A stretch of DNA of 64,000 bases, taken from the NCBI RefSeq assembly GCF_028463845.1, contig NZ_CP116805.1:186001-250000 (forward strand), read 5' to 3'. This DNA is from Gimibacter soli (GTDB lineage: Bacteria; Pseudomonadota; Alphaproteobacteria; Sphingomonadales; Kordiimonadaceae). The stretch's first letter is position 1, and every line of letters begins with the position of its first letter. A program made the translations under genes and the position numbers. Below the pieces are notes generated by a model, which saw nothing but the letters and a program-made list of their open reading frames with translations, was not told where the DNA came from and did no database searches. Positions 1 to 64,000 of this stretch are shown in pieces.

Positions 1-790
1 CCGACCGGGTGAGCCACACGTTACCACCGATCACGGAATTCGCACCAACAACCGTATCGCCGCCGAGAATCGTGGCGTTCGCATAGATCACCACATTGTC
101 CTCGATGGTCGGATGGCGCTTCTTCGACCGCATGCTTTCGTCCACCCGGAGCGCACCGATGGTGACCCCCTGATAGATTTTCACATTGTTGCCGATGATG
201 GCGGTTTCGCCGATCACCACCGACGTGCCGTGGTCGATATGAAGCGATTTGCCGATCGTCGCACCCGGATGAATATCGATCCCCGTGCGGTGATGGGCGA
301 ATTCGGTAATCATGCGTGGCAACAGCGGCACGCCGAGCTTCAGCAGGGCATGCGCCACCCGGTAGGCGGTGATCGCATAGAAGCCGGGATAGCTGAGGAT
401 CACCTCATCCAGGGATGTCGCGGCCGGATCGCCTTCACGCAGCGCCTCGGCATCTGCATGGCAGGCGTCGGCAATCGCCGGCAGCTGATCCAGAAACGCG
501 CAGGTGATGGCATCGGCCTCGTGCGCGCGTTCGGGCAGGAGTGCTGCGATCAGGCGGGCAAGCTCATCCCGCGCTGCTGTCAGCATTCCGTCAACCGGCG
601 TGTCCCGCTCGCCCTCGGGGAGGAAGTGCGGGAACATCAGGGACAGGATGCGGCAATAAAGCTGACCGCCCGAGCTGATCGACAGGGGCGGAATACGGCC
701 ATACCGCGCGCGCTGCGCGGTTAGCCGTGTTTTCAGGTCACCAGCCGGGGCCGGTGCATCGGTGGCAGAAATCTTTTTTGAACTGTTCAT
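1..790 (-). CDS. cysE: Serine O-acetyltransferase (EpsC/CysE type), 3' end cut off by window edge
   Basis: Transfers acetyl from acetyl-CoA to L-serine, the first committed step of cysteine synthesis, in the cytoplasm. Reading the minus strand from the ATG at 788-790 gives 263 open codons running off the left edge. The first ~150 residues are the helical N-terminal domain. A left-handed beta-helix of hexapeptide repeats follows ([37 protein letters not shown]). The HIDHG stretch with conserved His and Asp is typical of the active site. The family is about 300 residues, so roughly the last 40-50 lie outside. The SD AGGAGAGG lies just upstream of the ATG. Family is confident; cysE versus epsC naming is not. 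Confidence 0.88.
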
Positions 791-887
791 GGCGCCTCTC
801 CTCGCTGCGCCTCCATAGTTTAGACCTATCGGGCGGCGCTACAAGGGGACCTTGCGCGAGAATTTCTTCACAAATTCGAGACTTGGC

Positions 888-1658
888 CTACTTATCCTTG
901 TCCGCCGAGGCCGGCAGCAGGTGTCCGAAGCCCGCTTCCACGAAAAGTTCGTCGCTGCGTTTCACCACGTCGCGCTCGATTGCCTTCATGAATGCGTCCT
1001 TCGACAGGCCCGACGGGATCGGTGCGCCGATCTCGAAAACAGCAGTACCGGAACGGTGGAAAAAGCCCTTGCGCCAGAAAAGCCCGGTGTTGGTGGCGAC
1101 CGGCACAACAGTGAGGTCACCGGCCTTCTGGATGAAATAGGCACCGGATTTGAGCGGTCGGTACTGGCCGGGCTTGGTGCGCGTCGCCTGCGGGTAAACG
1201 ATGATCGGCTGGCCGCCGTCGTGGACGATCTTCGAAACCGCATCCATTTCCTTGTGGGCGGTGCCGGACTGGCGGTCCACCCGGATGATGCCGACTTTAG
1301 AGAGGATCGGGCCGATGAAGGGCAGGCTGAACAGCTCTTTCTTTGCAAGCGCCGTTACATCCTGCCGCACGTTATAGGTGAGGATCGGATCCAGGTTCGA
1401 CTGGTGGGCTGCTGCAATGATCACCGGGCCTGTCTTCGGCAGGTTCTCAAGACCGCGATATTCCCACCTGATCCCCATCACGATGCGCGCGATCCAGGCC
1501 GAGCCAAGGCAATAGCCATGGATGCCCTTGCGCACGAACGCCTGGCTGACCGGCAGGTAGCAGAAGATCGACAGGATCCCGGTATAGAGGATCGTGAAGG
1601 GATAGAAGGTCAGGTTGAACAGGACAGACCGCAGGGCGTCTATCAGGCGGTGAATCAC
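888..1658 (-). CDS. plsC: 1-acyl-sn-glycerol-3-phosphate acyltransferase (PlsC family)
   Basis: Acylates lysophosphatidic acid to phosphatidic acid at the inner membrane. I chose the GTG at 1656-1658 (256 aa) because a GGAGAG ribosome site sits 4-8 bases before it; longer in-frame readings add a Cys/Arg-rich tail without family features. A hydrophobic segment covers about residues 10-35. The HX4D catalytic box appears as HQSNLDP. The substrate box reads YPQATRT instead of the usual FPEGTRS. The protein ends in a short Asp/Lys-rich tail. It is divergent from the PilZ gene at 1784. Confidence 0.88.
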   Translation of the reverse strand: MIHRLIDALRSVLFNLTFYPFTILYTGILSIFCYLPVSQAFVRKGIHGYCLGSAWIARIVMGIRWEYRGLENLPKTGPVIIAAAHQSNLDPILTYNVRQDVTALAKKELFSLPFIGPILSKVGIIRVDRQSGTAHKEMDAVSKIVHDGGQPIIVYPQATRTKPGQYRPLKSGAYFIQKAGDLTVVPVATNTGLFWRKGFFHRSGTAVFEIGAPIPSGLSKDAFMKAIERDVVKRSDELFVEAGFGHLLPASADKDK

Positions 1659-1783
1659 GATGCTCTCTCCCTTCGGGGCCGGTTTCCAGCCACTTGCGCG
1701 ACCTATTGGCATTCGCCGGTGCGTTGACACAAGCAGAAAAAAGGTTAGCGTGTCGAAAATCAAGGCCGAAGGGGGACAGGTTG

Positions 1784-2119
1784 ATGATTGACCGCGCTGA
1801 TGACAAGCGCCGGGACGAGCGGCTCGACGTTGCATGGGTTGGCACACTGACGCTGGAATCCGGCGATCAGTATGATTGCCAGGTGCAGGATGTGGCGCTT
1901 GCCGGCACGCTCGTACATTGCATCGCGCCCGTGAAAGTCGGCGACGAAGCCCTCCTGATGATCGAAGGTCTTGGCGAGTTTGCCGGCGAAGTGCGCTGGG
2001 TCGGCAGCGGTGCCTTCGGCATGGGGCTGGTGATCGGTCCCGACATCAAGCTGAAGCGCTATGCGGAAACAGCGGGCGCCGACCTTTCGCAAAAACCCGA
2101 ACTTCCCGACGAAACCTGA
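1784..2119 (+). CDS. PilZ-domain protein
   Basis: A 111-residue single-domain protein. The ATG at 1784 follows a GGGGGACAGG ribosome site. The N-terminal DDKRRDERLD resembles the RxxxR arginine motif that contacts cyclic di-GMP, and the body is a short beta-barrel with DVALAGTLV in the place of the usual D/NxSxxG motif. Here Asn/Ser is replaced by Asp/Ala and the Gly is kept, so c-di-GMP binding is uncertain. Family assignment comes from size, the arginine cluster and the ending VRWVGSGAFGMGLVI. The partner is unknown. Confidence 0.7.
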   Translation: MIDRADDKRRDERLDVAWVGTLTLESGDQYDCQVQDVALAGTLVHCIAPVKVGDEALLMIEGLGEFAGEVRWVGSGAFGMGLVIGPDIKLKRYAETAGADLSQKPELPDET

Positions 2120-2152
2120 AAAAAAGCGCCCCGGGGGATGGCCGGAGCGCTT
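2118..2152 (-). terminator. Rho-independent terminator after the GST gene
   Basis: An AAGCGC...GCGCTT stem with an inner CCGG pairing is followed, reading leftward, by an unbroken T tract (the A run at 2118-2125 on the + strand). It lies between the convergent PilZ and GST genes and best serves the minus-strand GST operon. Confidence 0.7.
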
Positions 2153-2190
2153 GTATCGGGCGGAGGGCGCCCGGGTCGGTGGTCCGCTCG

Positions 2191-2841
2191 TTACGCGGCT
2201 TCCTCATCAAGATCAGCGAGCTGACCGGCCAATGCCTTCTGGAAAGCAGGCCGGGCCTCGCAGCGGGCAAGATAGGCCGCAAGTTTCGGCTGACCCGCCA
2301 CCAGATCGGTATGCCGCAGGATCCGCAGGACGGTCGCCATCAACAGGTCGCCCGCCGAGAAACTGCCTTCCAGATAATCCTTGTCGCCCAGCCGGTCGGC
2401 GACCGCGGCAAGGCGGCGTTCGATCATCGTCACCACCTCGGGGCGGCGTTCCTTGGCCCACGCTTCGTTCGGATAGAACAGGTCGATGGTCGCCAGCTGC
2501 TGCACCACGCCTTCCACCGAATTGAGGGCGGCAAACATCCAGCTGATCGCCTTGATCCGCGCTTTCGGGTCCTTCGGCAGCAGGGTTTCCGACTGTTCGG
2601 CGATATTCAGGACAATGGCGCCGGATTCGAAAAGGTCGACACCATCCTCGATATAGACCGGCACCTGCGCGAAGGGCTGCAGGGCGCGGTATTCCGGTGA
2701 TTCCTTCTCTTCATGGCTGATCAGGCGAACATCATAGGGAAGACCGGCCTCCTCAAGCGCCCAACGCACGCGCAGGTCGCGCACCAGCCCCTTGGCAAAG
2801 GGCGGCACCCATTTGAAGGCGGTAACTGTCCGTTTGGTCAT
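2191..2841 (-). CDS. Glutathione S-transferase family protein
   Basis: A 216-residue soluble GST. The N-terminal thioredoxin-like domain (about 1-80) has VRWALEEAGLPYDV followed by QVPVY with the cis-Pro and ESGAIVLNIAE, the glutathione gamma-glutamyl contact. The all-helical C-terminal domain has FSAGDLLMATVL, the N-capping motif region. It starts 3 bases after the stop of the DUF1428 gene and is probably co-transcribed with it and the VOC gene. The substrate is not predictable. Confidence 0.85.
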   Translation of the reverse strand: MTKRTVTAFKWVPPFAKGLVRDLRVRWALEEAGLPYDVRLISHEEKESPEYRALQPFAQVPVYIEDGVDLFESGAIVLNIAEQSETLLPKDPKARIKAISWMFAALNSVEGVVQQLATIDLFYPNEAWAKERRPEVVTMIERRLAAVADRLGDKDYLEGSFSAGDLLMATVLRILRHTDLVAGQPKLAAYLARCEARPAFQKALAGQLADLDEEAA

Positions 2842-2844
2842 GGT

Positions 2845-3201
2845 TCAGGCCTCCACAATCGTGTTGAAACCGCCGAAGATCATGCGCTTGCCATCGAAGG
2901 GCATATCGCTCATCGGCATATCCTTGAAACGGTCATCTTCCATCGCCGCCTTGTTGCCAGTGTCGCGGGCGGCGCGGGACGGCCAGGTGATCCATGAGAA
3001 AACGACTTCCTCGCCTTCCTCGCATTTCACTGCCATCGGGAACGAGGTCAGCTTGCCCTCGGGCACGTCATCCGCCCAGCATTCGACCACCGAAAGGGCC
3101 CCGTGATCCTTGAACACGACCGATGCCATCCGGGCGAGATCGACATAGGCCTGTTTCTTGGCTTTCGGCACGGCCAGTACATATCCATCAACATAGGTCA
3201 T
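2845..3201 (-). CDS. DUF1428 family protein
   Basis: A 118-residue protein starting MTYVDGYVLAVP. The ATG at 3201 is chosen because an AAGGGAGA ribosome site precedes it; longer readings overlap the VOC gene upstream. The body has the DUF1428 dimeric alpha/beta-barrel pattern: YVDLARMASVVFKDHGAL, ECWADDVPEGK, and FSWITWPSRAARD near the middle. Function is unknown, although members often sit beside GST and glyoxalase-like genes, as here. Confidence 0.8.
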   Translation of the reverse strand: MTYVDGYVLAVPKAKKQAYVDLARMASVVFKDHGALSVVECWADDVPEGKLTSFPMAVKCEEGEEVVFSWITWPSRAARDTGNKAAMEDDRFKDMPMSDMPFDGKRMIFGGFNTIVEA

Positions 3202-3223
3202 TCTTTGTCTCCCTTGTCCCTGA

Positions 3224-3634
3224 TCAATTGCCGCATTCGCGCGGACCGCCAAGCGGCTGCAGCATGCTGAGGCGGTTACCCTCGGTGTCAGTGAAAGGCA
3301 CATAGCGGCCAACGCCGGGGATATCCATCGGCTCGCCGAGGATTATACCACCAGCCGCGGCCACTGCCTCCATCGCTGTTTCGACCTCGTCCACCTCGAT
3401 CACCACGGAGGGCGCATCGGCATTTGGCATCTTCGGGTGGAAGCCACCATTTATGGCGCCGGGATCGATCGGCCCCATCTCGCCCGAGGGCGCAGTAGCC
3501 GCGAGGACATAATTGCCCATCTCTTCGCCGAGCATCGTCGTCTGCCAGCCGAAGGCTTTGGTGTAAAAGGCCGCCATGCGGCTTCTGTCGTCATAGGGAA
3601 GTTCAAAATGCACAACGGCATTCATGCGGGCCAT
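3224..3634 (-). CDS. VOC (glyoxalase/bleomycin-resistance) family protein
   Basis: A 136-residue single VOC unit, starting MARMNAVVHFELPYDD with the metal-site His at position 9. It contains FYTKAFGWQTTML and ends in a DTEGNRLSMLQP motif with the C-terminal strand pair. GGIILGEPMDIPGVGRYVPFTDTEGN is typical of the YybH/PhnB-like branch. It is the first gene of the VOC-DUF1428-GST minus-strand cluster and faces the MarR gene, which may control it. The substrate is unknown. Confidence 0.83.
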   Translation of the reverse strand: MARMNAVVHFELPYDDRSRMAAFYTKAFGWQTTMLGEEMGNYVLAATAPSGEMGPIDPGAINGGFHPKMPNADAPSVVIEVDEVETAMEAVAAAGGIILGEPMDIPGVGRYVPFTDTEGNRLSMLQPLGGPRECGN

Positions 3635-3727
3635 CAGGTTTTCTCCTTGGCTGTCGTGACCGGGATTTTTTGCTGGTTTTTCAACGGAAAACTGGCCAAA
3701 CGCCCCACTTTTGCGCTTGACAAATAC

Positions 3728-3739
3728 GTTGATATCAAC
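3728..3739. promoter_or_regulatory. Candidate MarR operator between VOC and marR genes
   Basis: A perfect 12-bp palindrome, GTTGATATCAAC, in the 116-base divergent intergenic region 12 bases before the MarR start codon. Size and position fit a MarR dimer site. Assignment to this regulator is inference. Confidence 0.5.
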
Positions 3740-3750
3740 ATAATTGGATC

Positions 3751-4230
3751 ATGTCAAGCATCGAAGCCATCACCCTGGATAACCCCGTTCCCTTCAGCAC
3801 CACGCTTGAGGTGCGGGACGCCTGCCTTTGCCTTTATGTGCAGCGCGCCGCACGGGCGCTGGCCCGGCGGTTTGACAACGCCTTCCGGCACCTTGGCATC
3901 ACCAATGGCCAGTTTTCGCTGCTGATGTCACTCAATCGCCCACACCCTGCCCCGATGGGGCCGGTCGCCCAGCTGTTGGCGATGGACCGCACCACGCTGA
4001 CGGCCGCCCTGAAGCCGCTGGAGAAAAAAGGCCTTCTCGCCATCACGCCGGACCCGAACGACCGCCGCAGCCGGCTTCTCAGCCTGACAGACGAAGGCCG
4101 GGCAGTGCTCGCCAAAGCGGTGCCGATCTGGCGCAGCGAGCATGCAGCACTGGAAAACGAGCTTCCGCCCGAAAGTCCCGCGGATGCCATGCGCGCCGGC
4201 CTGATGGCCCTGGCGTTCGGCAACGAGTAA
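3751..4230 (+). CDS. MarR-family transcriptional regulator
   Basis: A 159-residue winged-helix regulator. The HTH lies at about residues 50-100: LGITNGQFSLLMSL, VAQLLAMDRTTLTAALKPLEKKGLL, then the wing with DPNDRRSRLLSLTDEGRAVL, the MarR DxRxxxxxLT signature. The start codon lies 12 bases downstream of a palindrome and no strong SD is seen, so translation may begin close to the 5' end of the message. Divergent orientation suggests it controls the VOC-DUF1428-GST cluster. The ligand is unknown. Confidence 0.87.
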   Translation: MSSIEAITLDNPVPFSTTLEVRDACLCLYVQRAARALARRFDNAFRHLGITNGQFSLLMSLNRPHPAPMGPVAQLLAMDRTTLTAALKPLEKKGLLAITPDPNDRRSRLLSLTDEGRAVLAKAVPIWRSEHAALENELPPESPADAMRAGLMALAFGNE

Positions 4231-4233
4231 GCG

Positions 4234-4920
4234 TCAGAGCCGCAGGTCCTGCGTATAGAATTGTTCGTTCCGGAAAATGGTGGCGAGGATGCGTTCTTCG
4301 GTTTGCGCCAGCATGTCATGGATCACGGTCTTGATCCGGCCGGGCTCGTCGCTTTTCATCACATCGATGGTCATGCCCTGCTGCTCGCTTGAATAAGGCA
4401 GTCCCTGTTCGGTCTTCAGATACAGCCAGTAGATCCGCATCGCGATATCCTCCAGCTGCCGCACCCAATCAAGCATCAGCGGGTAGCCGACATTTTCACA
4501 CAGCGCGAGGTTCATTTCCTTGTTCTTCTTGAGGAAGGCAAGGGCGGTTTCGTCGTCCTTCATCGCCTTCATCGCTTCTATCTCGCGGTTCAGCCGGTGC
4601 AGTTTCTCGAAATCGGCACGCGGGCCGGTCAGCGAGAAGATCGAGGGCAGCAGCATCTTTCTGAGCGTGAAATTCTGCTTGATATCCAGAAGGGTCAAGG
4701 GCGCCACGATGGTGACGCGGGGGGACACGGAAACGAGGAAATGCTTGGCGATCAGGCGTTCGATCAGGTTGCGGGCCACGGTGCGGCTGATGCCGAACAT
4801 ATCGCTCAGGATATTTTCCGACACCTTCTGGCTCGGCGCCAGCTTCTGCGTGACGATGGCATCCATGATGGCCTCATAGGCCACACGGGCATCCTCGTTC
4901 TGCAAGTCGTCCGTCTGCAC
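4234..4920 (-). CDS. GntR-family regulator (FCD subfamily), divergent from the dgc-type operon
   Basis: A 228-residue regulator. The N-terminal winged HTH (about 12-75) reads VSENILSDMFGISRTVARNLIERL, followed by the wing. A helical FCD-type effector domain (about 85-215) contains RKMLLPSIF, LHRLNREIEAM and a histidine late in the domain (KTVIHDM) where metal/ligand residues often sit. It faces the amidohydrolase operon across 191 bases, so it is probably its repressor, with an amino acid or N-acyl amino acid as inducer. The last point is inference. Confidence 0.82.
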   Translation of the reverse strand: MQTDDLQNEDARVAYEAIMDAIVTQKLAPSQKVSENILSDMFGISRTVARNLIERLIAKHFLVSVSPRVTIVAPLTLLDIKQNFTLRKMLLPSIFSLTGPRADFEKLHRLNREIEAMKAMKDDETALAFLKKNKEMNLALCENVGYPLMLDWVRQLEDIAMRIYWLYLKTEQGLPYSSEQQGMTIDVMKSDEPGRIKTVIHDMLAQTEERILATIFRNEQFYTQDLRL

Positions 4921-5012
4921 GTCATTCCTTTCCTGCGGGCTCGGTCGTGTCCGTCCTCTATAGCCCCTCGGCGCCTGCTTACAACAGGGAAAGTCGCCTC
5001 ACAGCCGATTTA

Positions 5013-5040
5013 GGCTGCTATATACACATATAACACAGCC
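5013..5040. promoter_or_regulatory. Nested inverted repeats in the GntR/amidohydrolase intergenic region
   Basis: Outer arms GGCTG (5013-5017) and CAGCC (5036-5040) flank inner arms TATAT (5019-5023) and ATATA (5028-5032). The site sits between the two divergent start codons, 72 bases before the amidohydrolase ATG. It is a candidate GntR operator; arm spacing is slightly asymmetric. Confidence 0.4.
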
Positions 5041-5111
5041 ATAATCTTCTTGTATTGGATATTAATGCAGCTAAACTCGCCTTCGAAGTGGAATGGGCTC
5101 CGGAGGAAACA

Positions 5112-6668
5112 ATGAAAAAGCTGAACCGCCTGATCATGGCCGGCACCCTTGCCGCGCTTGCCGGCCTTGCACCCGCAAAGGCCGCTGAAACCTACGATAT
5201 CGTCATTTCAGGCGGGCGGGTGGTGGACCCCGAAACCGGGCTCGATGCAGTGCGCAACGTCGGCATCAAGGGGGACAGGATCGCCGCCGTCAGCGAAAAG
5301 GCCCTGAAGGGTGCCCGCGTGATCGATGCCAAAGGCCGCGTCGTCAGCCCCGGCTTCATCGACATGCATGCCCACGGCCAGAGCATCCTTGCCGGCCGCG
5401 TGCAGGCGCTGGACGGTGTCACCACGGCACTTGAACTTGAAGCCGGGATGCTGCCGGTCGGCGACTATTACAAGCGTCTCGCCAGCGAGGGCCGCCCGAT
5501 CAATTATGGCGCGTCGGTCAACTGGGCGAATGCCCGCATCGCCACCTTCGCCAATCTTGAACCCAAGGACGATCTCGCCTGGTTCGAGGAAGCTTTCGCC
5601 CGCCCCGACTGGCAGCAGGAAGTGGCAAGCCCCGAACAGCTTGAAAAGATCACCGCGATGGTGAAAGAGGGCCTTGATGAAGGCGGGCTCGGTGTCGGCA
5701 TCCTTATCGGCTATGCCCCCGGCACCGGCCACAAGGAGTTTTTCGCCGTCAACAAGCTGGCGGCCGAGCGCGGGATGCCCACCTTCACCCACGCCCGGTA
5801 TCTTTCGATGCTGGAGCCGAAAAGCTCGTTTGAAGGCATGCAGGAAATCGTGGCAGCTGCCGCCGGCACCGGCGCGCACACCCATATCGTTCACATGAAT
5901 TCGATCAGCCTGCGCGACACGGATATCATCGCTGACCTGATCTCGAACGCACAGAGCCAAGGCCTGAAGGTAACGACAGAAGCCTACCCTTACGGCGCCG
6001 GGGCGACCGGCATCGGGGCCGCCATGTTCCGCGAGGAACGCTGGCGCGAACGCCTTGGCGGGGTCGATGCTTCCAACTTCGATGTGAACGGCAAGCGACT
6101 GACGGAAGAAGAGTTTGCCCGCCTGCAGGCCGAGGCCCCGGCCACCGGCACCGTCATCCATTTCATCGAACTTTCCGACCCCAAAGACATGGCCATCCTG
6201 TCGAAATCGGTACTGTTCCCCGGCGGCGTGATCGCCTCGGACGGTGGTGACTTTATTGTGGACGGCAAGCCGATCCCGCAGGAAACCTGGCCGCTTCCTG
6301 AAAACGCATGGAGCCATCCGCGCAGCGCCGGCACCTATGCCCGTTTCCTGCGCCTGTATCTGCGCGAGCAAAAAGCCGTCAGCCTGATCGAGGCGATCCG
6401 CCGCGTCAGCTACGGCCCTGCCCATATCCTTGAAGACGCCGTCCCGCAGATGAAGCTGAAAGGCCGCATCCAGAAGGGCGCTGACGCCGATATCGTGATC
6501 TTCGACCCCGAGACGGTTGGCGAACAGGCCGACTTTGACCATCCGGGCCGCACCTCCACCGGCTTCAGCCATGTCATCGTCAACGGGACCGTGCTGGTGA
6601 ACGACGGCGTGGTGGATACGAACGCCCTGCCCGGCAAGCCGGTGCGCAATACCGTGAAGGCAAAGTGA
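5112..6668 (+). CDS. Exported N-acyl-D-amino-acid (D-glutamate type) deacylase
   Basis: An amidohydrolase-superfamily enzyme, 518 aa. The ATG at 5112 follows a CGGAGGAAAC ribosome site and opens a Sec signal peptide (MKKLNRL, hydrophobic core, PAKA cleavage near residue 24), so it should act in the periplasm. Metal ligands are visible: HAH at 86-88 (DMHAHG), then later HARYL, HIVHMNS and SDGGDF. The position that is often GxCG in D-aminoacylases reads ALELEAG here, with Glu. A composite beta-sandwich closes the protein (GRIQKGADADIVIFDP). It is the first gene of a five-gene operon with permease, dgcN and dgcA. The likely reaction is removal of an acyl group from N-acyl-D-glutamate or a related N-acyl-D-amino acid; exact substrate is inference. 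Confidence 0.78.
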   Translation: MKKLNRLIMAGTLAALAGLAPAKAAETYDIVISGGRVVDPETGLDAVRNVGIKGDRIAAVSEKALKGARVIDAKGRVVSPGFIDMHAHGQSILAGRVQALDGVTTALELEAGMLPVGDYYKRLASEGRPINYGASVNWANARIATFANLEPKDDLAWFEEAFARPDWQQEVASPEQLEKITAMVKEGLDEGGLGVGILIGYAPGTGHKEFFAVNKLAAERGMPTFTHARYLSMLEPKSSFEGMQEIVAAAAGTGAHTHIVHMNSISLRDTDIIADLISNAQSQGLKVTTEAYPYGAGATGIGAAMFREERWRERLGGVDASNFDVNGKRLTEEEFARLQAEAPATGTVIHFIELSDPKDMAILSKSVLFPGGVIASDGGDFIVDGKPIPQETWPLPENAWSHPRSAGTYARFLRLYLREQKAVSLIEAIRRVSYGPAHILEDAVPQMKLKGRIQKGADADIVIFDPETVGEQADFDHPGRTSTGFSHVIVNGTVLVNDGVVDTNALPGKPVRNTVKAK

Positions 6669-6673
6669 GCCGC

Positions 6674-7759
6674 ATGAGCGCCTTTCGCACATATCTGCTG
6701 CCGGGGCTGATGTTCCAGTCCGTCGTCATCGGCGGCGGCTATGCCACGGGGCGCGAGCTTGTGGAGTTCTTCTTCGCAAGCGGGCCCATGGGCGGGCTTT
6801 TTGGCCTTCTTGTTGCCGGGCTCTGCTTCGGGATCGTGCTGGCAGCGGGTTTCGAGTTTGCACGCGTCACCGGCGCCTATGACTACCGGCATTTCTGCCG
6901 CGAGCTTCTGGGGCGTGGCTGGGTCGTGTTCGAGATTGCCTTCATGGCGCTTCTCCTCCTGATCATGTCGGTGATCGCGTCCGCCGCCGGGGAGCTGGTC
7001 TCCCTCAGCTTCGGCCTGCCGCCGCTTGCGGGCACCATTGCCCTGATGGCGCTCATTGCCCTTCTGACCTTCTATGGCACCGAGACGATCAAGCGCGTCC
7101 TCGCCTTCTGGTCCTTCGTGCTTTACGCCGTTTACATCCTCCTTTTTATCTTCGCCTTCACCCATTTCGGCGACACCATCGCCGGGGTTTACGAAAGCGC
7201 GGATGCTGGTGAGGGCTGGCTCAAAGGTGGCATCCTTTACGCGGGCTATAACCTCGCCGTTCTGCCCGCCGTGCTGTTTGCCGTGAAGGGGCAGACAAGC
7301 CGCAAAGAGACCGTCACTTCCGGCCTGCTCGCCGGTGCTATTGCCGTGATCCCGGCGGTTCTATTCTTCATCGCCATGATGGCGCTTTACCCGGCCATCG
7401 GGGACGAGCCCGTGCCCGCTGCCGCCCTGATGGCCGCGCTTGACGTGCCCGGCTTCGGCCTCCTCTTTCAGATCGTTGTTTTCGGCACCTTTGTCGAAAC
7501 CGGCACCGCCCTTCTCCATGCCGTCAACGAACGGCTGGACAGCAATTTTACCGAAGCCGGAAAAAGCCTGCCCCGGCAGGCCCGGCCGCTTGTCGCTGTC
7601 GTCGTGATTGCCGCCGCCATCCTTGCCGGCACCTCCTTTGGCATCATCGACCTGATCGCGCGCGGCTACGGCTTCCTCACCCTCGTTTTCATCGGCGTCC
7701 TCGTCCTGCCGCTCCTCACCAAAGGGGTATGGCGGGCGTTCCGGGCACCGACCACCTGA
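6674..7759 (+). CDS. YkvI-family inner-membrane transporter
   Basis: An integral membrane protein of about 361 aa with roughly ten hydrophobic helices. The first has VIGGGYATGRELVEFF, a glycine-rich unwound segment typical of the APC/LeuT fold that YkvI (COG3949) belongs to. The ATG at 6674 is preferred; a GTG at 6665 overlapping the amidohydrolase stop is possible. The gene follows the amidohydrolase within a few bases and precedes dgcN, so it is probably the uptake route for D-glutamate or its N-acyl form released in the periplasm. Transport specificity is inferred from context only. Confidence 0.75.
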   Translation: MSAFRTYLLPGLMFQSVVIGGGYATGRELVEFFFASGPMGGLFGLLVAGLCFGIVLAAGFEFARVTGAYDYRHFCRELLGRGWVVFEIAFMALLLLIMSVIASAAGELVSLSFGLPPLAGTIALMALIALLTFYGTETIKRVLAFWSFVLYAVYILLFIFAFTHFGDTIAGVYESADAGEGWLKGGILYAGYNLAVLPAVLFAVKGQTSRKETVTSGLLAGAIAVIPAVLFFIAMMALYPAIGDEPVPAAALMAALDVPGFGLLFQIVVFGTFVETGTALLHAVNERLDSNFTEAGKSLPRQARPLVAVVVIAAAILAGTSFGIIDLIARGYGFLTLVFIGVLVLPLLTKGVWRAFRAPTT

Positions 7760-7771
7760 AGGAAAAGAAAA

Positions 7772-8794
7772 GTGAAAACTGTCGAACTCAAAGCCCCCTA
7801 TCTTATCTTCACCGGCAGCGAATCGCGCCCGACCTACGCCAAAACCGGCGCCGGCCTTGTTGAGTGGCGGCGCGAGCTGTGCCTTGGCCATCTGCGCCTG
7901 TCCGGCAGCACGCTGGACCTCGGCCTGCCCGACATGACGGTGGCTGAAGCCAAGGCTGCCGGTATCCGCTCGCTCGTGATCGGCACCGCGCTCGTCGGCG
8001 GGCGCATCCCTGATGACTGGCTCGATATCCTCGAAGAAGCTGTTCTTCTCGGCCTTGATATCGTCGCCGGCGTCCATTCGCGGCTCGCCGATATCGAACG
8101 GCTGGCGAAAGCCGCTGCCAAGTCGGGTGCGTCCCTCATCGACGTACGCGTCCCGCCCGCCGTCCTGCCCGTCGGCACGGGCAAGAAGCGCAGCGGCAAG
8201 CGCCTCCTCACCGTCGGCACCGATTGCGCCGTCGGTAAGAAATACACCGCCCTGCAGCTTGAAAAAGACATGCGGCGCGCCGGCCTGAAGGCCGATTTCC
8301 GCGCCTCGGGGCAAACCGGCATCATGATCGCCGGCCAGGGCCTGCCGATCGACGCCGTAATTTCCGATTTCGTGTCGGGCGCTGCCGAGCTTCTGTCGCC
8401 CGACAATGACGCCGACCACTGGGACGTGATCGAAGGCCAGGGCGGCATCTTCCACCCCGGCTATTCGGCGGTCACCATGGGGCTGCTCGTTGGCTCGCAG
8501 CCCGATGCCTTCGTCGTCTGTCACGAGGCGGGCCGCACCCATATCGAGGGCTGGGAAGATTTCCCCCTGCCCACCATCGAAGCGGTGATCGAACGCACCA
8601 TCCTGATCGGCCAGCTGACGAACCCGAACATCACCTGCGTGGGGGTCAGCGTGAATACGTCCTCGCTGTCGGCGGACGAGCGCGGCAAATATCTCGCCGA
8701 CCTTTCGGACCGGCTCGGCCTGCCGTGTGTGGACGCCCTCAAGACCGGCACCGATGCCATTGTCGCCCGTCTCGGCAAACTGAAAGTCGCGTAA
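7772..8794 (+). CDS. dgcN: DUF1611 protein, probable D-glutamate N-acetyltransferase DgcN
   Basis: A 340-residue cytoplasmic protein of the DUF1611 (COG3367) family. The GTG start at 7772 has a GAAGGAAAAG ribosome site. The N-terminal alpha/beta domain is followed by a P-loop-like segment GTDCAVGKKYT at about 148-158, then GQTGIMIAG and EGQGGIFHPGYSAV, the family's conserved core. Characterised members (DgcN of marine proteobacteria) acetylate D-glutamate. The next gene is the matching epimerase, which supports this assignment. An older generic name is NAD-dependent epimerase/dehydratase-like protein; no dehydratase motifs are seen. Confidence 0.8.
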   Translation: MKTVELKAPYLIFTGSESRPTYAKTGAGLVEWRRELCLGHLRLSGSTLDLGLPDMTVAEAKAAGIRSLVIGTALVGGRIPDDWLDILEEAVLLGLDIVAGVHSRLADIERLAKAAAKSGASLIDVRVPPAVLPVGTGKKRSGKRLLTVGTDCAVGKKYTALQLEKDMRRAGLKADFRASGQTGIMIAGQGLPIDAVISDFVSGAAELLSPDNDADHWDVIEGQGGIFHPGYSAVTMGLLVGSQPDAFVVCHEAGRTHIEGWEDFPLPTIEAVIERTILIGQLTNPNITCVGVSVNTSSLSADERGKYLADLSDRLGLPCVDALKTGTDAIVARLGKLKVA

Positions 8795-8795
8795 G

Positions 8796-9797
8796 ATGCA
8801 TGATGCGCCCCTGGGCCCCTTGAAGGTCGAGATCACGAAGGTCTCCTTCCCGCTGAAGAAGCCTTTCACGATCACCGGCCACACCTTCACCGAAACCGAT
8901 GCCGTGCATGTGACGCTGACAGCCGACGGCGTTTCGGGTCGCGGGGAAGGCAACGGCGTCTATTATCTGGACGACACGGTCGACACGATGATGAAACAGC
9001 TGGAGGAGGTCGCACCGCTGGTCGAGCGCGGCCTCAGCCATGAAAGCCTCCTTGATATCCTGCCCGCCGGCGGGGCACGCAACGCGCTCGATTGCGCCTA
9101 CTGGGACCTTGCTGCAAAGGAGACCGGTGTGCGTGTCTGGGAACGGCTGAGCATCCCGTTCAAAACCCGCCAGACCTTCTTCACCATCGGTATCGGCAGT
9201 GCGGACGAGATGGCACGAAACGCCGATGCCGCCGGTCGCTACCCCAACATCAAGATCAAGCTTGATGCCGATGATCCCGTCGGCAAGCTCGCCGCCATCC
9301 GCCGGGCGCGGCCGGATGCCCGCCTCATCATCGATGTGAACCAGGGCTGGACCTTTGACGAGCTGCAGGAATATGCGCCCGCCTGCGCGCATCTCGGCAT
9401 CGCGATGATCGAGCAGCCCCTGCCGCGCGGCGGTGACGAGGCACTCGAGGGCTACCGCTCGCCCGTGCCGCTGGGCGCCGATGAAAGCTGCCTTGACGCC
9501 AGCGAATATGCAGCGGCGGCCCGGCGCTACGATGTCATCAATATCAAGCTTGATAAATGCGGCGGGCTTTCGGCGGGGCTGACGCTCGCCGGCCTTGCGC
9601 GCCGTGATGGCAAACAGCTGATGGTCGGCAACATGACGGGTTCGTCCCTGTCGATGGCGCCGTCCTATGTGATCGCCCAGTTCTGCGACTTTGTGGATAT
9701 CGACGGACCGCTCCTGTTGGCAGCGGACGTTGACGCCGCCCTGGCCTACGGCCCTGACGGCACAGTGGAGGTGCCCCCGGCTGAACTTTGGGGGTGA
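8796..9797 (+). CDS. dgcA: Enolase-superfamily epimerase, probable N-acetyl-D-glutamate racemase DgcA
   Basis: 333 aa, MLE/dipeptide-epimerase branch of the enolase superfamily. The N-terminal capping domain is followed by the barrel with a KIK acid/base pair (NIKIKLDADD), metal ligands DVNQGW, MIEQPLP and GADES, and the opposing catalytic lysine in NIKLDKCGGL. This is the residue order of L-Ala-D/L-Glu epimerases. It begins one base after the dgcN stop. With DgcN beside it, conversion of N-acetyl-D-glutamate to the L form is the most likely reaction; L-Ala-D/L-Glu epimerisation remains possible. Confidence 0.82.
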   Translation: MHDAPLGPLKVEITKVSFPLKKPFTITGHTFTETDAVHVTLTADGVSGRGEGNGVYYLDDTVDTMMKQLEEVAPLVERGLSHESLLDILPAGGARNALDCAYWDLAAKETGVRVWERLSIPFKTRQTFFTIGIGSADEMARNADAAGRYPNIKIKLDADDPVGKLAAIRRARPDARLIIDVNQGWTFDELQEYAPACAHLGIAMIEQPLPRGGDEALEGYRSPVPLGADESCLDASEYAAAARRYDVINIKLDKCGGLSAGLTLAGLARRDGKQLMVGNMTGSSLSMAPSYVIAQFCDFVDIDGPLLLAADVDAALAYGPDGTVEVPPAELWG

Positions 9798-9847
9798 ATG
9801 ATAAACAGGGACGGGGCGACGACCCCGGGGAAGAAGTGAGGAAACCG

Positions 9848-11782
9848 ATGAAACAGAGGATACGCACCCTATTCGCGGCGTTCGGCATGGCGGCTGCCCT
9901 GCCCGGCGCTGTCATGGCACAGGAGCCAGTCGCGGAAGCTGCACCGGCGGTGGAAGCGCCCGCCGCGGCTGAACCCTATCCGGGGCTTGCCACCTTCGTC
10001 GATGGCATGCTGGCAACCCAGCTCGCCACCATGGAAATTTCGGCAGCGACCATTTCGGTCGTCAAGGACGGCGAGGTGATCTTCGCCCGCGCCTATGGCA
10101 TGCAGGATATCGAGGCAGACGTGCCGGCCACCGCCGAGCTGTCAACGTTCCGCATCGGCTCCACCTCCAAGCTCTTCACCTGGACCTCGGTGATGCAGCA
10201 GGTGGAAGCGGGCAAACTTGACCTTGATGCCGATGTGAATACCTATCTCACCGGTTTCCAGATTCCGGCAACCTTCCCCGAGCCCATCACCCTGCGCCAT
10301 ATCCTGACGCACACGGCGGGTTTCGAGGACGGCGCGCTTGGCTTCCTCATCGGCTATGACACCGACAACATGCTGTCGCTGCAGGATGCAATGGCGAAGC
10401 ATATCCCGATGCGCGTCAACAAGCCGGGCGCCTATACGTCCTACTCGAACTATGCAACGGCCCTTGCCGGGCTCATCGTGCAGAATGTTTCGGGCATGCC
10501 CTTCAACGACTATGTGCAGACCCACATCCTTGATCCGCTTGGCATGCAGCGCACCACGTTCGACGAACCCCTGCCCGAGCGCCTGAAGGATGGCCGCACC
10601 GTTGGCTACAGCCGCGAAATGGGCGCCCTGAAACCCGAACGGTTCGAACTAATCGCCGGCTTTGCGCCCGCAGGCTCGGTCTCCTCGACCGCGACCGACA
10701 TGGCCCGCTTCATGATGGCGCACCTGCAGGACGGCGAGCTGGATGGCGCCCGCATCCTGAAGCCCGAGACCGCCCGCCAGATGCATTCGGTGATCTTCCA
10801 GGGCGACAAGCGCCTTGGCGGCATGGCGCATGGTTTCTATGAGGAATATCTGAACGGCCACCGGCTGATCGGCCACGGCGGCGACACCAACCAATTCCAC
10901 ACCAACATGCTGATCGACAAGGATGAGCAGCTGGGCATCTTCGTATCCTACGCCACGGGCTCGGACACCAAGGGCCGCAACACCTTCGTCGAGACCTTCT
11001 ACGACCGCTACTATCCGGTGGAACTGGCGAAACTCACGCCGCCCGCCGACTTTGACGAGCGCGCGGCGCGCTATGCCGGCTCCTACAAATTCTGGCGCCA
11101 CAATGCGAGCACGATCGAAAAGGCCATTTCCGTCCTCATGAATGATGTGGAAGTGGCACCGACGGGCGAAGGCACGCTCTTCCTCGCCGGTCTCTGGGGT
11201 CCGCAGCAATATGTGGAGATCGACAAGAACCTGTTCCGTCAGGTTGACGGCCAGCGCCGCATCGCCTTCATCGAGGATGCCAACGGCAATGTGCAGGATC
11301 TGTATATCGACGGCCTGCCCTTCATGTCGCTGAGCAAGGCACCGGCCTTTGAATCCAAATTCTTCAAGCAGCTTGTGCCGGGCTTCGCGCTCATCCTGTT
11401 CCTGACCGTCTTCACCGGCTGGCTTTACCGCCGCCGCGAATACAAGACGATGCAGCCGGGCGAGCGCGCAGCCATCCGCTTCTCGCTCGCGGTGGCGGGT
11501 GCCAACTGGCTCTTTGTCCTTGGCCTCGTGATCGTCATCAGCATCTACAAGGAAACGCTGTTTGAAGGCATCCCGTTCGCCTTCAAGGCCAATCTGGTGC
11601 TGCCGATCCTCGCCTCGCTCCTCACCATCGGTGTGATCTATCACGCCGTGCAGGCATGGAAGCAGGGCTATTGGCGCCTTGGCCGCCGCGTCCACTACAC
11701 GCTCGTGGCGCTCGCGTCCGTCTATATGGTCGTCTTCTATTACTACTGGAACATTCTGGGCTTCCAGTACGCGACCAACTGA
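9848..11782 (+). CDS. Membrane-anchored serine hydrolase (class C beta-lactamase/PBP4* fold)
   Basis: 644 aa. The ATG at 9848 is preceded by GAGGAAACCG and opens a signal peptide cleaved near AMA-Q. The beta-lactamase-like domain (about 45-400) has the SxxK motif STSK at 105-108, YSN in the second box and HGG (GHGGDTNQFH) in place of KTG. A beta-rich linker domain follows, then four hydrophobic segments in the last 130 residues that hold it in the inner membrane. It lies last in the amidohydrolase-dgcNA operon, so a periplasmic D-amino-acid peptidase or esterase role on muropeptides is plausible. True beta-lactamase activity is not implied. Confidence 0.8.
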   Translation: MKQRIRTLFAAFGMAAALPGAVMAQEPVAEAAPAVEAPAAAEPYPGLATFVDGMLATQLATMEISAATISVVKDGEVIFARAYGMQDIEADVPATAELSTFRIGSTSKLFTWTSVMQQVEAGKLDLDADVNTYLTGFQIPATFPEPITLRHILTHTAGFEDGALGFLIGYDTDNMLSLQDAMAKHIPMRVNKPGAYTSYSNYATALAGLIVQNVSGMPFNDYVQTHILDPLGMQRTTFDEPLPERLKDGRTVGYSREMGALKPERFELIAGFAPAGSVSSTATDMARFMMAHLQDGELDGARILKPETARQMHSVIFQGDKRLGGMAHGFYEEYLNGHRLIGHGGDTNQFHTNMLIDKDEQLGIFVSYATGSDTKGRNTFVETFYDRYYPVELAKLTPPADFDERAARYAGSYKFWRHNASTIEKAISVLMNDVEVAPTGEGTLFLAGLWGPQQYVEIDKNLFRQVDGQRRIAFIEDANGNVQDLYIDGLPFMSLSKAPAFESKFFKQLVPGFALILFLTVFTGWLYRRREYKTMQPGERAAIRFSLAVAGANWLFVLGLVIVISIYKETLFEGIPFAFKANLVLPILASLLTIGVIYHAVQAWKQGYWRLGRRVHYTLVALASVYMVVFYYYWNILGFQYATN

Positions 11783-11803
11783 TGAAGGGATGGCGGCAGG
11801 GGC

Positions 11804-13012
11804 CTAAAGCGCTTCTGCCGCCGCCCAGCCGCTGGCCCATGCCCACTGGAAGTTATAGCCGCCAAGCCAGCCGGTGACATCGACACATTCCCCAATGAAA
11901 TGGAGGCCGGGCACCGCTTTGGCCTCCATTGTTTTGGAGGAAAGGCCGTCTGTTGCCACGCCGCCCCTGGTGACTTCCGCCTTGGCAAAGCCTTCAGTGC
12001 CGGTCGGCGTGATCATCCAGCTTTTGGCAAGCGTGGCGATGCGGGTGGTTTCAGCGAAAGAAAGCCCCCCAAGCGGCTCGTGGCCCGCACGGGTATCGCC
12101 CACCAGCGTATCGACGAAGGCGGTGGCGAACCGTTCCGGCCACTGGCGGGCGGCCCATGTTTTCAGCATCTGTTTGGGGTGCGCCTGCCGCTCGGCCTTC
12201 AGGGCGCTTTCCACATCCGCCATGTCGGGCAACAGGTCGATCTGCACCGCCGCGCCGGGCGACCAGTAGCTTGAAATCTGCAGGATTGCCGGGCCGGACA
12301 GGCCCCGGTGGGTGAACAGCAGATTTTCGCGGAAGGCAGCCTTGCCGATCGAGACCCGACAATCGACCGCGACACCGGCAAGCGGCTTCATGAGCGCGAG
12401 GTCACCCGCGGCAAACGTGAAAGGCACAAGGGCCGGTTCGGGCGTCACGATAGGGAGGCCGAACTGGCGGGCGATATCATAGGCCCAGCCGGTAGCGCCA
12501 AGCTTGGGGATCGATAGCCCGCCGGTGGCGACCACCAGCTTTTTCGTCGCCACCTGCCCCATCCCGGTTTCGAGAAGAAAGCCGTCTTCCGACTGCGTCA
12601 CCTTGTTGACGGCCACCCCGGTTCTGATCTCGGCGCCGTTCGCCGCGCACTCGGCAAGCAGGATTTCAAGGATGCGCCCTGCACCCGCGTCCGAAAACAA
12701 CTGCCCGAGCTTTTTCTCGTGCCAGGTGACGCCGTGTCTGGCCAGAAGGTCCATGAAGTCATGGGGCGTGTAACGCGCAAGGGCAGATTTGGCAAAATGC
12801 GGGTTCGCTGAAATATAGGCGGCTGGTCCCGCTTCTTCGTTGGTGAAGTTGCAGCGCCCGCCGCCCGAGATCAGGATCTTGGCGCCGGGTTTGGCGCTGC
12901 GCTCAAGGACAATAACCCGCAGGCCGCGCGCCGCTGCCGCTTGCGCGCACATCAGGCCCGCGGCACCTGCACCGACAATGACGGCATCAAAATTTTTTGG
13001 CGCAGGGGGCAT
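11804..13012 (-). CDS. HI0933-family FAD-dependent oxidoreductase
   Basis: 402 aa flavoprotein. The ATG at 13012 follows GAAGGAGCGCGTC, a clear ribosome site; an ATG 15 bases earlier is possible. The Rossmann motif GAGAAG lies near the N-terminus, followed by SGGGRCNFTN, the family hallmark, and ATGGLSIPKLG. The C-terminus restores the FAD site with GGYNFQWAWASG. It belongs to the COG2081/BaiN-like group. The physiological substrate is unknown. It is convergent with the serine hydrolase. Confidence 0.85.
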   Translation of the reverse strand: MPPAPKNFDAVIVGAGAAGLMCAQAAAARGLRVIVLERSAKPGAKILISGGGRCNFTNEEAGPAAYISANPHFAKSALARYTPHDFMDLLARHGVTWHEKKLGQLFSDAGAGRILEILLAECAANGAEIRTGVAVNKVTQSEDGFLLETGMGQVATKKLVVATGGLSIPKLGATGWAYDIARQFGLPIVTPEPALVPFTFAAGDLALMKPLAGVAVDCRVSIGKAAFRENLLFTHRGLSGPAILQISSYWSPGAAVQIDLLPDMADVESALKAERQAHPKQMLKTWAARQWPERFATAFVDTLVGDTRAGHEPLGGLSFAETTRIATLAKSWMITPTGTEGFAKAEVTRGGVATDGLSSKTMEAKAVPGLHFIGECVDVTGWLGGYNFQWAWASGWAAAEAL

Positions 13013-13249
13013 GACGCGCTCCTTCAAGGACCGGGATGCGGTTTTCTAGCGGCAAAGCCATAGGAATGAAAGGATTGGGTTGAAGAAGGCGGTGCAGACG
13101 CTAGTATCCGATTGACCATTGCCGCGAGCTCCCGAGTTTCGGAGAAGCGTCTGTTTGTATTTTATTAAGCTGGATGGTGTACAGGGGCACAAGGGCCCTT
13201 TCGGGCCGTGTATAGTTTCCAGCCTAAAGCAGAGGGGGTTGCTGCGCTC

Positions 13250-15505
13250 ATGAGCACGCAAAACGCCAAATCCGACGCCCGTATTTTCAGTATCCGCAAC
13301 CTGCTGATCGTCAGCACCGCGCTCCTCATGCTTGCCGTGGGTGGACTGACGGTGAACATGATGTTCGAAGCCATGGACAACCGCGCAAGGGCGGAACTTT
13401 CCATGGAAGTGAACCGCATGGTCGATGACCTGGCCCAGCTCAAGATGGCCGTGGCCGGCGAACGTACCGCCGCCCTTACCGGCCTCGGCTTCGAAGGCAT
13501 TCCCCCTGAAAGCTTCCTCAAGAATGTGCAGGCCCAGCGCCGCGCAGTGAACGGTGCCTACGAAACGGCACTTGCCGATATGGAAGTGCTGCCGCCGTTC
13601 GATCGCCGCGAAGCCGCCCTCGCCAAGTTCCAGAAAGCCTACAAGGCCTATGCCGACCTTGAAGCACCGCTCGCCGACGAGCTGGGCAAGGTGAAGGAAG
13701 CGCGCCAGATGCGCACCCGCACCGTGTTCAACACGCTTGGTGACCTGATCGACGCCGCTGCCGAACTTCGCGGCGCGCTTGAAACTGCCTACAGCATCGA
13801 CAACAGCCGCATCGTGGCGATGTCTCGCCTGAAGCAACAGCTGTGGTTCATGATCGAATATTCGGCCCGCGAAAGCGCCTCGATCGGCGAAAGCATCGCA
13901 GCCGTTGAAAAGATCGGCGATATCCAGCTCCTGCTCGTTTCCAAATATGGCGGCTCGGTTGACGCCGGCTGGCAACAGGTGAAGAGCCTTGCGGGTTCGG
14001 GCCAGCTGCCCGAGAGCATCCGCGGCAAGATCGGCTCCATCGAAAAAGGTCTGTTCGAGGACTTCACCCGCGTACGCGACAGCATCTATGCGGCATCCGA
14101 TACCGCCACGACGCGCACCGAAGTGATGGACGATTTCACCGAAAAGACCATCACCATCATCAATTATCCGATGTCTGCCGAGGAATGGGTGGCTGCCGCC
14201 AACAAGGCTTCGGCCCCGGTTCTGGCCATGAGCGCCGAAGCCGACAAGTTCGCGCTTGAACTGAACGAAGAGCTGCTCGGCGATGCCAACACAGCTTTCA
14301 TCACGTCGCTCCTTATCCTTGTCCTGATTGCAGTACTTGGCGCCGGTTCCTTCTGGGTCGTGCTGCGCCGCGTGGTAAAACCGATCAACGAGCTCTCGAG
14401 CACGATGATGGTGCTTGCTGACGGCAATCTTGACGTCGAAGTCCCGAACGCTGACAGCAATGACGAAATGGGCGACATGGCCCGTTCGGTGCAGATCTTC
14501 AAGGAAAACGCCGTCGAGCGTCTGCGCCTTGAAGAACACCAGCGCCAGCGCGAGGAAGAAGAGCGTGCCCGCCGCGAGGAAGAGGAACGCAAGGCTCGCG
14601 AAGCCGAGGAAGCCCGCCGCGAGCGCGAGGAAGAACAGGCACGCGTCGCCCGCGAGGAACGCCGCCGTTCGATGCTCGAGCTTGCCGACCAGTTCGAGGC
14701 GTCGGTCATGGCCGTGGTGGAAGGCGTTTCGCGCTCGTCCGCCGAAATGGAAAGCGCAGCCCGCCGCATGGCCGAAACCGCCGAGGATACCTCGGGCAAA
14801 TCGGATGTGGTGGCCCGCGCCGCCCAGCAAGCCAGCGCCAACGCCCAGATGGTGGCCTCGGCCGCCGAGGAACTGTCGGCATCGGTGCGTGAAATCACCA
14901 CCCAGACCAACCAGTCTTCGGCATCGGCCCGCGATGCGGTGAACCGCACCGACAAGGCCTCGACCGATATCGCCCAGCTGGTGGACGCCGCCCAGAAGAT
15001 TGGCGACGTGGTGAACCTCATCAACGATATCGCCGAGCAGACCAACCTTCTGGCCCTCAACGCGACAATCGAGGCTGCCCGCGCCGGTGACGCCGGCAAG
15101 GGCTTCGCCGTTGTGGCAAGCGAGGTGAAGAGCCTCGCGAACCAGACCGCCAACGCAACGAAGGAAATCGGCGATCAGGTTTCCGGCATGCAGCAGGCCA
15201 CCAAGCTTGCCGTGGACGCCATGAACGCGATCAAGTCGATCATCGGCGAGATCGACAGCACCGCCGTTTCCATCGCTTCGGCCGTGGAAGAGCAGGATGC
15301 CTCGACGCAGGAGATCGCGCGGAACGTTGGCGAAGTGTCGACCGGCACCGAGGAAGTGACCTCGAACATCCACGAAGTGAGCGAAGGCGCAACCCAGACC
15401 GGGGCAGCCGCCACGCAGGTTCTGTCTGCCGCCCAGCTTCTGTCGCAGCAGTCGATCGAGCTGCGCGAACAGGTGGAAAACTTCCTCTCCACCATTCGCG
15501 CCTGA
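13250..15505 (+). CDS. Methyl-accepting chemotaxis protein
   Basis: 751 aa. The start at the ATG of 13250 is chosen over an upstream in-frame GTG because family similarity and TM1 begin here. TM1 spans about 17-37. A helical periplasmic sensor domain (about 40-340) resembles the nitrate/nitrite-sensing NIT fold. TM2 is about 346-368, then HAMP (about 370-425). A strongly charged Glu/Arg-rich coiled coil (about 425-475) links to the signalling domain, whose hairpin tip reads [21 protein letters not shown] followed by [13 protein letters not shown]. No C-terminal CheR/CheB docking pentapeptide is visible. No che genes are nearby. Confidence 0.92.
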
Positions 15506-15526
15506 CGGCCAGAGACACAACAAACA

Positions 15527-15567
15527 AAACCGGGCGGCCCCGATATCGGAGCCGCCCGGTTTCTTTT
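15527..15567 (+). terminator. Strong terminator after the MCP gene
   Basis: A perfect 12-bp stem, AAACCGGGCGGC with GCCGCCCGGTTT, is followed by CTTTTT. It lies 22 bases past the MCP stop. Confidence 0.9.
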
Positions 15568-15600
15568 TGCGGGCACCAGTCCCCGAAGGCGTGCTGGCAC

Positions 15601-15630
15601 ACAAAAGGAAAGGGGCCCCGAAAGGCCCCT
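15601..15630 (-). terminator. Terminator after the TonB-domain gene
   Basis: An AGGGGCC/GGCCCCT stem with a CCGAAA loop is followed, reading leftward, by a T-rich run. It ends the minus-strand TonB-domain gene 26 bases beyond its stop. Confidence 0.65.
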
Positions 15631-15656
15631 CCTGATCGCTATCCTTCAGTCTTCGC

Positions 15657-16043
15657 TTACTGCAGGCGCCACGAAAGCGGCAGCACGAAGGTAAGGTTGC
15701 TGTCCGGCACATCATCCGGCGGCGGCGGTACCGGGTTCATCCGGTCCAGCATCTGCGGGATCGTTTCATCAAGGATTGCCTGACCGGTTGGCTCGACAAT
15801 CTCGTAAGTCACGATGGTGCCTGCCCGGTCGATCGTCAGGCGAACCTTCGCCGTGCCTTCCACTTCCTGCTGGATCGCCGAACGCGGATAGATGTGTTTG
15901 TCGATGATGTGTTTCACCATCGCCTTGCGCCAGGCGCCCACATCTGCCATCGCGCCGGGTACGCCGACTGTCGTCGCCGCCAGAACACCGGCGACCGCCA
16001 GCGCGGACAGGTGTTTCAGTCCGGAGACTTTAAAAAAGCTCAT
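15657..16043 (-). CDS. Secreted protein with a TonB C-terminal domain
   Basis: 128 aa. The ATG at 16043 is preceded by GGAGGAGTGGC; an ATG 15 bases upstream is less well placed. A signal peptide (about 1-29, ending GAMA-D) is followed by a TonB C-terminal-like fold: YPRSAIQQEVEGTAKVRLTI, GTIVTYEIVEPTG and a short Pro-rich stretch before the final strand. There is no N-terminal membrane anchor plus long Pro linker as in true TonB, and no exbB/exbD beside it. A free periplasmic TonB-like domain of unknown role. Confidence 0.75.
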   Translation of the reverse strand: MSFFKVSGLKHLSALAVAGVLAATTVGVPGAMADVGAWRKAMVKHIIDKHIYPRSAIQQEVEGTAKVRLTIDRAGTIVTYEIVEPTGQAILDETIPQMLDRMNPVPPPPDDVPDSNLTFVLPLSWRLQ

Positions 16044-16238
16044 GCCACTCCTCCACATTTCAAGGCCCTTTGCCCCAAGCCTAAGAGAACATCGTAAACA
16101 GATAATAAACAGCGCGACAATGCAAGGGGTTCGCAGTGATTTCCTTACATTTCCTGCTTGCGCGGGGCAGCAACTTGACTATAGTGCCGACCGCACCACC
16201 GCCCCGCCGCTCGGGGCGACGTGGATCATGATTGGTGC

Positions 16239-16328
16239 GGAGCGATGGCCGAGCGGTTTAAGGCGCACGCCTGGAAAGCGTGTTGGGGGGCAACTCCCTC
16301 GAGGGTTCGAATCCCTCTCGCTCCGCCA
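16239..16328 (+). tRNA. tRNA-Ser (anticodon GGA)
   Basis: A class II tRNA with acceptor stem GGAGCGA/TCGCTCC, discriminator G and encoded CCA. The anticodon stem CACGC/GCGTG holds loop CTGGAAA, giving anticodon GGA. The long variable arm (TTGGGGGGCAACTCCC) and T-loop GGTTCGAATCC fit serine. Confidence 0.97.
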
Positions 16329-16340
16329 GTCATAAAACGA

Positions 16341-16364
16341 GCCCCCGGAATGGGGGCTTTTTTT
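16341..16364 (+). terminator. Terminator after tRNA-Ser
   Basis: Stem GCCCCC/GGGGGC with loop GGAAT and seven following T residues, 12 bases past the tRNA CCA end. Confidence 0.92.
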
Positions 16365-16563
16365 ATGGCTCAATATCGCCATGACACAGGCCCCGGTCGC
16401 TCATGCGGGTGCCGATTTTTGTGCACCCTCCAAAATTCCGAACCAAAGTTGCATGCAGATCGCTTAGTTCGGCGACGAGCCGAGCCCCGGATGCGATGAG
16501 CCGGCGTTTCAAAGACTGGCCCAAGTGCTAGACTTTACTCCGCATGGAATGGGGAGGGGTGCG

Positions 16564-18789
16564 ATGTCGTTTGCCGTCAATCGTCGTGAATTGTTCCGCT
16601 ATGCGCTGTCCGGTGGCGCTTTGCTCGTTGTTGGCAAAATCCCTCTCACGCGGGCTGCCCTTGCAGCCGATGCGGCTGAAAGCATCACCCCCATGGTGGA
16701 GATTGCACCGGATGGCGCAATCCGCTTCTTCTGTCCAAGCCCGGAAATGGGCCAGGGCGTGATGACATCGGTTCCGATGATCTTTGCCGAAGAAATGGAT
16801 GCCGATTTTGCGCGGATGACGGTCGAGACAATGCCGCTCTGGCTCGCCAAAGATGCCGAAGGCACGGTCAACTGGCGGGTCGTTCCCCAGTTTTCAGGTG
16901 GATCAACCGGCATCCCCCGCGCCTGGACCGACGTGCGACGGCTGGGTGCCGCCACCCGGGCTTTGTTTCTGGAAGCTGCAGCAAAACGCTGGGGTGTCGC
17001 CGCCACTATGTTGAAAACAGAACAATCCGTGGTCCGCAATCCGGCAACGGGCGACCAGCTTGGCTACGGCGACCTCGTCGCAGACGCCAACCGGATTGTG
17101 CTGCCCGCCGATTTCGAGCCCTCGTTCAAGCCTCGCAGCGAATGGCGCCTGCTTGGCAGGCCACAGCGCGACAAAGGGCTTCCTGATATCGTTACGGGCC
17201 GAACGGTCTATGGGCTCGACGCCACCTATCCCGGTGTCAAGACAGTGCTGATCGCCCGCTCACCCTGGCTTGACGGTGAAGTCCGCGCTGTGGACGACAC
17301 CGCAGCAAGGGCGGTGCCGGGGGTGCTTGATATTGTGGTGTTGCCGCGCCCGGATCTTGACAAGGATTATACCTATCTCGCTGCCGGCGTTGCCGTTGTG
17401 GCGGAAACTTTCTGGGCAGCGAAAAAGGGCCGCGACGCGCTGGTGATCGATTGGGACAAAGGACCCCATACCGATGAAAGCACACGCGGGTTTGACGCGC
17501 AGTGTATCCGCCTTCTGGACGGCGAACAGGGGCAGATCGTTCGCGACGACGGCGATGTGGACGCTGCTTTGAACGCGCCCGGCGCACGGCTTTTCCGTCA
17601 GCGGTATCGCCAGCCGTTCGTGTCGCATGCCCAGCTTGAGGTTCAAAACGCCATTGCCCACGTGAAGGCAGACAGCACCATTGTTATCGGCCCCTTCCAG
17701 AGCCCGTCCGGCGCATCGCGCTTTGCCGCAGCCTTCACCGGCCACGACCGCCTGAAGATTGAGGTGATTGTCACCCGGCTCGGGGGCGGCTTCGGACGGC
17801 GGCTAACGTCAGACCATGCTGCGGAAGCTGTCTTCGTATCCAAAGCCTGCGGAATGCCGGTGAAGATTATCTGGACCCGCGAAGACGACATGGCCCACGA
17901 TCATTACCGCCCGGCCGGCCATCATGAACTGGTCGCAACCGTCGATGCAGATGGCAGACTGACCAGCTGGCAGCACCGACTGGCAAGCGCCTCGAAATAT
18001 GGTCGCCGTGACAACGTGACTGCCGATCAGAAATGGACGTCAGAACTTTTCCCCGACGACTTCCCTGCCGGGCTGGCCGATAATCTGAGGCTCGAATATT
18101 TCGCGGCGGCCTCCGGCATGCCACGCGGCAGCTGGCGCGCCCCGGGGCATGTTGCCAACGCTTTCGCAGTGCAAAGCTTCCTTGATGAAATTGCCGCCGA
18201 ACTTGGCGAAGACCCGCTCGCATTGCGACTGCGGCTGCTCGGAGAGCCGCGCGAGCTGCCCTATGAAGGTCATGGCGGCCCGGTCTTCGATACGGGCCGG
18301 CTGGCATCAGTGCTGAAGGCAGTCGCCCGTCTTGGCAACTGGGGACGCCCGATGCCACAGGGTCAGGCACAGGGTATCGCCGCACATTTCACCTTTGGCG
18401 GTTACTGCGCCCAGATTGCCGAGGTGACCCGGCGGACGGACGGATCGTTCCGGGTCGACAAGGTCTATGCTGCCGTCGATGTGGGAACCGTCATCAACCC
18501 GGAAGGGGTGCGCAAACAGGCGGAAGGCTCAATCATCGATGGCCTTTCGGCGGCGATGGGGCAGGCGGTTCTTGTGGAAGGCGGCCGGGTCGAAACGCTC
18601 AATTTCGATACCTATCCGCTCCTGCGCATGGAAGAAGCCCCGCGCGAAATTGTCGTTGAAATCATCAATAGCGAGAAAGACCCTTCCGGCATGGGTGAGA
18701 TCGCCATTCCGGTTACAGCACCCGCCGTGGCCAATGCACTGGCCCGGGCCGGCGGGCCGCGTGTCCGCAGCCTGCCTTTCAGGGCCTGA
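16564..18789 (+). CDS. Molybdenum hydroxylase large subunit (isoquinoline 1-oxidoreductase beta type)
   Basis: 741 aa xanthine-oxidase-family protein. The ATG at 16564 follows GGGGAGGGG. A twin-arginine export signal is present (NRRELFRYAL then a hydrophobic stretch and an AADA-like cleavage region). The body has GGGFGRRLTSDHAAEA and ends in GMGEIAIPV, where the Glu of GxGE is the catalytic base beside the molybdenum cofactor. PRGSWRAPGHVANAF is the aldehyde-dehydrogenase-like cofactor contact. IorB proteins normally pair with a small 2Fe-2S subunit, which is absent on either side. Substrate unknown. Confidence 0.85.
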   Translation: MSFAVNRRELFRYALSGGALLVVGKIPLTRAALAADAAESITPMVEIAPDGAIRFFCPSPEMGQGVMTSVPMIFAEEMDADFARMTVETMPLWLAKDAEGTVNWRVVPQFSGGSTGIPRAWTDVRRLGAATRALFLEAAAKRWGVAATMLKTEQSVVRNPATGDQLGYGDLVADANRIVLPADFEPSFKPRSEWRLLGRPQRDKGLPDIVTGRTVYGLDATYPGVKTVLIARSPWLDGEVRAVDDTAARAVPGVLDIVVLPRPDLDKDYTYLAAGVAVVAETFWAAKKGRDALVIDWDKGPHTDESTRGFDAQCIRLLDGEQGQIVRDDGDVDAALNAPGARLFRQRYRQPFVSHAQLEVQNAIAHVKADSTIVIGPFQSPSGASRFAAAFTGHDRLKIEVIVTRLGGGFGRRLTSDHAAEAVFVSKACGMPVKIIWTREDDMAHDHYRPAGHHELVATVDADGRLTSWQHRLASASKYGRRDNVTADQKWTSELFPDDFPAGLADNLRLEYFAAASGMPRGSWRAPGHVANAFAVQSFLDEIAAELGEDPLALRLRLLGEPRELPYEGHGGPVFDTGRLASVLKAVARLGNWGRPMPQGQAQGIAAHFTFGGYCAQIAEVTRRTDGSFRVDKVYAAVDVGTVINPEGVRKQAEGSIIDGLSAAMGQAVLVEGGRVETLNFDTYPLLRMEEAPREIVVEIINSEKDPSGMGEIAIPVTAPAVANALARAGGPRVRSLPFRA

Positions 18790-18804
18790 GCGGACCTATC
18801 GCGG

Positions 18805-19293
18805 CTAAACCGCCGCCAGTAGCCGGTACTTCAGGAACCGGCTTCCCTGATAGTCAATCTCGCCCACAAAGGTGGCGCCAAGGCTGGTGAAGGCGCGGAA
18901 GCGGGTGCGCGAGGGTGGCAGCAGGAAAGTGACATACGGGATGCGCGGGTCTGACCGTGCAAAGGCAAGCGCCTGCCGGGTGATGGCGGGGCCAGCCCCG
19001 AAGCAGTCGGGCCTCAGCACCAGCCCGAAATCCCATTCATCCCCTTCTTTCTGGAAACCGCCCCAGCCGACATAGCGGCCGTCCTGTAGGAACGCCCAGT
19101 GGCCGAGCCCGTCGCGCTGCCACGAGGCTTCCTTGGCGGCCACAAAGTCGGCGATCCGCGCCTCATCCCATGTGAAGGTCAGAAGCGGCATATGGCGTGC
19201 AAGCCGAGGGTCGGACATATGCGCCATCAGCTCGCCCACCGGAATTTCCGGCAGGCGCGCGAATGTGATCGCCCCTGTTCGGCTGTTGTTCAT
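18805..19293 (-). CDS. GNAT-family N-acetyltransferase (RimJ/RimL type)
   Basis: 162 aa. The ATG at 19293 is chosen because GGGGAGACG lies 8-12 bases before it; a longer start at 19335 lacks one. FARLPEIPVGELMAHMSDPRLARHMP matches the N-terminus of RimJ/RimL acetyltransferases; GLVLRPDCFGAGPAI is in the place of the acetyl-CoA motif A, although the usual RxxGxG/A arginine pattern is altered. SLGATFVGEIDYQGSRF near the end is family-like. Target not predictable. Convergent with the molybdenum hydroxylase. Confidence 0.75.
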   Translation of the reverse strand: MNNSRTGAITFARLPEIPVGELMAHMSDPRLARHMPLLTFTWDEARIADFVAAKEASWQRDGLGHWAFLQDGRYVGWGGFQKEGDEWDFGLVLRPDCFGAGPAITRQALAFARSDPRIPYVTFLLPPSRTRFRAFTSLGATFVGEIDYQGSRFLKYRLLAAV

Positions 19294-19381
19294 GCCACGT
19301 CTCCCCGCAATCCTTGTGCGGATACTGACTGGCAAGGGAACATCCGGCGATCAAATCACCACCGATCAACAGCCTGTGTGG

Positions 19382-19729
19382 TCAGCTGTTTTCGCCCTCT
19401 TCCTCGTCCAGAAAGGCACCAAGCCGGTCGAGGCGGCGTTCCCACAGGGTACGGCGCTCGCTGAGCCAGCGTTCGGCCAGCGCGAAGGTTTCGGGCATCA
19501 GGTGGCAGGTGCGCACCCTGCCCTGCTTCTCAGTACGGACAAGGCCGCTTTCCTCAAGCGCCTGGATATGCTGCACGACGGCGGCGAGCGACATATCAAG
19601 CGGCCGGGCGAGATCGGACACCGACGAAGGCTGCGCACTGAGCGCATCAAGGATCGCCCGGCGGGTAGGGTCGCCAAGCGCCTGGAAGATGCGATCCACC
19701 GTCGCTGGTTCGAGCCCTGCGCCGATCAT
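19382..19729 (-). CDS. ArsR-family transcriptional regulator
   Basis: 115 aa winged-helix repressor without metal-binding Cys pairs. The HTH is IFQALGDPTRRAILDAL, VSDLARPLDMSLAAVVQHIQALEESGLV, then a wing with TEKQGRVRTCHL. It overlaps the end of the AHSA1 gene upstream by 4 bases, a common toxin-independent ArsR/SRPBCC pairing. It likely represses this two-gene operon through the two operators at 20231-20284. Confidence 0.88.
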   Translation of the reverse strand: MIGAGLEPATVDRIFQALGDPTRRAILDALSAQPSSVSDLARPLDMSLAAVVQHIQALEESGLVRTEKQGRVRTCHLMPETFALAERWLSERRTLWERRLDRLGAFLDEEEGENS

Positions 19730-20208
19730 AATGTGCCCTCAAGGAAACGGGCCAGCCGGTCAATCAGCTCTTCCCAGCCCTGCTGGCGCATTGCGATCCC
19801 GTCGCCGCCCGCGAAGAAGGCTGCCTGCTCGGTGAAGATAAGCTTGGAGCCGGTGCCATCAGGCAGGAATTCGACCGTCGCCAGCGACGATGAAATCCGC
19901 GCCTCCCCGACCGTCATCGTATAGGCCGTGACGATGCGGGCGCCCTCGACGATATCCATATAGACGGTATCGTTGATGCAGGGCGTGCCTTCCTCGATCG
20001 GCTTGTCCGCCACAAAGCGGAAACAGGACCGTTCGGTGCCGCCCACACGAAAATCCATCTCGAAGGAATCGACATGGAAGCCATCGCTTTCCACAAACCA
20101 GCGGCGCTTCTTCGCCGGGTCGCGGAAGGCGTCGAAGGCCTTGGCGGGGCTCGCCCTATAGTGCCGCACAATCGTGAAATTGCCGTGGATGACGGTCGGG
20201 TCGGACAT
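19726..20208 (-). CDS. SRPBCC/AHSA1-family protein
   Basis: 160 aa helix-grip protein of the AHSA1 (Aha1 C-terminal-like) family. It shows FTIVRHYRASPAKAFDAFRDP, KKRRWFVES and an ending GWEELIDRLARFLEG, which outline the START-like cavity. The ATG at 20208 has a GAGGAAAAATC ribosome site. First gene of the operon with the ArsR regulator. Ligand unknown. Confidence 0.88.
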   Translation of the reverse strand: MSDPTVIHGNFTIVRHYRASPAKAFDAFRDPAKKRRWFVESDGFHVDSFEMDFRVGGTERSCFRFVADKPIEEGTPCINDTVYMDIVEGARIVTAYTMTVGEARISSSLATVEFLPDGTGSKLIFTEQAAFFAGGDGIAMRQQGWEELIDRLARFLEGTL

Positions 20209-20229
20209 GATTTTTCCTCGCTGATATTT

Positions 20230-20247
20230 GTTAAGTTGAAACTTAAC
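20230..20247. promoter_or_regulatory. ArsR-type operator 1
   Basis: Perfect inverted repeat GTTAAGTT-GA-AACTTAAC, 22 bases before the AHSA1 start codon. A related site lies at 20269-20284. Confidence 0.65.
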
Positions 20248-20268
20248 TATACCGGCGCCCGATAATAG

Positions 20269-20284
20269 TCAAGTGATAACTTAA
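20269..20284. promoter_or_regulatory. ArsR-type operator 2
   Basis: TCAAGTGATAACTTAA matches operator 1 (TTAAGTTGAAACTTAA) at 12 of 16 positions, with AAGT/ACTT arms kept. Its centre is 38 bases from operator 1. It ends 7 bases before the stop of the DUF1697 gene. Confidence 0.55.
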
Positions 20285-20290
20285 GTGTCA

Positions 20291-20803
20291 TCACAAGGCG
20301 TCTGCCATCGCGACAAGCTTGGTGACCGTGTTGATATTGCGGGAGGTGCCAAGGGCGGCGGCGGGCACCTGCAGCTTCGATCCCGCCATGCCGTCACCAT
20401 AGAAGATATAAATCTCGCGGTCGCCCAGCACGATCTGCTCGTCCATGTGATGACGCGCGCGGGTGATCGTATCGGCGGGCGGCGGGTCGTTGAGGAAGGT
20501 GACAAGGGTGCGGTTGGGCGCCTCGCCGGGGAAGGGGTTGGCGGCAAGGGCGGCAGCCATCCCTTCAGGCTTCCGGGTGATCACGCCCACAGGCTTGCCC
20601 GCATAGGCCAGAAGCCGCGCTTCCAGCGCCTGCCGCACCTCGGCCTCGGCAAGCGGGCTTTTGAACAGCACATTGCCGCTGGCGATATAGGTTTTCACAG
20701 CCGAGAACCCGATTTCCTCGCACATGGCCTTCAGTTCCACCATCGGCAGCTTGCCCGTGCCGCCCACATTCACCGCCCGCAGGAGCGCGATATAGGTTTG
20801 CAT
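20291..20803 (-). CDS. DUF1697 family protein
   Basis: 170 aa, starting MQTYIALLRAVNVGG, the family's diagnostic N-terminus. The ATG at 20803 has an AAGAGGGATAAG ribosome site; the longer reading would include the terminator at 20900. LPMVELKAMCEEIGFSAVKTYIASGNVLF and the C-terminal GTSRNINTVTKL complete the pattern. Function unknown. The AHSA1/ArsR operon lies downstream in the same direction, separated by its own operators. Confidence 0.85.
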   Translation of the reverse strand: MQTYIALLRAVNVGGTGKLPMVELKAMCEEIGFSAVKTYIASGNVLFKSPLAEAEVRQALEARLLAYAGKPVGVITRKPEGMAAALAANPFPGEAPNRTLVTFLNDPPPADTITRARHHMDEQIVLGDREIYIFYGDGMAGSKLQVPAAALGTSRNINTVTKLVAMADAL

Positions 20804-20898
20804 CTTATCCCTCTTCTTTTCCTCGCTACACCCAAGTATGCGGGGCCGGCACCGGCACAAGCAAGACGCGGTTTTTGCGGCGGGGTATCCCGGGCAGC

Positions 20899-20928
20899 AA
20901 AAAGCCCCCGACATATGCGGGGGCTTTT
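20899..20928. terminator. Bidirectional terminator between katG and the DUF1697 gene
   Basis: Stem AAAAGCCCCC/GGGGGCTTTT with a GACATATGC loop; T tracts on both strands. It ends katG on the minus strand, 22 bases past its stop. Confidence 0.8.
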
Positions 20929-20949
20929 CAGGTCTCACGCCGGCATTCC

Positions 20950-23328
<2,379 letters not shown>

Positions 23329-23344
23329 TCAATTTTCCCAATAA

Positions 23345-23374
23345 AAAAGGCCCCCGCGAGATGCGGAGGCCTTT
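23345..23374 (-). terminator. Terminator after the M2 peptidase gene
   Basis: AAAGGCC-CCCGC / GCGGAGGCCTTT stem with loop GAGAT, then a T run reading leftward (A run at 23343-23348). Ends the minus-strand peptidase gene 23 bases past its stop. Confidence 0.75.
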
Positions 23375-23396
23375 GTCTGGTCGCTAGCGGGAAGGA

Positions 23397-25226
23397 TTAT
23401 TCCCAGCCGCAGTTGCGGTCCTTGTTCTGCTCGTCGAGCCAAGCCTGAAGCGGCGCGAAATAGGCCAGAACAGCCGAGGCATCCATGTCGCGGGTACCGG
23501 CGAAAGCTTCCAGCGCTTCGGGCCACGGCTTCGAGGCGCCCATGGCCAGCATGGCCTTCAGCTTCTCGCCCACTTCCTTGTTGCCATAGAAGCTGCAGCG
23601 GTGCAGCGGGCCATCGAACCCGGCCTGTTCGCACGCAGCCTTGTAAAGCTGGAACTGCAGGATATGGGCAAGGAAATAACGGGTGTAAGGCGTGTTGCCC
23701 GGGATGTGATACTTGGCACCCGGATCGAAGTCAGCCTCGGTGCGTTCCACCGGTGCCGACAGGCCCTGATACTGCCGGCGCAGCTTCCACCAGGCTTCGT
23801 TATAATGATCCGGCGTGATCTCGCCGTTGAACACGCCCCAGCGCCAGCGATCGACCATCAGGCCGAACGGCAGGAAGGCAACCTTGTCGAGCGCCTGCTT
23901 GAGAAGGAGCCCGATATCGGCCGCAGCGTCCGGCTGCTCATCCAGGAGACCGAGTTCCACCAGATAAGCGGGCGTCGTGGAAAGGGCCACGGCATCGCCG
24001 ATTGCCTCATGGAAGCCATCATGCGCGCCACCGCGGAACAGGATGCTCTGCGGGGCATAGTTCGTGTAATAGAAGATGTGGCCAAGCTCGTGGTGCATGG
24101 TGCGGAAGTCTTCGCCCGTCACCTCTGTGCACATCTTGATCCGCACGTCCGACGTGGTGATATCCCAGGCGGACGCATGGCACTGCACATCGCGGTCGCG
24201 CGGTTTGGTGATCAGCGAACGTTCCCAGAAGGTTTCCGGCAGCGCCGGGATCCCGAGCGAAGTGAAGAATTGTTCGCCCGTCTTGGCTATCTTCATCGCG
24301 TCATAGCCCTTCTCGTTCAGAAGGGCGGTGAGGTCATAGCCGGGGTCGGCGTCGCCCGAGGCAACCAGATCGAAAATCTCGCCCCATTGCTGCGCCCAGA
24401 CGTTACCCACAAGATGCGCCGGAATGGTGCCGTCCTGCGGCATGGTGCGGCTGCCGTAATAGTCGGAAAGCTTGGCGCGCACATGGCACTGCAGCGATTG
24501 GTACAGCGGCTTCACCTGCCCCCAGAGGCGTTCGGTTTCTGCCGTGAAATCGTCGGCCGGCATGTCATAGCCCGACCGCCACAGCGCGCCGGTGTCGGCA
24601 AAGCCGAGGTCGCGCGAACCGGCGTTCGCCAGTTCCACCATGCGGGCATATTTGTCCTTCATGGGGGCCGAGACCTGACGCCAGCCAGCCCACACGTCCT
24701 TCAATTCCTCCGGATCGCGGGAGCTTGCCATGATGCGGATGATGTCGCGGTCATTCAGGCAGGTGCCGTCTTCCTTGCAATATTTGCCGGTGGCATACAT
24801 GGAATCGAGATCGGCCTTGATGGTGGCGAGCTCCGACGCCAGCGCCGGGTCGGACGGGGCCGGGATGGTCAGGCCCTGCTTCATGATTTCAAGCTTGCGG
24901 CGGGTTTCGGCGTCCACTTCCACATCGTTGAAGCGAGCGGCATCCTTCGCCAGTTCCATCGACAGCGCGGTCGAGGCCTCGTCGGCGCGGGCGGCAAGGA
25001 AGCTCGTATCCACGGTCACGAAGTTGGCCTGCACCCAGGCGGCGCGGGCAGCATATTCGCGGTCGGTTTCAAGCCGGGCTTCGGCTTCAGTCACGAAGGC
25101 CATGGCTTCGGCAGCGGTCGGCGCGGCCGGTGCTTTTGCCTCTTCCTTCTTGTCTCCGCACGCGGCAAGGGCCGTGGCAAGTGCAATGGCAATCGCAAGC
25201 CGCGAAACGCTAGCTGGTCGTATCAT
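23397..25226 (-). CDS. Peptidyl-dipeptidase of the M2 (angiotensin-converting-enzyme) family, lipoprotein
   Basis: 609 aa zinc metallopeptidase. The ATG at 25226 follows AGGGGGATATC and opens a lipoprotein signal: hydrophobic core then LAAC-G with Cys at the cleavage site, so it should be attached to a membrane, probably facing the periplasm. The zinc site is HELGHIFYY with the third ligand in HEAIGDAVALS. The all-helical body matches M2 enzymes and length is normal. It removes C-terminal dipeptides from peptides. Monocistronic with its own terminator. Confidence 0.9.
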   Translation of the reverse strand: MIRPASVSRLAIAIALATALAACGDKKEEAKAPAAPTAAEAMAFVTEAEARLETDREYAARAAWVQANFVTVDTSFLAARADEASTALSMELAKDAARFNDVEVDAETRRKLEIMKQGLTIPAPSDPALASELATIKADLDSMYATGKYCKEDGTCLNDRDIIRIMASSRDPEELKDVWAGWRQVSAPMKDKYARMVELANAGSRDLGFADTGALWRSGYDMPADDFTAETERLWGQVKPLYQSLQCHVRAKLSDYYGSRTMPQDGTIPAHLVGNVWAQQWGEIFDLVASGDADPGYDLTALLNEKGYDAMKIAKTGEQFFTSLGIPALPETFWERSLITKPRDRDVQCHASAWDITTSDVRIKMCTEVTGEDFRTMHHELGHIFYYTNYAPQSILFRGGAHDGFHEAIGDAVALSTTPAYLVELGLLDEQPDAAADIGLLLKQALDKVAFLPFGLMVDRWRWGVFNGEITPDHYNEAWWKLRRQYQGLSAPVERTEADFDPGAKYHIPGNTPYTRYFLAHILQFQLYKAACEQAGFDGPLHRCSFYGNKEVGEKLKAMLAMGASKPWPEALEAFAGTRDMDASAVLAYFAPLQAWLDEQNKDRNCGWE

Positions 25227-25346
25227 GATATCCCCCTGGAAATTTGTTTCTGTTGAAACACACTTCACGGAAAGGCACCGACCTTGTCAATGCCCTGTGC
25301 GGCGAACCGATGCCGAAAGCCTGTGGCCCGTGCAGGGCGCCGTGCC

Positions 25347-25820
25347 CTAGTGCCGGCGGGCGATGGTGGCGTGTTCGGTCTTGCCGTCCATCAGCCGGGC
25401 AAAGGCATCGCGCTTCACATGCACGAGCGTGGTGTGATCGCCAGCTTCGAAATAGATATCCTCGATGCCATCAAGCCGCTTGTCGACGATGGTGCGCATG
25501 TCATAGGCGGTGCCAAGGGCCGGCACGGCGCCGGGGTCGCAGTCCGGGAACATGCGGCTGGCTTCGGCTTCGCTCGCAAGCCCCAGCCGTTCATCCAGCC
25601 GGTGGCTCAGTTCGGCAAGGTCGATCTGGTGCGAGGCGGGCACCACGGCCACCAAATAGCCGTGATCGGATTTAAGGAGCACGCCCTTGGCGAGCTCGGC
25701 GCCCGGAATATGGGCGACGCGGGCGATGCGCTGCGCGGTGACGGCGCGGTCGTGCGGCATCAGGTCGAAGGCGACACCCTTCTTCTGAAGATAGGTCTGG
25801 ATCGTGGGGGACATAGACAT
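25347..25820 (-). CDS. YbaK/EbsC-family aminoacyl-tRNA deacylase
   Basis: 157 aa. The ATG at 25820 follows AGGAGGCCGAAA. The family pattern is seen in AELAKGVLLKSDHGYLVAVVPASHQIDLAELSHRL, with Lys in AKGVL at the catalytic lysine position, then GAVPALGTAYDM. Homologues hydrolyse mischarged aminoacyl-tRNAs (Cys-, Ala- or Ser-tRNA). A second, different YbaK gene is at 45004. Which tRNA this one edits is not clear. Confidence 0.83.
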   Translation of the reverse strand: MSMSPTIQTYLQKKGVAFDLMPHDRAVTAQRIARVAHIPGAELAKGVLLKSDHGYLVAVVPASHQIDLAELSHRLDERLGLASEAEASRMFPDCDPGAVPALGTAYDMRTIVDKRLDGIEDIYFEAGDHTTLVHVKRDAFARLMDGKTEHATIARRH

Positions 25821-25982
25821 TTTCGGCCTCCTAGCGGTCGGGGTTTCAGGACCAGTCGGACGCAATACAGATGTAGGGCAAGCATATCACAAAGCCCCCA
25901 AAAATCCCACCTGCAGGTTGGGGGAGACGGGCGCACATTGACACTGTAGGCTCGGCCCATTGACCGGAAGGGGGAGCCGCCA

Positions 25983-26663
25983 ATGGCGCTGACACTGCAC
26001 TATCATCCGCTATCGTCCTATTGCCACAAGGTGCTGATCGGCCTTTATGAGCTGGACGTGCCCTTCACCCCGGCCATCCTCAACCTGATGGACCCGGCGG
26101 AGCGCGAACGATTCCTCGAAATCTCGCCCATGGGCAAGATGCCGGCACTGGTTGACGAAACGCGCGGAGAAACGGCCACCGAATCGTCGATCATCATCGA
26201 ATATCTGGATCAGCATTATCCCGGCGCCCGGCCCCTGTTGCCGACCGATGCCGACGCCTGCCTGATGGCTCGCAAGATGGACCGGGTTTTCGATCTTTAT
26301 GTGATGACGCCCGTGCAGAAGATCATCGGCGACGGCTTCCGCCCGGAGGGCGGGCACGACACCATCGGCGTAGCTGAAGCCCACACCACGCTGAAGGCGG
26401 CGTACGGGATGCTCGACCGGCATTTCTATGGCCGCACTTGGGCGGCGGGGGACCGGTTCAGCATTGCTGACTGCGCGGCGGCCCCTGCCCTGTTCTATGC
26501 CCGCACGCTGGAACCTTTCGGGGAAGATAACGACCTTCTCGCCGCCTATTTCGAACGGCTGTGCGAGCGGCCATCCTTTGCGCGCGTCCTTACGGAAACC
26601 AGGCCCTGGTTCCATATGTATCCGCGCGTCGATGCCGTCGAAGCGCGGTTCCTGGCCGACTGA
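25983..26663 (+). CDS. Glutathione S-transferase family protein
   Basis: 226 aa. N-terminal thioredoxin fold with YHPLSSYCHKVLIGLYEL (Ser/Cys in the glutathione-activating region), MGKMPALVD with cis-Pro and TESSIIIEYLDQ. The helical C-terminal domain has WAAGDRFSIADCAAAPALFYA, the N-capping box. The ATG follows GGAAGGGGGAGCCGCCA. Convergent with the RidA gene, 3 bases apart. Substrate unknown. Confidence 0.87.
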   Translation: MALTLHYHPLSSYCHKVLIGLYELDVPFTPAILNLMDPAERERFLEISPMGKMPALVDETRGETATESSIIIEYLDQHYPGARPLLPTDADACLMARKMDRVFDLYVMTPVQKIIGDGFRPEGGHDTIGVAEAHTTLKAAYGMLDRHFYGRTWAAGDRFSIADCAAAPALFYARTLEPFGEDNDLLAAYFERLCERPSFARVLTETRPWFHMYPRVDAVEARFLAD

Positions 26664-26666
26664 AAG

Positions 26667-27095
26667 CTACTTCTTCGCGATACACTCAAGCTCGACCTTC
26701 GCACCCATGGCGAGGCCATTGGCCCCGAAGGCGCTGCGGGCCGGCTTGTTGCCGGGGAAATAGGTGACATAGACCTTGTTGAAATCGGCCCATTCGCTGA
26801 TGTCCGCGAGGAAAACCGTGCATTTCACCACCCGGTCCATGCCCACACCGGCGCGGGCGAGCGCTGCCTTGGTGTTTTCCATCGCCTGACGGGCTTCGGC
26901 GGCCATGCCGCCCTCGACGAGCTTGCCGTCCTTGTCACCGATCTGGCCGGAGGCGAAGACGAAGCCGCCCGCTTCCACCGCCGCCGAGAAAGGCAGGTTG
27001 GCGTTAGCGCCTTCCATGCTGTGGAAAACGATATCGTCGGCCGAGGCCGCAAAGGTGAAACCGATGCTGGCGATCAGGATGGCTGCAGCTCTCAT
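26667..27095 (-). CDS. RidA-family protein with an export signal
   Basis: 142 aa. Residues 1-19 form a signal peptide (MRAAAILIASIGFTFAASA, cleaved before DD). The RidA fold follows: NLPFSAAVEAGGFVFASGQIG, QAMENTKAALARAGVGMDRVVKCTVFLAD and RSAFGANGLAMGAKVELECIA. The usual catalytic Arg position (in R-T/S-x) reads ARSAF, so Arg is kept. Cytosolic RidA hydrolyses reactive 2-aminoacrylate; this copy should be periplasmic. It ends a minus-strand group that includes sdaA. Confidence 0.83.
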   Translation of the reverse strand: MRAAAILIASIGFTFAASADDIVFHSMEGANANLPFSAAVEAGGFVFASGQIGDKDGKLVEGGMAAEARQAMENTKAALARAGVGMDRVVKCTVFLADISEWADFNKVYVTYFPGNKPARSAFGANGLAMGAKVELECIAKK

Positions 27096-27107
27096 GAAAT
27101 CCTCCCA

Positions 27108-27488
27108 TTAACCCGGCCAGTGCCGGATGATGCTCATATAATCGACCATATCGAAGCCCGTGGCCTCGCACCAGTCCGGGCCGGGCCCTTCCCAGGCGAC
27201 TTTCTTCCAGTCCACCTTGCCGGACTTTGAAAACTCGATCCCTTCGGCCTCAAGCGCGATGCGCTGGCGCTCCGATCCGGGCCGTGGGCTGATGCCGCCC
27301 GAGGCATTGATAATACGCTGCCATGGCACATCGGTATCCGTCGGCAGGCCGTTCATGGCAAAGCCGACGATGCGCGGGGTGGAGCCGGGCACGAGGGTGG
27401 AGATCATCCCGTAGCTCGCCACCCGCCCCGGCGGGATCATCCGCACCAGATCATGGATCGCCGCGAACAGCCCCTCGCCCGCCGGCAT
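27108..27488 (-). CDS. Alkyltransferase-like (ATL) protein, MGMT homologue without the acceptor Cys
   Basis: 126 aa. The ATG at 27488 directly follows the racemase TGA (TGACATG), so translation is coupled. The MGMT fold is present, with GRVASYGMIS and PRIVGFAMNGLP, but the PCHR active site is PWQR (55-58), Trp replacing the acceptor cysteine. ATL proteins bind O6-alkylguanine and flag it for nucleotide excision repair. A longer reading would overlap the racemase. Terminal WEGPGPDWCEATGFD is beyond the usual domain end. Confidence 0.83.
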   Translation of the reverse strand: MPAGEGLFAAIHDLVRMIPPGRVASYGMISTLVPGSTPRIVGFAMNGLPTDTDVPWQRIINASGGISPRPGSERQRIALEAEGIEFSKSGKVDWKKVAWEGPGPDWCEATGFDMVDYMSIIRHWPG

Positions 27489-27489
27489 G

Positions 27490-28203
27490 TCAGGGCTCCA
27501 GCGCCATGGCGACCGCCGCGTCCACATGAAGCCCGGCGGTATCGAACATCGGGTAATCGGGCCGGTCAGCCTGAGCGATCAACAGGCAAATCTCGGTGCA
27601 GCCCATGATCAGGCCTTCGGCGCCTGCCGCCCGGTATTTGTCGGCGATTTCCAGATAGCGCGCTTTCGAGGCCAGGCTGATCTCGCCCTTGCAAAGCTCA
27701 TCGAAAATGATCCGGTCCACATCGCGCCGCTCGGCTTCATCCGGCACCATGATCTCGAGCCCGAAATTGCGGGCATAATAGTCCCGCATATAGGGCGCCG
27801 ACATCACAGGGTATGTGCCAAGGAGGAGGATGCGTTTCAGCCCCGCCGCCCTGATCGCAGCACCGGTCGGGTCCGCGATATGGAGGAAGGGGATGCTGAT
27901 GCCGTCAGTGAAGCGCTCATATACCCGGTGAACGGTGTTGGAAGCGCAGATCAGGAAATCGGCCCCGGCGCGTTCGGCGGCAACCGCCTTTTCGGCGAGA
28001 TAGTCGCCAAGTGCGTCCCAGCCGTCGTTCCGCACCCAATATTCGATATTGCCGAAATTGACCCCGATGATCACCGTTTCCGCAATATCCCAGCCACCAA
28101 GCCGCGCGTTCGCGGCGGCGTTGATCATGCGGTAATATTCGCTCGTCGCCTCGGCGCTCATGCCACCAAGGAGTCCTATCTTCTTCTGCTTCAGGGGCCG
28201 CAC
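27490..28203 (-). CDS. Aspartate/glutamate racemase family protein
   Basis: 237 aa PLP-independent racemase. Both catalytic thiols are present: Cys86 in CASNTVH and Cys202 in GCTEI. GLLGGMSAEATSEYYRMIN is the YgeA/aspartate racemase start. It lies 4 bases after the purT stop and is coupled to the ATL gene behind it. Substrate could be aspartate or glutamate; a link to D-glutamate use in the 5-10 kb operon is possible but unproven. Confidence 0.86.
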   Translation of the reverse strand: MRPLKQKKIGLLGGMSAEATSEYYRMINAAANARLGGWDIAETVIIGVNFGNIEYWVRNDGWDALGDYLAEKAVAAERAGADFLICASNTVHRVYERFTDGISIPFLHIADPTGAAIRAAGLKRILLLGTYPVMSAPYMRDYYARNFGLEIMVPDEAERRDVDRIIFDELCKGEISLASKARYLEIADKYRAAGAEGLIMGCTEICLLIAQADRPDYPMFDTAGLHVDAAVAMALEP

Positions 28204-28207
28204 GCGC

Positions 28208-29413
28208 TCAACCCTTTACCGGACGCACAAGGGACGCTGCTTCCTTGGCGCGGGCGCGGGCCTCGGCAACTGTCTCGCCGCGTGCCACGGCCACGCCCAT
28301 GCGGCGGCGGGCAAAGCTTTCGGGCTTGCCGAAAAGGCGCACTTCGGTTTCGGGCACACGCAGGGCTTCATCCAGCCCTTCAAAGGCGATGCCTTGCTCT
28401 TCCATGCCGCCATAAATAACGGCGCTTGCCCCCGGCGACGCCATCGCCGTATCGGTCGGCAGGCCCAGCAGCGCACGGGCATGCAGTTCAAATTCCGACT
28501 GGTGCTGGGTCACAAGCGTGACAAGCCCCGTATCGTGCGGCCGCGGGCTGACTTCCGAGAACCAGACCTGATCGCCCTTCACGAAAAGCTCGACCCCGAA
28601 AATGCCAAGCCCACCAAGGGAATCGGTCACGGCCTTGGCAATGTCGCGGGCGCGGGCAAGGGCCGTCGGGCTCATGGGTTGCGGCTGCCAGCTTTCCACA
28701 TAGTCGCCCGATTGCTGCACATGGCCGATGGGGTCGCAGAAGCTGGTTTCAACAAGCCCGCTGGGGCCTTTTGAGCGCACGGTCAGGAGCGTGATCTCGA
28801 ACTCGAAATCGATAAAGCCTTCCACGATGACCCGCGCACCCTTCACGCGACCCGCCGCTTCGGCATAGTCCCATGCTTTGTCCACATCATCGGGCCCCTT
28901 CAGGAGGCTCTGCCCTTTGCCGGAGGAGGACATCACCGGCTTCACGAAGCAGGGATAGCCAGTGCCCTTGTTGCCTTCGATCGCCTTGCGGATTTCATCA
29001 GCGGACGATGCAAAAGCATATTTGCTGGTCGGCAGGCCAAGTTCTTCAGCTGCCAGCCGGCGGATGCCTTCGCGGTTCATGGTCAGCTGCACGGCGCGCG
29101 CCGTCGGGATCACCGTGGCGGCGCCCGACGCCTCGATCTCGGCGAGGGCGTCCGTGGCAATCGCCTCGATCTCCGGCACGATATAGTGCGGCTGTTCCCT
29201 GGCGATCAGCGCCTTCAGGGCACCCGCATCCGTCATGTCGACCGCGTGCGCGCGGTGCGCCACCTGATGGCCCGGCGCTCCTTCGTAGCGGTCCACAGCA
29301 ATCACCTCGACCCCGTAGCGCTGCAAGGCGATGATGACTTCCTTGCCAAGCTCGCCGGCGCCCAGAAGCATCACGCGGGTGGCGGTGGGTGAGTTGGGGG
29401 TGCCGATCTTCAT
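28208..29413 (-). CDS. purT: Formate-dependent phosphoribosylglycinamide formyltransferase PurT
   Basis: 401 aa ATP-grasp enzyme that forms formyl-GAR from GAR, formate and ATP in purine synthesis. The ATG at 29413 follows AAGGGAAGGAAACGG. The N-terminal Rossmann-like domain has [17 protein letters not shown]; the ATP-grasp core has [12 protein letters not shown] and EFEITLLTV; the end has [14 protein letters not shown]. Length is normal. It is in a run of minus-strand genes behind sdaA. Confidence 0.93.
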
Positions 29414-29441
29414 GGCCGTTTCCTTCCCTTGTGAAGCGCCG

Positions 29442-30836
29442 TCAGCAATCGACGACCGTCGCCTCAATCGGTACGGTGACAGCAAGGCCGCCCCGCGCCG
29501 TTTCCTTATATTTGGATTTCATGTCACGCCCGGTGAGGCGCATGGTGCGGATCACCTTGTCGAGGCTGACGAAATGGGTGCCATCGCCCTTGAGCGCGAG
29601 GCGCGCCGCATTGATCGCCTTGATCGAGGCCATCGCGTTCCGCTCGATACACGGCACCTGCACAAGCCCGCCGATGGGATCGCAGGTGAGGCCAAGATTA
29701 TGCTCCATCGCGATCTCGGCGGCGTTTTCAACCTGCGCCGGCGTGCCGCCCATTACTTCAGCCAGTCCCGCTGCCGCCATCGAGCAAGCCGAGCCGACCT
29801 CGCCTTGGCAGCCGACTTCCGCGCCCGAGATGGACGCGTTTTCCTTGAAAAGCATGCCAACGGCCCCGGCGGTCAGCAGGAATTTCACAACGCCCGCGTC
29901 ATTCGCACCGGGCACGAAGCGGGTGTAATAGTGGAGGACCGCCGGCACGATGCCCGCCGCCCCGTTGGTGGGCGCGGTGACCACACGGCCCCCGGCGGCG
30001 TTTTCCTCGTTCACGGCGAGCGCATAAAGATTGACCCAATCGAGGATCGTCAGCGGATCGGTAAGGGCGGCTTCGGCGCGGTTCGCGAGCTGACGATAAA
30101 GGCTTGATGCCCGGCGCTTGATCTTCAGGCCCGGCATGATGCCATCCGAATTGCAGCCGCGCTTCACGCATTCCTGCATCACCGCCCAGATATTCAAAAG
30201 CTCCGCCCGGATCTGGTCAGCCGAGCGCATGACCTTCTCGTTCGCGAACATGATATCGCTGATCGATTTCTCGGCCTTTTCGCAGTGGGCGAGAAGCTCG
30301 GCCCCCGACGAGAAGGGATAGGGCACCTTCACGGGCGGTGCCTTGAAGGCATCCTTCGCGGCCTCAGCTTCCGAGACGATAAAACCGCCGCCGATGGAAT
30401 AATAGATGACGTTCGCAAGCTCGGTGCCGTCAGCGGCTTCCGCCGTGAAACGCATGCCGTTCGGGTGGAAGGGCAACCGTTCGCGCGGCAGCAGCACCAG
30501 ATCGGTGCCTTCCTCGAAGGGGACAGGGCGGCTACCGTTCAGCCGGATGCTGGCACGCTCACGCACCTCGGCGATCATGTCGGCGGCCTTGTCCACATCC
30601 ACGTTTGCCGGTTCCTCGCCCATCAGGCCAAGAATCACCGCGCCGTCCGACCCGTGACCGCGGCCCGTGGCCCCGAGCGAGCCATAAAGCTTCACCCGCA
30701 CGCGCGACACAGAGCCAAGCTTGGCTGCTTCCTCAAGGCCATTCAGGAAGGCGCGGGCAGCCCGCATCGGCCCCACGGTATGCGAGCTTGAAGGCCCGAT
30801 GCCGATGGAAAAAAGGTCTAGAACGCTTGTTGTCAT
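29442..30836 (-). CDS. sdaA: L-serine ammonia-lyase, single-chain iron-sulfur type
   Basis: 464 aa. Converts L-serine to pyruvate and ammonia through 2-aminoacrylate using a 4Fe-4S cluster. The N-terminal domain opens with [24 protein letters not shown], the SdaA beta-domain signature. Cluster cysteines are visible in [17 protein letters not shown] and [10 protein letters not shown]. Length agrees with single-chain proteobacterial forms. It heads the minus-strand group with purT, racemase, ATL and RidA. Confidence 0.94.
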
Positions 30837-30876
30837 AGAAAGGCCACCCCTGAGTTTGGCCCCTTATATAGCAGAC

Positions 30877-32313
30877 CTATTCCGAGGAGAAGCGATAGGA
30901 CGAAATTCCGCGCGACCGTTCATCCAGGATCAGCGCCCGGGTGAGCGGCGGATGCGCGCGCTGCGGGCAGTTCGGCCGTTCGCACAGGCGGCAATCGGGG
31001 CCAACCGGTGTGGCATCGATATTCTCGAGATCATGGCCTTTGGCGTAAATCAGGTCCCGCGCGTGGCCGATATCGCAGCCAAGGCCAATGGCCACCTGCT
31101 GGTCCGGCGCGCCGAAGATGGCCCCCACCCGCCGCACCGTGCGCGACAGGGTGAAATAGGTCGTCTTGTCCGGCATCTCGATGATCTGCGTGACGATCCG
31201 GCCCGGGGTGGTGAAGGTGTCATGCACGCTCCACAAGGGGCAGGTGCCGCCGAAGCGGGTGAAATGGAAGCGCCCCGCCGAATAGCGCTTCGACACATTC
31301 CCCGCCTTGTCCACCCGCACAAGGAAGAAGGGGATGCCGCGCTCCCCCGGTTTCTGCAGCGTCGTCAGCCGGTGGCAGACCTGTTCGAAACTGCAGCCAT
31401 AGCGGCGGCCCAGATGCTCCACATCATATTTCAGCGCGCGGGCATCCCTCAGAAACCGGCCATAAGGCATTATGAGGGCAGCAGCGAAATAGTTGGCGAG
31501 GCTGATGCGCAACAGACGATGCGCTTCATCCGTCTGAAAGGTCGGCATCTCCGACAGGCGCTGGATCAGCGGGCGCTGTTCGAGAAGTGCCAGCTGGAAC
31601 GCGATCTGGAACTGGCGGGCCTGCCGGTCCAGCAGTTCCGAAAGCTGCAGCTGCCGCCGGTGGAAATCGAAATGCCGGAGCGTTTCCGGCATCACCTCGT
31701 GCGGCATGATCCGCACGCGCACGCCGTGCTCTTCATCAAGCCGGGCGGAAAGCAGCAGGAACGGGTCGTCGCGGTCGAGCCCGAGTTCCGTATGGAGCGA
31801 TTCGGCAGCTTCATCAAGCTCGGGGAAATAATTGCGCCGGTCATGCAGGAAATCGCGCACCTCATCCACCGGCACCACGGTTTCAGTCGCCGCCCCGGTG
31901 CGGTCTACCACCTGATTCGACAAATCACTCGCCGCCTGCCGGGCTTGCCGCAGCGCACTGTAAAGAAGGTTGAAGGCCTCGACCCCTTTCGGGGCGGCAT
32001 CGGCCATGTCCTGCATGTCCCCACGCGTGAGGCCGAGCGACTTGAACATCGGGTCGGCCATGATCTCGGTGAGGTCGGCGAAGGCGCGGGCCTCGTCGGT
32101 GCCGGCGAATGTGGCCAGCTCCACGTCGTAAACTTCAGCGAGCCGCAAGAGGAACTGGGCCGAAACCGGGCGCTGGTTACGCTCCACCAGATTCAGGTAA
32201 CTCGTTGAAAAACCGAGGGCCGCCGACATCTGCGCCTGGCTGAGGCCAAGCTCACGCCGGAGCCGCCGGATACGCGGCCCCGCGAAAATCTTTTTCTGGG
32301 CGGCTTCGGCCAT
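30877..32313 (-). CDS. XRE-family regulator of short-chain acyl metabolism (ScfR/RamB type)
   Basis: 478 aa. N-terminal HTH at about 15-60 (LSQAQMSAALGFSTSYLNLVERNQRPVS). An ImmA/IrrE-like domain follows, with a HEVMPETLRHFDFHRR stretch, then a DUF2083 C-terminal domain rich in aromatic residues with a Cys cluster CRLCERPNCPQ. This layout is that of RamB and alphaproteobacterial ScfR, which control acetate, propionate and glyoxylate genes. It is divergent from aceB-aceA, which it likely regulates. Confidence 0.87.
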   Translation of the reverse strand: MAEAAQKKIFAGPRIRRLRRELGLSQAQMSAALGFSTSYLNLVERNQRPVSAQFLLRLAEVYDVELATFAGTDEARAFADLTEIMADPMFKSLGLTRGDMQDMADAAPKGVEAFNLLYSALRQARQAASDLSNQVVDRTGAATETVVPVDEVRDFLHDRRNYFPELDEAAESLHTELGLDRDDPFLLLSARLDEEHGVRVRIMPHEVMPETLRHFDFHRRQLQLSELLDRQARQFQIAFQLALLEQRPLIQRLSEMPTFQTDEAHRLLRISLANYFAAALIMPYGRFLRDARALKYDVEHLGRRYGCSFEQVCHRLTTLQKPGERGIPFFLVRVDKAGNVSKRYSAGRFHFTRFGGTCPLWSVHDTFTTPGRIVTQIIEMPDKTTYFTLSRTVRRVGAIFGAPDQQVAIGLGCDIGHARDLIYAKGHDLENIDATPVGPDCRLCERPNCPQRAHPPLTRALILDERSRGISSYRFSSE

Positions 32314-32420
32314 GGCCCTGCTCCTTCAAATCACGCCTTTCATCCTACTCATACAAAATTTACATATCAACTTTTTTACATAAACAAACACATACAATCA
32401 GACACTTTTTGTAACATTTC

Positions 32421-32428
32421 GCAATTGC
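32421..32428. promoter_or_regulatory. GCAATTGC palindrome in the scfR/aceB intergenic region
   Basis: A perfect 8-bp palindrome flanked by TTTC and ACAAG, 87 bases upstream of the aceB start in an AT-rich region. RamB-type regulators bind TTTGCAAA-like sites, so this is a weak candidate for the regulator divergently encoded here. Confidence 0.3.
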
Positions 32429-32514
32429 ACAAGAAATATCAGGTGGGATACTGGTCCTGTCACCGCAACATTGTTGCCGACACATTCGTTACGATTGAAG
32501 AAAGGGACAGGAAC

Positions 32515-34125
32515 ATGACGGCTTCGACGCTCCAGAAAAGCGCTCCGCTCAGCCTTACGATCACCGGCAAGACCGATGAGCGCACGGCGCGTGTGCTGAC
32601 GGCGGACGCGGTCGCCTTCATTGCTGACCTTGAAGCCCGCTTCGGCGCGCGTCGCGCCAAGCTCATCGAAGCCCGTGCCGAGCGCCAGAAGCGTTTCGAC
32701 GCCGGCGAGCTGCCGGATTTCCTGCCCGAGACCGCCGACATCCGCAACAAGCCCTGGACCATCCTCGGCACGCCGGCTGACCTGAAGGATCGCCGCGTCG
32801 AGATCACCGGGCCGGTTGACCGCAAGATGATGATCAACGCCTTCAATTCGGGCGCCAATGTTTTCATGGCCGATTTCGAGGATGCCTCGGCGCCGACCTG
32901 GGCCAATATGATCGACGGCCAGATCAACCTGATCGATTACGCCGACGGCAAGCTGACCTTCAACGATCCGTCGAACGGCAAGTCCTACGCCCTCGGCGAA
33001 AAGACTGCTGTTCTGAAAGTTCGCCCGCGTGGCCTCCATATGCTGGAGGCCCACGCCGAACTGAACGGCCAGCCGATCTCGGCCAGCTTCTTCGATTTCG
33101 GCCTTTATGCCTTCCATTCGGCAGCCAAGCTGCTGGACCGTGGCACCGGCGCCTATTTCTACCTGCCGAAACTGGAGAGCCACAAGGAAGCTGCCCTTTG
33201 GGACGATGTCTTCGCCTATGCCGAAGCCGCCCTCGGGCTGCCGCATGGCAGCCTGAAGGCCACGATCCTGATCGAGACCCTGCCCGCCGCGTTCGAGATG
33301 GACGAGATCCTCCATGCCATGAAGGATCATATCGTCGGCCTCAACTGCGGCCGCTGGGACTATATCTTCAGCTATATCAAGCGCATCGGCAAAAACCCGG
33401 CGTACCTGCTGCCGGACCGCGCCGAAGTGACGATGGGCAAGGCCTTCCTGCGCGCCTATTCGCTTCTCCTGATCAAGACCTGCCACAAGCGCGGCGCCCA
33501 TGCGATGGGCGGCATGGCAGCCCAGATCCCGGTGAAGAATGATGAAGCCGCCAACGAGGCCGCCTTCAACAAGGTCCGCGCCGACAAGGAACGCGAAGCC
33601 GCCAACGGCCACGACGGCACGTGGGTGGCGCACCCCGCGCTCGTGCCCGTGGCGCTTGAGGTCTTCAACAAGCTGATGCCGCAAGCCAACCAGATCATCC
33701 GCAAGCGCGAGGATGTGACCATCACCGCCGCCGATCTGCTGGAACCACATCAGGGCCAGGCGACCGAGAAGGGCCTGCGCGAGAATATCCGGGTCGGCGT
33801 TCAATATATCGAAGCCTGGCTGCAGGGTAAGGGCGCTGTGCCGCTTTATAACCTGATGGAAGATGCCGCCACGGCCGAAATCAGCCGTACCCAGATCTGG
33901 CAGCAACTTTATCACGGCGCCAAGCTCGATGACGGCCGCACGGTCGACCGCGCCCTCGTCCAGTCGCTTTATGACAGCGAAATGGCGGGGCTGAAGGAAG
34001 CGCTGGGCACCGAAACCCTTGAAAACGGCCGCTTCAAAGATGCCGGCAAACTGTTCCTCGATCTCGTCTTCGCTGACGAGCTCGCCGAATTCCTGACAAC
34101 CCCGGCCTACGGCCTCATCCAATAA
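32515..34125 (+). CDS. aceB: Malate synthase A
   Basis: 536 aa TIM-barrel enzyme condensing glyoxylate with acetyl-CoA to malate. The ATG at 32515 follows AAAGGGACAGGAAC. The signature [15 protein letters not shown] and [19 protein letters not shown] are intact; [17 protein letters not shown] is the conserved N-terminal barrel segment. Length is typical of isoform A (about 530), not isoform G. It is followed 35 bases later by aceA, forming the glyoxylate bypass operon. Confidence 0.95.
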
Positions 34126-34160
34126 CCGAAAAAACCAGTTCCCCGAACGGAGTAAGTGAC

Positions 34161-35444
34161 ATGACCAAGGAAACCTTCGAATCCTACCTCGGCGTTGAAA
34201 AAGACCGCTACAAATATATCGAGCGCAACTACACGCTCGAAGATGTGAAGCGTCTCGCCGGTTCGGTACAGGTTCAGCACACGCTCGCCGACCGTGGCTC
34301 GCGCAAGCTGTGGGATCTCCTCAATACCGAAGACTATGTCCACAGCCTCGGTGCCATGACCGGCAACCAGGCCATGCAGATGGTTCGCGCCGGCCTGAAG
34401 GCCATTTACCTGTCGGGCTGGCAGGTAGCCGCCGACAGCAACACCGCGAGCGCCATGTATCCGGACCAGTCGCTCTATCCGGCGAATGCTGCTCCTGAGC
34501 TTTGCCGTCGCATCAACCGCACCCTGCAGCGTGCCGACCAGATCGAACATGCCGAGGGCGGTGCGAAGCGCGACTGGTTCGCCCCCATCGTTGCCGACGC
34601 CGAAGCCGGCTTCGGCGGCAAGCTGAACGCCTTCGAGATCATGAAGGCCTTTATCGAGGCCGGCGCCTCGGGCGTTCACTTCGAAGACCAACTGGCAGCC
34701 GAGAAGAAATGCGGCCACCTCGGTGGCAAAGTGCTGATCCCGACGCAAGCGCACGAGCAGAACCTGCAGGCCGCCCGTCTGGCCGCTGACATCTGCGGTA
34801 CGCCGTCGATCATCATCGCCCGTACGGACGCCGAATCCGCCAAGCTCATCACCTCGGACGTTGACGAGCGCGACCATGCCTTCATCCTGAAGGACAAGGG
34901 CCGCACCTCGGAAGGCTTCTTCCATCTCGATGCCGGCGTCGACCATTGCATCGCCCGCGGCCTTGCGTTCGCCAAGCACGCCGACCTGCTGTGGTGGGAA
35001 ACCTCGACCCCGAACCTCGAAGACGCGAAGAAATTCGCCGAAGCGATCCAGAAGGCCTATCCCGGCAAGATGATGGCTTACAACTGCTCGCCGTCGTTCA
35101 ACTGGGAAGCCAAGCTGGACAAGGACACGATTGCCAAGTTCCAGCGTGAGCTGGGCGCCATGGGCTACAAATACCAGTTCGTGACGCTGGCCGGTTTCCA
35201 CAGCCTCAACTACGGCATGTTCGAACTGGCTTCGGGCTACCGCGACCGCGGCATGGCTGCCTATTCGGAACTGCAGCAGGCCGAGTTTGCTTCGGAAAAA
35301 GACGGTTACACCGCAACGCGCCACCAGCGCGAGGTTGGCACCGGCTACTTCGACGAAGTTGCACAAGCCATCACCAAAGGTCAGGCGTCGACCACCGCCA
35401 TGGGCGAATCGACCGAGACCGCACAATTCGTGGCGGCCGAATAA
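34161..35444 (+). CDS. aceA: Isocitrate lyase
   Basis: 427 aa. Cleaves isocitrate to glyoxylate and succinate. The catalytic loop [10 protein letters not shown] places the nucleophile Cys at 184. Magnesium-site residues lie in ADAEAGFGG and [15 protein letters not shown] and YNCSPSFNW are also conserved. The ATG at 34161 follows ACGGAGTAAGTGAC. Normal length. Second gene of the aceBA operon. The message continues into the structured region at 35445-35665. Confidence 0.96.
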
Positions 35445-35452
35445 CAGCCACC

Positions 35453-35491
35453 CCGCCTGTTCCGCTTCTTTAGCCTTGGCGGAACAGGCGG
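35453..35491 (+). other. Perfect 13-bp inverted repeat after aceA
   Basis: Arms CCGCCTGTTCCGC (35453-35465) and GCGGAACAGGCGG (35479-35491) with a 13-base loop, 8 bases past the aceA stop. No T tract follows, so it is more likely a 3'-end protecting hairpin or the first helix of the RNA structure behind it than a simple terminator. Confidence 0.7.
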
Positions 35492-35670
35492 CCAGTCCAC
35501 GGGGCAGCGGAGGGCGCCCCGCCCGGACTGACAGAATTGCCGGCCTTGTCCCTTGGGAGGGGAGGCGGGGTCGGCGCCCACTTGTCCCTCACATCCTGAC
35601 AAGGCCCCCTTGAAAGGATGTACTCACGGGGGCCGGTTCCTTAGAGACCGGCCCTCTTTTTCTTTGTGCC
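35492..35670 (+). ncRNA. Putative structured RNA or long 3' UTR between aceA and the YqhA gene
   Basis: No coding sequence. Helices seen: CAGTCC (35493-35498) with GGACTG (35525-35530) enclosing CGGGGC/GCCCCG; CTTGTC (35581-35586) with GACAAG (35598-35603), whose loop base ACATCCT (35591-35597) can pair with AGGATGT (35615-35621), a pseudoknot; GGCCCCC (35603-35609) with GGGGGCC (35628-35634). The last overlaps the terminator hairpin, so two exclusive states are possible. No known riboswitch consensus was recognised. Confidence 0.4.
35630..35667 (+). terminator. Terminator ending the aceA 3' region
   Basis: Stem GGGCCGGT (35630-35637) / ACCGGCCC (35647-35654) with loop TCCTTAGAG, followed by TCTTTTTCTTT. 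Its 5' arm overlaps an alternative helix with 35603-35609. Confidence 0.82.
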
Positions 35671-35743
35671 GGTTGCGCTTGCCGGGCCCTGTCCCTATCT
35701 GCTAGAGGCCGCCAAGCCCCCAGAAAGGAAAACAGGGACAATC

Positions 35744-36307
35744 ATGACCGACCAGCCTGCCGCCCATCCCGCCCCCCTGAAGCCGCTGCGCCCCCTGCCG
35801 ATGCTGATCTTCAGCTCGCGCTGGCTGCAGCTCCCGCTTTATATCGGCCTCATTGCGGCGCAGTGTGTGTATGTCTTTCTGTTCCTCAAGGAACTGGTCC
35901 ATCTCGTCAGCCACGCCACCACTTTCTCGGAGCAGCAGATCATGCTCGTGGTGCTGGGCCTCATTGACGTGGTGATGATCTCGAACCTTCTCGTGATGGT
36001 CATTGTTGGCGGCTATGAAACCTTTGTCTCCCGCCTTGGTCTGCAAGGGCACCCCGACCAGCCGGAATGGCTGAGCCATGTGAATGCCGGTGTCCTGAAG
36101 GTGAAACTCGCGATGGCGATCATTGGCATATCGTCGATCCATCTTCTGCGGACCTTCATCGAGGCCTCGTCGATCGGGCTTGAAAATGCCCGCATCACCA
36201 GCGAGGCGGTGATGTGGCAGACGATCATCCACAGCGTCTTCATCCTGTCTGCCGTCGGGATCGCCTATGTGGACCGGATGACCCAGGTCAAGCACCCGCC
36301 TCGCTGA
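35744..36307 (+). CDS. UPF0114/YqhA-family membrane protein
   Basis: 187 aa with four hydrophobic helices. The ATG at 35744 follows AGGAAAACAGGG. The family is clear from SSRWLQLPLYIGLIAAQ, LGLIDVVMISNLLVMVIVGGYETFVSRL and VKLAMAIIGISSIHLLRTFI. Function is unknown. The SD region AGGGACA (35734-35740) can pair with TGTCCCT at 35690-35696, which might limit translation. It lies just upstream of the cytochrome bd operon but has a 114-base gap to it. Confidence 0.87.
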   Translation: MTDQPAAHPAPLKPLRPLPMLIFSSRWLQLPLYIGLIAAQCVYVFLFLKELVHLVSHATTFSEQQIMLVVLGLIDVVMISNLLVMVIVGGYETFVSRLGLQGHPDQPEWLSHVNAGVLKVKLAMAIIGISSIHLLRTFIEASSIGLENARITSEAVMWQTIIHSVFILSAVGIAYVDRMTQVKHPPR

Positions 36308-36421
36308 CACCCTGCGGCAACCTGCCGCGCGCTATCCTGCCGCATTGTGTGACCGGCCTTCCCATGGGACACTCTCCTTCATCGTATCAGGAGATGCACC
36401 TTCAGCCAGGGAGGGTCCCCC

Positions 36422-37825
36422 ATGCCGGAATTCCTGACGGCCGAACTACTTGCCCGTGCGCAGTTTGCCTTCACCGTTTCGTTTCACATCGTCTTTCCCG
36501 CCTTCTCGATCGGGCTTGCTTCCTATCTTGCCGTGCTCGAGGGCCTGTGGCTGAAGACGGGGGATGAAGCCTATCTCACCACCTTCCGCTATTGGCTGAA
36601 GATCTTCGCCGTCGCCTTCGGGATGGGGGTCGTCTCTGGCATTGTGATGAGCTACCAGTTCGGCACCAACTGGGCGGTCTATGCCGACAAGACGGGGCCG
36701 GTGCTCGGGCCCCTTCTCGGTTACGAGGTCCTTTCGGCCTTCTTCCTCGAAGCCGGGTTCCTTGGCATCATGCTGTTCGGGCTCGAACGCGTGGGCAAGA
36801 AGCTGCATTTCATGGCGACCCTCATGGTTGCCGTCGGCACGCTCTTCTCGGCCTTCTGGATCCTCAGCGTGAACAGCTGGATGCAGACCCCGGCGGGTTA
36901 CGGCATCAACGAGGCCGGCCAGTTCATCGTCGAGGACTGGTGGGCGGTTGTTTTCAACCCCTCCTTCCCCTACCGGCTGGTTCATATGACGCTTGCCGCT
37001 TACCTCACCACCGCCTTCGTGGTTGGCGGGGTGGGTGCGTGGCATCTCCTCAAGGACCGCAGCAACCGCCCGGCGCGCATCATGTTCTCGATGGCCATGT
37101 GGATGGCGCTGGTCGTGGCACCCCTTCAGGTGATCGCGGGGGACATGCACGGGCTGAACACGCTTGAGCACCAGCCCGCCAAAGTGGCCGCGATGGAAGG
37201 CCACTGGGAAACCGGCAGCCGGGTGCCGCTTCTGCTGTTCGCGGTGCCGGACAACGAGGCCGAGGGCAACCATTTCGAGATCGGCGTGCCGGCGCTCGCG
37301 AGCGTCATCCTGAAGCACGACCCCGACGGCGTGATCCAGGGCCTGAAAGACTGGCCGAAGGAAGACCGCCCGCCCGTTTTCATCGTCTTCTGGTCGTTCC
37401 GCATCATGGTGGCCATCGGCTTCCTGATGGTCGGCATCGGCCTGTGGAGCCTGATCGCACGGATGCGCGGCAAGCTTTATGAAAGCCCGCTCCTCGGCAA
37501 AGCCGCTGTCCTGATGGCACCGTCCGGCTTCATCGCCGTGCTAGCGGGCTGGGTCGTCACCGAGGTCGGCCGCCAGCCCTATACGGTTTACGGCCTGCTG
37601 CGCACCGCCGATTCGCTTTCACCGGTGGAGGCCCCGGCCGTTGCCACCTCGCTCGCCATCTTTGCTGTCGTCTATTTCATCGTGTTCGGCGCGGGCACTG
37701 TCTACATCCTGCGCCAGATGGCCGAACGGCCCGGCACGCCAGCGCACGTCCCGGAAGGCCCGACCCGGGCCGCCGCCTACACGACCGACTATGTGAAGCT
37801 CGCCGAAGGAGGCCGCCATGATTGA
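36422..37825 (+). CDS. cydA: Cytochrome bd-type quinol oxidase subunit I
   Basis: 467 aa, about nine membrane helices. Oxidises quinol and reduces oxygen at the inner membrane without proton pumping. The haem ligand His is in SFHIVFPAFSIG (residue 22). GYEVLSAFFLEAGFLGIMLFG carries the conserved Glu of the haem b595/d site. The quinol-binding loop is short, as in CioA-type (cyanide-insensitive) enzymes. The ATG follows AGGGAGGGTCCCCC. The gene overlaps cydB by 8 bases. Confidence 0.93.
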   Translation: MPEFLTAELLARAQFAFTVSFHIVFPAFSIGLASYLAVLEGLWLKTGDEAYLTTFRYWLKIFAVAFGMGVVSGIVMSYQFGTNWAVYADKTGPVLGPLLGYEVLSAFFLEAGFLGIMLFGLERVGKKLHFMATLMVAVGTLFSAFWILSVNSWMQTPAGYGINEAGQFIVEDWWAVVFNPSFPYRLVHMTLAAYLTTAFVVGGVGAWHLLKDRSNRPARIMFSMAMWMALVVAPLQVIAGDMHGLNTLEHQPAKVAAMEGHWETGSRVPLLLFAVPDNEAEGNHFEIGVPALASVILKHDPDGVIQGLKDWPKEDRPPVFIVFWSFRIMVAIGFLMVGIGLWSLIARMRGKLYESPLLGKAAVLMAPSGFIAVLAGWVVTEVGRQPYTVYGLLRTADSLSPVEAPAVATSLAIFAVVYFIVFGAGTVYILRQMAERPGTPAHVPEGPTRAAAYTTDYVKLAEGGRHD

Positions 37826-38819
37826 TCTGCCGCTTCTCTGGGCGCTCCTTATCGCCACCGCGATCCTGATCTATGTGATCCTTGATGGCTTCGATCTCGG
37901 CATCGGTATCCTTTTCCCCTTCCTTGAAACGGATGAGGACCGCGACACCGCCATGAACAGCGTGGCCCCCGTGTGGGACGGCAACGAAACATGGCTGGTG
38001 CTTGGTGGCGGCGGACTTTTTGCCACCTTCCCGCTCGCCTATGCCGTGCTGATGCCGGCCCTTTATGTGCCGGTAATCCTGATGTTGCTTGGCCTCATTT
38101 TCCGAGGTGTGGCGTTCGAGTTCCGCTGGAAAAGCCGGGGCCACCGCAAGGCATGGGACCATTCCTTCACTATCGGCTCGATGGTCGCAAGCTTCTGCCA
38201 GGGCATCGCGCTTGGCGCCTTTGTGCAGGGGATCGCCGTCGAGGGCCGCGCCTATGCCGGCGGCTGGTGGGACTGGCTGACCCCCTTCAGCCTGCTGACC
38301 GGTCTCGCCCTCGTCATCGGCTATGCGCTCCTTGGCGCCACATGGCTGGTGATGAAAACCGAAGGCCGGCTGGGGCTCAAAGCCGTGCGCTATGCCCGCG
38401 TCACCATGATCGGCACCGTGATGTTTATCGCGCTCATCAGCCTCGCGACCCTGTCGCTTGACCCCCGCTTCATGGCGGCATGGACGGCGTGGCCCGCCAT
38501 CCTTTATGTGGCGCCGGTGCCCTTTGCCGTGGCCCTGCTCGCCTTCTATCTCTGGCGGTCGCTTGGTCGCGCGATGGACCATCGGCCGTTCCTCGCCACC
38601 ATCGGGCTTTTCGTGCTTTCCTTCGTCGGGCTCGGGATCAGCCTTTTCCCCTATATCGTGCCGATGGAAATCACCATCTGGGAGGCAGCGGCCCCCGACA
38701 AAAGCCTCAGCTTCCTGATGGTCGGCACCGCCTTCCTGTTGCCGCTGATCCTCGGCTACACGGGCTATGCCTACTGGGTGTTCCGCGGCAAGATGAAGCC
38801 TGGGGAAGGCTATCACTGA
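37818..38819 (+). CDS. cydB: Cytochrome bd-type quinol oxidase subunit II
   Basis: 333 aa, eight or nine membrane helices. YVILDGFDLGIGILFPF near the N-terminus and APVWDGNETWLVLGGGGLFATFP are the CydB signatures. It pairs with subunit I upstream (8-base overlap). Its stop overlaps the start of the small cydX-like gene as TGATG. Confidence 0.93.
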   Translation: MIDLPLLWALLIATAILIYVILDGFDLGIGILFPFLETDEDRDTAMNSVAPVWDGNETWLVLGGGGLFATFPLAYAVLMPALYVPVILMLLGLIFRGVAFEFRWKSRGHRKAWDHSFTIGSMVASFCQGIALGAFVQGIAVEGRAYAGGWWDWLTPFSLLTGLALVIGYALLGATWLVMKTEGRLGLKAVRYARVTMIGTVMFIALISLATLSLDPRFMAAWTAWPAILYVAPVPFAVALLAFYLWRSLGRAMDHRPFLATIGLFVLSFVGLGISLFPYIVPMEITIWEAAAPDKSLSFLMVGTAFLLPLILGYTGYAYWVFRGKMKPGEGYH

Positions 38820-38947
38820 TGGCAGGGGAACCAGATAGCGAACAACGCCCGCTCGGCAAGCGGCTCCTTTGGTTTGCCGGGCTCTGGCTCGCCAGCGTCA
38901 TCGCCCTCGGTATCGTTGCCTACGGGATCAGGGCCGTGCTGCTTTAG
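38819..38947 (+). CDS. Small CydX-like subunit (DUF2474)
   Basis: 42 aa, single helix membrane protein: MAGEPDSEQRPLGKRLLWF then a hydrophobic segment ending in GIRAVLL. Its ATG overlaps the cydB stop (TGATG), so translation is coupled. KRLLWFAGLWLAS matches the DUF2474 pattern found after cioAB/cydAB. Such subunits stabilise the bd oxidase. Confidence 0.82.
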   Translation: MAGEPDSEQRPLGKRLLWFAGLWLASVIALGIVAYGIRAVLL

Positions 38948-38965
38948 CGCTTTTACCGCGCTTCA

Positions 38966-39751
38966 TCATTGTGCAAGCGGCACAGGACGGTGGGTGGCGT
39001 CCACCGCGACCATCACAAATTCGCCCCTGCCACACTGGCGGCGCACGTCCGTGTGCAGGTTTTCGGCCCAGAGCTGCACCTCCACCCTGACCGACGAGCG
39101 CCCGGTGGCAAGGATTCGCGGCAGGGTGATGACCACCTCGCCGTTCTGGATCTGGTTGGTGAAATCGACCCGTTCGGTGCCCGCCATCACCACGGTTTTC
39201 CGGGAATGGCGCGAAGCCGCGATGAAAGCGGCCTTGCCCATCGCGGCAAGCGCATGGCCACCATACAGGCTGCCATAATGGCTGGTGCGTTCGGGGAAGA
39301 CGATCTCGACCATCGCCGAATGCAGGGCCGGGTCAACCGGTGCCGTCGGCGCGGGCGTCAGGGGCGGCAGCACACCGCCGATTGCCGCAAGGCGCGGCCC
39401 CACCGCCACCATGTTGAAAATCCCGCGCGAGCAATGGCGGCGCTCGCCCGTGATCGGCCCTTCCGCCACCATATCGACCTCGACGGAAAGCGACTTCCGC
39501 CCGACGCGGACGACCGATCCGGTCAGTTCCACAATATCGCCGATCATGGCCGGCGCCTCGAAATCGATCCGCTCGCACGAGGCGGTGACGAAATCGACAT
39601 GGGCATGGCGCGAGGCGGCAATGAAGGCCACCTTGTCCATATGCGCGAGGCCAGTCCCGCCAAACAGCGTGCCATGATGGTTGGCGTCGCCCGGGAAGAC
39701 GATATCGGCAAGCCGGGTGGGGCCGGCGAAAAGGGGATGATCGGGGGTCAT
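38966..39751 (-). CDS. Acyl-CoA thioesterase with two hotdog domains
   Basis: 261 aa. Two tandem hotdog folds, each with the same core: NHHGTLFGGTGLAHMDKVAF (about residue 25) and SHYGSLYGGHALAAMGKAAF (about 165). This matches the BACH/YciA-like group acting on acyl-CoAs. The ATG at 39751 is preferred by homology (MTPDHPLFAGPTRLADIVFPG); an ATG at 39766 is also possible. Convergent with cydX. Confidence 0.87.
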   Translation of the reverse strand: MTPDHPLFAGPTRLADIVFPGDANHHGTLFGGTGLAHMDKVAFIAASRHAHVDFVTASCERIDFEAPAMIGDIVELTGSVVRVGRKSLSVEVDMVAEGPITGERRHCSRGIFNMVAVGPRLAAIGGVLPPLTPAPTAPVDPALHSAMVEIVFPERTSHYGSLYGGHALAAMGKAAFIAASRHSRKTVVMAGTERVDFTNQIQNGEVVITLPRILATGRSSVRVEVQLWAENLHTDVRRQCGRGEFVMVAVDATHRPVPLAQ

Positions 39752-39828
39752 GCTGCTGCCTTCCATATTCTTTCCCGCAGGAATGGCCGCGAATGCGCCG
39801 GGGTGCAACTGGAAAGTCAGTGGCTATG

Positions 39829-39863
39829 AAAAACGCCGGGCAGTGCAACCACTGCCCGGCGTT
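39829..39863 (-). terminator. Terminator after the SDR gene
   Basis: Perfect 14-bp stem AACGCCGGGCAGTG/CACTGCCCGGCGTT with a 4-base loop and, reading leftward, a run of five T residues. 23 bases beyond the SDR stop. Confidence 0.88.
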
Positions 39864-39885
39864 CCTGTTGGCCCCGAGGTGACCC

Positions 39886-40668
39886 TCAGAGGAGCATGCC
39901 GCCCGACGCTTCGATGCGCTGGCCGGTGATCCAGTTGTTATCGTCCGACAGGAGTGAGGCGACCATCGGACCGATATCGCCCGGCAGACCAACCCGGCCA
40001 AGCGCCGTGATCGAGGCGATCTGCTGGTTGAGATCGGCATTATCGCGCACCGCACCACCGCCGAAATCGGTCTCGATGGCGCCGGGGGCAACCGTGTTGA
40101 CGGCAATGCCGCGCGGCCCCAGTTCCTTCGCGAGATAACGGGTCAGCACCTCGATCGCGCCTTTCATGGCGGCATAGGCCGCATAACCCGGCATGCTGAA
40201 ACGCGCGAGGCCCGACGAGATATTGATGATCCGGCCGCCATCCGCGATCAGCGGCAGCAGGGTCTGCGTCAGGAAGAAGGTGCCCTTGAAGTGGGTGTTC
40301 GAAAGCTGATCGAAGGCTTCTTCGGTCGTCTCGGCGAAGGAGGCATGATGGCCGGCCCCGGCATTGTTGACGAGATGGTCGAACTGGCCGGTATTCCAGT
40401 TGGCCTGCAGGGCTTCTTTCACCTGGGCTGCGAATGCCTTGAAGCTGGCGGTGGCGCCCACATCCAGCTGCAGGGCAACCGCCTTGCGGCCGAGGGCCTC
40501 GATGGCGCGCACGGCACTGTCGGCTTCGGCCTTGTTCGAATGATAAGTGAAGATAACGTCGGTGCCTTTGGCGGCCAGGTTCACCGCCGTGTTGCGGCCA
40601 AGCCCGCGGCTGCCGCCGGTGATGAGGGCGATACGCTGGGCGCGGACGGGGAATTCTTTCTTGTTCAT
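39886..40668 (-). CDS. Short-chain dehydrogenase/reductase
   Basis: 260 aa NAD(P)-dependent oxidoreductase. The ATG at 40668 follows CAGGAGAAAGCGAC. Cofactor motif ITGGSRGLGR (TGxxxGxG), NNAGAGHH in place of NNAG, catalytic Ser in INISSGLARF and YxxxK in YAAYAAMKG. GAIETDFGGGAV and the C-terminal NNWITGQRIEASGGMLL are usual for the family. It faces the AraC gene, which probably controls it. Substrate unknown. Confidence 0.88.
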   Translation of the reverse strand: MNKKEFPVRAQRIALITGGSRGLGRNTAVNLAAKGTDVIFTYHSNKAEADSAVRAIEALGRKAVALQLDVGATASFKAFAAQVKEALQANWNTGQFDHLVNNAGAGHHASFAETTEEAFDQLSNTHFKGTFFLTQTLLPLIADGGRIINISSGLARFSMPGYAAYAAMKGAIEVLTRYLAKELGPRGIAVNTVAPGAIETDFGGGAVRDNADLNQQIASITALGRVGLPGDIGPMVASLLSDDNNWITGQRIEASGGMLL

Positions 40669-40825
40669 GTCGCTTTCTCCTGTTGGGGGGCTGTTGTCGA
40701 GGGTGACTATGCCCCGCCCGGAAAAATGCTGCATGCCCGATACCGGGAATTTCTTGCCTAATCCTGCAAAGCGTATTGGCCGGCAGGCCGATTGGCCTTA
40801 AATTCATGCTTGAAAGGAAACCGTC

Positions 40826-41749
40826 ATGTTCGCAGCCCTCAGAGAAGCCGCTGAAGCCTTCACCGCCCCCCACCAGCCGGAAGACGGGCTGATCGCCACG
40901 CCGCTGGCTGACCTTGTGTTCATGAAATGCGGGGTGCAGACCCTGCCCCGCCATGTGCTTTACAAGCCAGCCCTGTGCGTGATCCTGAGCGGTGCCAAGG
41001 AAGTCACCCTGTCGGACCGCAGCCTTGAATATTCGGAAGGCAAGATGCTGGTTGTCGGGATCGACCTGCCGGCGCGCAGCGGCATCACCAAGGCACCTTA
41101 CCTGGGCATGGCGCTGGAGCTGGATGCCGGCATCATGCGCGAAGTGATCGCCGGGATCGACATGCAGAAAGCCCCCCCGACTGAAGGCGGGCTTGGCATC
41201 CTTGTCAATCAGCTGAGCGACCCGGTAGCCGATTGCCTTGCCCGGCTGATACGGCTGTTCGAGCGGCCCGAGGCCGTGCCGGTCCTCTACCCTTCACTCG
41301 CCCGCGAGCTTTATTACTGGCTGCTGACCGGCCCGGGCGCGCAGGAAATCCGCCGGCTGGTGCTGACCACCGGCCACACCCAGCGCATTGCCAAAGCGAT
41401 CCATGCCCTGAAAAGCAATTATGACCAGCCGATCCGCATCCAGGACCTGGCAGAAACCGCCTGCATGAGCGCGTCATCATTTCACCAGCATTTCAAGGCG
41501 CTGACCTCGATGACGCCGCTGCAGTTCCAGAAGCAGCTGCGACTGCTGGAAGCGCGCCGCCTGATGACATGCGAGGCCGCCAACGTCACCCACGCCGCCT
41601 TCAAGGTCGGCTACGAGAGCACGTCGCAGTTCAGCCGGGAATATACCCGCCATTTCGGCATTTCACCGAAGCAGGATGCGATGGCAGTGCGAGGGGGGAC
41701 GGCGCAGCCCTCGGACCCGGCAGGCCATGCTGCCGGGCGGGCGGCCTGA
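40826..41749 (+). CDS. AraC-family transcriptional regulator
   Basis: 307 aa. N-terminal AraC_N-type effector domain (about 20-170) with VQTLPRHVLYKPALCVILSGAKEVTL and ARELYYWLLTGPGAQEI. Two C-terminal HTHs at about 195-290: RIQDLAETACMSASSFHQHFKAL, TPLQFQKQLRLLEARRLM, VGYESTSQFSREYTRHFG. Divergent from the SDR gene 158 bases away, the usual arrangement of activator and target. Confidence 0.88.
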   Translation: MFAALREAAEAFTAPHQPEDGLIATPLADLVFMKCGVQTLPRHVLYKPALCVILSGAKEVTLSDRSLEYSEGKMLVVGIDLPARSGITKAPYLGMALELDAGIMREVIAGIDMQKAPPTEGGLGILVNQLSDPVADCLARLIRLFERPEAVPVLYPSLARELYYWLLTGPGAQEIRRLVLTTGHTQRIAKAIHALKSNYDQPIRIQDLAETACMSASSFHQHFKALTSMTPLQFQKQLRLLEARRLMTCEAANVTHAAFKVGYESTSQFSREYTRHFGISPKQDAMAVRGGTAQPSDPAGHAAGRAA

Positions 41750-41752
41750 GAT

Positions 41753-42565
41753 TTAGCCGACGAAGGCGCGTTCGACGACAAACTCGCCGGGCGACGCGTT
41801 CGAGCCCTCTTCAAGGCCGGCGGCTTCCATCAGCGCCTTGGTGTCTTTCAGCATGTCCATCGAGCCGCAGATCATTGCGCGGTCAATCGCCGGGTCCAGC
41901 TGCGGCAGGCCGAGTTCCTTGTAAAGGTCGCCCGACTGGATGAAGCTGGTGATGCGGCCCATGCGCGAATAGGTCTCGCGGGTCACGCTATCAAAATAGA
42001 AAAGCCGGCCTTCGACCATCTCGCCGAGATATTCGTGTTCCTGCAGTTCGCGGACGAGGTTCTTGCCATAGTCAAGCTCGGCCACTTCACGGCAGGTGTG
42101 GGTCACGATCACCTTTTCGAACTTCTCGTAGGTTTCGGGGTCGCGAATGACGCTCGCGAACGGCGCGAAACCGGTGCCGGTGGAGAAGAGATAGAGATTG
42201 CGACCGGGCTTCAGCGCATCCATCACGAGCGTGCCCACGGGCTTGCGGCCCAGAAGCACGGTATCGCCCGGCTGGATCTTCTGCAGGCGCGAGGTCAGCG
42301 GACCATCGGGCACCTTGATCGAGAAGAATTCCATCTCCTCGTCCCAGTTGGGGCTGGCGATTGAATAGGCGCGCATCAGCGGCTTGGCGTTTTCGCCTTC
42401 ACCGGCAAGACCGAGCATGACGAATTCGCCGGACCGGAAGCGGAAGCCCTGCGGCCGGGTGATCCGGAACGAGAAAAGGAAATCCGTCCAGTGGGTCACG
42501 GACAGAACCTTCTCCTCGGTCGGGGCCGAGCTCGAGCGTGCTTTAAGGTCGACATTCAAATTCAT
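41753..42565 (-). CDS. fpr: Ferredoxin-NADP(+) reductase
   Basis: 270 aa flavoprotein. The ATG at 42565 follows GGAGACGCCCG; a longer reading gives a Cys/Arg-rich N-terminus. FAD motif MRAYSIASP, then GTGFAPF (NADPH pyrophosphate contact) and ICGSMDMLKDTK. The C-terminus ends VVERAFVG, the bacterial subclass I pattern. Transfers electrons between NADPH and ferredoxin/flavodoxin. A Fur-like box lies 48 bases upstream. Confidence 0.92.
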   Translation of the reverse strand: MNLNVDLKARSSSAPTEEKVLSVTHWTDFLFSFRITRPQGFRFRSGEFVMLGLAGEGENAKPLMRAYSIASPNWDEEMEFFSIKVPDGPLTSRLQKIQPGDTVLLGRKPVGTLVMDALKPGRNLYLFSTGTGFAPFASVIRDPETYEKFEKVIVTHTCREVAELDYGKNLVRELQEHEYLGEMVEGRLFYFDSVTRETYSRMGRITSFIQSGDLYKELGLPQLDPAIDRAMICGSMDMLKDTKALMEAAGLEEGSNASPGEFVVERAFVG

Positions 42566-42612
42566 CGGGCGTCTCCGAACAACGTGAACTGACTGCCCGT
42601 GTTTATTGCAAT

Positions 42613-42627
42613 TGATAATAACTCTCA
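42613..42627. promoter_or_regulatory. Fur-like box upstream of fpr
   Basis: TGATAATAACTCTCA matches the 7-1-7 form TGATAATnATTATCA at all but two positions outside the centre. It sits 48 bases before the fpr start in an AT-rich stretch, as in iron-regulated promoters. Binding by Fur rather than another iron regulator is inference. Confidence 0.5.
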
Positions 42628-42703
42628 ACAATAAAGATCAGGCTGATGGTGGAGGTAACGGATATAGGGGTGCCCTGGCAAGCCCCTGGCGGGATGTTTA
42701 TAC

Positions 42704-43099
42704 TTAATGGGCCAGATAGATTGGATTACCGACCAGAATAAGGCGCCCATCCGCCTCCCGCACATTGGCCCTGACCCATGTGGTATCAGCCCTCAAAACA
42801 TGGTCAAAAGTCATCGTGTGGAGGTCATCTTTATCAATGCTCACAGACTTCGTTTCGGTTCCGTTTTCAATGATCTGCACGCGACCGCCGCTTGCCGATT
42901 TCACCGTCACCGAAAGCGCCACGGACGGCGTGAAAGGGGCCATTTCGCCCATCACAAACGTGTGCCCGCCCGCCTGAAGGGCGAGATCGAGGATGGAATC
43001 CGCCCTGCCGGAAGCGTCCACAAACACCCGCCCCTTGCGGATGCCGTCGAGAATCGCGGCAGCATCCCTGCCCTTTGTCGGCACAAATGGCGTCGGCAC
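42704..43099 (-). pseudogene. C-terminal remnant of a CehA/McbA-like PHP-domain protein
   Basis: About 131 codons in the C-terminal pattern of PHP-type metallohydrolases: GRDAAAILDGIRKGRVFVDASG, a beta-rich module, and the ending VGNPIYL. The histidine-rich catalytic half is missing. Upstream in frame there is a TGA about 45 bases before the first usable start (GTG at 43099), which lacks a ribosome site. I read it as a truncated gene. An independent small protein cannot be excluded. Confidence 0.5.
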
Positions 43100-43220
43100 G
43101 GCGATTGCGGCGGGGCGGTCCTGTGCCGGACAACAAAAATGCTTTCATGACACGGGCTTGATATGATCACATCGCATCAGGCGCCATGCGGCTCGCCGAC
43201 AAGCCATCGGAGGACAGACC

Positions 43221-44996
43221 ATGACAGGGGAAGCGATCACTGCCGCAGCGAGCGCCGCACATGACGGGGTCAACCTGCTCGGTATCGTCGTCCTTCTGGG
43301 TGCCGCCGTGATCGCCGTGCCGCTCTTCCGCCGCGCCGGGCTTGGCAGTGTGATCGGCTATCTTGCCGCCGGTCTTGCCATCGGCCCCTTCGGGCTCGGC
43401 TTCTTCGACGATCCGCAGTCGATCATCCATGTGGCTGAGCTCGGCGTTGTCCTGTTCCTGTTCCTGATCGGGCTTGAAATGCAGCCCTCGCGGCTCTGGT
43501 CGATGCGCGGCGAGATTTTCGGGCTGGGCATGCTGCAGGTAGGCATGGCCAGCGCGGCGATGGTCTGGGTCGGTATCGCCCTCGGCTTCCCGGTGGCACA
43601 AAGCTTCATCGCGGGTGCTGGCTTCGTCCTCACCTCCACCGCGATTGTGATGCAGACGTTGGCAGAGCGCGGGCAATCCGACCTGCCGAAGGGCCGCCGC
43701 ATCGTGGCCATCATGCTTCTCGAGGACCTGTCCATCGTGCCGCTTCTGGCGCTTGTCGCTTTCCTCGCCCCCGGCGGCGCGGAGGCGACCCTTGCCGACC
43801 GGTTGACCGGCATTGCCATCGGCCTTGGCGCGATTGCCGCCCTTGTCGTTGCCGGGCGGTATCTTCTCAATCCCATGTTCCGGATCCTTGCCCGTTTCGG
43901 CGCGCGCGAGGTGATGACGGCCGCCGCCCTTCTTGTTGTGCTTGGTGCCGCACTCCTGATGCAGGCCGGCGGGCTTTCGATGGCGATGGGCGCCTTCCTC
44001 GCCGGGGTGCTGCTTTCGGAAAGTTCGTTCCGGCATCAGCTTGAAGCCGATGTCGAGCCCTTCCGGGGGCTGCTTCTCGGTCTCTTCTTCCTCGGCGTCG
44101 GCATGGCGCTCGATCTGGACGTTATCGCTGCAAACTGGCAGCTGATCGCCGTCTGCGTGCCGGCCTACATGACGCTGAAAATGATGGTCGTCTATATCGT
44201 CGCCCGCATCGCGCGGGCTGACCGCCGCGAAGCGCTGGAGCGCGCTGCCCTGATGTCCCAGGGCGGCGAGTTCGCCTTCGTCCTGTACGCGACCGCAGCC
44301 CAAACCGGCCTCATCAGCGGCCAGGGAAACGCAATCCTTAGCGCGATTATCATCGTCTCGATGGCGCTGACGCCGCTGATCCTCCTCTTGCATGACCGAC
44401 TGGTGCCCGAGGCCGGCACCTCGCTTGATGGTGTCGATGAGGCCAAGGACCTTTGCGCCAATATCCTGCTGATCGGGTTCGGGCGGGTCGGCCAGATCGT
44501 CACCCAGCCACTGCTGGCGCGCGGCCATACCGTATCGATCATCGAAACGGACGCCGAAATGATCCGCGAGGTTGTCGATTACGGCTTCAAGGTCTGGTAC
44601 GGCGATGGCACCCGGCTCGATATCCTGCGGACAGCGGGCGCGGCAGACGCGAGCCTTATTATCGTGGCCATCGATAATCCGAAATCGGTGACAAAGATCG
44701 TCGATCTGGTGAAACACGAGTTTCCCCTCGTCCCCGTGATCGCCCGCGCCTATGACCGGGTGCATGCGATCGAGCTCGTCAAGCTCGGCGTCGATCATCA
44801 GGTGCGGGAAACGGTCGAAAGCGCGCTGGCCATGAGCCGCGAGGCCCTCACCCGCCTTGGCGACACAGGAGAAGACGCCGACGAACTGCTGGCTTCGATC
44901 CGCGAAAGGGATAGCGAACGGTTTGACCTTGATGTCACCGGCGGCCTGCAGGCCGGTATCACCATGCTGATCGGCAATATCGACCAGCACCGCTAA
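43221..44996 (+). CDS. Monovalent cation:proton antiporter-2 (KefB/KefC type)
   Basis: 591 aa. About twelve membrane helices to residue ~390, with LVVLFLFLIGLEM-like and MLLEDLSIVPLLAL core segments. A cytoplasmic TrkA-N/RCK domain starts near 410 with LLIGFGRVGQIVTQPL (Rossmann GxGxxG), later DNPKSVTKIVDL. Potassium efflux in exchange for protons is the family role. The ATG at 43221 follows GGAGGACAG. No KefF/KefG partner is adjacent, so glutathione gating is unconfirmed. Confidence 0.86.
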   Translation: MTGEAITAAASAAHDGVNLLGIVVLLGAAVIAVPLFRRAGLGSVIGYLAAGLAIGPFGLGFFDDPQSIIHVAELGVVLFLFLIGLEMQPSRLWSMRGEIFGLGMLQVGMASAAMVWVGIALGFPVAQSFIAGAGFVLTSTAIVMQTLAERGQSDLPKGRRIVAIMLLEDLSIVPLLALVAFLAPGGAEATLADRLTGIAIGLGAIAALVVAGRYLLNPMFRILARFGAREVMTAAALLVVLGAALLMQAGGLSMAMGAFLAGVLLSESSFRHQLEADVEPFRGLLLGLFFLGVGMALDLDVIAANWQLIAVCVPAYMTLKMMVVYIVARIARADRREALERAALMSQGGEFAFVLYATAAQTGLISGQGNAILSAIIIVSMALTPLILLLHDRLVPEAGTSLDGVDEAKDLCANILLIGFGRVGQIVTQPLLARGHTVSIIETDAEMIREVVDYGFKVWYGDGTRLDILRTAGAADASLIIVAIDNPKSVTKIVDLVKHEFPLVPVIARAYDRVHAIELVKLGVDHQVRETVESALAMSREALTRLGDTGEDADELLASIRERDSERFDLDVTGGLQAGITMLIGNIDQHR

Positions 44997-45003
44997 AAGG
45001 CGT

Positions 45004-45477
45004 TCAGGCCGTGATGGCCGCAACGCTGGCGCCGGTGGCGGTGTGCAGGTCGGCCGGCAACAGGCGCAGTTGCAGACCGCGCTTGCCGCCATTGACGAAC
45101 ACATAGGGTTCTTCAAGCGCTGCCGCATCAAGGCAGGTCGGCAAGCGCCGCCGCTGCCCCAGGGGACTGACCCCGCCAACCTTGTAGCCCGTGATGCGCT
45201 CGGCCTCCGGCACCGGCATCATGGCCGCACTCTTGCCGCCGAAGGCAGCGGCCACCTTTTTCATGCTGGCCTCCCGGTCGGACGCGAGGATGATGCAGAC
45301 GGGCTTGCCGTCAACCGCGGCGATCAGGGTTTTCAGCACGCGTGAAGGTTCCTCGCCCAAGGCTTCGGCAGCCTGCAAGCCTACCCGTTCGCCCTTCGGG
45401 TCATAGTCATAGGTGCGTGTCTCGAAGGCGACCGACGCCGCCTTCAAAGCCTTCGTTGCCGGGGTTTCGGTAGCCAT
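45004..45477 (-). CDS. ybaK: Cys-tRNA(Pro) deacylase YbaK
   Basis: 157 aa, distinct from the YbaK-like gene at 25347. TPATKALKAASVAFETRTYDYDP and RVLKTLIAAVDGKPVCIILASDREASMKKVAAAFGGKSA fit YbaK, with the catalytic Lys in VLKTL. ITGYKVGGVSPLGQRRRLPTCLD is the diagnostic Cys-tRNA(Pro) deacylase block. Stop is 4 bases before the PepSY gene's stop region, and it is convergent with the KefB/C gene. Confidence 0.9.
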   Translation of the reverse strand: MATETPATKALKAASVAFETRTYDYDPKGERVGLQAAEALGEEPSRVLKTLIAAVDGKPVCIILASDREASMKKVAAAFGGKSAAMMPVPEAERITGYKVGGVSPLGQRRRLPTCLDAAALEEPYVFVNGGKRGLQLRLLPADLHTATGASVAAITA

Positions 45478-45481
45478 CCGC

Positions 45482-46615
45482 TCAGGCCCGCTTGCGGCGA
45501 AGCGGCGTCACATATTTCCGCCACGCGAGCGCGATCCCGGTCCAGACCATGATGGCGGAGAAAAGCGACACGATCCCGGCGATGGTCTGTCCGATCACAC
45601 CAAGCGCCTCGCCGGTGTGCAGGAAGCGCACCATGCTGCGGGCCTTGCTGGCGGGGGTCTTGTCCTCGAATCCGGCCCATCCGGCAACCGCGCCGCTTGC
45701 CCGGTCGATCAGCAGGTCGCCCTTCTTCGTGGGTTCACCGCCCATGCCCCAATCGAGCGTGAAAGTCACCAGCGGGTCCGCCGGTTTCGGCCAGGCGAGC
45801 GTGAGGCTGGTCCAGTCCTGCCGATGGCTGCTGGCAGTGGCGAGCATGGCTGAAAGCCCGACGCCCCCTTCCAATGCAGCTGCTTCTGTCCCAGGGGCCT
45901 TATCCGGCGCACGCCCACCACGCACCGGCACTTCCTCGCCCGCCAGCCGGTAAACCAGATTGTTCGCCCATTCATAATAGAAGACGGTAGCAGTTGCCGT
46001 GATCACCACAAGCGGCACGACCGACCAGATGCCCATCACATGGTGCCAGTTGAAATCGCGCGCGTGCGCATTTGCATTCTTCTTGAAGAACAGCACCTTG
46101 CGGACATTCACCCAGCGCAGCACAGGCGGGAACCACAGATAGATGCCGGAAAGCGCGAGGAACAGGAACATCAGGTTCGCTGCCCCCGTCACCATGCGGG
46201 CCGTATCGCGCGAGGCACCTTCAAGTGCGAACCAGCGGTGGAACTGCGTGGTCCATTGCATGAAGGCCTGCATGGCGGTTGGCCCTTCGGCGATCACGCG
46301 GCCGGTGTAGGGGTCGAGATAGAGCTTGTCGCTCCGCCCCCGCACCGCCACCACAGCTGCATCAGGATCGTTCCGGTAAATCAGCCGTGCGACCGGCCGC
46401 GACGGGTCCACCGCACTGGCAAATGCGTGCAGTTCCTCGGGCGACAGGGCCGTGGCACCCTCAGGCGGCACCACATCGAACTGCCGTTCGGACCATGCCA
46501 CCATCTGCTTCTCATAGGTCAGCAGCACGCCGGTGACCGACATGGTGAGGATGACGATGCCGGCGAGGACACCGCAGATCAGGTGCGGCCAGTACAGCAG
46601 CTTGCGAAAGGGCAT
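45482..46615 (-). CDS. PepSY-associated TM protein
   Basis: 377 aa. The ATG at 46615 is favoured; an in-frame TTG at 46648 is possible and no strong SD is seen. N-terminal helix LLYWPHLICGVLAGIVILTMSVTGVLLTYE, PepSY-like domains on the outside, WHHVMGIWSVVPLVVITATATVFYY and further helices near the end (VIGQTIAGIVSLFSAIMVWTGIALAW). His residues in FHRWF and NWHHV are placed like haem/metal ligands in this family, which includes iron-reduction and siderophore uptake proteins. It lies behind the bufferin operon, 105 bases after doxX. Confidence 0.82.
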   Translation of the reverse strand: MPFRKLLYWPHLICGVLAGIVILTMSVTGVLLTYEKQMVAWSERQFDVVPPEGATALSPEELHAFASAVDPSRPVARLIYRNDPDAAVVAVRGRSDKLYLDPYTGRVIAEGPTAMQAFMQWTTQFHRWFALEGASRDTARMVTGAANLMFLFLALSGIYLWFPPVLRWVNVRKVLFFKKNANAHARDFNWHHVMGIWSVVPLVVITATATVFYYEWANNLVYRLAGEEVPVRGGRAPDKAPGTEAAALEGGVGLSAMLATASSHRQDWTSLTLAWPKPADPLVTFTLDWGMGGEPTKKGDLLIDRASGAVAGWAGFEDKTPASKARSMVRFLHTGEALGVIGQTIAGIVSLFSAIMVWTGIALAWRKYVTPLRRKRA

Positions 46616-46680
46616 GGGCGAGGTCCGCTCAGAAAAAATTGCGATCAATTCTTAACTGAAATCGGATGTACCGTCCCTGC

Positions 46681-46708
46681 GCCCGCCCCGCAAGCAGAAA
46701 GGGCGGGC
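46681..46708. other. Inverted repeat between doxX and the PepSY gene
   Basis: GCCCGCCC/GGGCGGGC arms with a 12-base loop, no T tract on either side. Could attenuate read-through from the bufferin operon into the PepSY gene. Confidence 0.4.
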
Positions 46709-46720
46709 AGCCTTGTTTCT

Positions 46721-47182
46721 TCAGTCCCGCTTGGCCCGGCGCGCAATCAGATGGTCAAGCGACAAACGTCCCGGGCCGTAGGCCATGATCGCCAGTGCCA
46801 GCGCGAACCAGCCAAGGTGCGTGGAGAGGAATGCCGAGGGATAGACGAAGAGCTGGATCACCAGCGCCATCACGAAAAGGCCGAGCGCGGAAACACGGGT
46901 CGCAAGCCCCAGAAGCAGCAGGACCGGCAAGGCATGCTCGGCATAGGTTGCGAGCGGTGCGGCGATATCAGCAGGGATGACAGGCAGCTGATATTCTTCT
47001 TCAAACAGATAATAGGTGCTGTCGCTGATCGTCATCAGGCCTGTCACCTTGGTGCGGGCCGATACCCAGAAAATACCGGCAAGCCCCAGCCGCAGCGTCA
47101 GTTGAACGAGATCGGCCGGGATGCGGGTGAAGAGGCGCGTGTAGGTGACTGCCAGATTAGGGGTGTCTTTTTGAGGGGTCAT
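46721..47182 (-). CDS. DoxX-family membrane protein of the bufferin operon
   Basis: 153 aa with four helices. [20 protein letters not shown] is the DoxX start and [24 protein letters not shown] the core. It overlaps the DUF2063 gene by 4 bases, so it is translated with it. DoxX proteins are regular members of bufferin/gig operons (BufD, GigT); the role is unclear, perhaps redox support for export or maturation. Confidence 0.87.
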
Positions 47183-47928
47183 TGGTCGTGCTCCTTGTTT
47201 TTATTGTTCACATCGTTCGGAACCAGCAGCCCTGACTGCACAAATCCGGCGAAGGCTCCGATCAGGCGGACGGCCTGTTCCTGGGTTGCCGTCGCGTCGA
47301 GGAGTGCGATCAGGGGAATATTGTTCACAAGCCCGGCCAGAACCGGCTCAAAATCCGCCGGGATGATCTCTTGCTGGACCCTGCCGTCCTGCGCCCAGAC
47401 AGCTATGGTTTGCGCGGTCCAGTCCGGGATCGGTGCCAGTATTTCGGCCTGATGGCGTTCCCATATTGTGCCCGCCGGGAAAGGCGAGCGGATGAGGCTG
47501 GCACCCGGCGCCAACTGGCACGGTGTTTCAATCGCCACTTCGATATCGGCGCTGCTTTCGATCCGGAATACCGGATGGTCCGGGGCGATTGATGCCACGC
47601 ACCGCGCCCATTCAATCCGCGCTACATCGGGGAGATAGGGCAGCGAACGGAGCGGCGGGAAGGCCTCCAGAAAAGCGGCGAAGGTATCGCCGTAAAGGTC
47701 AAGAATGGGCGAGACGGGCGGGTGATCGCCCACAAAAGCCCGCACAAGTGCCTCGAAATAGGCCTCCCCGACCAGTTGGCCGGTGACCGGGAATTTGGCG
47801 CCGAGAATGTCCGTCAGGCCCGCCAGAAAATTGTTCCGGTAAAGATTGAAGCGACCGCCGGTATTGATGATGCCAAGCGGCACATCCGCCGCCGGCGCGA
47901 GGACCGCCTGTGCAAATACCCGGTTCAT
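47179..47928 (-). CDS. DUF2063 partner protein of the bufferin operon (BufC-like)
   Basis: 249 aa. The N-terminal DUF2063 domain has [80 protein letters not shown], the family hallmark. A second C-terminal domain follows. Members bind the precursor and the MNIO enzyme. Overlaps MNIO and doxX by 4 bases each side, which indicates a coupled complex. Confidence 0.88.
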
Positions 47929-48818
47929 GCTGCACCCGCCAGTTTCGGCCGCATCAGCAATCGCGCGTGATCCACTTCCACCAGAAGCTCGGCAAGCGGC
48001 GGGATATTGTTATCGCGCTCGATCAGCGTCGGGCGCGGCCCGGCGAGGGCGAGGAAATCTTCATAAAGCGCCCAGACAGCATCGGCGACCGCGTCGCCGT
48101 GGGTGTCGATCAGGACGGGGCTGCCGTCTTCGTCCAGGCTTTGCTCATGGCCGGCCAGATGGATTTCGCCAACGGCGCCAAGCTGGATGCGGGAGAGCCA
48201 GTCGCGCATGTCCCACCCGTGGTTCCGGGCGGAGACATAAAGATTGTTAAGGTCCAGAAGGAGGCCGCAACCGGTGCGGTGCACGAGTTCCGCGATGAAA
48301 TCGGCCTCGAACAGGGTGTCCGACCGGAAGCGCACATAGCTTGCCGGATTTTCAAGGAGAATCCGCCGCCCGAGATATTGCTGCGCCTCGTTGATGCTCT
48401 CACCCATCCGGTCGATGGTCAGTCGGTTATAGGGGATGGGAAGAAGATCGTTGAGATAGATGCCATCGTCGCGGGACCAGGCGATATGCTCGGAAAAGCT
48501 CGCCGGTTTGACGGTATCGATCAGGTGCCGCAGCCGCGCCAGATGGTCGCGGTCGAGCGGGTCGTCACCGCCAAGCGAAAGGGCAACGCCGTGGACCGAG
48601 ACCGGCCAGACCCTGGCGACATCCTGCAGCATTTCAAGGTTTGGTCCGCCGAGCATGAAATTCTCGGCATGGACCTCGACAAAGTCGATACTTGTGGGGT
48701 TGGCCAGAAGCTGCTTCAGGTGAGGCCGCTTCAGACCAACCCCGACACCAGGGGCAAGCTCCCGCCGGTTAGCGGGGGATGGGGCTGGGGGACCGGCGAT
48801 GTCGAGCTTGCCAGCCAT
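47925..48818 (-). CDS. Multinuclear non-haem iron oxidase (DUF692, BufB-like)
   Basis: 297 aa TIM-barrel oxidase that modifies precursor cysteines, by family knowledge to 5-thiooxazoles. Metal ligand motifs: VEVHAENF, SVHGV, SEHIAW, LLENP, LLDLNN, GEIHLAGH, IDTHGD and IERDNN, complete for a tri-iron site. Starts 2 bases after the DUF2282 stop, and overlaps DUF2063 by 4 bases. It acts in the cytoplasm on the precursor before export. Confidence 0.92.
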   Translation of the reverse strand: MAGKLDIAGPPAPSPANRRELAPGVGVGLKRPHLKQLLANPTSIDFVEVHAENFMLGGPNLEMLQDVARVWPVSVHGVALSLGGDDPLDRDHLARLRHLIDTVKPASFSEHIAWSRDDGIYLNDLLPIPYNRLTIDRMGESINEAQQYLGRRILLENPASYVRFRSDTLFEADFIAELVHRTGCGLLLDLNNLYVSARNHGWDMRDWLSRIQLGAVGEIHLAGHEQSLDEDGSPVLIDTHGDAVADAVWALYEDFLALAGPRPTLIERDNNIPPLAELLVEVDHARLLMRPKLAGAA

Positions 48819-48820
48819 GG

Positions 48821-49117
48821 TCAGCTCTTTGCTTCCTCGTATTCGCTCAGCTGGCCAAAGCCGGTGGGCGAGGAAGGCGTTTCGATTGTGGTGCAGGTGC
48901 CTTTAGGAACGAGCTTCCAGGCATTGCCCTGAAAGTCGCGCTTGGAGCTGCCGGCGCAGGACGTGCCCGGCCCGGCGGCGCAATCATTGTAGCCGGCTTT
49001 CGAAATCCCGTAGCATTTCTCCTGCGGCTCACGCGCCTCGGCTGCCGAGGCGACCACCATGTTCGACATGACGACTGCGACCGCAGCCGAAAGATATGTC
49101 GCCTTCTTGATGTCCAT
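48821..49117 (-). CDS. DUF2282 bufferin-type RiPP precursor
   Basis: 98 aa. A signal peptide (1-28, ending AAEA) is followed by a core with four cysteines at 35, 46, 54 and 75. [22 protein letters not shown] and VPKGTC match the DUF2282/BufA1 precursor pattern. In characterised bufferins two Cys become thiooxazoles and two form a disulfide, and the product binds copper in the periplasm. Here the C-terminus after the last Cys runs about 23 residues ([20 protein letters not shown]) instead of the usual short GG ending. Confidence 0.9.
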
Positions 49118-49195
49118 TTGACTGTCCTTTCAATGAAGGGGGAAAAGGGTGCCGGGCGAGCGATGCCGCCGCCCGGCGAGGGGCACTCGGGGGGC

Positions 49196-49699
49196 TTAGT
49201 TCAGGGAAGCCGGGGTGCGGTACTTCAGGCCCGGCCAGTATTCGTCGGCTTTTTCGAGGTTGCCGGGGATATCGCGCTGCCACGCGACCGATACGTCCTT
49301 GTTGACGTTGAGATAGAGCTTGTCGTCAACGATCTTCCAGACATTCGGATCACCGTCGAGTTTCTTGCCAAGCGCTACGCCCATGGCGCAGAAGCCGCCA
49401 TATTGCGGCAGGTAGCGGTCGGGGTCGGCCATGAAGGTGTCGCGGTTTTCAGCGCTGGCGAAATAGTAGGTGCCGCCGGTGTGCTGAAGGGCAAATTTCT
49501 TGTCACCTTTCTGCGGGCCGCCTGCCGTGAAGTAGGCAACGGGATCGTAGCCCTGCATGGCGAGGCCATGGGCATCGGCATTCACTTCAGAGGTCGAGGT
49601 TTCGACGACCGCGAAGCTCGGGGTCCCCATGGCGAAGGTGGCGGTTGCAAGCGCAAGACCGATTGCCGCAACTGCCGATCGAGAAGTCATTTTTTTCAT
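49196..49699 (-). CDS. Exported YHS-domain protein
   Basis: 167 aa. The ATG at 49699 follows AGGAGAACTGGAA. A signal peptide (about 1-30) precedes a YHS domain: AMQGYDPVAYFTAGGPQKG, GGTYYFASAENRDTFMADPDRYLPQYGGFCAMG. YHS domains are often in metal-handling proteins, including copper sensors and transporters. It lies 79 bases upstream of the bufferin precursor in the same direction, and could be the first gene of the operon or a separate unit. Confidence 0.85.
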   Translation of the reverse strand: MKKMTSRSAVAAIGLALATATFAMGTPSFAVVETSTSEVNADAHGLAMQGYDPVAYFTAGGPQKGDKKFALQHTGGTYYFASAENRDTFMADPDRYLPQYGGFCAMGVALGKKLDGDPNVWKIVDDKLYLNVNKDVSVAWQRDIPGNLEKADEYWPGLKYRTPASLN

Positions 49700-49865
49700 T
49701 TCCAGTTCTCCTGTGTGACTCGGGTTGCATCTCGGGGGTCCGAGGTGCGGTTTCAGTTATTTTTGAGCTGTCGTTTTCAGTTCATTTCACCTTTTGCGAA
49801 CGGGGGCTGTTGTTGACCCAGCCTTGTTCCCCTCCGCGCCGGTGTATCTGCTTTTTGAACCAGCC

Positions 49866-49884
49866 AACGTTGACTGATCGGTTA
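49866..49884. promoter_or_regulatory. TetR-type operator copy 1
   Basis: AACGTTGACTGATCGGTTA. Its inner TTGACTGATCGGTTAA is a near-palindrome around GATC. It is repeated in inverted orientation at 49902-49920 with 17 of 19 positions identical. Lies in the YHS-TetR divergent region. Confidence 0.6.
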
Positions 49885-49887
49885 ATG

Positions 49888-49916
49888 TAAATAACCAAGG
49901 GTAACCGACCTGTCAA
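49888..49916 (-). promoter_or_regulatory. Candidate promoter for YHS/buf transcript
   Basis: On the minus strand, -35 TTGACA (49911-49916) with a 17-base spacer to -10 TATTTA (49888-49893). The -35 box lies inside operator copy 2, which fits repression by the divergently encoded TetR regulator. Confidence 0.45.
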
Positions 49917-49920
49917 CGTT
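49902..49920. promoter_or_regulatory. TetR-type operator copy 2 (inverted)
   Basis: TAACCGACCTGTCAACGTT; its reverse complement AACGTTGACAGGTCGGTTA matches copy 1 at 17 of 19 positions. Centres are 36 bases apart. Overlaps the candidate promoter -35. Confidence 0.6.
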
Positions 49921-50072
49921 AAATTTTCCTATCACCCGAAAATTTCTCCGAAACCCCCGTGGTAAAACGTGAAAATTCTTTATTTTCCGGCGCTATTGCC
50001 TTTGCCAGCCACCGTGATATGGTGTTGACAGAGTCGTATATGTTATAGGTATTTCGGAGAAAGCGGCCGGCC

Positions 50073-50645
50073 ATGAGCGCATCGAAGCGAGACGAACTGG
50101 TCCAGAGGGCGTTGAAGACATTCTACCAGGGTGGCTTCCACGCAATCGGGATGGACAAACTTGCCAAGGAAACGGGGGTCTCGAAGACCGCCATTTACAA
50201 GCATTTCCGCACCAAGGAGGATCTGATCCTTGCCGTGCTGCGGCTGCGGGATGAACAGTTCCGCAACTGGCTGATGCGCCGGGTGGCGGCGCTCGCCGAG
50301 GCGCCGGGCGCCCAGCTGCTGGCGATCTTCGATGCGCTGGATGAATGGTTCCGCGAATCGGATTTCAGAAGCTGCATGTTCATCAAGGCCTCGTCCGAAT
50401 ATCAGGACAGGGCCCATCCGATCCACGCCACGGCCGCCGAGCATAAAAGGCTTCTGCTGATCTATTTCACCGATCTCGCCCGCCGCGCCGGCGCGAAGGC
50501 ACCCGAAGCACTGGCGCGCGAGCTGCTGACGCTCAAGGAAGGCGCCATTGTGCTGGCCCACCTGTTCGGCCCCGACGACGCCGCCCGCGACGCCCGCCGC
50601 ACCGCCGAACGAATCCTGCAGGCGGAACTACCCGCCAAGGGGTGA
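50073..50645 (+). CDS. TetR-family transcriptional regulator
   Basis: 190 aa. N-terminal HTH: ALKTFYQGGFHAIGMDKLAKETGVSKTAIYKHFRTKEDLILAV, a full TetR signature. The ligand domain has FRSCMFIKASSEYQD with a Cys that might sense metal or oxidant. The ATG follows GGAGAAAGCGGCCGGCC. Divergent from the YHS/bufferin genes, whose intergenic region holds twin operators, so it most likely represses them. No named family match beyond TetR. Confidence 0.88.
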   Translation: MSASKRDELVQRALKTFYQGGFHAIGMDKLAKETGVSKTAIYKHFRTKEDLILAVLRLRDEQFRNWLMRRVAALAEAPGAQLLAIFDALDEWFRESDFRSCMFIKASSEYQDRAHPIHATAAEHKRLLLIYFTDLARRAGAKAPEALARELLTLKEGAIVLAHLFGPDDAARDARRTAERILQAELPAKG

Positions 50646-50648
50646 ATG

Positions 50649-50677
50649 AAAAAGGGGAGCTGGATGCTCCCCTTTTC
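50649..50677 (+). terminator. Terminator after the TetR gene
   Basis: Stem AAAAGGGGAGC/GCTCCCCTTTT with loop TGGAT, 4 bases past the stop. Confidence 0.85.
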
Positions 50678-50982
50678 GTATCTCGATTGTCGGCGACATT
50701 CTTCCGGCATTTCTGGCTCATCCTGCCGGCAGGCACGAACATCGTCGACCGGCTTAGGCGAGACCTGCATGTGCTGGGGTCGCTATCGATCGGGCTGATG
50801 ACCTTCGACTAGGATGTCGCGGAAGGCTTGAAGATTGAGCGGCAACCGGAAGGAATGCCAAACCCTGACCGCACGCAGGTCTCACGCTCAGTCATCATGG
50901 AGCAAGGATTGGCCGGGGCGGCGATGATATAGATGATATTAAGGACGGACTGTTTTCCAGCCAAACCGCACTTTTCAATTCT
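50678..50982. other. Untranslated left border of the AT-rich insertion
   Basis: About 300 bases without a supportable gene. GC-rich until about 50,900, then AT-rich, so the insertion border falls near 50,900-50,980. One short open frame ends FRHFWLILPAGTNIVDRL then TAG at about 50,810; it has no good start and I cannot match it. Confidence 0.5.
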
Positions 50983-51795
50983 TCATTCACGAAGGGCAGA
51001 AATAAGCAGCTCGCTTGAAAGAGTGCGGTTTTCTGCGTTGCCCGCAATGACGCTATGCCTCCAAAGTTTTTTCTGGTCTCCAAAACCACAATATAGATCT
51101 CTAATACTTTGATGGTCCGCATTGGTGAGTGCGAATGATACGCCTCGAGCATGCGCCCTTTTCAACGCATCACGTAATCTTTCCTGATCATTCCAAGAAA
51201 ATATTTTCTGATTATATTTAACAAATCCATTCAAATTATGGCGAACTGTGTACGGAGGATCAACGAATATAAAATCACCTGTATGTGCTTCGTTGATTGC
51301 TTCCTCGAAGTCTTTGTTCTCCAAAATGACGCCCCTAAGTGCCTTGGACCAGGCTCCGAAATTATCGCTTTCAAAAATTACTGTTTGCTTAGTGCCAATA
51401 GGGACATTGAATTCGCCTTTTAAGTTCTCTCGATACAACCCATTCCAACAGGTTCGGTTGAGGTAGAGAAATTGTGCTGCTCTTTCTACGGCAGAATCAA
51501 ATTGCTGTGCACGAGTTTGATAGTAGTATTCCTTGGAATGTGATTCTGCATGTCCTGCCAAGAGAATTTCAAAATCCTCCAGATTATCTCTAATCTGCTG
51601 ATATAACTCAATCAGTCGCCCATTGAAGTCGCTCAAAATCGCATTTCTAGGCTGATTCTCGAAGAATACCGCGCCCCCCCCCAGAAAGGGCTCAATATAC
51701 TTTCCGCTGAACTCAGGAAGTCTGAACTGGCCACTTTCAAAGAGCCAACGTTTGCCACCCGCCCATTTGAGAAATGGCTTAAGGGGTTTCCGCAT
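50983..51795 (-). CDS. Dam-type DNA adenine methylase (D12 class)
   Basis: 270 aa. N6-adenine methyltransferase with motif X KPFLKWAGGK (7-15), motif I EPFLGGGAVFF (35-45) and catalytic DPPY at 179-182. Typical Dam length. Base composition is clearly AT-richer than the flanking genes. It starts inside the stop of the 783-residue gene (TAATG), so the two are translated together. It probably protects host DNA against the nuclease partner, or marks a site for it; the recognition sequence cannot be read from the protein. Confidence 0.92.
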   Translation of the reverse strand: MRKPLKPFLKWAGGKRWLFESGQFRLPEFSGKYIEPFLGGGAVFFENQPRNAILSDFNGRLIELYQQIRDNLEDFEILLAGHAESHSKEYYYQTRAQQFDSAVERAAQFLYLNRTCWNGLYRENLKGEFNVPIGTKQTVIFESDNFGAWSKALRGVILENKDFEEAINEAHTGDFIFVDPPYTVRHNLNGFVKYNQKIFSWNDQERLRDALKRAHARGVSFALTNADHQSIRDLYCGFGDQKKLWRHSVIAGNAENRTLSSELLISALRE

Positions 51796-54146
51796 TATAA
51801 TGGCACCTTCGGGCTAACTTCAGAGCGAAGCCAATCAACGAATTCGAGGTCATCGTCGGTATAGGTCTTAAGTTGGTTTTTGTGAGCCGCTATGTTTCGA
51901 AGCTCATTGAATGTCTGAATCCAACCAAGATAGTATTTTTGACCCGAACGCTCGCCAGGCCGAGCATTTTTGAATACATGCTCAAAGTGTGACCAGTTAT
52001 TGGGCTGTTTCACAATTTCCGCTAAATCAACAATGTTCAAGTAAGCTTCTTTTGGCTTCCTGCGCGCTTTATCTTTTTGTTGTGCATCGAAAGCATTTCT
52101 TCTAATCCTTTCGCTCTCCACACCGATTTCCCAAAAAGCTGGCTCATCGCTAGGTAGGCGATGTGTACCATGGACTTTCTTCAAAGTATCTATAACAAAG
52201 TCTGTCAGGCGCTCAGATAGTTTCATCAAAAACTGATTTACCTCATCAATTTTCTCAGAGCTAATTTGTTCCATCCATCTCTGAAACTCTTCCCCACCAA
52301 AGTCTGGGGTCTCTTCTCGTAGTATGCTCATCAAATTATAGGCATACTCCTTGACACCGCCTTCGCCAAATTTGCGTGAAAACTTGGATCGTATATCTTC
52401 ATCAGATGCACGCCCAATATATTCAAAGATTGGCTGACAGAACTCCAGAATGTGAGCCACAAAATCACTAGGTTTCATTAAATCAAAATCGAGAGATTTT
52501 TTATGTGAAAGGTATGTGATGGACTCAGCGATTATGGTTAGGTGAGCACGAATACCCGGATTGACGGCTATATAAGCTTCCCGGCCAGCTTCCCAGCGTT
52601 GGGGGTGGGCTGCCCTAACCGCTTCGAAATAACCTCGCAAAATAAATCCTGCTCGTTCCACGGTAGCCTCATCGGTCTCCGCTGAGAGTGGACCGGGGGC
52701 TACAGATTTGCCCATTACCTTTCCAATCAATCCAGAGCGACGTATGCCATTTACCGCTTCGGATATTGTCAAATTTTGGTTTTGCTCTGGAGGGACCCCG
52801 GGGATCGCAAACCGACGTATCAATGGACTAGTTTTATCCGTGTTCAGAGATCTAACTATAGCTGACCCAAGCGCACTCAAAGCAGTTGTCGGCTCAGCGT
52901 CTCCCATTCTTATATCTGCTAGAAGACTAACAAGCAGACTTTTGGGGACGCTTTTTTGTTTGTGATTGATCGTAATGAATAGATCTGCCTCTTTTTGGAC
53001 GGCCATTTTTTCAAAAGCGAGAACGAATAAGCTCTGATCAAGATATGCTTCGTCCAGATGGGAAAAGCCGTAGAGCCGATGTTGCCCATCAATTATCCAT
53101 GCTGAGCGATATTTTGATGGCAATGTCAGCCAACCAAATTTGATATTTGGGTCAGTATTCTCAGAGTTCGATATAAGATCAAATCTTGGCTCATCTGAAA
53201 AGTTAACCAAGATATTTGTGGGGAAATAGCCGCCTTTTTCAATGAATGAACCAATTTCTTTAATTCTAGGAGCTGAAATCATTCGTTGGTAAGCGGGGCG
53301 CCCATCTGGATGGTTGAGCGCTTGGTGGTTTATAAATGCGATTTTCAGCAAATGTCGAGGTGACGTAACGAAACTATAGAATGTCTCCCCACCAATTTTT
53401 CCCCTTATCGCGGGAATCTTTACATCGGTGAGTCCAGGTACTTTTTGCCCCCTCAAGAATTCCCCGAGAATCTGGAAGCGACCTGCTGGTCCCATATGCT
53501 TAACAAACGTCTCAAAGTACTGAAGTTCATTTTCGGTAATAATTTTTATGTCATAGGCATCAGCCCGCTCGATATCTGGAACTGACCATAGAATATTGTC
53601 GGTCACATAAATCCAGATAATCTTTGGTCTTGCGCGTCCTTCAAACCGTTTGAAGACAACTTCGCGAAAATGTTGTTGTAAAGAAATCGTTTCATGCAAA
53701 TCTTTCTGTAATGTCCGTCGGCCACGTTCGCTTCGCGATTTGCACTCAATGATAAGTGCTGTTTCCTCGTCTTCGGCATATACATCAATCTGCTTCTTGC
53801 CTGCTGACCCGTCTGGTCGTGTGTATTCAATGTTGAAGTTTGTTCCGTTTAAGGTTGGATAGCCCATCGCATGCATTAGGCACCACACGCGGTCTTCTAG
53901 CCACTTATCGTGCCTTTTCGGTCGCTTCATACTTGTCGTGCGCTTACCAGCACGGACAACAATCCAACCCTTTTCCTCTTCAATAGAGACGTCCGCCGGA
54001 TGAACACTCTTTAATTCGTAATTTCTCTTACGCCTGCGCTGCTCACTTGCGAGCTCTGCCGCTGCGAGTACCAAAGGCGATAACGAGGAATTCTCGTTAG
54101 TAATGTTCAATTGGTCGGGTGAAAAACTTGAGTTGTTTTGATTCAT
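51795..54146 (-). CDS. Multidomain DGQHR protein with N-terminal nuclease and C-terminal HEPN motifs
   Basis: 783 aa. Residues 80-180 look like a PD-(D/E)xK nuclease domain: QIDVYAEDEETALIIECKS gives Asp121, Glu134 and Lys136. Residues 230-480 hold a DndB-like DGQHR domain (IIDGQHRLYG, 353-357; TINHKQKSVPKSLL). The C-terminus has a Swt1/HEPN-like helical domain, with RNIAAH (Arg750-x4-His755) matching the RNase motif. The intermediate part is helical and unassigned. AT-rich, unlike the chromosome. First of a two-gene unit with the methylase. I infer a defence role; no homologue is named here. Confidence 0.8.
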   Translation of the reverse strand: MNQNNSSFSPDQLNITNENSSLSPLVLAAAELASEQRRRKRNYELKSVHPADVSIEEEKGWIVVRAGKRTTSMKRPKRHDKWLEDRVWCLMHAMGYPTLNGTNFNIEYTRPDGSAGKKQIDVYAEDEETALIIECKSRSERGRRTLQKDLHETISLQQHFREVVFKRFEGRARPKIIWIYVTDNILWSVPDIERADAYDIKIITENELQYFETFVKHMGPAGRFQILGEFLRGQKVPGLTDVKIPAIRGKIGGETFYSFVTSPRHLLKIAFINHQALNHPDGRPAYQRMISAPRIKEIGSFIEKGGYFPTNILVNFSDEPRFDLISNSENTDPNIKFGWLTLPSKYRSAWIIDGQHRLYGFSHLDEAYLDQSLFVLAFEKMAVQKEADLFITINHKQKSVPKSLLVSLLADIRMGDAEPTTALSALGSAIVRSLNTDKTSPLIRRFAIPGVPPEQNQNLTISEAVNGIRRSGLIGKVMGKSVAPGPLSAETDEATVERAGFILRGYFEAVRAAHPQRWEAGREAYIAVNPGIRAHLTIIAESITYLSHKKSLDFDLMKPSDFVAHILEFCQPIFEYIGRASDEDIRSKFSRKFGEGGVKEYAYNLMSILREETPDFGGEEFQRWMEQISSEKIDEVNQFLMKLSERLTDFVIDTLKKVHGTHRLPSDEPAFWEIGVESERIRRNAFDAQQKDKARRKPKEAYLNIVDLAEIVKQPNNWSHFEHVFKNARPGERSGQKYYLGWIQTFNELRNIAAHKNQLKTYTDDDLEFVDWLRSEVSPKVPL

Positions 54147-54453
54147 TGAAGCAGGTCAGTCCCAGTATGGTTGGGTTTCATTGCCTCAATTGAAGGCTGT
54201 GCCACCAGCTCATGTCAAGAATTCATTCGTCTTATACGAGTATACTTGTCGGATTTCCATCCATGCAGATCCAAGTCTAAACGGGCGGAAATTGGAGAGC
54301 CGATAAGCACAATATCGAATGCTTCTGAGCGCTAGAGGATACTGCGCAAAACACCAAAGCTGCAACCTGTTGCACTTTATGTGTCACGGAGATGCATTTA
54401 ATGCGTCACCCGTTGCACTTTATGTATCACCCGACAAGATGATCGCTGCCTGC
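54147..54453. other. Untranslated right border between defence genes and gyrB
   Basis: About 310 bases with no supportable gene. Holds the likely promoter region of the 783-residue gene, an AGTATACT palindrome (54239-54246) and three copies of a TGCAYTTWATG..TCAC repeat (54369-54430). A 16-bp palindrome lies over the gyrB stop at 54454-54469. Confidence 0.6.
54369..54430. repeat. Three copies of a ~19-bp repeat next to gyrB
   Basis: GTTGCACTTTATGTGTCAC (54369-54387) and GTTGCACTTTATGTATCAC (54412-54430) differ at one position. Between them, GCATTTAATGCGTCACC (54394-54410) is a third, degenerate copy. Multiple short end repeats of this kind are known for some transposable elements (IS21 type), but no transposase is present. 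Could also be protein-binding sites. Confidence 0.7.
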
Positions 54454-58174
<3,721 letters not shown>

Positions 58175-58213
58175 CACCACGCCGTTATCCCGCCGTCAAA
58201 GGCCGGACGGGCC

Positions 58214-59329
58214 TCAGACCCGCATCGGCATCAGAACGTAAAGGGCACCTTCGTCCATCAGGTCGCGCAGGATCGTGGGCGCCTGCGGATCGGCGAGGAA
58301 CACCTGCACCGTATCGCCTTCCACCTGGGCCAGGATGTCGAGGAGGTAACGGCTGTTGAAGCCGATATCCATCGCGTCACCGGAGTAGGCTGCCTGCAGT
58401 TCCTCGGTCGCGGTGCCGCTGTCGGGGCTGTTCACCGAAAGGGTGAGCGTATCGCCGTTCATCGACAGTTTCACCGAACGGGTCTTGTCGGAGCTGATGG
58501 TCGACACGCGGTCGGTCGCTTCGGCAAAGAGGCGGCAATCCATTTCAAGGCGCTTGTCGTTGCCCTGCGGGATCACGCGGCTGTAATCGGGGAAAGTACC
58601 GTCGATCAGTTTCGAGGTGACAATCACATGGCCGAAGCTGAAACGGATCTTGGTATCGGAAAGCGCGATCTTCACCTCGCCTTCATATTCTTCCACAAGC
58701 TTGCGGATCTCGGCGACGGTTTTGCGCGGCACGATCACGCCCGGCATGCCGGCGGCACCCTCGGGCACGTCCTGCTCGACCTGCGCCAGACGGTGGCCGT
58801 CGGTCGCCACGGCGCGCAGGCGCTGGCCTTCGCTGCTGTCAGCCACATGCAGGTAGATACCATTCAGGTAATAGCGGGTCTCTTCGGTCGAAACGGCGAA
58901 GCGGGCCTTGTCGATCAGGCGCTTCAGCTCACCTGCCACCAGCGCAAAGCGGTGCGGCAGGTTGCCTTCGTTCATCACCGGGAATTCGTCGCGGTCGAGG
59001 CACGCCAGCGTGAAGCGCGAGCGGCCAGCGGTCACCACCAGACGGTCGCCGTCCTCGAGGCTCAGGTCCACTTCCGAACCGTCCGGCAGTTTGCGGGCGA
59101 TATCGAAAAGCGTGTGCGCGGGTACGGTGGTCGCCCCCGGGCGCCCGACCTTTGCCTCGGTTTCCTCGACAATCGCGATATCGAGGTCGGTAGCGGTGAG
59201 CGAAACCTTGCCGCCGTCCGCTTCGATCATCACGTTCGAGAGGATCGGCATGGTATTGCGCCGCTCGACGACCGACTGTACGTGGCCAAGCGTCTTCAGG
59301 AGGGCGTTGCGTTCGATGGAGACTTTCAT
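58214..59329 (-). CDS. dnaN: DNA polymerase III sliding clamp
   Basis: 371 aa beta clamp, three repeated domains. MKVSIERNALLKTLGHVQSVVERRNTMPILSN is the usual start and VEGDTVQVFLADPQAPTILRD with final LMPMRV the usual end. The ATG has an AGATCCACCT ribosome site region. It follows dnaA by 332 bases. Confidence 0.97.
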   Translation of the reverse strand: MKVSIERNALLKTLGHVQSVVERRNTMPILSNVMIEADGGKVSLTATDLDIAIVEETEAKVGRPGATTVPAHTLFDIARKLPDGSEVDLSLEDGDRLVVTAGRSRFTLACLDRDEFPVMNEGNLPHRFALVAGELKRLIDKARFAVSTEETRYYLNGIYLHVADSSEGQRLRAVATDGHRLAQVEQDVPEGAAGMPGVIVPRKTVAEIRKLVEEYEGEVKIALSDTKIRFSFGHVIVTSKLIDGTFPDYSRVIPQGNDKRLEMDCRLFAEATDRVSTISSDKTRSVKLSMNGDTLTLSVNSPDSGTATEELQAAYSGDAMDIGFNSRYLLDILAQVEGDTVQVFLADPQAPTILRDLMDEGALYVLMPMRV

Positions 59330-59661
59330 AGGTGGATCTTCTTATCTGCCTCGGACTATCGGATGGCAAGGCACGGTGTTTTTCGGGGGTGACGCTCCCG
59401 CCCGGCACCGCTGACGCGGCCCCGTTCTGGGCTATCTCCAAGCATCAGGAAAGTCCCCCGGTCCCGGCCTTGATCGTATCGCCTCGACAATAGCGAATTT
59501 GCCCGCCAAACCAAACAAAAATACTCCTGAAAGGCGGATTTTTTTGCCCCCGCAAAATGGCGGATTTCTGCCGAGTCGGAGCGGGTTTCGGGTAGGCAGA
59601 GAAAAGGGGACGAAATGCCCCCTCAAATCGTGCTCAGGATAAGCGTCGGATCAGCCCCGGA
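59330..59661. other. dnaA-dnaN intergenic region
   Basis: 332 bases with no gene. Includes the dnaA terminator candidate, two copies of GGCGGATTT and the dnaN promoter region. No DnaA-box cluster was seen. Confidence 0.5.
59602..59622 (-). terminator. Weak terminator after dnaA
   Basis: GGGG/CCCC stem with an ACGAAATG loop, then four T residues reading leftward (AAAA at 59602-59605). 40 bases past the dnaA stop. Confidence 0.4.
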
Positions 59662-61038
59662 TCAGCCTTCAAGAAGCCGGAGAAGCCGGGTGATATCGTC
59701 CTCGAGATGGCTGTCATCGCGCCGCAGGTCCTCGATTTTCCGGACAGCATGCATCACCGTCGTATGATCCCGCCCGCCGAAGCGACGGCCGATTTCCGGC
59801 AAGCTGCGGCTGGTCAGCTGCTTCGCCAGGAACATGGCGATCTGGCGCGGCCGGGCGATATTGCGCGAGCGGCGCTCGGAAAGAAGATCGGCGAGGCGGA
59901 TATTGTAATAGTCCGCCACCGCGCGCTGGATCTCGTCGATGGTCAGCTTGCGGTCGTTGGCGCGGATCAGGTCCTGCAGCACGTCGCGGGTCATGTCCAT
60001 GGTGATCGGACGGCCCACAAGGGTCGCATAGGCCACAACCCGGTTGAGCGCGCCCTCGAGCTCACGCACGTTCGAGGTGATGCGGCGGGCGAGGAATTCA
60101 AGCACGTCAGCCGGTACATCGACGCCGGTTGTCTGCTCGGCCTTCGACTGAAGGATGCCAAGGCGCAGCTCATAGTCGGTCGGATGGATATCGGCCACCA
60201 GCCCCCAGCCAAGACGGCTGATGATGCGGTCCTCGATGCCCTGCAGGTCGGTCGGCGAGCGGTCGGCGGTGATGATCACCTGCCGGCGGCTGTCGACCAG
60301 CGCGTTGAATGTGTGGAAAAATTCTTCCTGCGTGCTGTCCTTGTTGGCGATGAACTGCACGTCGTCGATCATCAGGAGATCGACGTTGCGATATTTCTGC
60401 TTGAACTCGTGCGTGTCCTTGTAGCGGAGCGCCGCGATGAATTCGAACATGAACTTTTCGGCCGAAATATAGACGACCTTCTTGCGTGGCTTCAGGCGCT
60501 TCACCTCATGCGCGATGGCATGCATCAGGTGCGTCTTGCCGAGGCCCACACCTCCGTGCAGGAACAGCGGGTTGAAGGGTACATCATCCGATTCTGCGAT
60601 GCGCTTGGCGGCGGCATAGGCAAGCTCGTTCGACTTGCCGACCACGAAACTGTCGAAGCTGTAGCGCGGATCAAGCGCGGAGCCCGTGTCCTGCGCCCGC
60701 GGCTCGATGATCGTCGGGGCCTGGATGCGGGTGACCTTCAGCACGTCCTCGTCATTCGCGGGGCGTGCCGCCGCGGTGCCGAGCCGGATGCTCAGGGCCT
60801 TCACGCGCGGGTCTTCGGCCACGAAGAAATCCTTCAGGCGCGGCGCATAATGCTGCTGGATATAATCCCGGTGAAATTTCGTCGGCGCGGTCAGTTCAAC
60901 CGTCGAGCCATCCAGCCCGCGGTAGCCCATCTGCTCCAGCCACGACGAATAGACATGAACCCCGAACTCGGCCTTGAACTTCTCGCACACGCGCGACCAG
61001 GCTGCCACGCCACGGTCGATCCCCCCGGATGCCCCCAT
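59662..61038 (-). CDS. dnaA: Chromosomal replication initiator DnaA
   Basis: 458 aa. Opens oriC. The ATG at 61038 is chosen over one at 61065 because AAGGAG lies 9 bases before it. Domain III AAA+ has Walker A GGVGLGKTH and LLMIDDVQFIANKDSTQEEFFHTFNAL; domain IV HTH has GRRFGGRDHTTVMHAVRKIE, the DnaA-box contact. Normal length. Gene order rpsT-dnaA-dnaN-recF-gyrB suggests proximity to the replication origin, although oriC is not obvious. Confidence 0.97.
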   Translation of the reverse strand: MGASGGIDRGVAAWSRVCEKFKAEFGVHVYSSWLEQMGYRGLDGSTVELTAPTKFHRDYIQQHYAPRLKDFFVAEDPRVKALSIRLGTAAARPANDEDVLKVTRIQAPTIIEPRAQDTGSALDPRYSFDSFVVGKSNELAYAAAKRIAESDDVPFNPLFLHGGVGLGKTHLMHAIAHEVKRLKPRKKVVYISAEKFMFEFIAALRYKDTHEFKQKYRNVDLLMIDDVQFIANKDSTQEEFFHTFNALVDSRRQVIITADRSPTDLQGIEDRIISRLGWGLVADIHPTDYELRLGILQSKAEQTTGVDVPADVLEFLARRITSNVRELEGALNRVVAYATLVGRPITMDMTRDVLQDLIRANDRKLTIDEIQRAVADYYNIRLADLLSERRSRNIARPRQIAMFLAKQLTSRSLPEIGRRFGGRDHTTVMHAVRKIEDLRRDDSHLEDDITRLLRLLEG

Positions 61039-61631
61039 CGACTTAGACTCCTTTTCGTCGTTCATCGGTCTTGTAGCCTTTGCCGCTTCTTATTGTTTCG
61101 TCGGCCAATGCGTTACAGACCGCCCTGCCCAAACTCCAAGGGCGAAACATCCGCCCAGCCCACACGTGCCCGCGCACGCAATGTCGGTACCATGAATGGA
61201 CGAAGCGAACCTTCGCCATCCGTTCCAACGTTTCATTGTCATATCCCGGCAGCGTGACCCCAGCCGTATCCAGCCTGTCGCTGTTACGTCTACGCCTGAG
61301 CCACTTGCGGATGCTCCCGAATGGGGAAGGGGGGGTATCCGACCGGCCTGCCGAGCCAGAGATGGAAAATACAGACGCCCCCCGGATGCGGCAACTGATT
61401 CGATGGCTGAAGCCAAAAGAATCTGCGGGGTCCAAGTCGCCTAGGGGCATGGGTGTGGGGTGACCTACTAGATGTTGTGATCGACCCTCACTTAGCCGGT
61501 CGCTCGCGCACGACCGAAAATTCCAAACTGTGCGAAAATGAAAAAGCCACCCGAAACTCGGATGGCTTTACCGCATTTCTGCGCGCCCAGGGGGCGAATC
61601 GGGCTGCCTGTTCAGGCAACCCGGCGATCGA
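61039..61631. other. dnaA-rpsT intergenic region
   Basis: 593 bases with no supportable gene; open frames on both strands (61043-61463) have no family features. Holds the dnaA promoter and the rpsT terminator. I looked for TTATNCACA DnaA boxes on both strands and saw none, so it does not look like a typical oriC. Confidence 0.6.
61541..61569 (-). terminator. Terminator after rpsT
   Basis: AAAGCCA-CCCGA / TCGGATGGCTTT stem, then TTTTT reading leftward. About 60 bases past the rpsT stop. Confidence 0.75.
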
Positions 61632-61895
61632 TCAGGCCATTGCCTTGATGCGAGCCGACAGACGCGAAACCTTGCGCGACGCCGTCTTCTGGTGCGAAAC
61701 GCCTTTGGTCACACCGCGCATGATTTCCGGCTCGGCAGCTTTCAGAGCAACGTTTGCGGCGTCTTTGTTGCCGGTCGCGATGGCTTCTTCAACCTTGCGG
61801 ACGAAGGTGCGGATACGGCTGACGCGTGCCTTGTTGATCTCGGCGCGGCGGGCGTTGGTGCGAATGCGTTTCTTGGCTTGCAGCGAATTGGCCAT
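61632..61895 (-). CDS. rpsT: 30S ribosomal protein S20
   Basis: 87 aa, basic. [39 protein letters not shown] is the family's N-terminus; [16 protein letters not shown] near the end. The ATG follows GATAGGTTAGAGAAAC. Placement beside dnaA is common in alphaproteobacteria. Confidence 0.97.
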
Positions 61896-62147
61896 GTTTC
61901 TCTAACCTATCTTCTTTTCATGTCCCCTGTCGGGGGCTTGTTCTGTGGTCCGCAAGCCGCGCCGCTTAAACCCGTCCAGCGCACATGCGATCCGAATATT
62001 CCGTTTGTTGCCTCTGCCCCGAAGCCTAGTGGCCCCGGAAATCCGGCAATTCGAGGTCGGGTCTATAGCTCCGATCCCGACCCCAGTCAACACGAAAGGC
62101 TGGCAATGCCACCCTTTTTCGGGGCTGGAGCCACCCCGGCGCTTCCG

Positions 62148-62924
62148 TCAGCGGTTCTTGAACTGCGGCTGGCGCTTCTCGGCAAAGGCATTCATGCCTT
62201 CCTTCTGGTCTTCCGTCGCGAAAAGCGAATGGAACACCCGGCGTTCGAAAAGAAGGCCTTCCGAGAGGCTGACTTCGAGCGCACGGTTGGTGGCTTCCTT
62301 GGCAAGTGCCACCGAGGGGCGCGACAGGGCAGCGATTCCCGCTGCGATCTCGAGCGCCTTTTCGATCAGGTCCTCGGCCGGGAAGATACGGCTGACAAGG
62401 CCTGCGCGTTCGGCTTCCGTTGCATCCATCATGCGGCCGGTCAGCATCATGTCCATCGCCTTCGACTTGCCGATGACCCGGGTCAGGCGCTGGGTGCCGC
62501 CGATGCCGGGAATAACGCCAAGCTTGATTTCCGGCTGGCCGAATTTCGCATTCTCGCCCGCCACGATGAAATCACACGCCATGGCGATCTCGCAGCCGCC
62601 GCCAAGCGCGTAGCCCGCGACCGCCGCGATGACCGGCTTCCGGACTTTCGCGAACACCGCATTGATCTCGGCGAACTTGTCTTCGGCCAGCACGTCGGCG
62701 AATTCGAGCTCGGCCATTTCCTTGATATCGGCGCCGGCGGCGAAAGCTTTCTCGCTGCCCGTGATGACGATGGCGCCGATTTCCTCATTCGCCTCCAGCG
62801 ACAGGAGCGCCTTGCCGAGTTCGGACAGGAGCTCCGCGTTCAGCGCATTGAGCGCTTCGGGGCGGTTGAGGGTGATAAGCCCGACACCTTCCTGGTGGTC
62901 GAGCAGAATGGTCTTGAAGGACAT
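62148..62924 (-). CDS. Enoyl-CoA hydratase/isomerase family protein
   Basis: 258 aa crotonase. The ATG at 62924 follows ATAGGGAAACCC. Oxyanion hole in [13 protein letters not shown] and [31 protein letters not shown] with the second conserved block; length typical of FadB-type single-domain crotonases. It hydrates 2-enoyl-CoA in beta-oxidation. It sits in the mutM-ech-rpsT-dnaA neighbourhood. Confidence 0.92.
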
Positions 62925-63013
62925 GGGTTTCCCTATGATTGCCTCGTTGGACCCGACTCCTACCCGCGACACCGGATTGAATCAAAGAAAATTGTATCTA
63001 TCCGCTAGCGCTA

Positions 63014-63397
63014 TCACTCGGCAGGTTCGAGCTTGATGACGATATAGCCCGCGCGACCCGTGGTCTTGCGGGGGCTGAGGGCCAGCTTGTCCTTGCCGCG
63101 TTCGCAGGCGAGCACCCCGCCATGCTCCAGGCAGTTCCAGCCAAGCGGCGGCAAGGCAAGGGCATAGGCATCAATCAGTTCGGCCGAGCTTTTGCCGCCC
63201 ACCAGATGCACCTCGCCAAGGGTGCCCGATGGCGTGTCGAACAGCATCTTTTCGCCGTCCACCTCGCGCACGCCCGCAATCAGCGGCACGTCAGGAAAAC
63301 CTTCGATAAATGCGTCGTCCGCCCCGGCATGGGGCGCGGCGAAAAGGCTGAGGGCAAGGGCGGTGAAGGCGAGTCGCAAAGGAAATTCCCGGGTCAT
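63014..63397 (-). CDS. Small secreted protein of unknown function
   Basis: 127 aa. The ATG at 63397 lies 8 bases past the mutM stop. Signal peptide at 1-26 (LALSLFAAPHAGA-DD). The mature part has VPLIAGVREVDGEKMLFDTPSGTLGEVH, LPPLGWNCLEHGGVLACERG, two cysteines that may pair, and a final short beta segment VIKLEPAE. I do not recognise the family. Probably co-transcribed with mutM. Confidence 0.75.
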   Translation of the reverse strand: MTREFPLRLAFTALALSLFAAPHAGADDAFIEGFPDVPLIAGVREVDGEKMLFDTPSGTLGEVHLVGGKSSAELIDAYALALPPLGWNCLEHGGVLACERGKDKLALSPRKTTGRAGYIVIKLEPAE

Positions 63398-63405
63398 CTG
63401 TCGTC

Positions 63406-64000
63406 TCAGCGCTGGCACGAAGGGCAGAAGAAGGTGGACCGGCCGGCCTGCGTGATACGGTGGATCGTACCGCCGCAGCCTGCTGTCCGGCATGCCTCGC
63501 CCTCGCGGCCATAGGCTTCGAACCTATGTTGGAAGTAGCCGAGCTCCCCGTCAACCTGTGCATGGTCCTTGAGGGTCGATCCGCCGGCGGCAATCGCCTC
63601 GTTCAGCACGTCTCTTATATGGGGCACCAGCCGTTCGGCCCGCTTGCCGGCGACCGTGGATGCCGTGCGGCGCGGACTGATCCCGGCCCGCCAGAGCGAT
63701 TCGCAGACATAAATATTGCCAAGCCCCGCCACAAGCGTCTGATCCAGAAGCGCCGTCTTGATCGGCCCCGAGCGCCCCTTGAGGCCTGCCGACAGGATAT
63801 CGGCATCAAAGCCATTCCCCAAGGGTTCCGGCCCGATCCGGGCGAGAAGCGGGTGACTGGCCGCCATATTCACATCAGTGAAGGCCACAAGGCCGAATCG
63901 CCGGGCATCGTTGAAGACGACCCGGTAGCCGGCGTCGGTGACAAAGATGATATGGTCATGCTTTGCGCGCGGCGGGGCACCCGCATCCGCCATGATCTGC
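63406..64000 (-). CDS. mutM: Formamidopyrimidine-DNA glycosylase, start outside the window
   Basis: The last 198 residues. Removes oxidised purines (8-oxoguanine) from [23 protein letters not shown] carries the H2TH helix region; SLK-like [28 protein letters not shown] precedes a zinc finger with CRTAGC and CPSC pairs, ending in CQR. The N-terminal catalytic Pro-Glu is beyond the right edge. Companion of the enoyl-CoA hydratase and rpsT in alphaproteobacteria. Confidence 0.93.

Follow-up and report, generated by a model that had tools for sequence, protein, structure and literature searches.

The gene pair beside gyrB

The window that we analysed, a stretch of DNA of 64,000 nucleotides, contains two overlapping open reading frames (ORFs) on its minus strand beside gyrB. 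The first (positions 51,795–54,146) encodes a protein of 783 residues, hereafter the effector, which on the basis of its translation, family matches and an AlphaFold model is predicted to comprise a PD-(D/E)xK DNase domain, a DGQHR (ParB-like) domain, a helical middle portion and a HEPN RNase domain. The second (positions 50,983–51,795) encodes a 270-residue Dam-family (D12) N6-adenine DNA methyltransferase. As an original prediction had stated, the effector stop and the methylase start overlap as TAATG, base 51,795 being common to both ORFs, and the residues singled out in the effector (D121, E134, K136, DGQHR at 353–357 and RNIAAH at 750–755) are all present. The proposal that the pair lies in an AT-rich insertion was also borne out: a low-GC block runs from gyrB to a TetR-type gene (approximately 50,850–54,460), the GC content of the gene-pair stretch is ~38–54% versus 56–70% in the kilobases around it, and the pair was not found in the 15 kb beside gyrB of G388, the only same-genus genome compared.

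The family matches of the pair are not attributable to chance: the DGQHR part of the effector matches TIGR03187 (E 4e-44), while TIGR00571 (E 1.1e-67; 228.5 bits versus a cut-off of 114.85) and PF02086 (E 1e-47) both recognise the methylase, the sole PF02086 match in its own genome. The methylase also matches DpnM (2dpm) at 2.6e-53 and carries the DPPY motif, as do 63 of 64 aligned methylases (the exception, L068, is a short ORF). Against PADLOC-DB (2023), the methylase matched mainly general methylase models (PD-Lambda-5_B at 40 bits versus 320 for the best), the effector matched DpdB (best) and DndB and, only weakly, CARF, Csx1 and AbiD models, and neither gene matched a system-specific model. 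An Rfam scan of positions 49,700–54,700 returned nothing at gathering score, and thus no known noncoding RNA family such as that used by the relative AbiF; the effector had no match in phage records at 1e-5.

Predicted domains of the effector and their conservation

A genome scan with a pattern containing IDGQH passed 162 relatives of the fused protein, of which the best 80 (79 loci) were analysed. Relatives occur in 13 named phyla, archaea among them; many loci are MAG contigs, and individual phylum labels may be wrong. Conservation was counted in an alignment of 75 rows of at least 740 residues, from which 4 identical copies had been set aside along with 12 loci whose ORFs are short, truncated or frameshifted; the counts for the HEPN motif and the DNase triad do not arise by construction. 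The census leaves out L004–L006 and the IMG/VR loci L095–L117, which are matches to the DGQHR part and not full-length.

The AlphaFold model of the effector (mean pLDDT 88.7) contains Card1-like PD-(D/E)xK, DGQHR-bearing ParB-like and HEPN folds, and the modelling that had been proposed as a check of the original prediction yielded structural matches for each of these three domains. The fold assignments depend on re-scoring with VIA-align and not on Foldseek alone, by which the whole model had no match at E 0.001 (best VC1899, 1.2e-3). Sequence searches of solved structures with the effector alone or with the 75-row profile returned no useful relative.

The putative Card1-like PD-(D/E)xK domain (residues 79–215; 53,502–53,912, minus strand), which includes D121, E134 and K136, aligned by VIA-align with 1y88 (Z 11.7, rmsd 2.3, 117 residues), with VC1899 (Z 10.3) and with Card1, Can2 and Cdn1 (best entries Z 9.7–9.9; Card1 9.9). 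The Pfam model Card1_endonuc (PF09002) gave 22.7 of 26.4 bits (E 8e-5) and did not reach its gathering score, so that the assignment rests on predicted fold and conservation. D121 is conserved in 74, E134 in 70 and K136 in 55 of the 75 proteins; the triad is whole in 55 and lost in 20. The DNA-cleaving module originally predicted is therefore supported as to fold and triad in this effector, but the DNase is not essential to the family. Classification as a CARF–Card1 protein was rejected, since a CARF domain would not fit into the 78 residues ahead of the nuclease fold.

The predicted DGQHR/ParB-like domain (residues 243–400; 52,947–53,420, minus strand) passes the curated cut-off of TIGR03187 (151.4 versus 58.85 bits) and matches ParB and PadC folds in VIA-align with Z 7.2–7.6 over 93–100 residues (rmsd 2.3–2.8), where Z below 8 is weak on its own. 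Its DGQHR motif (residues 353–357; 53,076–53,090, minus strand), a predicted NTP site, is present in 75/75 full-length proteins, partly by construction because IDGQH was in the search pattern. Classification as a plain DndB or DpdB was rejected, since the equivalog cut-offs were not reached (TIGR03233, 23.8 of 328 bits; NF041060, 82.3 of 300 bits).

The C-terminal region (residues 632–783; 51,798–52,253, minus strand) is predicted to be a HEPN domain, and contains RNIAAH (residues 750–755; 51,882–51,899, minus strand) as the RxxxxH catalytic motif. When residues 600–783 were modelled separately (pLDDT 90.4), the first eight VIA-align rows were HEPN-family entries and the ninth was titled riboendonuclease (Z 5.1–7.8); these included Csm6' (Z 7.8, rmsd 2.8, 99 aligned), AbiF (Z 7.8, rmsd 5.0, 162 aligned) and HepT (Z 6.2, rmsd 3.4, 103 aligned). 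For a helical domain, Z values under ~13 count as modest, and it is the single-family top rows that carry the weight of this model-based assignment; Foldseek alone gave no significant match for this part. With sequence scores below the Pfam cut-offs (PF18731, E 0.073; HEPN_Swt1, 17.7 of 27.5 bits, under the gathering score, with 15/73 relatives matching at E 0.01), the domain is inferred from fold and conservation. The catalytic R750 and H755 (RX4-6H motif) are kept in every one of the 75 full-length proteins; of the 12 loci left out of the alignment, 8 have a readable motif, three (L062, L066 and L068) end short of it and one (L073) does not allow a judgement. A matched fold and invariant R750 and H755 agree with the original prediction of a C-terminal HEPN motif. 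Set against the patchy DNase triad, this invariance makes the predicted RNase look like the constant effector and the predicted DNase optional.

Modification-type partner genes

A modification-type gene lies near the fused gene in 83/83 evaluable loci: a D12 adenine methylase in 63, an MT-A70 methylase in 6, another D12-like methylase in 1, and radical-SAM and/or GHKL-ATPase genes, whose role in DNA modification is inferred, in 13. Plasmid pNL1 of Novosphingobium aromaticivorans exemplifies the radical-SAM type, and L026 the loci with an MT-A70 partner. Counted over all 86 loci, the Dam methylase originally predicted behind the effector is matched by a D12 partner in 63, but it is exchangeable for other types (20 loci have another modification-type partner and 3 stop at a contig edge). 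In 70 of the 83 evaluable loci the neighbour is a methylase, and such linkage of a nuclease gene with a DNA methylase is a Type II restriction-modification-like feature. Methylase matches numbered 71 in 163.7 kb at up to 1 kb from the gene versus 2 in 814.6 kb more than 2.5 kb away. Partnerless orphans could exist among the relatives outside the best 80 of 162. The outcomes that would have refuted the original prediction, namely no match to nuclease or HEPN folds, or homologues uniformly without the catalytic residues and not co-occurring with the methylase, were each looked at and not encountered.

On the best tree the partner changes 7 times among D12, MT-A70, other D12-like and radical-SAM types, and at least 6 changes of the D12 label are forced by starred (well-supported) branches. 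MT-A70 partners are barely clustered (4 changes; 46/500 shuffles equally low). This was a quick tree, with long rows (L071, L083) and a warning of long branches meeting at L075/L078; the contig-edge row L054 was excluded from the count, which rose to 8 (7 forced for D12) when it formed its own group. By eye and without a statistical test, the ParB-like part showed no unusual divergence at partner exchanges, and a comparison of the effector domains likewise revealed no extra divergence after methylase exchange. A constant modification-type partner, exchanged among types, suggests that an enzyme type rather than a particular protein seems to be needed beside the effector.

The DNase triad is whole in 51/56 members with a D12 partner, leaving 5 D12-linked members without it, and in 0/12 radical-SAM-type members. 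Fisher's test for this association with triad loss gave p 2e-9 with relatedness ignored; an independent-pairs test had only 2 pairs, both in the same direction (p 0.5).

Relationship to known systems

Our literature search found no description of the partners of the fused protein or of the system. A table from 2013 lists Saro_3948, a fusion of a Swt1-like HEPN with ParB, and rates this HEPN as mostly active (Anantharaman et al. 2013, PMC3710099). Saro_3948 thus resembles the effector in joining an Abi2/Swt1-group HEPN to a ParB-like domain, but, unlike for the window pair, no N-terminal PD-(D/E)xK domain, modification partner or system is given in the part of that source available to us; it is probably our pNL1 relative L008, a locus-tag match that is unverified. 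The original claim that no named system has this domain order accordingly needs narrowing: the ParB–HEPN fusion had been tabulated, without a neighbourhood or named system in the text accessible. In the same table, MAE_28990-type HEPN genes occur in an operon with a ParB nuclease and a DNA methylase, uniting the same three functions, but as separate genes and with another HEPN family. For PD-T4-2, the excerpt at hand (PMC10952713) lists DUF262 and HEPN, and hence ParB-type and HEPN domains within one defence system; unlike for the window pair, the HEPN family is PF18735 and that excerpt names no methylase or PD-(D/E)xK domain, and PD-T4-2 was not among the PADLOC matches of the pair.

SspABCD–SspE and IscS–DndBCDE–DndI, which are phosphorothioate-sensing defence systems, likewise have a ParB-like NTPase with DGQ(Q/H)R fused to a nuclease and encoded beside a DNA-modification module that produces the self mark. 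SspE and DndI combine DUF262 (DGQQR) with an HNH nickase, whereas the effector combines a TIGR03187-type DGQHR domain with predicted PD-(D/E)xK DNase and HEPN RNase domains, and its family is partnered by adenine methylases or radical-SAM-type genes. Pfam searches of the effector up to E 1 found no DUF262 and no DUF1524; with DGQHR rather than DGQQR and a HEPN-like rather than HNH C-terminus, it was rejected as a member of SspE/DndI/GmrSD. Type IV GmrSD and BrxU share a ParB-like NTPase plus nuclease with the effector but target modified phage DNA with DUF1524 (HNH-type) nucleases, whereas the effector adjoins a methylase. DndB (Dnd) and DpdB (Dpd) have the DGQHR domain in common with it but belong, in the portions of the reports available (PMC10853773, PMC12839542), to phosphorothioate or deazaguanine modification systems, and the effector scores far below their cut-offs. 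Card1, Can2 and Cdn1, type III CRISPR accessory nucleases, have a nuclease fold similar to that of the effector, which has no room for CARF and whose sensor would instead be the ParB-like domain. The gene pair is suggestive of an antiviral or self-guarding system that has yet to be described, its function being inferred.

A self-mark may guard a toxic effector

Our data show how the domains of the fused protein are predicted to be arranged, that its catalytic sites are conserved, and that a modification-type neighbour is constantly present and has been exchanged. To our knowledge, no activity, mark or phage phenotype has been reported for any member of the fused-protein family. We favour a two-gene toxin or restriction module guarded by a self-mark, an interpretation that has in our view an even chance of being right and in which the sense of the switch, the nature of the mark, the activities of the enzymes and a role against viruses are all inferred. 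The methylase would add N6-methyladenine to host DNA (GATC is a plausible, unproven target), and the effector would survey DNA through its ParB-like DGQHR domain, which would serve as a switch driven by NTP. Where self DNA bears the mark, this switch would turn over and the effector be released or kept inactive; on unmarked invading DNA, or if marking failed, it would remain on, whereupon the HEPN domain would cleave RNA, joined in most members by cleavage of DNA by the Card1-like domain, so that infection is halted or the cell becomes dormant.

Restraint of a toxic effector by a mark-reading ParB-like NTPase domain is the best reading by analogy with DndI and SspE. In the available parts of the relevant studies, the DGQQR ATPase of DndI enables its nuclease to distinguish marked from unmarked DNA and DndI is harmful to cells without the mark (PMC11662687), and in SspE the arginine R133, which GTP hydrolysis cannot do without, links recognition of the mark to the nuclease (PMC13251355). 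The same sources have the NTPase of both proteins stimulated by marked DNA and the mark required for SspE defence (PMC13251355, PMC11662687), so that the sign of the switch could here be reversed. The self mark (N6-methyladenine) would then arm the ParB-like domain for attack on invading DNA or RNA, and the methylase would license rather than protect. SspE and DndI (DGQQR) are the nearest mechanistic precedents for such activation, and a generic methyladenine reader would account for the swap of D12 and MT-A70 partners. Under guarding by a self-mark, unrelated methylases would have to share a target if the effector recognised a single unmethylated sequence. A licensing partner should nevertheless allow orphans, a dormant effector being cheap, yet 0/83 evaluable loci are partnerless, and we think activation by the mark unlikely.

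The pair could also be a methylase-linked toxin–antitoxin or addiction module of mobile DNA, in which loss of the methylase and then of the mark frees a HEPN toxin, segregants die and phage defence is incidental. The setting is mobile, with a low-GC block missing from the same-genus genome and relatives' copies on plasmids and in 7 IMG/VR contigs; the HEPN domain is the constant element, and the flanks are poor in PADLOC genes. An intact DNase triad in 55/75 proteins and a DNA-sensing type of ParB-like domain exceed, however, what a simple toxin needs, and we regard this explanation as rather improbable; it overlaps with guarding by a self-mark in any case, as restriction systems act as addiction modules too. 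It is very doubtful that the fused protein serves chiefly to regulate or assist DNA modification, as DndB and DpdB do, rather than as an effector: DndB and DpdB are a regulator and an ATPase helper of modification in the text available (PMC10853773, PMC12839542) and DpdB is the best PADLOC match, but the effector falls far under both equivalog cut-offs and carries two additional nuclease-type folds, one with an invariant R/H pair.

Returning to the self-mark as guard, a more specific version would be a class of RNase immunity resembling restriction-modification, with conserved HEPN RNA cleavage, a dispensable DNase and a guarding mark for which unrelated adenine methylases could stand in for one another or for a radical-SAM DNA modification that has not been described and may depend on cobalamin; we advance this only tentatively. 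If guarding by a self-mark holds, a widespread system, unnamed in the literature searched, couples DNA self-marking to RNA destruction within one protein and offers a simple two-gene model for mark reading by ParB-like NTPase domains. The radical-SAM-linked branch hints at a possible new DNA modification, and partner exchange makes sensing by the DGQHR domain testable with R357, H755 and D121 mutants.

Genes flanking the loci

Flanking ORFs (at least 130 residues, up to 7.5 kb from the locus, partners excluded) gave little sign of a defence island. At 1e-15, matches to PADLOC comprised 7 families among 135 ORFs of 14/86 loci: mad3 in 3 ORFs, and two PDC-M36A models, mad8, TnsB, DrmC and 2OG in 1 each. 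The signal is weak and, without a control set, neither side is strongly supported. At 1e-8, Pfam matches fell into 117 families; of the 25 listed, which include one portal and one terminase protein, none exceeded 3 ORFs.

Domain architecture of the effector and its methylase

The effector gene (783 residues; window positions 51795–54146, minus strand) and the Dam-type methylase gene (270 residues; 50983–51795, minus strand) were confirmed as open reading frames, with the methylase start overlapping the effector stop codon as the original prediction had it. Family searches matched the middle part of the effector to DGQHR (TIGR03187, E = 4e-44) and the methylase to TIGR00571 (E = 1.1e-67); as sequence identifications, these two are beyond doubt. 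The matches of the N-terminal part to a Card1-like nuclease (E = 8e-5) and of the C-terminal part to a Swt1-like HEPN domain (E = 0.073) fell below Pfam cut-offs, and we therefore aligned 73 relatives and built a structure model (mean pLDDT 88.7). In VIA-align comparisons with the whole model, each of the three regions had a structural match. Residues 79–214 matched AF1548 (1y88; Z 11.7, rmsd 2.3, 117 residues), and the region around them matched VC1899 (Z 10.3) and Card1, Can2 and Cdn1 (best entries, Z 9.7–9.9), in agreement with the predicted PD-(D/E)xK nuclease. Residues 249–398 matched PadC and CTP-binding ParB proteins (Z 7.2–7.6), and residues 632–783, predicted to be HEPN, matched Csm6′ (Z 7.7). 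With the HEPN domain modelled alone (pLDDT 90.4), the first rows were Csm6′, AbiF, HepT, SO_3166 and other HEPN entries (Z 5.1–7.8). For the ParB-like and HEPN domains the Z values are modest; what decides the putative ParB-like assignment is the sequence match, and the HEPN assignment is carried by the consistent top rows together with the conserved motif.

The methylases look active, a prediction from the DPPY motif, which 63 of the 64 aligned sequences contain. Among solved structures, DpnM is the nearest to the window's methylase (2.6e-53). Of the GATC-contacting residues of E. coli Dam, this enzyme keeps the NGLxR-loop Asn and Arg but lacks a later Tyr, so that GATC is no more than a plausible target.

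The effector is found beside a modification-type gene

A scan of genome contigs confirmed 162 relatives, the best 79 loci of which were kept; near-full-length relatives made up 7 of 30 in IMG/VR, 5 of 11 plasmid relatives had at least 80% coverage, and 385 genomes of the class held three, the window's own included. The loci span 13 named phyla, among them Methanobacteriota. In a census of 86 loci, which left the window out and counted identical copies once, a modification-type gene lay within 2.5 kb of the effector in all 83 that could be evaluated, the other three ending at a contig edge. The anticipated D12 methylase was the partner at 63 loci, an MT-A70 methylase at six, another D12-like methylase at one (L023), a radical SAM gene at 11 and a GHKL ATPase alone at two (L087, where a radical-SAM gene sits further off, and L080, whose contig starts 1.2 kb upstream of the effector). 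The best D12 match was on the effector strand in 62/63 cases and no more than 30 bases away in 60/63, with two weak cases scored as D12 (L068, opposite strand, 891 bases off, short ORFs; L047, 333 bases upstream). The 163.7 kb lying no more than 1 kb from the effector contained 71 methylase matches, as against two in the 814.6 kb beyond 2.5 kb.

The MT-A70 identity was confirmed by Pfam in the two loci tested (L025, L071) and rests on similarity to L025 in the other four. The GHKL ATPase exceeded the Pfam cut-off; the radical-SAM matches (E 3.5e-5 to 0.007) and a B12-binding match at L094 did not. The radical-SAM name is backed by plasmid annotation, by PHROG 9298 'radical SAM domain protein' (5.8e-39) and by a visible CxxxCxxC motif; that this gene modifies DNA is an inference. 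At two IMG/VR loci (L092, L093), a D12 methylase immediately precedes the effector, and an MT-A70-type methylase lies 3–5 kb away as well.

Our verdict is that the pair is a conserved two-gene module, a variant of modification-guarded defence, its function being inferred. A fusion of a Swt1-like HEPN to ParB (Saro_3948, described as 'mostly active') was already tabulated in a 2013 survey, which also gives another HEPN family whose gene shares an operon with those for ParB and a DNA methylase (PMC3710099). The expectation that no named system has this domain order holds within the literature searched. Among the matches listed, titles and the beginnings of abstracts contained no description of the effector–partner pair (HEPN with DGQHR, DUF262, DndB, ParB or methyltransferase), nor of a pairing of radical SAM with DGQHR or DNA modification; partial texts on DGQHR and related systems were also consulted (PMC10853773, PMC3506569, PMC12839542, PMC10952713). 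We call the module unnamed in the sense that no name was found within this literature, most subscription papers and bioRxiv lying outside it.

Predicted RNase residues are constant and predicted DNase residues vary

The predicted HEPN catalytic residues, R750 and H755, are kept in 75/75 effectors and make up two of the four invariant columns of the HEPN stretch (73 rows). The predicted DNase triad stood only in part: D121 is kept in 74/75, E134 in 70/75 and K136 in 55/75. The triad is intact in 51/56 effectors with a D12 partner, 3/5 with MT-A70, 1/1 with the other methylase and 0/12 of the radical-SAM type (L080 included on its ATPase alone), and it is lost in the single contig-edge row. Because the HEPN residues are constant and the triad is variable, we read RNA cleavage as the constant output and DNA cleavage as an option, both activities being predicted. 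Cys135 (53742–53744), between the catalytic Glu and Lys, is present in 75/75, including the effectors that have lost the Lys.

On a quick tree of full-length effectors (contig-edge row excluded), the partner changes seven times; starred branches force at least six changes for the D12 label, two for radical-SAM and four for MT-A70. L020 has an MT-A70-type partner despite 66–73% identity to D12-linked relatives in the window's clade. No special divergence of any effector domain was seen by eye at these changes. Since partners have been exchanged, the effector appears to depend on a type of enzyme rather than on one particular enzyme. Linkage to radical SAM has at least two origins, and the triad is lost in both cases; two independent pairs are too few for significance.

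On alphaproteobacterial plasmids, a DGQHR protein, radical SAM and GHKL ATPase recur as a set (L154–L157, L007, L008) that is a candidate DNA-modification core. Four plasmid loci (two from Rhizobium, one each from Bradyrhizobium and Roseomonas) were inspected, and in all of them the set is accompanied by a block that includes a DEAD/DEAH helicase, in three with a separate ParB-domain protein beside it; on Agrobacterium and Novosphingobium plasmids, the set lies with the fused effector instead. This would fit an effector that serves as an exchangeable restriction part, joined to a core whose modifying role is inferred. All of these sets except L155 also have PIN-like genes and a second GHKL-type ATP-binding gene in the vicinity.

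A proposed mark that restrains the effector

Domains of the DGQHR/DGQQR type, members of the ParB-like superfamily, are NTP switches by prediction or by experiment (PMC4619093, PMC10952713). The DndI nuclease needs ATP to tell marked DNA from unmarked, requires the DGQQR arginine and is harmful to cells without the mark (PMC11662687), and SspE couples mark recognition, hydrolysis and nuclease licensing (PMC13251355). By analogy, the methylase would mark self DNA, the ParB-like domain would read the mark, and on unmarked DNA the HEPN RNase would stay on, together with the DNase where intact. The first rival has the opposite sign: the mark may instead arm the effector, which remains possible. 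The set examined contains no orphan effectors, and for this reason we favour a restraining mark.

The pair lies in a probable acquired insert

The pair fills a block of ~3.6 kb between gyrB and a TetR-type gene, with a GC content of 38–54% compared with 56–70% in the surrounding kilobases. In G388, the only same-genus genome examined, homologues of gyrB and of the gene at 45482–46648 (90% and 86% DNA identity) are spaced 2.4 kb apart rather than 7.8 kb; the space between them carries other genes, and no match to the pair was found in it. We take the pair to have been acquired by insertion at a variable site, in line with the AT-rich insertion beside gyrB in the original prediction.

The stretch 46721–49117, adjoining the insert, holds genes for a small secreted-type peptide and for DUF692-like and DoxX-like proteins, which look like a bufferin-type metal-response cluster; other genes occupy the corresponding space in G388. 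Between gyrB and the insert, at 54365–54433, a 21-base unit with the core TGCACTTTATGTRTCAC is repeated in tandem about three times, imperfectly; a genome search for this core (up to three mismatches) returned these three sites and one more. The repeats resemble, and may form, the end of an IS21-like element.
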